Shown piece after piece: positions 1 to 21,936 of a stretch of DNA of 21,936 nucleotides. The stretch comes from a virus. Position 1 is the first letter of the stretch. Each line of letters starts with the position of its first letter. The notes beneath the pieces were generated by a model. That model saw only the letters and a list, made by a program, of their open reading frames with translations, was not told where the DNA came from and made no database searches. The stretch lies in the IMG/VR virus record IMGVR_UViG_3300005882_000540, positions 1 to 21,936 of that record; one strand, written 5' to 3'. The translations under genes and the position numbers were made by a program.

Positions 1-840
1 TTAGCGATAGGACTCAATTCGAATAACCTTGCCTATTTTCTTTATCTTTTTAGCTTCCTCGTCGCTTAAGAGCTCATTCGGGTACTGCTCGTTGTCTGTC
101 GATATCGAGACCCCGCTGACGCCAAAATCTAATCGTCTAACAATAACCCGGCCGCGCGATTCAATTGCAAAAAGACCTGTTAGGTCGTTGACTCCACGTT
201 CGTCAATAATCAACACATCACCTTGAACCAGTGTTGGCCTCATTGAGTCGTCACTGGGGAAAATAGCCTTAAGTTTTTCCGGATTAAGGTTGTTATTTTT
301 TACCCAGCTTCTCCTAAGTGGGTGGTACCTATAGAGGTTAGAGTCCGAGATTTGAAATAGCGATTCATCCTGTGGATTCAGCACCTGAATTAAGACGAAG
401 GATTCGAGCGGATCGCTAATCTCTGATATGAACTCGAAAAATGCCTTGGTGTTTTGAACGCCTATAGTGTCGTACAAGTCGTGAATTCGATCGATCTTGG
501 CCTCGGGAAGCCCAGGCACTAAAAGTCTATCGAAAATAAGACTAAAAGACTTAACTACATTAGCGGTACTTTCTTCAGTTAGCTCAGAGTTTTTGTATAT
601 CTCCTTGGACTTCCTGTCTAGTTCCATTTTACCGGAGCCATTCAGAAGCCATAAAGGACTTACACCAAGATCTGAAAATTTGCGTAAAACAGCTATGGAG
701 GGATTACTTATATCTCTCTCATTAGCTTGATAGCCCCGCATTGACAAATCAACCATTTGCGCGAGTTCAGTTTGGCTAAAACCAAGCTTCGTACGAGCGT
801 ATTTCAATCGTTTACCTATAGTATCAAGCTCATTATCCAT
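1..840 (-). CDS. phage repressor, XRE HTH plus S24 (LexA-like) domain
   Basis: Lysogeny repressor of 279 residues, the functional counterpart of Mu c, transcribed away from the ner-A-B operon. Residues 7-60 form an XRE-type helix-turn-helix (RLKYARTKLGFSQTELA, then SMRGYQANERD). Residues 190-275 are a LexA/S24 peptidase-like fold with the serine motif DDSMRPTL (Ser199) and the GDVLIID strand. Where the LexA family has the catalytic lysine (VKRL), this protein reads VRRL (Arg235), so self-cleavage may be impaired. The start is supported by AGGCGG five bases upstream on the minus strand. The stop codon is the first three bases of the window, so the gene is complete. It probably binds the TGAACA half-sites in the divergent control region next door. 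Mu's own c is not an S24 protein, but S24 repressors are common in other transposable phages. Confidence 0.9.
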   Translation of the reverse strand: MDNELDTIGKRLKYARTKLGFSQTELAQMVDLSMRGYQANERDISNPSIAVLRKFSDLGVSPLWLLNGSGKMELDRKSKEIYKNSELTEESTANVVKSFSLIFDRLLVPGLPEAKIDRIHDLYDTIGVQNTKAFFEFISEISDPLESFVLIQVLNPQDESLFQISDSNLYRYHPLRRSWVKNNNLNPEKLKAIFPSDDSMRPTLVQGDVLIIDERGVNDLTGLFAIESRGRVIVRRLDFGVSGVSISTDNEQYPNELLSDEEAKKIKKIGKVIRIESYR

Positions 841-864
841 ATTTCCGCCTATTATTTACGCTTA

Positions 865-892
865 AATATCAGCAACTTAAAATATTGAACAA
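865..892 (-). promoter_or_regulatory. candidate repressor promoter (Pc)
   Basis: On the minus strand TTGTTC (887-892) and GATATT (865-870) are separated by 16 bases. That places a start about 18 bases before the repressor ATG, with AGGCGG (845-850) as ribosome binding site. Both boxes are weak matches (TTG only in the -35, 4/6 in the -10). The -35 overlaps a TGAACA-type half-site, so autoregulation is plausible. Confidence 0.4.
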
Positions 893-912
893 TATTATTA
901 GACATTGCAGCA

Positions 913-941
913 TTGACATGAACATTATGATTGTTCATTAT
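913..941 (+). promoter_or_regulatory. candidate early promoter (Pe)
   Basis: A perfect -35 box TTGACA (913-918) is followed after exactly 17 bases by CATTAT (936-941, 4/6 match to TATAAT). It drives toward ner-A-B. The spacer is occupied by the operator-like palindrome at 919-937, so a bound repressor would block RNA polymerase directly. Predicted initiation is near 948. Confidence 0.65.
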
Positions 942-959
942 CGTGTCTATGATGAACAA
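919..959. promoter_or_regulatory. operator cluster, TGAACA/TGTTCA half-sites
   Basis: TGAACA (919-924) and TGTTCA (932-937) form a palindrome with a 7-base spacer. TTGTTCAT (931-938) pairs again with ATGAACAA (952-959) across 13 bases. A further TTGAACAA lies at 885-892. The sites sit between the -35 and -10 of the early promoter and at its start point. They are likely bound by the S24 repressor, by Ner, or by both. Confidence 0.6.
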
Positions 960-1287
960 CAAAAGCTGCAAAAAAGCCAGGGTAGCACCTGGCCCCGCTT
1001 CTGACATGCACCCTGCTGATGTAAAGTGCGCGTTAGAAAAGGCGGGCTGGTCTCTTCGCCAGTTATCAAAAAAACACAACCTCTCTCCGTCGGCATTCGC
1101 AAAAGCTCTTGTCACGCGAGTTCCGCGACTTCAAAAAATAATTGCCGATGAACTAGGCATTAACCCATGGGATATATGGCCGTCGCGTTATGACGCCCAA
1201 AACAACCCAATAAAATTTAAGCGTGGGAGGAAGCCTAAAAATTATAGTACAGAATCGCGGCATCAGGGACAAGGAGCGGCGTCATGA
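949..1287 (+). CDS. ner: Ner-like DNA-binding protein
   Basis: Small helix-turn-helix regulator of the Ner/Nlp family; in Mu, Ner represses both the repressor and early promoters during lytic growth. The family core begins at MHPADVKCALEKAGWSLRQL and continues through LSPSAFAKAL to the conserved end NPWDIWPSRY. A basic tail follows (KRGRKPKNY). Start choice is uncertain: ATG at 949 or 952 would leave almost no leader after the predicted early promoter, whereas ATG 1006 matches the start of the conserved domain and gives a 58-base leader. No candidate has a good ribosome binding site. The stop overlaps the transposase start (ATGA, 1284-1287), indicating translational coupling to the A gene. 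Confidence 0.85.
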   Translation: MMNNKSCKKARVAPGPASDMHPADVKCALEKAGWSLRQLSKKHNLSPSAFAKALVTRVPRLQKIIADELGINPWDIWPSRYDAQNNPIKFKRGRKPKNYSTESRHQGQGAAS

Positions 1288-3485
1288 GCCAAGCCCTGCC
1301 TAAAGCCGTTTCAATCAAAGAGCTAACTGAGATAACAGGCATCTCGAAAACTTCAGTTCTTCGCAGAAAGTCTGAGGGGAAGTGGGTTGAAGCAGGACAG
1401 ATAAAGAATCACTCAAAACCATGCCGCCCGGCGACCAAGTATTTAGTTAAGTCGCTACCAGGCGATATTCAGCAGCTGGTGGAAGCTCACTACAAAAAGC
1501 AACGCATCGCTGAAGAGTGGGATAAAAAGCCCGCTCGCCGCGATCTCACCAACAAAGACCGCCTGCGTGGTCAGGCGCGCCATGAAATTCTCGTTGCGGC
1601 CGCCAGTTATCAAGAAGAGCACGGCAGCGGGCGTAAGACGTTAGAGGCCTTTTGTAACCTCTACAACAATGACCAGGTGAAACTATCAACCAAGGCTGTT
1701 CAGGCAGCGGTGAAAAAGGTTTCCATTAACCGAATTTACCGTTGGCGCAACACCCTCGAAACGAAGGGGCCGGAAGCGCTGTGCGGAGCCTACTATAAAG
1801 CGACTTACGAAAACATCATTGACCGTCAGCAATCAATGGCTGATTGGCTTGGATCATACGTTTATCGTTGGCCGCATATAGCCACACAGTATAAAGCCAG
1901 GGCTATTCTTGATGATTTAAAAACCGAGAATGCATCAGGCAAGCACGGCTGGCAGTTGCCATCGGCAACCACCTTGCGCCGCTGGCTGCGTAACTACATT
2001 GCTGAGCAGGAAATGAAGCTGTTGTATTCAACGGACATCGACCGTTACAACAGTGCAGAGCGCCCTAATTTCGCAACGCATTGGCCGGGCAACCAGCCGA
2101 ATGACGTCTGGGAGCTGGATGGAACGCCAGCGGACATCATGTGTACCGATGGCCGTTTCAAGATCACCGCTGGCATTGATGTGTACACTCGCCGTGCACG
2201 CTGCTTGTTGGTGCCGCGCCAAACCTCACACGAGAACCTTGTGTTGGTTCGCAAGATGATCACTGATTTTGGCATGCCAAATGAGCGCTCGGTTATCAAA
2301 ACTGATAACGGTAGCGATTACGTGTCCATTCGTATCACCACGACTTTCCACCGGTTAGGCTTGTTGCAGGTTCGTTCAGCCCCGTACTCGGGTTGGGAGA
2401 AGCCCTATATTGAACGGTTCTTCAAAACTATGTCGCGCGACTTATTTGAGCGGATGCCTGGCTATATCGGCCACAACGTTGCCGACCGCAAGAAAATTGA
2501 AAATCAAGTTGCCTTTGATAAGCGCTTGGCCGCCAAAAACAATGAAGATTTAGAGCATCAGATTTTTCGCGTGAAACTGACACGCGAGGAAGCTCAGGCA
2601 CACATTGATGCATGGTTAGCCAATGTATATGAACACACCGCCCACGATGGTCTTAACGGCAAAACGCCTGCCCAAGCTTATGCTGAGTCGCGTTATCAAC
2701 CGAGTAAGCCAAACGCGTTAGCGCTTGCGCTTCTCATGAATGATACCGGCATGGCGGTGGTGAAAGCAGGTCGAGTGCGTCGCAATAACATCATTTATAC
2801 CGCGCCAGAGTTCATGCAAATGCGCGGGGCCAACGTTGAGTTGTTTATTGACCCTGAAAACCCAAACCACGCTTACGCGATAGATACGCGATATGGCTAC
2901 GAAAATGCCGAGGTTATTCGCATCACTAATATTGAGGAAGTGCATCGCGAGGGCTTAGTTCCTGCGCTATCTCGGGCGCGAAAAGAGCTGCATAAACAGC
3001 TACGTGAGAACGACCGCAAAATGAAGCAGAAAGCAAAAGAGTTCGGTTTCGATACGCTGTATCAGCGCCGCATTGAAGTAGCAGCGGCTATGCGCGAAGG
3101 CGTTGTGGAGTTTGAGCGTAAGGCCGTGAAGCACGAAAACGATTTGTTCAACGCCGCCGAAAAAGCGTTGCAGTTTGGTTCATCAAAAGCCATTGCGCCA
3201 ACCCCGCAGGCGCGCGACATGCGTGATGTGATTGACGAATTGGACCGCGAAAAAGCCGCAATTGAAGCTGCTGAAAAACCAATTAAAGAAGCTCGCCGCC
3301 GCATCATTCGTAGCGAGCAGGACATTATTCAGGCGTTAGTTGCGAAAGAGCTAGATGAGCAACTGACTGATGAAGAAAAGCGCCGTATTGCGAAGTACGA
3401 ACTCGATGACTGGGGGCGTTTGCAAGTGAAGGTATGGCGTGAAGAAGCAATCTACGAGCGTACTAAGCGAGCGAAGAACGACTAG
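1284..3485 (+). CDS. A: MuA-type DDE transposase
   Basis: Transposase of 733 residues (Mu A is 663) that pairs the phage ends and catalyses strand transfer in integration and replicative transposition. Residues 8-60 hold the Mu-type N-terminal winged helix (SIKELTEITGISKTSVLRR). The RNase H-like core carries the DDE triad: Asp279 in WELDGTPAD, Asp341 in KTDNGSDY and Glu377 in KPYIERFF. A Mu-type C-terminal beta-barrel follows (around 480-555), then a long, highly charged, probably coiled C-terminal region (about 560-733) that in Mu contacts MuB and ClpX. The extra length lies mostly in that charged region. The start overlaps the ner stop by four bases. Confidence 0.96.
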   Translation: MSQALPKAVSIKELTEITGISKTSVLRRKSEGKWVEAGQIKNHSKPCRPATKYLVKSLPGDIQQLVEAHYKKQRIAEEWDKKPARRDLTNKDRLRGQARHEILVAAASYQEEHGSGRKTLEAFCNLYNNDQVKLSTKAVQAAVKKVSINRIYRWRNTLETKGPEALCGAYYKATYENIIDRQQSMADWLGSYVYRWPHIATQYKARAILDDLKTENASGKHGWQLPSATTLRRWLRNYIAEQEMKLLYSTDIDRYNSAERPNFATHWPGNQPNDVWELDGTPADIMCTDGRFKITAGIDVYTRRARCLLVPRQTSHENLVLVRKMITDFGMPNERSVIKTDNGSDYVSIRITTTFHRLGLLQVRSAPYSGWEKPYIERFFKTMSRDLFERMPGYIGHNVADRKKIENQVAFDKRLAAKNNEDLEHQIFRVKLTREEAQAHIDAWLANVYEHTAHDGLNGKTPAQAYAESRYQPSKPNALALALLMNDTGMAVVKAGRVRRNNIIYTAPEFMQMRGANVELFIDPENPNHAYAIDTRYGYENAEVIRITNIEEVHREGLVPALSRARKELHKQLRENDRKMKQKAKEFGFDTLYQRRIEVAAAMREGVVEFERKAVKHENDLFNAAEKALQFGSSKAIAPTPQARDMRDVIDELDREKAAIEAAEKPIKEARRRIIRSEQDIIQALVAKELDEQLTDEEKRRIAKYELDDWGRLQVKVWREEAIYERTKRAKND

Positions 3486-3524
3486 TACGCCCGTAAATCA
3501 CCACCCTCTTAAGGAGAGTAAATT

Positions 3525-4235
3525 ATGAAACACAAAGTAGTTCAAGTCAAAAATGTAACGCGCTCATTGAGCTTGTTACGCAATTTAAACAGCCGTAGCG
3601 AGATCATTCCAGGGCTAGGCCTCATTCATGGCCCTAGCGGTTTCGGCAAAACCACAACCGTTGTTTGGATGTTTAACCAAGCGCGCAGCGTGTACGTGCG
3701 TTGCTACGCAACCGATACTCCCAGCTCATTTTTAGGTCGTGTCTTAGAGGAGATGGGTGAGGTACCACGTCCGCCGCTTTCAAATATGGTACGCCAGGTG
3801 ATTGACCGAATGGTGATCGACCACTGCTCGCTGTTCATTGATGAGGCAGACCATATTGTGATGAACACCCGCATTATGGAGACCATCCGCGATATCTATG
3901 ACAGCGCCGAACAGCCGATTGTGCTGATTGGCATGGAGCAGATTGCCCGCCGTATTAGTCACCGTAAACAGATGTTTAACCGCATTTCAGAATGGGTTGA
4001 ATTTGAGCCGTGCGACTTAGATGACATGCAGAAATTAGTGGCCGAGTTATTTGAAGAGCGGGTCACAGTAGAAGAAGACTTATTGAGTTATATCCGCAAG
4101 GAATCGGGCGGCGAAATGCGCCAGATTTTGGTTGCGCTGGAGAAGATTGAGCGTATGGCGCTTGCCAGTCAACTTGATTCAGTTTCACGCGCTGATTGGG
4201 GTCGAGAGCCGCTGTTCTTATTGCAGCGACGTTAA
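3525..4235 (+). CDS. B: MuB-like AAA ATPase, target-DNA activator
   Basis: ATP-dependent DNA-binding partner of the transposase; in Mu it captures target DNA, stimulates strand transfer and provides target immunity. Walker A is GPSGFGKTT (residues 36-44). Walker B is SLFIDEAD (about 102-109, with Asp106 and Glu107). The C-terminal part (after about 160) resembles the MuB/TniB helical lid. At 236 residues it is shorter than Mu B (312) because the N-terminal helix-turn-helix extension is missing; the Walker A lies only 36 residues from the start. A strong ribosome binding site (AAGGAGAG) precedes the ATG. It lies 39 bases after the transposase gene. Confidence 0.93.
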   Translation: MKHKVVQVKNVTRSLSLLRNLNSRSEIIPGLGLIHGPSGFGKTTTVVWMFNQARSVYVRCYATDTPSSFLGRVLEEMGEVPRPPLSNMVRQVIDRMVIDHCSLFIDEADHIVMNTRIMETIRDIYDSAEQPIVLIGMEQIARRISHRKQMFNRISEWVEFEPCDLDDMQKLVAELFEERVTVEEDLLSYIRKESGGEMRQILVALEKIERMALASQLDSVSRADWGREPLFLLQRR

Positions 4236-4271
4236 TACCGACCTGTGCGCTAAAACTATAAGGATAAATCC

Positions 4272-4811
4272 ATGAACCAGAACAAACTTTCAATTAAAAC
4301 CGAAGCCCAGCTTGTCACGATGCGAAAGCTGGGGCGGTTCACGCGTGAAGATGTGATGCGTAAATTGGACGTTACTCTACAACACGCCCAAACCATGGTG
4401 AATCGCTTGCGTCGCCGTGGCCTTGTGACCGAAGTGGGAACCACGCTTACACGTAAAAATAACGCCTGCAAGGTGTTCATGGTTTGCGATAAGCCATACC
4501 TGGTCAAGCTGCCATCTCGCCAAAAGATTTGGAACACCATGCGCATTACCCGTTCATTCAGCAAGCCCGAGGTTTGTGCGGCCGCTGAGGTGTCAATGGG
4601 TGTTGCCAGTCGCTATATCAACGAGCTCATTCGTTGGGGTTATGTGCGCAAAGTGAGTCATGGCCGCCCTGGTGAAGTTGGCGGCTATGCACGCTACCGC
4701 CTGATCCGCGACACGGGCCCCGAATACCCACGCTGTTCACCCATGTCGTGCTCTGACCCCAACAACAACGACGTTCGTCGAATTAAGGAGGACGAGTTAT
4801 GCCGTGGATAG
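4272..4811 (+). CDS. early protein with two winged-helix domains
   Basis: Protein of 179 residues that I recognise only as a probable DNA-binding protein. Residues 15-72 look like a winged helix (FTREDVMRKLDVTLQHAQTMVNRLRRRGLVTEV). Residues 85-146 look like a second one (FSKPEVCAAAEVSMGVASRYINELIRWGYVRKV, ending in YARYRL). Such tandem winged helices fit an early transcription regulator or a replication accessory factor; the sequence does not decide. AAGGATAAA precedes the ATG. The last 13 bases overlap the next gene, whose ribosome binding site lies inside this coding region, so the pair is probably translationally coupled. Confidence 0.8.
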   Translation: MNQNKLSIKTEAQLVTMRKLGRFTREDVMRKLDVTLQHAQTMVNRLRRRGLVTEVGTTLTRKNNACKVFMVCDKPYLVKLPSRQKIWNTMRITRSFSKPEVCAAAEVSMGVASRYINELIRWGYVRKVSHGRPGEVGGYARYRLIRDTGPEYPRCSPMSCSDPNNNDVRRIKEDELCRG

Positions 4812-5326
4812 AAGCTTTAAAACGCGAAGTTGAGCGGCACGGTCTAGGGCCTGTCGCCGATGTCATGGGCGTATCGCGTGGCGCTGTCAGCCAGCTGGTT
4901 AACAATAAGTACCCAGGCAATTTGGACAGCATGAAAAAGCGCGTTGAAGGGGCGTTTTTCAACCGCACTGTGCTTTGCCCCGTTGCTGGGGAAATACCGG
5001 CGCAGCAATGCTTTACCAATCAGCGCAAGAAACCCGGCTCCAACCCAATGAATCTGCGTTTTTTTAAAGCCTGCCGCAGTGGGTGTGAGCACTCTCAGCA
5101 AAAGCCACAGTTTAGTGGTGAGTTGATTGAATCACAGTACCTGGAGGAGCCTCGCGCGACTCAAATAAAGCGTGAAGATATTGGCCGCGCATTAGAGCTT
5201 TTACGCCGTGAGGCGGAGCTAAAGGCCGGTAACGACACTGAACAGCAGCAGCTTGCATACATTGATTTGTTAGAGAAGAAGGTGCGCGAGCTTTCCGACA
5301 AACTTAACCACTACCAGGGTAACTAA
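4799..5326 (+). CDS. HTH regulator with four-cysteine region
   Basis: Early regulator of 175 residues. The N-terminal helix-turn-helix spans about residues 16-40 (LGPVADVMGVSRGAVSQLV). The middle contains four cysteines (Cys60, Cys71, Cys92, Cys96, with CPVAGEIP and ACRSGC), a pattern that could bind zinc or an iron-sulfur cluster. The C-terminus (about 140-172) is charged and heptad-like, suggesting a coiled coil. Similar proteins occur in Mu-like prophages, often labelled as Cro- or LacI-type regulators; the target is unknown. The ATG is preceded by a strong AAGGAGGA site. Confidence 0.8.
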   Translation: MPWIEALKREVERHGLGPVADVMGVSRGAVSQLVNNKYPGNLDSMKKRVEGAFFNRTVLCPVAGEIPAQQCFTNQRKKPGSNPMNLRFFKACRSGCEHSQQKPQFSGELIESQYLEEPRATQIKREDIGRALELLRREAELKAGNDTEQQQLAYIDLLEKKVRELSDKLNHYQGN

Positions 5327-5327
5327 C

Positions 5328-5603
5328 ATGAACTTACAACAGAAAAAATGGCAAGCCGCTTGCACTGCTGTTGAGCAGCTTCAAGCATTAGATATCACCG
5401 TGTGCAATGTGTATATGGCAACCAAGTCGCCTGTTATCACCATTGAGCCACATCCCAACTTGCCGCTAACGGCTCCGTTTACTGAAATTGCTGTTCGCCA
5501 AGCCGCCGGCGATTTGGTGCGCATTCGCACTGGCATGTTTGCTGGTTGCACTGTGCGCTGGATAACTGGCAAACACATTCACGACACCCCAAAAACCCAC
5601 TAA
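5328..5603 (+). CDS. hypothetical early protein, 91 residues
   Basis: I do not recognise a family. The gene begins one base after the upstream stop and ends just before the DUF3164 gene, so it is clearly part of the early operon. Composition is soluble, with no transmembrane segment. The C-terminal half (GDLVRIRTGMFAGCTVRWITGKH) looks beta-rich. No clear ribosome binding site is seen, so translation probably depends on reinitiation from the upstream gene. Confidence 0.7.
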   Translation: MNLQQKKWQAACTAVEQLQALDITVCNVYMATKSPVITIEPHPNLPLTAPFTEIAVRQAAGDLVRIRTGMFAGCTVRWITGKHIHDTPKTH

Positions 5604-5613
5604 AGGTACCGCT

Positions 5614-6219
5614 ATGAATACAAAAGAGAACTACATGGAAGATGCAAAGGGTCGGCTTATCCCTGTCGAAAGCATCTCTCAGATTGACATGATGAAGCAT
5701 GAGTTTGTCATTGAAATGGTCAAGCGCGCCGCAGAAAAAAGCGAAGAGTTGAAGACCTTTAAAATGGCGTTGTTCGGCGATTTTAGTAGCTTTATCGAAT
5801 TGATTTACGAGCGCTACGGGCAAACCCTTGGCGGCAAGAAAGGCAATGTCACCGTGTACAGCTTCGACGGCGCTTACAAGCTGTCGGTTGCAGTACAAGA
5901 CCGCATTACCCTTGGCCCCGAATTGCAGGTGGCTGAGAAGCTCATCAAAGAGTGCGTGCGCGACTGGTCGCAAGGTGCGCGCTCAGAGTTAAAGACGTTG
6001 GTTGAGCGGGTATTTGAAACCGACAAAGAGGGCAACATCAATATCCGTGAGGTGCTGTCGTTGCGCCGTTACGAAATTGATGATCCACGTTGGCAAGAGG
6101 CTATGCAGGCAATTAGCGATGCCATCAATGTGGTTGGTAGCCGCGCCTACATGCGCTTCCACCGTCGCACGGAACGCGGTGACTACGAACCTATCTCGTT
6201 AGATTTCACCAAGGTATAA
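5614..6219 (+). CDS. DUF3164 family protein
   Basis: Protein of 201 residues matching the DUF3164 family typical of the early region of Mu-like phages. Recognisable parts are the N-terminal DAKGRLIPVESI, the FIELIYERYG segment, the central YSFDGAYKLSVAVQDRITLGPEL and the C-terminal YMRFHRRTERGDYEPISLDF. The function is not established; some databases mislabel the family as a sulfate transporter, but there is no membrane segment. The stop codon lies two bases before the first hammerhead ribozyme. A second ATG at 5635 is a possible alternative start. Confidence 0.88.
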   Translation: MNTKENYMEDAKGRLIPVESISQIDMMKHEFVIEMVKRAAEKSEELKTFKMALFGDFSSFIELIYERYGQTLGGKKGNVTVYSFDGAYKLSVAVQDRITLGPELQVAEKLIKECVRDWSQGARSELKTLVERVFETDKEGNINIREVLSLRRYEIDDPRWQEAMQAISDAINVVGSRAYMRFHRRTERGDYEPISLDFTKV

Positions 6220-6220
6220 A

Positions 6221-6276
6221 GCGAAACGCCCACTGGGCGTCTGCTTGGCGTGGCGGCCTTGCACTGATGAGCAGCC
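6221..6276 (+). ncRNA. type II hammerhead ribozyme, copy 1
   Basis: Circularly permuted (type II) hammerhead. GAA (6223-6225) leads into stem III, ACGCCC (6226-6231) paired with GGGCGT (6235-6240), loop ACT, so the invariant A15.1-U16.1 pair is present. C17 is 6241, giving predicted cleavage between 6241 and 6242. Stem I is TGC/GCA (6242-6244 with 6261-6263), a TT/TT internal loop, GGC/GCC (6247-6249 with 6256-6258), and loop GTGGCG. The core CTGATGA is 6264-6270. Stem II has two certain pairs (GC 6221-6222 with GC 6271-6272); an outer GGU/GCC helix (6213-6215 with 6274-6276) is possible. It sits between the DUF3164 stop and the next ribosome binding site (AGGGAG). Confidence 0.82.
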
Positions 6277-6297
6277 GATTTTACTAGGGAGAAACCA

Positions 6298-6924
6298 ATG
6301 GATTATTCAGCAGAAATTTACAAAGCAGTGCTCAAGGCCGTGCATGAGTTGGGGCCTTGCAGTTATAAGGCGATTCGCGAAACGCTCGACTTGGAAAAAG
6401 ACGAATGCCGCGACGTGACTGACTATCTTATTGAGCACGATTACCTTATTAAGTTGGGTAACTTGCAAATCAAGGTTGCGGCACGCGGTGAATCCACCTT
6501 GGAGCGTATGAGTCAGGGATTGGATGTTTTTGTTAGCGAAGATGAGCCTGAGTTTCACCAGGACGAAAAAGACGACAAGCATATCGACGAGCCTACGGCC
6601 GACACCGAAAAGCAAGAGGTCAAACCCCAATCCCCGGTACTAGGTACCGAATCATTTTTGGTCATGGGAAGCCCTTCTCGTAGTTGGGCTGAACATGAGT
6701 TAGCCCGCGCCCGCTCGGTACTTGCTGGCGATGAAGGTGTTGATTTCAACGCTGACATGGCTGTCGCGCGGGAGCGCCTTTACGTTTGCTCCCGGCAAGA
6801 ACTGGAGGCGTTGAGCACTGATGCCTTGCTAGGCCGAATTAACGCGTTTAACGAGCATTTAAAGCTCCTTAAAGACGTCGTTAACAGTCGTGTAAATCGC
6901 GCGTTTTTCCCATTGGCCAACTGA
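6298..6924 (+). CDS. hypothetical early protein with N-terminal winged helix
   Basis: Protein of 208 residues of no recognised family. Residues 1-60 resemble a small winged helix (AVLKAVHELGPCSYKAIRETLDLE, then VTDYLIEHDYLIKLG). An acidic, probably disordered linker follows (about 75-110, with EDEPEFHQDEKDDKH). The C-terminal part (120-205) is helical and charged. It is translated from a good ribosome binding site (AGGGAG) directly downstream of the first hammerhead, and is the first gene of the two-gene cassette enclosed by the ribozymes. A DNA-binding or regulatory role is inference from the winged helix. Confidence 0.78.
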   Translation: MDYSAEIYKAVLKAVHELGPCSYKAIRETLDLEKDECRDVTDYLIEHDYLIKLGNLQIKVAARGESTLERMSQGLDVFVSEDEPEFHQDEKDDKHIDEPTADTEKQEVKPQSPVLGTESFLVMGSPSRSWAEHELARARSVLAGDEGVDFNADMAVARERLYVCSRQELEALSTDALLGRINAFNEHLKLLKDVVNSRVNRAFFPLAN

Positions 6925-6931
6925 GGAACCC

Positions 6932-7402
6932 ATGATGGCAGAATCTACAAAAAGCCACTTAAACAGAACCGAAGAAGTCTCGCCTCAAGCCCGTATCGAT
7001 GAGCTTGAACGAGCCTGCATCGAGGCGTTTAAGTGGATTCAGGCTCGCTCACCAAACTATGTCTTGGACGTAAAAGACACGTTGATGATGGCAGTTTACG
7101 GCACCATCAACCCCAACGGTGAGACCAAGCCAAAGTCAGCAGGTACTGTTAAATCTAATTCGACCGCCGAATGCAATGCTGATGAAGCTAGCAAGGACAT
7201 GCAAGAGCTTGAGCCGTTCCTTGCTGTTTTAGACGCCATGAGCACTCGGCACCAGCGCTTGGTTGCCGTAGTTGAGCGCCACGAGAAAAATATGATTTAC
7301 CTTAACCACCGGGTTTTGAGCCTTGAGCTGGCCCACGAACTCAAAAAACCGTGGTACCAGAAGCTTTGGCGGTGGCTGACGAAACCCGCCCCTAAGTTGT
7401 AA
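6932..7402 (+). CDS. hypothetical early protein with C-terminal helices
   Basis: Protein of 156 residues without a recognised family. It begins with adjacent ATG codons (6932 and 6935), preceded by GAGGAA. Residues 20-50 and 90-140 are predicted mainly helical. The central 70-95 stretch is polar and low in complexity. The C-terminus is basic and tryptophan-rich (KKPWYQKLWRWLTKPAPKL), which could associate with membrane or nucleic acid; no full transmembrane segment is seen. It is the second gene of the cassette between the two hammerhead ribozymes; its stop codon immediately precedes copy 2. Confidence 0.75.
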   Translation: MMAESTKSHLNRTEEVSPQARIDELERACIEAFKWIQARSPNYVLDVKDTLMMAVYGTINPNGETKPKSAGTVKSNSTAECNADEASKDMQELEPFLAVLDAMSTRHQRLVAVVERHEKNMIYLNHRVLSLELAHELKKPWYQKLWRWLTKPAPKL

Positions 7403-7459
7403 GCGAAACGCCCGTTTGGGCGTCTGCCTAGCGTGGTTGTTAGGCACTGATGAGCAGCC
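7403..7459 (+). ncRNA. type II hammerhead ribozyme, copy 2
   Basis: Same architecture as copy 1. GAA (7405-7407); stem III ACGCCC (7408-7413) with GGGCGT (7418-7423), loop GTTT; C17 at 7424, so cleavage is predicted between 7424 and 7425. Stem I is TGCCTAGC (7425-7432) with GTTAGGCA (7439-7446), eight pairs including one G-U, loop GTGGTT. The core CTGATGA is 7447-7453. Stem II again shows GC (7403-7404) with GC (7454-7455); TTG (7397-7399) with CAA (7459-7461) could extend it across an internal loop. Stem I differs from copy 1 on both strands yet still pairs, which is covariation. The gemA ribosome binding site (AGAGGTG) lies just downstream. Confidence 0.83.
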
Positions 7460-7471
7460 AAGAGGTGCACA

Positions 7472-8032
7472 ATGAACAATAAAGCCAAGCTGATTCAGCT
7501 TATCCATGTGGCGAAACGCGACATGGGCTTGGACGATGACACGTATCGCGCAACGCTGAAAGGCGTTAGCGGCAAAGTGTCGTGCAAAGATATGAGTTTA
7601 AGCGAGCTTCATCAAGTGCTGGAGAACTTCAAAAAAACTGGCTTCAAAGTACGTACAAAGAAAGCTAAAAAGCGCATGTCACCACCCTCCAGCAAGCGTG
7701 TGCGAGTTGGTGAGATTAAGGTGATTCGCGCTGTATGGATTGATGCTGCCAAGGCTGGGTTGATAGCGGACAACTCGGAAGAAGCTTTGGATAAATGGGT
7801 TTACCGGATGAGCAAGGTTCGCCACGTCGGTTGGCTAGATGGTGATCAGGCTTATCGCGTCTTAGAGGCGCTGAAGAAATGGATTGTCCGCCTAATGGCT
7901 AAATGGCTTGATGAGCATTTAGGCACAAAATACGAAGAGAATTTGAAGGAAGTTGCTGTATCTTATGACCTTATGACGGAGCGCTTTGTGTTTGGGCGCG
8001 AAGTATACAGGGAGCGTCAAAATGCAAAATGA
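7472..8032 (+). CDS. gemA: GemA-like regulatory protein (Mu gp16 family)
   Basis: GemA/gp16 family protein of 186 residues. Family features are the N-terminal KAKLIQLIHVAKRDMGLDDDTYRATL, the SELHQVLENFKKTGF helix and the C-terminal half with KWVYRM and the WLDGDQAYRVLEALKKW region. In Mu, GemA affects host gene expression during the lytic cycle, but the mechanism is not settled. The gene directly follows the second hammerhead, and its last 11 bases overlap the Mor-type activator gene, the standard Mu arrangement. Confidence 0.9.
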   Translation: MNNKAKLIQLIHVAKRDMGLDDDTYRATLKGVSGKVSCKDMSLSELHQVLENFKKTGFKVRTKKAKKRMSPPSSKRVRVGEIKVIRAVWIDAAKAGLIADNSEEALDKWVYRMSKVRHVGWLDGDQAYRVLEALKKWIVRLMAKWLDEHLGTKYEENLKEVAVSYDLMTERFVFGREVYRERQNAK

Positions 8033-8435
8033 GTTATTTGAAGAAGATAAAAACCTTGATGAATTATTAAGCAAGGCCGAAGATATAGAGCTTGGTACCA
8101 CTGCATGGCCACAGACGCTGGCTGAGCTTGTGAGTATTTTTAAAGATGAAATGATGTCGGGTGCTGTTGCTCTTGATGAGGATAAAGCACTGAGTTTGGC
8201 CAAGCGCCTTGTTGCGCGACAAGCGCACCACATGGGCGGCCGCCAGTTTTATTTGCCACGGGATGAGCGGTTACGCAAAGCAATACGCGATGTAGAGATT
8301 TGGCAGCGCTATAACGGCCGAAATGTTGCTGAGCTACAACGAGAGTTCGATTTGACCGCGCAGCAAGTTTACGCCATTCTGCGCGAGCAACGTCAACTTG
8401 AGCGTGACCGCCGCCAAGCTAAATTGTTTGGATAA
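8022..8435 (+). CDS. mor: Mor/C-family transcription activator
   Basis: Transcription activator of 137 residues. In Mu, Mor activates the middle promoter and the related C protein the late promoters; only one member is present in this window, so it may do both. The dimerisation part is about residues 30-95 (WPQTLAELVSIFKDEM, GGRQFYLPRDERLRKAIRD). The helix-turn-helix is at 98-122 (NGRNVAELQREFDLTAQQVYAIL). I chose ATG 8022 because AGGGAG stands eight bases upstream; an upstream in-frame start at 7986 would add 12 residues inside gemA and lacks a binding site. Its targets may include the repeated element at 8879 and 17183. Confidence 0.9.
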   Translation: MQNELFEEDKNLDELLSKAEDIELGTTAWPQTLAELVSIFKDEMMSGAVALDEDKALSLAKRLVARQAHHMGGRQFYLPRDERLRKAIRDVEIWQRYNGRNVAELQREFDLTAQQVYAILREQRQLERDRRQAKLFG

Positions 8436-8441
8436 GGAGCT

Positions 8442-8900
8442 ATGATGGGATTTCGCGATGAATTTATCACTCCAAAAAAATCAGATTTTGATGCCGTTCA
8501 TCGGTTTAAAGCCGGATTGATAGGCATATTTTGGATGTTTCTCGGCTTGCTGATTTTTTACTGGATGGCGGTGCCCAGTAAAGCTGAGCGATTTGCAAAA
8601 GCAATGGATGATGATTGCTTTAAAAGCGCCTCCACGTTGGTCGGTTATGAAAATAGAGAGGCTTATGATTTCAAAGTGAGCTCAGTCTATCAACACAATC
8701 CAACGAGCCATACAGTTGTCGGGACCTTTATGTCTTTTACGCCAAGCATAGGCCTATATCATCGTTATTACTTTGTGTGTGATATAGAGCAGGACTATCA
8801 CCGTAGGCAGACGCTTACTGATTATGAAGTTCTAGCAACTAAGCGGCTATTTGAAAAACACATAAACAAACGCCACCTAGAAAGTAGCAAAACTCTTTAA
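8442..8900 (+). CDS. small membrane protein, unknown function
   Basis: Protein of 152 residues with one clear transmembrane helix at about 24-44 (AGLIGIFWMFLGLLIFYWMAV). A soluble domain of about 105 residues follows. Two cysteines (in DDCFKS and FVCDIE) might form a disulfide if that domain is periplasmic, but topology is not certain. AAGGAG precedes the paired ATG codons. It is placed where Mu has its C activator gene but is not a transcription factor. Its coding sequence looks more A/T-rich than its neighbours, so it may be an acquired accessory (moron) gene, for example for exclusion or envelope modification. Its last codons lie inside the 26-bp repeat. Confidence 0.75.
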   Translation: MMGFRDEFITPKKSDFDAVHRFKAGLIGIFWMFLGLLIFYWMAVPSKAERFAKAMDDDCFKSASTLVGYENREAYDFKVSSVYQHNPTSHTVVGTFMSFTPSIGLYHRYYFVCDIEQDYHRRQTLTDYEVLATKRLFEKHINKRHLESSKTL

Positions 8901-8904
8901 TCCC
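8879..8904 (+). repeat. 26-bp direct repeat, copy 1
   Basis: Exact copy of the sequence at 17183-17208, beginning AGAAAGTAGC and ending CTTTAATCCC. It contains a dyad AAAG-N10-CTTT and a -10-like TTTAAT (8896-8901). It overlaps the end of the membrane-protein gene and is followed after 10 bases by a hairpin. Confidence 0.9.
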
Positions 8905-8914
8905 CTCCTTTAAA

Positions 8915-8939
8915 GCATAGCCGCCAACATGGCGGCTAT
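8915..8939 (+). promoter_or_regulatory. perfect 10-bp inverted repeat (hairpin)
   Basis: CATAGCCGCC and GGCGGCTATG form ten perfect pairs around AACAT. It lacks a T-run, so it is not a typical intrinsic terminator by itself. It could be an mRNA 3'-end stabiliser for the early/middle transcript, an RNA structure at the start of the late leader, or a palindromic protein-binding site. A comparable hairpin follows the second repeat copy. Confidence 0.6.
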
Positions 8940-8978
8940 GAACATTTTAAACTCCATCAATTATCTACAGCGCACAAA

Positions 8979-9019
8979 CCCGCCTCGCTTGTTAGCCAGG
9001 CAGGCGGGCTTTTTTTTTT
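8979..9019 (+). terminator. intrinsic terminator before the lysis genes
   Basis: CCCGCCT (8979-8985) pairs with AGGCGGG (9002-9008), followed by C and ten consecutive T (9010-9019). It should end early/middle transcription after the membrane-protein gene. The lysis genes begin only 14 bases later, so their promoter must lie downstream of it or the transcript must read through. Confidence 0.85.
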
Positions 9020-9032
9020 GCATGGGGGCGTT

Positions 9033-9455
9033 ATGAGTAATTTTCGCCTCAGCAAAACCAGTTTGTTGCGCCTTAAACAATGCCACCCACAGCTTTGTAT
9101 TGTGGTTACACGCGCTATTCAGATATGCGGCATTGATTTTATGGTTGGCTGCGGTATACGCACCATTGAAGAGCAGCGCGCCAATGTTGAGAAAGGCGTC
9201 AGTAAAACCCTTGCGAGCAAACATTTGCCCCAAGCCGACGGTATGAGCCATGCGGTGGATTTGTGGCCGTGGGTGAATGGGCGCATACCGTGGGAGGACT
9301 GGCCGGCCTTTGAAGAAATTGCTAAGGCCATGCTCACTGCCGCTGACGAGCTAGGTGTCAACCTGCGCTGGGGTGGCGACTGGAATCGAAACGGGCGAAG
9401 TGACGACGAACGCTTTCTGGATGGTCCTCACTTTGAGTTGGTGGGAGCGCTATGA
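9033..9455 (+). CDS. M15-family endolysin (L,D-peptidase)
   Basis: Peptidoglycan peptidase of 140 residues of the M15 (VanY-like) family, cutting peptide bridges of the cell wall at lysis. The zinc-binding signature is SKHLPQADGMSHAVD (62-76), supplying a His (64 or 73) and Asp76; the third ligand is His133 in GPHFEL. RTIEEQ (43-48) is the conserved helix of this group. The N-terminus lacks a signal peptide, so export would rely on the downstream holin-like protein. The ATG at 9033 has only a weak G-rich site (GGGGGCG); earlier in-frame starts would fall in the terminator's T-run. The stop overlaps the next start (ATGA). Confidence 0.9.
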   Translation: MSNFRLSKTSLLRLKQCHPQLCIVVTRAIQICGIDFMVGCGIRTIEEQRANVEKGVSKTLASKHLPQADGMSHAVDLWPWVNGRIPWEDWPAFEEIAKAMLTAADELGVNLRWGGDWNRNGRSDDERFLDGPHFELVGAL

Positions 9456-9790
9456 GTTTAGGTGCAATCAAACTACTACCACCAAATGTACCATCGCGCG
9501 GCTTTCACGGCTCGCGCAAGCGCTTCACAACCGGTTGGAACGACCGGCTTGCTGCTGAGTTTAACCGTCATTTAAAAGGCGCTCCCGTCGTTTTTAACAA
9601 TCCGTATGGCCCTGTTCATTTGGCAAATAGCTACCGCGCTGGGTGGAGTGCTGTAACCGATATGGACATTCGCCGCCTGATTTTATTGAACACCGCAGAC
9701 GCAAGCGAGCCACTGACTGGCAAGCGCCTGTTTGATGAAACCCGCCAACGCTTGTTTGGCAATGCTCGTGAGGCCCGTCATGTGGGATAA
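9452..9790 (+). CDS. hypothetical lysis-cluster protein
   Basis: Protein of 112 residues, unrecognised. It overlaps the endolysin gene by four bases and the next gene by eleven, so it is an integral member of the lysis cluster. It has no transmembrane segment, signal peptide or lipobox, so it is not an obvious spanin. The sequence (SYRAGWSAVTDMDIRRLILLNTADASEPLTGKRLFDETR) looks like a compact soluble domain. Small genes at this place are common in transposable phages, mostly without assigned function. Confidence 0.7.
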   Translation: MSLGAIKLLPPNVPSRGFHGSRKRFTTGWNDRLAAEFNRHLKGAPVVFNNPYGPVHLANSYRAGWSAVTDMDIRRLILLNTADASEPLTGKRLFDETRQRLFGNAREARHVG

Positions 9791-10307
9791 AGTAAAAGAC
9801 TTCATTGGGGGTAACGCCCCGGTTATTGGTTCGCTCTTGGGTGGTCCAGCAGGTGGCGCAGCAGGTGCACTTGTTGCTAGCTGGCTAGGGGTGGAGAACG
9901 ACCCCAACAAAATCTTGGAGAAGCTTCAAACTGACCCGAACGCCATGATTGCGATTAAGCAAATGGAAAGCGATGAGCGCAAGCAATTGCGCGAGCTTCA
10001 GTTTCAAGCCGAAATGGCGAAGCTGAAAGACCAGCAGCATCAACATGAGCAGCAGCAAGAAACCATTCGCACAGGCGATACGGCTGAGGATGAATACGTG
10101 CGCCGCACTCGCCCTAAGATTGCGCGACGTTCGTTTTATTTTGGTGCGCTTTATATCGGTGCCATGGAGGTCTTGAACGCCTTTGATGTGGGTACTGGCG
10201 CAAGCTGGGAAATGGCCGGCATTATCCTGTCACCGGTTTGGGCTTACATGGGATTCCGCACTATTGATGGCTTTGGCAGCAAGTTCAAGTTTTTAGGCAA
10301 GAAGTAA
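9780..10307 (+). CDS. holin-like protein (3TM holin type)
   Basis: Protein of 175 residues resembling the three-TM holin family. A glycine/alanine-rich hydrophobic segment is at about 11-36 (APVIGSLLGGPAGGAAGALVASWL). A charged coiled region follows (about 55-100, KQLRELQFQAEMAKLKDQQ). Then come two hydrophobic segments (about 120-137 and 142-162), the second ending SPVWAYMGFR. Holins open the inner membrane and time lysis; the neighbouring cytoplasmic M15 enzyme needs one. I use ATG 9780 (MWDKVKDF) because GTGAGG precedes it and the family usually starts this way; the frame is open further upstream. Confidence 0.78.
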   Translation: MWDKVKDFIGGNAPVIGSLLGGPAGGAAGALVASWLGVENDPNKILEKLQTDPNAMIAIKQMESDERKQLRELQFQAEMAKLKDQQHQHEQQQETIRTGDTAEDEYVRRTRPKIARRSFYFGALYIGAMEVLNAFDVGTGASWEMAGIILSPVWAYMGFRTIDGFGSKFKFLGKK

Positions 10308-10522
10308 TGGATGAATTTGACCGCGCACAAGAATTAGAACAGCGGCAACGTGATCAGGCAATCAGCCGGGCGCGCCATCGGAAACGCGAAGCACCTCGCA
10401 TACACGATGGCGTGCGCGTGTGCATTGATTGTGATGAGCCGGTGGAGCCGGCGCGCATTGCGTTACTCCCCGACGCGGCGCGCTGTATTAGTTGCCAGAC
10501 AGACCACGAACGGAGGCGTTAA
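10307..10522 (+). CDS. traR: TraR/DksA-type zinc-finger protein
   Basis: Small protein of 71 residues with a C4 zinc finger: Cys39, Cys42, Cys60 and Cys63 (CIDCDEPVEPARIALLPDA then CISC), the signature of phage and plasmid TraR proteins. F-plasmid TraR binds the secondary channel of RNA polymerase and mimics DksA with ppGpp, through an acidic N-terminus. Here MDEFDRAQELEQ fits that role. The start overlaps the preceding stop (TAATG) and the stop overlaps the next start, so it is embedded in a coupled operon. It may reprogram host promoters late in infection. Confidence 0.9.
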   Translation: MDEFDRAQELEQRQRDQAISRARHRKREAPRIHDGVRVCIDCDEPVEPARIALLPDAARCISCQTDHERRR

Positions 10523-10851
10523 TGGATTGGGTAAAGGATTATGCGCCGTACATCATTGTCATCATGCAAGGCGTGATGCTGTTGGTGTCGTTGTGGCTGT
10601 CAAAGAACTTTGCTTCACGCCAGCGCGTGGAGAGCAACGAAGACAATACGAGCAACCAATTTGCATCGATGAATTTACGACTGCAACGCGTTGAGGATGC
10701 GGTGGCCAACCAGCCCACACATCACGATGTGAGGCAGTTAGAGCGCAAACTGAGCGATGTTAGCTCAGATATAAAGCGCGTTGAACCTTGGATTAAACAG
10801 CTAAGCAATCACGTTGATATGCTGATTGAGAAGGAGCTAAGAAACAAATGA
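10522..10851 (+). CDS. DUF2730 membrane-anchored coiled coil (Mu gp25-like)
   Basis: Protein of 109 residues. One N-terminal transmembrane helix spans about 8-27 (APYIIVIMQGVMLLVSLWLS). A charged coiled coil then covers about 35-105. This matches the DUF2730 family at this place in Mu-like phages (Mu gp25). The function is unproven; its place between lysis and packaging genes would also allow a role in lysis control. ATG 10522 is chosen because CGGAGG lies just upstream and overlaps the traR end; the frame stays open farther upstream. Confidence 0.82.
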   Translation: MDWVKDYAPYIIVIMQGVMLLVSLWLSKNFASRQRVESNEDNTSNQFASMNLRLQRVEDAVANQPTHHDVRQLERKLSDVSSDIKRVEPWIKQLSNHVDMLIEKELRNK

Positions 10852-11138
10852 GTTTACGTGAAATTCGCGCTGAAAGCTTTCGCCTATCCATCTTGATAGC
10901 GCTACTCAACGAGCCTAGTTACCGGATGAATGACAGCGAAATTCGTACCGTGTGCGCCCACTTTGGCAATACCATGAGTGCCGACGAGTGCCGCAGCCAA
11001 CTGGCGTGGCTTGAGCGTCAAGGTTTAGTCACAACAGAGAGTCACACCGGCTACACCATAGCTAAATTAACCAGCAGTGGCCAAGACGTTGCCGAAGGCA
11101 TTATTACATGGCCTGGCGTAAAGCGTCGGAGAGCATAA
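10848..11138 (+). CDS. winged-helix protein (Mu gp26-like)
   Basis: Protein of 96 residues with a winged-helix fold over about 10-85: LSILIALLNEPSYRMNDSEI, then ECRSQLAWLERQGLVTTE and YTIAKLTSSGQDVAEG. Similar proteins next to the small terminase in Mu-like phages are labelled ArsR-like or gp26. No metal-binding cysteine pair is present, so it is probably not a metal sensor. It overlaps the previous gene by four bases and is followed one base later by the small terminase gene. Confidence 0.8.
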   Translation: MSLREIRAESFRLSILIALLNEPSYRMNDSEIRTVCAHFGNTMSADECRSQLAWLERQGLVTTESHTGYTIAKLTSSGQDVAEGIITWPGVKRRRA

Positions 11139-11139
11139 C

Positions 11140-11700
11140 GTGACCAAAAAAACACGCGGGAAGCCTTCAAAAGTTGACTTGTTGCCGGGTCAGATTAAAA
11201 GCCGTCTGGATAAGCTCCTGCGCGACAAGAAGTTCACGCAAGCCGACATTCTTGAGCAGGTGAATCAAGCGATTGATGCATCTGGTCTTTCTGATGATTT
11301 AAAGCTGTCACGCTCAGGGCTTAATCGTTACGCAACCTCAATGGAAACGGTTGGCCAGCGCATTCGTGAGGCGCGTGCCATATCTGACCAATGGATATCA
11401 AAGCTAGGCACGGAGCCCACTGGCGAAGTTTCACAGCTACTGATTGAGATGGTGCGCACCTTGGCATTTGACCAGGTGTTAAAAATGAGCGATAGCGGCG
11501 AGACCGTTGAGCCCAAAATGCTCAAGGACTTATCACACGCTATTGAACGCCTAGAGAAAGCAGCGGTTGAATCAACTAAGCGCGAGATTGAAATTCGCAA
11601 ACGCATTGCCGAAGAGGTTGAAACCGACTTGCGCGGTGCTGACGGCATGTCTGAAGACTTAGAGAACCGCATCCGAGGCATCTTGCTCGGCAAGGAGTAA
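11140..11700 (+). CDS. DUF3486, putative small terminase subunit (Mu gp27-like)
   Basis: Protein of 186 residues of the DUF3486 family, counterpart of Mu gp27 and probable DNA-recognition subunit of the packaging motor. The N-terminus is KKTRGKPSKVDLLPGQIKS. A helix-turn-helix follows (FTQADILEQVNQAID, LSRSGLNRYATSME), then a long helical region (90-185). The start codon is GTG. It stands immediately before the large terminase gene. Confidence 0.88.
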   Translation: MTKKTRGKPSKVDLLPGQIKSRLDKLLRDKKFTQADILEQVNQAIDASGLSDDLKLSRSGLNRYATSMETVGQRIREARAISDQWISKLGTEPTGEVSQLLIEMVRTLAFDQVLKMSDSGETVEPKMLKDLSHAIERLEKAAVESTKREIEIRKRIAEEVETDLRGADGMSEDLENRIRGILLGKE

Positions 11701-11716
11701 CCCGTGGAGTATGGCG

Positions 11717-13339
11717 ATGGCTGACTTAAGAGTTATATCGGCACCACGCAAAATTAACCTGCGTGAAGCGTGCCAAGATGCCGGCGTTGAACTTCCGGAT
11801 ACCGCTCAGAGTTTATCACCGGCCAAACAGCCGGTGTTGCTTCCTTATCAGGCGCGCTGGGTGATGGATGACGCGCAGATTAAGATTTGTGAGAAATCGC
11901 GCCGTACCGGTATCACCTGGGCAGAGGCCAGCGACAACGTCATGACGGCGGCCAAGCCGAAACGCCGCCAAGGCGCGAACGTGTTTTATGTTGGCTCCAA
12001 AAAGGAAATGGCGCTGGAATACATTGCGGCCTGTTCCTTATTTGCCAAAGCTTACAATCAGCTGGCTGAAGCCGACGTTTACGAACAGACGTTCTGGGAT
12101 GAAGGCAAGAAAGAAGAAATACTCAGCTACATGATCCGCTTTCCCAATAGCGGCTTTAAAATTCAAGCGCTCAGCTCTCGTCCATCGAACTTGCGGGGTT
12201 TGCAAGGTGATGTGGTAATTGATGAGGCTGCGTTTCATGAGGCGTTAAACGAGCTTTTAAAGGCAGCGATGGCGCTCACCATGTGGGGCAACCGCGTACG
12301 GGTTATTTCAACGCACAACGGCATTGATAACCTTTTCAATCAATACATTGAAGACGCCCGTGCTGGCCGCAAAGATTACTCCGTACACACTATCACGCTT
12401 GATGATGCCATTGCTGAGGGCTTATACAAGCGCATTTGTTACGTTAACGGCAAGGAATGGTCGCTGGAGGCGCAGCAGGAGTGGCGCGATAAGCTCTATA
12501 AGAACGCACCGGATGAAGCGTCAGCGGATGAGGAATACGGTTGTATTCCGAAGCAAAGCGGCGGCCACTATATTAAGCGTGTACTCATTGAGCAAGCCAT
12601 GGTGGCCGACCGCTCAATTCCGATTATTCAACTACAAGCGCCAAAGGATTTTGAATTGCGCAGCGAGCAGGCACGCGATGACTTTATCGAAATGTGGTGT
12701 GAAGTGAATTTACTGCCACTACTCGAAAAACTCAACCCACTGCACCAGCATGTATTTGGTGAGGACTTTGCCCGTCGCGGCGATATGACCGTGTTTTTGC
12801 CGCTTGAAATAAAACCCGACCTAATGAAACGCACCCCGTTTGTGGTTGAACTATCCAAGCTTACTTATGACGCCCAGCGCCAGGTTATGTTTTACGTGCT
12901 AGAGCGATTACCGCGCCTGCGCGCAATGGCATTTGATGCCACGGGTAACGGCGGGTATTTAGCTGAAGCGGCCGCACTCAAGTACGGCGTAGAAATGGTA
13001 GACCAGGTCATGCTTAACGATACCTGGTACCGCGAATGGATGCCGAAAATGAAAGCCGCGTTTGAGGATGGAACCTATGAGCTGCCGCGCCACCAGAATG
13101 TACTTGATGACTTTGCTAAGGTTCAGGTGAAAAACGGGATACCGAAAATTGATAAGGGTAGCGACAGGCAGAGCGACGGCACCAAGCGTCACGGCGATTT
13201 TGCTGTAGCTTTGGCTATGGCCGAGCGGGCGTCGTGGATGGATGGCGCACCAATAGAGTTCGAGGCGCTACCAAGCAAGCGTCGCGAGCAGGATATAGAT
13301 GACGACGAGCCATGGCACACTGCTAGTGGCGGCTGGTAG
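11717..13339 (+). CDS. large terminase subunit (Mu gp28-like)
   Basis: Packaging motor ATPase and nuclease, 540 residues from ATG 11717. The Walker A-like motif is SRRTGITW (61-68), the arginine-rich form of Mu gp28. Walker B is DVVIDEA, with Asp169 and Glu170. The C-terminal RNase H-like nuclease has Asp407 in AFDATGNG and Asp494 in HGDFAVALAMA. Because Mu-type phages package integrated copies headful from the left end, this enzyme cuts host-flanked DNA. ATG 11711 is also in frame, but GGAG stands only one base before it and seven before 11717. Confidence 0.94.
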   Translation: MADLRVISAPRKINLREACQDAGVELPDTAQSLSPAKQPVLLPYQARWVMDDAQIKICEKSRRTGITWAEASDNVMTAAKPKRRQGANVFYVGSKKEMALEYIAACSLFAKAYNQLAEADVYEQTFWDEGKKEEILSYMIRFPNSGFKIQALSSRPSNLRGLQGDVVIDEAAFHEALNELLKAAMALTMWGNRVRVISTHNGIDNLFNQYIEDARAGRKDYSVHTITLDDAIAEGLYKRICYVNGKEWSLEAQQEWRDKLYKNAPDEASADEEYGCIPKQSGGHYIKRVLIEQAMVADRSIPIIQLQAPKDFELRSEQARDDFIEMWCEVNLLPLLEKLNPLHQHVFGEDFARRGDMTVFLPLEIKPDLMKRTPFVVELSKLTYDAQRQVMFYVLERLPRLRAMAFDATGNGGYLAEAAALKYGVEMVDQVMLNDTWYREWMPKMKAAFEDGTYELPRHQNVLDDFAKVQVKNGIPKIDKGSDRQSDGTKRHGDFAVALAMAERASWMDGAPIEFEALPSKRREQDIDDDEPWHTASGGW

Positions 13340-13348
13340 GAGAGATTC

Positions 13349-14911
13349 ATGAAGCCAAGAATAAAAGTATACAACGGCGAGCGGGTCGATTTGGCCGCAC
13401 TGCAAGAGGCACAAACGCAGCGCTCCGAAGTTTCGCACTTGCTTCAGCATTTTAGTAACCACCCCAGTCGCGGGTTAACCCCAACGCGGCTGGCTGCTAT
13501 TTTGTCCGATGCAGAGACGGGTAATCTGGTTACACAGTGCGAGCTTGCCGAAGACATGGAAGAAAAAGATGCTCATATCTTCTCAGAGCTGCAAAAGCGC
13601 AAGCGCGCAATGCTGAGCGTTGATTGGGTGATTGAGCCGCCCAAGGATGCCAGTAGAGAAGAGATTCGCGATGCTGAAATGATCACTGAGTGGCTCGAAG
13701 ATAGCGACTTTCTCGATGATTTGATTTTGGATATGGGTGACGCCATAACCAAAGGTTTTAGCGCAACAGAAATGACGTGGAACTACACAGATAAGTTGTG
13801 GTTGCCTGATTTTGAGTGGCGCGACCCGGCGTGGTTTAAAACCCACAGCTTGTACCGCAACGAAATTCGTTTGCGCGACAACACACCAGAAGGTCAAGTG
13901 TTAAATCCGCTGAATTGGGTGGTGCATCGTCATCAGGCCAAGTCTGGTTATCTCGCGCGCACTGGGTTGGTGCGTGTTTTGGCGTGGCCATATTTATTTA
14001 AGAACTACTCAGTTCGTGACTTAGCTGAGTTTCTTGAGATTTACGGGTTGCCGCTGCGCCTCGGTAAATATCCAACTGGTGCGACTCGCGACGAAAAGAG
14101 CACACTATTAAAAGCCGTGATGTCAATTGGCCACAATGCCGGCGGGATCATTCCAAAAGGTATGGACATTGAATTTAAAGATGCGGCCAAAGGAACCTCA
14201 GACCCATACAAAACCATGATCACCTGGGCTGAACAATCACAGTCAAAAGCGATTTTGGGCGGTACTTTAACCAGCCAGGCAGATGGCGCAACATCAACCA
14301 ATGCGCTAGGTAATGTGCATAATGAAGTGCGCCAAGAGCTGCGCGATTCCGATGTGAAGCAAATTGGCCGCACGTTAACCGAGCAGCTTATTATGCCGTT
14401 TTATATGCTAAACGGTAAAAGCTTCACCAGTGCGCAACGCCGCATGCGCTTTAGTTTTGACACCAAAGATGCAGAAGACCTTGAAAGCTTCAGCACGTCA
14501 CTCAACAGCTTGGTTGGCGCAGGCATGCGCATATCGCGCAAATGGGCGCATGAGAAAGCCAACATCCCAGAGGCGGTGGACGACAAAGACTTATTAACGC
14601 TCAACAGCGGTTTTCCGCCGCAGCCAACTGCCGCCACTAAGCAGGCTATTGCGACACTGCGCCGGGAGCCTGGTGTTGATGATGATGCAACGCAGGCCAT
14701 GACCGAACAGTTAGGCACGCGTATGCAGCCGTTACTTAACGATATGACCGATGAAGTCAAAGCGCTGGTCGAGAACGCAACGTCATTAGAAGAGCTGCAA
14801 GACGCACTTGCCGAGCTGGATATTTCAAGCGATGAAGTAACTCGCTTATTTGCACAAATGATATTGGCATCAGAGCTGGCCGGCCGTTCCGATGTTGAGG
14901 ACGGCGTTTAA
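13349..14911 (+). CDS. portal protein, DUF935 (Mu gp29-like)
   Basis: Portal protein of 520 residues forming the ring through which DNA enters the head and to which the tail attaches. Family hallmarks are the LAEDMEEKDAHIFSELQKRK segment (about 70-90), DWVIEPP, the PDFEWRDPAWFK region and FLEIYGLPLRLGKYPTGA. The C-terminus is helical and acidic. The start has a good site (AGGAGAG). The stop overlaps the MuF gene (TAATG, 14909-14913), the usual gp29-gp30 arrangement. Confidence 0.94.
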   Translation: MKPRIKVYNGERVDLAALQEAQTQRSEVSHLLQHFSNHPSRGLTPTRLAAILSDAETGNLVTQCELAEDMEEKDAHIFSELQKRKRAMLSVDWVIEPPKDASREEIRDAEMITEWLEDSDFLDDLILDMGDAITKGFSATEMTWNYTDKLWLPDFEWRDPAWFKTHSLYRNEIRLRDNTPEGQVLNPLNWVVHRHQAKSGYLARTGLVRVLAWPYLFKNYSVRDLAEFLEIYGLPLRLGKYPTGATRDEKSTLLKAVMSIGHNAGGIIPKGMDIEFKDAAKGTSDPYKTMITWAEQSQSKAILGGTLTSQADGATSTNALGNVHNEVRQELRDSDVKQIGRTLTEQLIMPFYMLNGKSFTSAQRRMRFSFDTKDAEDLESFSTSLNSLVGAGMRISRKWAHEKANIPEAVDDKDLLTLNSGFPPQPTAATKQAIATLRREPGVDDDATQAMTEQLGTRMQPLLNDMTDEVKALVENATSLEELQDALAELDISSDEVTRLFAQMILASELAGRSDVEDGV

Positions 14912-16341
14912 TGTCGAGCGCTAAGTATGGCTCGCTGCCATTTGAAGAGGCCATAGCGTACTTTCGGCAAAAGCTGAACGTGCCAACTGAGCGCTGGGCG
15001 GATATTTGGGCGGCAGCTCACGACAAGGCGTTTATGGTGGCCGGTGCCATGAAAAACGATTTGCTTAATGACTTTCGGTCAGCCGTTGACGAAGCCATTG
15101 CCAATGGTCGCTCTATAGGTTGGTTTAAACGTGAGTTTAATAACATCGTTGCCCGCCACGGATGGGAGCACACCGGCACCCCTGGTTGGCGCGCATCAAC
15201 TATTTATTCCACCAACGTGCGCCAGAGCTACAACGCCGGGCGGTACGAGCAATTGCAGCGCTTTCCATACTGGGAGTATCGCCACGGCGATTCACGCGTG
15301 CCTCGCGTGTTGCATTTATCATGGGATGGATTAGTGCTGCCTAAAGATGATCCGTGGTGGCAAACGCATTTCCCTGCTAGTGGTTATGGCTGCTCATGCA
15401 AGGTTTTCGGGCGCAGCGAAAACGAAATGCGTCGCCGTGGACTAACACCAGGGCAAGCACCAAATGACGGCACCTATGACTGGACCGACAAAGTTACCGG
15501 CGAGGTGTTCACGTTACCACGCGGCGTTGATCCGGGGTTTGAGTACGCACCAGGCTCAAGCCTTGAGCGTACGGCCATACAAAAGATGGCTGCTCGAAAA
15601 GCGCAGGATTTTGCGCCCCCACCCCGCGTGGTGCCTGATTTATTCTCAACGGTATCTGGGGTTAACAACAACGCCATCAATTCCGTTTGGGCAAACGCAC
15701 CGCAGGCGCTGGGCACTTCAGTTGAACAACTTGCTTCATTTATGGCCGTGCATCCAACCAAGACGCTGTTTATTAAGCAGGCAGAAATTGGCACGCGCAA
15801 TCGGGCCTCTTACGCAATACAGGACGATGTGGCAGCGTACTTAGGGTTAAATTCACGCGACCGTCAGTGGACCTATGGGCGTGCAACCCGCGCTGCTGGC
15901 TATACCGCATTACCGTGGGATTTTACTGTGGTTAAAGTTAAATCCACGACGCGGTTATCCAATGTTGATTTGAACCGTATTCGCGATGAGGTAAAAAACC
16001 TGATCACCGAGCGCAAAATCGGAACCACCGAGTGGTCAGTTTCACGCCGCCTGCGACAAAAGGGCTATAATGATGATGGCGTCTTGATAACGTGGCTGCA
16101 CGAGCTTGGCCACCAAGTACACTTTTGGGGCGGCCAATCATCATGGCCACAGTCATTAAGTGCGGCCTCAGTCACGCGCTACGGTGCGACGAATGCCGAA
16201 GAGTTCTTTGCTGAGCACTTCGTATTGTGGTTCTTTGCCCGCGACGAATTGATGATTTACAACCCTCAAATAGCGCGTTGGATTGATGAGCAAATGACAT
16301 CAGCCTTAAGTTCAACTGAAAAAGGAAAATGGAAACCATGA
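14911..16341 (+). CDS. MuF head protein with C-terminal zincin-like domain
   Basis: Minor head protein of 476 residues, counterpart of Mu gp30 (F). The MuF domain occupies about 10-175: LPFEEAIAYFRQK, the TNVRQSYNAGRYEQL helix, HGDSRVPRVLH and the conserved end YGCSCKVFG. Beyond residue 240 the protein no longer resembles a structural head protein. The last 230 residues include HELGH (397-401), a zincin metallopeptidase signature, and NAEEFFAEHF (429-438) with acidic residues able to supply the third zinc ligand. MuF proteins with variable toxin domains are a known class of phage polymorphic toxins; the zincin assignment comes from the motif. It overlaps the following small gene. Confidence 0.9.
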   Translation: MSSAKYGSLPFEEAIAYFRQKLNVPTERWADIWAAAHDKAFMVAGAMKNDLLNDFRSAVDEAIANGRSIGWFKREFNNIVARHGWEHTGTPGWRASTIYSTNVRQSYNAGRYEQLQRFPYWEYRHGDSRVPRVLHLSWDGLVLPKDDPWWQTHFPASGYGCSCKVFGRSENEMRRRGLTPGQAPNDGTYDWTDKVTGEVFTLPRGVDPGFEYAPGSSLERTAIQKMAARKAQDFAPPPRVVPDLFSTVSGVNNNAINSVWANAPQALGTSVEQLASFMAVHPTKTLFIKQAEIGTRNRASYAIQDDVAAYLGLNSRDRQWTYGRATRAAGYTALPWDFTVVKVKSTTRLSNVDLNRIRDEVKNLITERKIGTTEWSVSRRLRQKGYNDDGVLITWLHELGHQVHFWGGQSSWPQSLSAASVTRYGATNAEEFFAEHFVLWFFARDELMIYNPQIARWIDEQMTSALSSTEKGKWKP

Positions 16342-16541
16342 GTCAAGAACCCGATGTAATATCCGCAGCCATGCGCATTGCGGCCAGTGACCCAACGCTA
16401 GCAAATGCCAAAGAGCTAAATCGTTTAATGCGAAGCGCTAAAGGCGACGACAAAGACGCTATTGCCGACTTAATCGAAACCTTTCTTATGAGCGTACAAG
16501 ACCCGCAATTACGCATGCAACTCATGGATGAGCTTCACTGA
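16338..16541 (+). CDS. small helical protein after MuF, possible immunity partner
   Basis: Protein of 67 residues from ATG 16338 (70 from ATG 16329, also in frame). It is mostly helical and acidic (MSQEPDVISAAMRIAASDP, DKDAIADLIETFLMSVQD), with no cysteine or membrane segment. I recognise no family. It overlaps the end of muF by four bases (ATGA) and the gpG start by one (TGATG), so it is translated with them. Its position directly after a MuF with a putative toxin domain is where an immunity or chaperone gene would sit; this is inference from position. AAAGGA lies two bases before 16329 and twelve before 16338, so the start is uncertain. Confidence 0.7.
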   Translation: MSQEPDVISAAMRIAASDPTLANAKELNRLMRSAKGDDKDAIADLIETFLMSVQDPQLRMQLMDELH

Positions 16542-16978
16542 TGGCTGGTGCACGAATTGAAATTGATGCAACCACACAGGTCATTGCGGCGGCCATTGCG
16601 TCACTGCGTAGCCAAGCACAAGACCTTGCTGAACCGTTTGCGGAGATTGGCGAATACCTGATTGAGTCGCATCAAGACCGATTCAAGGCCGGCGAGTCGC
16701 CCGATGGTCAGGCCTGGGCACCGCTGAGCGAGGATTACAAAAAACGCGCCAAGCGCCCCAGCGAAATACTGATTGAAGATGGCTTTCTTATGGGTACGTT
16801 AAATTACAACCCCAGCGGCAGCGAGCTGCTATTCGGCACGCCAATGGAATATGGTGCGGCGCATCATTTTGGTTACGAAGAAAATAACTTGCCCGCTCGA
16901 CCTTGGCTTGGTTTGTCGCCATTGGACAGTGATGTGGTGGTGCAGATTTTCCGCGCGCATCTCTCAGAAGCGATTTAA
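16541..16978 (+). CDS. virion morphogenesis protein (Mu gpG-like)
   Basis: Protein of 145 residues of the phage virion morphogenesis (gpG/tail completion S) family. Recognisable segments are IGEYLIESHQDRFKAGESPDGQAWAPLS (about 36-63), ILIEDGFLMGTLNY, the GTPMEYGAAHHFG turn and ARPWLGLS. Related proteins act at the head-tail junction; in Mu it is needed for head/tail joining. Its start overlaps the preceding stop. It is the last gene before the 262-bp gap, so it likely ends the packaging operon. Confidence 0.9.
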   Translation: MAGARIEIDATTQVIAAAIASLRSQAQDLAEPFAEIGEYLIESHQDRFKAGESPDGQAWAPLSEDYKKRAKRPSEILIEDGFLMGTLNYNPSGSELLFGTPMEYGAAHHFGYEENNLPARPWLGLSPLDSDVVVQIFRAHLSEAI

Positions 16979-17182
16979 GCGGCACAAATTAACGTTTGGC
17001 TACATACGCTAGCATTCGTTGAGATAATGCCGCCACGGAAAATTTAAACGGGTTTTAAACACTATCCCACATGAAAGATAAAACCCCGTTGCCCACTGCC
17101 GGGCAAAAACGATTATTTTCTGGTTGAAAATCGCCCGACCATTATTCATAGTGGCGGCACTAAGAACTGCCCCCAAACCCCA
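16979..17182 (+). promoter_or_regulatory. structured intergenic region, candidate late promoter
   Basis: This is the main part of the longest gene-free stretch (16979-17240). It contains a dyad GCTA-N7-TAGC (16999-17013) followed by an extended -10-like TGAGATAAT (17020-17028, GATAAT 5/6) without a -35, the pattern of an activator-dependent promoter. Downstream are TGCCGCCAC (17028-17036) paired with GTGGCGGCA (17151-17159), an AACGGG/CCCGTT-type pairing, TTGCCC/GGGCAA around ACTGCC, and ATTTTC/GAAAAT around TGGTT. No ORF of note is seen. Mu has a late promoter (PI) before the protease gene at the same place. Confidence 0.45.
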
Positions 17183-17208
17183 AGAAAGTAGCAAAACTCT
17201 TTAATCCC
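17183..17208 (+). repeat. 26-bp direct repeat, copy 2
   Basis: Identical over 26 bases to 8879-8904, and again followed after a short gap by a hairpin (17221-17240). It lies 33 bases before the protease/scaffold start. The flanking sequences of the two copies are unrelated, so the conserved block is sharply bounded. Confidence 0.9.
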
Positions 17209-17220
17209 AAGCTCACCGAC

Positions 17221-17240
17221 GCCCCCGCCATGATGGGGGC
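17221..17240 (+). promoter_or_regulatory. hairpin abutting the protease start codon
   Basis: GCCCCC (17221-17226) pairs with GGGGGC (17235-17240), and the protease ATG begins at the next base. The only Shine-Dalgarno-like sequence (the G-run) is in the 3' arm, so the folded form would hide the initiation site. There is no T-run, so termination is unlikely. Confidence 0.5.
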
Positions 17241-18419
17241 ATGAAAACGAAACACACCCAAACCCCAATTGCCGCTTTGACGGCCAGCCGTACCGAGCCA
17301 AACCGCTCGGCACTTGCTGCTTTGAGCACCGTAATGACGCAGGCGGACGTTGGCAAGAAGCGCGTTCAACTGCTGCCAGACGGTGTTTTTCGTGCCGCAA
17401 AAGATGGCCGCCCGCACGATGCCCCTTATTGGAAGCTTGATAAAGATATCGCTGAGCGATTGATTCAGCGAGTGTCGGCGCGTGCCAATGACTTGCACTT
17501 CGATTACGAACATCAAACGCTGCATGCCGAAGAGAATGGCCGTGAAGCTCCAGCAGCCGGATGGTTCCGCGAGCTGGAATACATCCCAGGCGAAGGCCTG
17601 TTTGCCATTGAGCCGCGCTGGACAGCTAAAGCTAAAGCCTACATTGAAAATGAAGAGTATCGCTACGTGTCAGCGGTGTTCGCCTATGACCGCGAGACCG
17701 GTGAAGTAACCGACCTTTACCACGCTGCACTGACTAACGACCCCGGCTTAGACGGCATGAAGTCTATCGCCGCTATGAAGCATTTCAGCTCCAGTTCCCA
17801 ACCGCCCGAAGATTCGGGCATCACTCCAACACAGGAAGATAGTCCGATGAACGAAGCAATGAAACTGTTGCTCGCGACGCTCGGTATCGAATTTGAGGAA
17901 AAAGCCCTCGAAGACGCTGCCGCGTGCAAGGCTCTTGCTGATAAGGCAAACACAGCTATTGCTGCTTTGAAAGCAACGGCCGCCAAATCAGACGAGCTGA
18001 CTACGCAAGTCGCAGCACTGAAGAGCAAGCAGGCTGATCCAGCCAAATTCGTCCCAATTGAAGTGGCCAATGAATTGCGCGAGCAAATCGCAGCCCTCAA
18101 GAGTGGCGATGAGGAAACGCAAATTACCGCGTTAATCGAAACTGCGCGCCAACAAGGTCGCTTAATTCCAGCCGAAGAAGACTGGGCGAAAAACTTGGCC
18201 GCAACTCACGGTGTCGAGGCGTTGAAGTCAAACTTGGCAACGCGCCCTGCTATTGCAGCGCTCGTGCGCAAAGGTGACGACAGTGCCACCGGCAAAGGTG
18301 GTGATAAAACCACCACGGTGCCAGATAACGACGTCGAACTCACAGCGGATGAACTCGCAATTTGCAAAAACTGCGGCATCGACCCTGCTGAGTATCGCAA
18401 AACGAAGGGAGCCAAGTAA
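17241..18419 (+). CDS. head protease and scaffold (Mu gpI-like)
   Basis: Protein of 392 residues of the Mu prophage I family: an N-terminal maturation protease domain (about 35-185) joined to a C-terminal scaffold. Protease landmarks are KRVQLLPDGVFRA, DLHFDYEHQTL (His-containing) and YRYVSAVFAYDRETGEVTDL. A polar linker (185-202) leads to a long alanine-rich coiled region (215-300) and a basic tail. In Mu, gpI processes the head and the scaffold gpZ. The start at 17241 is directly preceded by a hairpin and lacks a normal binding site; ATG 17334, which starts closer to the conserved domain, is an alternative but also has no good site. Confidence 0.9.
   Translation: MKTKHTQTPIAALTASRTEPNRSALAALSTVMTQADVGKKRVQLLPDGVFRAAKDGRPHDAPYWKLDKDIAERLIQRVSARANDLHFDYEHQTLHAEENGREAPAAGWFRELEYIPGEGLFAIEPRWTAKAKAYIENEEYRYVSAVFAYDRETGEVTDLYHAALTNDPGLDGMKSIAAMKHFSSSSQPPEDSGITPTQEDSPMNEAMKLLLATLGIEFEEKALEDAAACKALADKANTAIAALKATAAKSDELTTQVAALKSKQADPAKFVPIEVANELREQIAALKSGDEETQITALIETARQQGRLIPAEEDWAKNLAATHGVEALKSNLATRPAIAALVRKGDDSATGKGGDKTTTVPDNDVELTADELAICKNCGIDPAEYRKTKGAK
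17847..18419 (+). CDS. internal-start scaffold protein (Mu gpZ-like)
   Basis: In-frame internal start at codon 203 of the protease/scaffold gene, giving a separate 190-residue scaffold. AGGA (17833-17836) stands ten bases before the ATG and the sequence begins MNEAMKLLLATLGIEFEEKA. The internal product comprises the alanine-rich coiled region and the basic C-terminus, and would be made in excess over the protease. Mu and lambda make their scaffolds in the same nested way; here it is inferred from the binding site and the domain boundary. Confidence 0.65.
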   Translation: MNEAMKLLLATLGIEFEEKALEDAAACKALADKANTAIAALKATAAKSDELTTQVAALKSKQADPAKFVPIEVANELREQIAALKSGDEETQITALIETARQQGRLIPAEEDWAKNLAATHGVEALKSNLATRPAIAALVRKGDDSATGKGGDKTTTVPDNDVELTADELAICKNCGIDPAEYRKTKGAK

Positions 18420-18817
18420 TGCAACTCACTGAAGACCGCAATACGGCACGCTCGGAGTTAACCGTGGTTCAAGACCCGGTTGCCGCAGCGGTGCGCATTT
18501 TCGCTGGCGGTATCACCATGCTCAATGCGGCTGGTGACGCTGTCCCTGGTTCAACCGCAACCGGCTTAACTCCACGCGGCATTGCTCAAGAGCATGTTGA
18601 TAACCGCGCTGGTGCAGCGGGTGTGGCCACTGTGCTTTCGCGCCGGGGCTGCCACAAGGTTGCTAACGACGGCACGATTACTCGCGCCGATATTGGTGGG
18701 CTGGCATATGTCGTTGATGACCAAACTGTTGCAAACAGTGACGGTGCTGCGACACGTTCAGCTCTTGGCAAAATCATTGACGTAAACGCCGATGGCGTTT
18801 GGGTCGATATCGCTTAA
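18419..18817 (+). CDS. putative head decoration protein (DUF2190-like)
   Basis: Protein of 132 residues rich in small residues and beta-strand: VAAAVRIFAGGITMLNAAGDAVPG, then LTPRGIAQEHVDNRAGAAGV and LAYVVDDQTVANSDG. The ending GKIIDVNADGVWVDIA is typical of DUF2190-like decoration proteins found between scaffold and major head genes. It would sit on the outer capsid surface and stabilise it. It overlaps the protease/scaffold stop by one base (TAATG), supporting co-translation. Confidence 0.75.
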   Translation: MQLTEDRNTARSELTVVQDPVAAAVRIFAGGITMLNAAGDAVPGSTATGLTPRGIAQEHVDNRAGAAGVATVLSRRGCHKVANDGTITRADIGGLAYVVDDQTVANSDGAATRSALGKIIDVNADGVWVDIA

Positions 18818-18827
18818 GGGCGTTTTC

Positions 18828-19706
18828 ATGATTATCAACAAAGCGAACTTAAGCATCATTTATACCGCTGTTAAAACTGCTTTTAACAAGGGCTTAAAGG
18901 ATGCCACTGAGTATCAAAGTCGCATTGCGACGGTGGTGCCATCGAGTACCAAAGAAGAAAACTATAAGTGGCTAGGCCAGTTCCCACGATTACAGAAGTG
19001 GATTGGCGACCGCACCGTGAAGAACTTAAAGGCGCATAGCTACTCCATCACCAACGAAAAATTCGAGTCAACCATTGCTATTCCGCGTGATGACATCGAA
19101 GACGATACGTATGGCGTGTTTACCCCTCTATTTGAGGAGATGGGTCATGCTGCTAAGACACACCCGGACGAATTGGTGTTTGGCTTATTGGCGCAGGGTT
19201 TTGACCAGCTGTGCTATGACGGACAAAACTTCTTCGACACCGACCACAAGGTTGGCGATGAGTCAGTGAGTAACATGCAGGCCGGTGCCGGCGTGCCATG
19301 GTACTTACTTGACACCAACCGCCCATTAAAACCAATCATCTTCCAAAAGCGCCGCGATTACGACTTGAAGTCTCGTCAGGACGAAACCGCTGAGAGCACC
19401 TGGTTGCGTGATGAATACGAGTACGGTGTTGACGCTCGTGTGAATGCTGGTTTTGGTTTGTGGCAGTTGGCGTTTGGCTCAAAGGCCGACCTGACTGAGG
19501 CTAACTTTGATGCAGCGCTTGAAGCCATGATGGCGCTCAAATCAGACGAAGGTCGCCCATTAGGTGTCCGCCCGAACCTTTTAGTGGTGGGTCCGAAGAA
19601 CCGCGCCAAAGCCAACAACGTCATTGAAGTGATGAACAAAGAAGGCGGCGCGAGCAACCCGAACTACAAGGCTGTTGAAGTTCTGGTTGTACCTTGGCTT
19701 GAGTAA
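18828..19706 (+). CDS. major head protein (Mu gpT-like)
   Basis: Major capsid protein of 292 residues, Mu gpT family. Features are MIINKANLSIIYTAVKTAFNKGL at the N-terminus, SSTKEENYKWLGQFPRLQKW, the ITNEKFESTIAIPRDDIEDD strand region, FFDTDHKVG, and the C-terminal LLVVGPKNRAKANNVI. The start chosen is ATG 18828, preceded by AAGGGC; an in-frame start at 18792 would lie within the decoration gene and does not match the family. The gene is followed by two hairpins. Confidence 0.95.
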   Translation: MIINKANLSIIYTAVKTAFNKGLKDATEYQSRIATVVPSSTKEENYKWLGQFPRLQKWIGDRTVKNLKAHSYSITNEKFESTIAIPRDDIEDDTYGVFTPLFEEMGHAAKTHPDELVFGLLAQGFDQLCYDGQNFFDTDHKVGDESVSNMQAGAGVPWYLLDTNRPLKPIIFQKRRDYDLKSRQDETAESTWLRDEYEYGVDARVNAGFGLWQLAFGSKADLTEANFDAALEAMMALKSDEGRPLGVRPNLLVVGPKNRAKANNVIEVMNKEGGASNPNYKAVEVLVVPWLE

Positions 19707-19709
19707 CGT

Positions 19710-19724
19710 TAACGCATTGCGTTA
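19710..19724 (+). promoter_or_regulatory. short hairpin after the major head gene
   Basis: TAACGC and GCGTTA pair perfectly around ATT, four bases after the stop codon. It has no T-run; it may protect the 3' end of the abundant head mRNA or act with the terminator 15 bases farther on. Confidence 0.4.
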
Positions 19725-19738
19725 GCACACCTCCCTGG

Positions 19739-19772
19739 TGCCGCCTGTGCAGTTTGGCGGGCGGCATTTTTT
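19739..19772 (+). terminator. intrinsic terminator after the major head gene
   Basis: TGCCGCC (19739-19745) pairs with GGCGGCA (19760-19766), followed at once by six T (19767-19772). The next gene starts 16 bases downstream in the same direction, so termination is probably partial and lowers expression of head-completion and tail genes relative to the capsid protein. Confidence 0.7.
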
Positions 19773-19788
19773 AACGAAGGAAAAGATC

Positions 19789-20274
19789 ATGACTAAGCAG
19801 ACTTTAATTGCGGTGATTGCAGCTGTTTCTGCCGCTGACGGTTATCGCCGAGCGGGCATTGACTTGCTAGCAGGCAAGAACGAACTGGAGTTGACCGAGG
19901 CGCAATTGGCGCAGTTTGAGGCAGACCCCCGCATTGTGGTGACGCGCAAGCCCGCGACCGATGAAGGCGTTATGGGTAACGCAAAAAAAGCCACAACCGA
20001 TGGCACTGGAGCTAGCAGTAAGAAAGCTGAGAAAGTGACATTTGATGTGGCGGCACCAGACGAAATCGACTTGTCTAAATTTGAACCAGAAGGCTTAGCG
20101 CATTATGCCGCTGCGCTTCACCAACTAAATAAATCAGGTGCTCTTGAGCTTAACGCCCAGGGCAAACCGAATGTTGATGACTTGGCGGTTGAAGTGGACG
20201 GCAAAACTGTTAAGCCAAGCGCCTCAGACCGCGATGCGGTGTGGGATGGTTACAAACAACTGATTGGTGCGTAA
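19789..20274 (+). CDS. gp35-like protein (HI1506-type N-terminal domain)
   Basis: Protein of 161 residues. The first 50 residues (TLIAVIAAVSAADGYRRAGIDL, then LTEAQLAQFEADPRIVV) match the small HI1506-like domain of Mu-like prophage gp35. A polar linker of about 40 residues follows. The C-terminal part (100-161) has an FEPEGLAHYAAALHQLNK helix and a KPNVDDLAVEVDG segment. The function is unproven; its place after the major head gene suggests head completion. ATG 19789 follows a strong AAGGAAAAG site. Confidence 0.83.
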   Translation: MTKQTLIAVIAAVSAADGYRRAGIDLLAGKNELELTEAQLAQFEADPRIVVTRKPATDEGVMGNAKKATTDGTGASSKKAEKVTFDVAAPDEIDLSKFEPEGLAHYAAALHQLNKSGALELNAQGKPNVDDLAVEVDGKTVKPSASDRDAVWDGYKQLIGA

Positions 20275-20277
20275 ACG

Positions 20278-20700
20278 ATGCCGTACTGCCTAGTGACTGA
20301 CCTTGTGGCGCGTTACAGCGAAGCTGAACTGATTGCGCTAACCGACCGCGCTGGAAGCGGCGCGGTTGACCAGAGCGTTGCACAGCACGCCATTGATGAC
20401 GCTTCGGCGTTAATTGATGGTTATCTGCTTGGCCGTTATGAATTGCCGCTTCAGCCGGTGCCGAGCGTATTGACGCCAATTTGCGCAGATATCGCCCGCT
20501 ATCAACTATACGACAATGAAGCGCCCACGGTCGTCACTAAGCGGTACGAAACCGCCATTGCATTTCTTAAATCTGTTGGCAAAGGCGAAGTCACGTTGGG
20601 CATTCACACCGACGGCGGCTCACCAGGCTCGACAGACTTACCCGAAATTCAATCGGGCGGCAACGTGTTCAACCGCAATAAATCAAAAGGCTTTATCTGA
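20278..20700 (+). CDS. DUF1320 head-completion protein (Mu gp36-like)
   Basis: Protein of 140 residues of the DUF1320 family. The N-terminal MPYCLVTDLVARYSEAELIALTDR, the AIDDASALIDGYLLGRYELPL helix and ICADIARYQLYDNEAP are diagnostic. This family forms adaptor or connector proteins under the portal. The C-terminus is glycine- and polar-rich. It begins three bases after the previous stop and overlaps the next gene by one base. Confidence 0.92.
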   Translation: MPYCLVTDLVARYSEAELIALTDRAGSGAVDQSVAQHAIDDASALIDGYLLGRYELPLQPVPSVLTPICADIARYQLYDNEAPTVVTKRYETAIAFLKSVGKGEVTLGIHTDGGSPGSTDLPEIQSGGNVFNRNKSKGFI

Positions 20701-21131
20701 TGTTGCGCGAGCAGGTCGAGGCGCGACTACGTGCACTGGCTATTGATGGCCAGCCCGTATTCAAGACCATTGAATCGGCCACCAACCTCGATTCGGTAAT
20801 TAAGGGCAACCGCATTGCAGCGGATACGGCCTTTATTGTGCCGATGGCTGATCGAGGTGCGCCGCAAGAATTAACCACGATGCGCTTTCAACAGCATATA
20901 CAAGCCACCGTGGGTGTTGTCATTGCGTGTCGCAATATCAACGACACTTTTGGCAAAGATGCGATAGAGCGTTTGGAGTATTTAAAGCAGCTCGTACGCA
21001 AACACTTACTAGGGTGGGAGCCAGATGGCATGGAAACCCTCCTATTTGACCAGGGCCGCATTGTGTCATTTAGCGCATCGGCCGCTTTTTGGCTAGAGCA
21101 ATACCGTTGCCGATACACATTTAGAGGATAA
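20700..21131 (+). CDS. gp37-like protein, possible tail terminator
   Basis: Protein of 143 residues resembling the gp37-type proteins that follow DUF1320 in transposable phages. It has an N-terminal helix (LREQVEARLRALA), a beta core (TAFIVPMADRGAPQEL, then FQQHIQATVGVVIACRNI), a helix (AIERLEYLKQLVRKHLLGW) and a closing strand pair (IVSFSASAAFWLEQYRCRYTF). This order resembles lambda gpU-type tail terminators, so a head-tail joining role is likely but inferred. The start overlaps the preceding stop (TGATG). Confidence 0.78.
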   Translation: MLREQVEARLRALAIDGQPVFKTIESATNLDSVIKGNRIAADTAFIVPMADRGAPQELTTMRFQQHIQATVGVVIACRNINDTFGKDAIERLEYLKQLVRKHLLGWEPDGMETLLFDQGRIVSFSASAAFWLEQYRCRYTFRG

Positions 21132-21135
21132 GACC

Positions 21136-21936
21136 ATGTCTCGCAAGACGAAAAAACGCTTATTACTCGCCGCGCTCGCTGGTGCAGCCGGCGTCTACGG
21201 CGAAGACCATATTATCGATAACGCAATCACCCCAGTGGCGATTCAAACCATGGGTTTGGAAATCACGCCGATTGAAGCCACCGAAGTGGACCGCGAGTTT
21301 GATAACGGCCGCCCTGGTAACAACAAGTTCTTGGTGGTTGGCCAACACTGCAAGCTGACATTCTCAGTGGAGCTCACCGGCGGCGGTGATGCTGTGACGC
21401 CGGCTAACTACGCCATGCTACTGCAAGCTTGTGGCTTCTCTGAAACCGTTGATTTAACCGATGTGAGCTATGCCCGAATTGTTGATGACACGGTGAAAGA
21501 TATTACTTTGCACGCTTACATTGACGGCGTTAACCATAAAGTGGTTGGTGCGCGCGGCACTTATAAGTACCTCGGCAAAGTGGGCGAAGTGGCAAAAATT
21601 GAATTTGAATTCACCGGTCTCTTTGGTGGCCTTGCGGGTGCAGCAATGCCAACGGCTGACTTTTCTGGCTGGCAGCAACCGGCGGTGTTTGGTTCAAAGC
21701 ACACAACATTCACGCTGGACGGTAGCGAACTGGAGCTATTCGACTTCGAGCTTGATGGTAAGAATGAGGTGATTTACACCGAAGGTACCCGGTCTGAAAA
21801 AGTACACATTACCGACTGGAAGCCAGACGGCAAAATCGTCTTTGAAGCACCCGCCCACGGCGATTTGGACCCCACATCGATTTACATTGCGGGCGCAACC
21901 ATGCCGATGTCATTGGTGCACGGCACTGTTGCCGGC
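21136..21936 (+). CDS. putative tail-tube protein, incomplete at window end
   Basis: Reading frame open from ATG 21136 to the end of the window (267 codons, no stop). AGAGGATAAG precedes the start. After a basic, alanine-rich N-terminus come a GLEITPIEATEVDREFDNG region and beta-rich segments (KLTFSVELTGGG, DITLHAYIDGVNHKVVGARG, KIEFEFTGLFGG), repeated in outline in the second half. This resembles tail-tube proteins of non-contractile (siphovirus) tails. Mu itself would have tail-sheath genes in this region. The hydrophobic N-terminus looks like a signal peptide but is more likely an unprocessed arm. Identification rests on the fold-like pattern and position. Confidence 0.7.
   Translation, partial: MSRKTKKRLLLAALAGAAGVYGEDHIIDNAITPVAIQTMGLEITPIEATEVDREFDNGRPGNNKFLVVGQHCKLTFSVELTGGGDAVTPANYAMLLQACGFSETVDLTDVSYARIVDDTVKDITLHAYIDGVNHKVVGARGTYKYLGKVGEVAKIEFEFTGLFGGLAGAAMPTADFSGWQQPAVFGSKHTTFTLDGSELELFDFELDGKNEVIYTEGTRSEKVHITDWKPDGKIVFEAPAHGDLDPTSIYIAGATMPMSLVHGTVAG

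Follow-up and report, generated by a model that had tools for sequence, protein, structure and literature searches.

Results

We analysed a 21,936-base IMG/VR record (the window) from a marine Mu-like phage. Its early operon starts with a repressor gene on the minus strand (1-840), a Ner-like gene (from 931), MuA (from 1284) and MuB (from 3525), and continues through regulators and a Kil-like gene (from 5328) to a DUF3164 gene (5614-6219, plus strand; PF11363, E = 6.1e-76). Downstream of DUF3164 lie, all on the plus strand, a first candidate hammerhead ribozyme (HHR1), two open reading frames (ORFs) of 208 amino acids (6298-6924) and 156 amino acids (6932-7402) without a Pfam or PHROG family, a second candidate (HHR2), and the genes for GemA (Mu gp16; 7472-8032; PF06252, E = 2.7e-35) and the Mor activator (7986-8435; PF08765, E = 1.1e-27). 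Repressor, MuB, DUF3164, GemA and Mor were recognised by Pfam and PHROG matches, and MuA by profiles together with its position; they stand in the order of Mu and mark this region as the early operon of a Mu-like transposable phage. HHR1 and HHR2 bracket the two ORFs between DUF3164 and GemA, and both are in the sense of the operon.

Two type II hammerhead matches in the window

The original prediction had named one type II hammerhead after the DUF3164 gene of a Mu-like phage, with all hammerhead elements in circularly permuted order at 6221-6276, and had proposed the Rfam covariance model as a check. That model, RF02276 (Hammerhead_II), matches 6219-6280 (plus strand) over its full length with 61.8 bits (E = 7.5e-11), against a gathering score of 37 bits, and each element is where it had been placed. 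GAAA occupies 6223-6226; stem III pairs ACGCCC (6226-6231) with GGGCGU (6235-6240); C17 is at 6241, within a GUC cleavage site; stem I pairs 6242-6249 with 6256-6263, the predicted "internal loop" being a tandem U-U mismatch; CTGATGA spans 6264-6270; and stem II consists of two pairs (6221-6222 with 6271-6272). The prediction had missed HHR2 (7401-7463, plus strand), so HHR1 is not the sole copy; HHR2 is likewise a full-length match and outscores HHR1, with 67.0 bits.

In both ribozymes the catalytic core (CUGAUGA, GAAA, and C17 beside the A15.1-U16.1 pair) is complete, and sequence and model alignment give three stems, of which I and III are closed by loops and II is open, the type II permutation. 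Cleavage after C17 is predicted between 6241 and 6242 in HHR1 and between 7424 and 7425 in HHR2. The core pattern occurs twice on the plus strand of the window, compared with once in 500 Markov-1 randomisations searched on both strands. Rfam gave no other credible RNA family in the window (snoU54, at 22.1 bits, is below its own cut-off), and a tRNA search of the window found none.

The two-pair stem II had been seen as the weak point of the prediction. The pair count is right, but a stem II of two pairs is common in this class, where it is backed by a pseudoknot between loop I and the 3' tail (Perreault et al. 2011, PMC3088659). This pseudoknot is present in both plus-strand copies: in HHR1, loop I UGGC (6251-6254) faces GCCG in the tail (6274-6277), and in HHR2, loop I UGGU (7434-7437) faces GCCA (7457-7460). 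The HHR1 strands and the HHR2 loop are placed by sequence and pair counts, the HHR2 tail by sequence.

We assessed covariation over 44 distinct relative sequences and 20 proposed pairs. Standard pairs fill 96.7% of the pair cells (84.1% when shuffled), and 13 of the 20 pairs are altered on both sides, compared with 6.9 in shuffled sets; none of 500 shuffles reaches 13. The covariation score of 0.39 collapses in slid controls, to at most 0.08. The pseudoknot (UGGY with GCCA or GCCG) is paired in 97.7% of cells across the 44 relatives and is compensated by double changes at two pairs, in records L025 (A-U) and L087 (C-G). Nearly all core columns are invariant, U7 being variable, and the invariant bases of the ribozyme are mostly those of the hammerhead core. 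Compensatory changes in the stems and the pseudoknot indicate selection on RNA pairing rather than on DNA identity. Covariance model, pair covariation and gene context agree in supporting the assignment of HHR1 and HHR2 as type II hammerhead ribozymes, the class originally proposed for the first of them.

Stem I of HHR1 carries two U-U mismatches, and a competing fold is predicted: the minimum free energy (MFE) structure of HHR1 is not the hammerhead. Calculated without the pseudoknot, the hammerhead stems lie 3.2 kcal/mol above the MFE in HHR1, and 1.2 kcal/mol above it both in HHR2 and in the median relative. Of the two copies, HHR1 is predicted to cut more slowly. We also considered whether cutting frees the downstream ribosome binding site (RBS), and rejected this idea because the predicted effect is small: upon cleavage, the predicted unpaired probability of the start region goes from 0.53 to 0.59 on average, and in the window from 0.60 to 0.61 and from 0.57 to 0.59.

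A fixed slot between DUF3164 and GemA

We surveyed relatives in two ways, with partly overlapping sets: (i) by protein, searching whole IMG/VR records that contain a DUF3164 relative with RF02276; and (ii) by ribozyme, using a DNA pattern scan. In the first survey, 44 of 115 records were positive (batches of 13/40, 23/40 and 8/35), and the addition of Chromohalobacter YPCBV-1, the Vibrio phages ZX4290 and martha 12B12, and the window gave 74 matches in 48 records. All 74 are on the sense strand, with none elsewhere in these records. Wherever a record has both markers, every match lies between the DUF3164 stop and GemA, an interval that on average makes up 13.5% of the locus. L003 has no detected DUF3164, and its ribozyme is upstream of GemA; L065 and L075 are without GemA in the record, and their ribozymes are downstream of DUF3164.

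The pattern scan returned at least 137 hammerheads on at least 116 loci; an alignment of GemA had been dropped as a scan query because it was too diverged. Among the matches listed, Mu-like early genes lie on the ribozyme strand in 113 of 116 loci, and the hammerhead is between DUF3164 and GemA in 103 of 103 cases with both markers, upstream of GemA in 25 of 25 where DUF3164 is missing, and downstream of DUF3164 in 4 of 4 where GemA is missing; the three remaining loci show no marker within the examined stretch.

The ribozyme is dispensable in many lineages, given that 71 of the 115 records are without one and that 47 loci without a type II hammerhead (including 4 reference phages) contain no other Rfam self-cleaving ribozyme above the cut-offs. 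On a tree of 116 DUF3164 proteins, the ribozyme label needs about 15 changes, compared with a mean of 34.8 if shuffled, and at least 10 are forced by well-supported branches; because DUF3164 may itself be swapped, such counts reflect ribozyme events imperfectly. They point to repeated gains or losses, always within the DUF3164-GemA slot.

Two records have additional RNA features. L083, a Mu-like phage without a hammerhead, has an sRNA-Xcc1 match (RF02221, 63.9 bits) between GemA and Mor (8826-8908, plus strand), and the hammerhead of L032 (4132-4230) has a long stem III insertion that itself holds an extra CTGATGA.

Cassettes change while both ribozymes are retained

Paired ribozymes enclose cassettes of one or two genes whose identity changes; the kinds include a DUF2786/DUF7168 protein, a 138-aa family, Idiomarina-type families and others. 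Cassette genes are replaced with both ribozymes and their flanks retained, and the breakpoints are at the ribozyme edges. Between L055 and L064, the cassette ends are 0.51 and 0.50 identical, which is what an end-to-end alignment of unrelated sequence gives; HHR1, HHR2 and their flanks, in contrast, are 0.81-0.94 alike. L025 and L027 differ by one gene: its stop codon borders HHR2 in L027, and in L025 HHR2 is bordered in the same way by the stop codon of the other gene. Similarity resumes at the ribozyme edges in both of these pairs, and in L061/L071 and L092/L093.

The 208-aa ORF of the window was considered as a conserved partner of the ribozyme and rejected, as a pattern scan gave just one further IMG/VR relative; it has distant kin in Idiomarina-type cassettes. 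Among the paired-ribozyme cassettes compared, both window ORFs (6298-6924 and 6932-7402) have relatives only in other Idiomarina-type phages.

The exchange of cassettes raises the question of whether the ribozymes are kept chiefly as DNA recombination joints, as about 65 bp conserved at cassette borders through which homologous recombination would exchange the cassettes, with cutting being incidental. Homology that returns at the ribozyme edges in four record pairs would fit such a role, as would the 76-92% likeness (clade averages) of the copies within one phage and the plasticity regions of P. aeruginosa Mu-like phages, for which a shared flanking target was looked for and not found (PMC4378225). 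However, the compensatory changes described above reflect selection on RNA pairing and not on DNA identity, and the invariant bases are mostly hammerhead core. Moreover, same-slot copies are more alike between phages than are copies within one phage (one slot of one clade is equal), so we see no evident gene conversion between copies, and we found concerted evolution of within-phage copies to be unsupported. We therefore judge recombination to be an unlikely main reason for keeping the ribozymes, and favour processing of the mRNA at the cassette borders.

Stop codon, ribozyme and start codon are closely spaced

The original prediction had put the ribozyme between a stop codon and the next RBS, an arrangement that both copies display. 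The model match of HHR1 begins on the last base of the DUF3164 stop codon TAA (6217-6219, plus strand), and the next start codon follows 18 nt past HHR1. Similarly, the TAA of the 156-aa ORF (7400-7402, plus strand) shares the first two bases of HHR2, whose tail GCCA runs directly into the Shine-Dalgarno-like AGAGG of GemA (7461-7465, plus strand); GemA starts 9 nt past HHR2. As the predicted cut falls 22 nt past the upstream stop and tens of nucleotides before the next start, both ORFs would remain intact.

Across the 74 matches, the distance between the upstream stop codon and the ribozyme is -2 to +5 nt in 65, and in at least 60 the next start codon is no more than 30 nt away. Six of the seven exceptions inspected have an ORF that starts at most 2 nt past the ribozyme end, without its own Shine-Dalgarno sequence. 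In L055, L061, L043, D3112 and DMS3, the start codon is 1-2 nt past the second or only ribozyme and is not preceded by a Shine-Dalgarno sequence of its own, and the RBS, if any, sits inside the ribozyme core.

Such spacing would also suit a switch that is gated by translation and turns off the downstream gene, in which ribosomes at the stop codon and the RBS mask the ribozyme so that it cuts only at low translation. The frequent abutment of the stop codon on the 5' strand and the subset with an immediate start codon, which includes D3112 and DMS3, are in line with a gate. However, compaction of phage operons alone would yield the same layout, so abutment is no proof of a gate, and one type II hammerhead had a cleavage rate above 1 per minute in 0.5 mM Mg2+ (PMC3088659), which may outrun the ribosome. 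We consider a gate improbable and cleavage at the cassette borders the better account.

Ribozyme number varies. In the Idiomarina phages and many relatives, two or three ribozymes flank a cassette, and one could imagine that they free the cassette RNA, which a ligase such as RtcB would then close into a circle, to serve as a circular mRNA or a regulatory RNA; hammerhead ends do suit RtcB-like ligases. We think this very improbable, because only one ribozyme is present in about half of the positive records and because a search by Perreault et al. for spliced or circular products was negative (PMC3088659).

Host prophage and laboratory phages

The DUF3164 protein of the window has a 100% identical counterpart in a prophage of Idiomarina loihiensis SN11, and the two hammerheads of that genome (2.9 Mb) are both inside this prophage. 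Spread across the host genus was rejected: 1 of 26 genomes searched had a hammerhead, which indicates that the hammerhead follows the prophage. The nearest phage record is L090. It carries an identical HHR2, its HHR1 differs by one extra base in loop III, and the ORFs between the ribozymes have diverged from those of the window, with segments lost or gained. The mismatches and competing fold of HHR1 might suggest inactive remnants or chance matches, but we give this little credence in view of the E-values of 1e-11 to 1e-12, the covariation, and the retention of both ribozymes in L090 despite its changed cassette ORFs.

A ribozyme in the early operon had been described as absent from the Mu paradigm. 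This is so for the early region of coliphage Mu, where RF02276 found no type II hammerhead in the first 11 kb, but not for D3112 and DMS3. D3112 (L256) has one type II hammerhead at 9439-9510 (66.2 bits), which begins on a stop codon and is immediately followed by ATG; this segment is matched by 123 phage records, including DMS3, JBD30 and MP22. The ribozyme lies at about 8950-9021 in DMS3 (NC_008717) and about 9394-9465 in JBD30 (JX434032). In D3112, DMS3 and JBD30, all of them well-studied P. aeruginosa transposable phages, it is immediately 5' of the ORF preceding GemA, with predicted cuts at 9471/9472, 8982/8983 and 9426/9427, respectively, and it is absent from the annotations of all three. 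RNA-seq data for DMS3 infection are public (PRJEB31514; PMC8027618). Coliphage Mu (L255) has an annotated semi-early promoter just 5' of gemA (8151-8217), at roughly the position of the last ribozyme in the ribozyme phages; either element could make GemA-Mor a separate message.

Discussion

Hammerheads, including type II, are known in bacteria and phages, as the original prediction had noted; the type II class, its pseudoknot and its clustering around prophage genes were described by Perreault et al. in 2011, who also found that a triple prophage array was cut in E. coli (PMC3088659). The strongest ribozyme-gene associations are with Mu-like phage genes, according to the summary of Roth 2014 and Weinberg 2015 in PMC10085705, and the function of hammerheads in bacteria and phages has been described as open (PMC6155905). 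With the type II class and its Mu-like phage association already published, the present analysis adds four points: the constancy of the slot, a survey made in both directions, the cassette borders, and the ribozymes of D3112 and DMS3. We found none of the four in the literature that we read, which covered Roth 2014 and Weinberg 2015 through the summary in PMC10085705.

We propose, with a probability of about 0.6, that the two cis-acting ribozymes cut the early mRNA at the cassette borders and thereby give it constant, protected ends. Each ribozyme would fold upon transcription and cut the polycistronic RNA after C17 (6241/6242 and 7424/7425), leaving a 2',3'-cyclic phosphate end and a 5'-OH end. 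The upstream mRNA would end in the stem III hairpin, and the downstream mRNA would start with the stem I hairpin, followed by a constant leader and the RBS. The upstream transposition genes, the cassette and GemA-Mor would then be mRNAs that are translated and decay separately, with ends independent of the neighbouring cassette. We infer both cleavage in the cell and this insulating effect from the covarying motif, its fixed strand and slot, its intercistronic placement against the stop codon, and the exchange of cassettes at the edges of retained ribozymes, all of which count for a role in mRNA processing. The mismatches and competing fold of HHR1, the many ribozyme-free relatives and the small predicted opening of the RBS are the weak points of such a role.

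A broader and more tentative proposal is that transposable phages use type II hammerheads as standard boundary elements of a slot for gene exchange, as a natural counterpart of RiboJ. If so, any cassette entering the DUF3164-GemA slot would be cut out of the early mRNA, the core genes flanking the slot would keep constant RNA ends and expression, and a RiboJ-like part would have been overlooked in the annotations of D3112 and DMS3. The survey narrows the question of hammerhead function to one slot in one operon and ties the ribozymes to exchangeable cassettes, and the rule of stop codon, ribozyme and RBS predicts cuts between ORFs. As the widely used phages D3112, DMS3, JBD30 and MP22 carry one ribozyme, its purpose is now testable.

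The bacterial and prophage hammerheads of RF02276 (PMC3088659) share with those of the window the same permutation and core, the two-pair stem II and the pseudoknot between loop I and the tail. They too occur in several copies, placed around single genes or short gene blocks. According to Perreault et al., the identity of these genes varies; it does so here as well, but the DUF3164-GemA slot is constant. Roth 2014 and Weinberg 2015, in the summary given by PMC10085705, linked hammerhead and twister ribozymes to Mu-like phage genes, which is the same genomic association as the one found here. RiboJ parts, which are built on a hammerhead, serve to normalise the 5'-UTR, and all except one reach 84-94% cleavage (PMC7536230). 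RiboJ (PMC7536230, citing Lou et al. 2012) likewise combines a hammerhead and a hairpin to give a uniform 5' leader before the RBS; however, it is engineered and placed after promoters, whereas the phage ribozymes are natural and lie between operon genes. Of a RiboJ-like insulation, in which cleavage would make downstream expression independent of upstream sequence, the analysis shows the constant leader and the exchange of cassettes, and the predicted opening of the start site is small. The theta ribozymes of gut phages (PMC10879173) are also small, self-cleaving and found at fixed places in phage transcripts, but they have an HDV-like fold and lie at tRNA 3' ends, whereas the phage hammerheads described here lie at gene borders.
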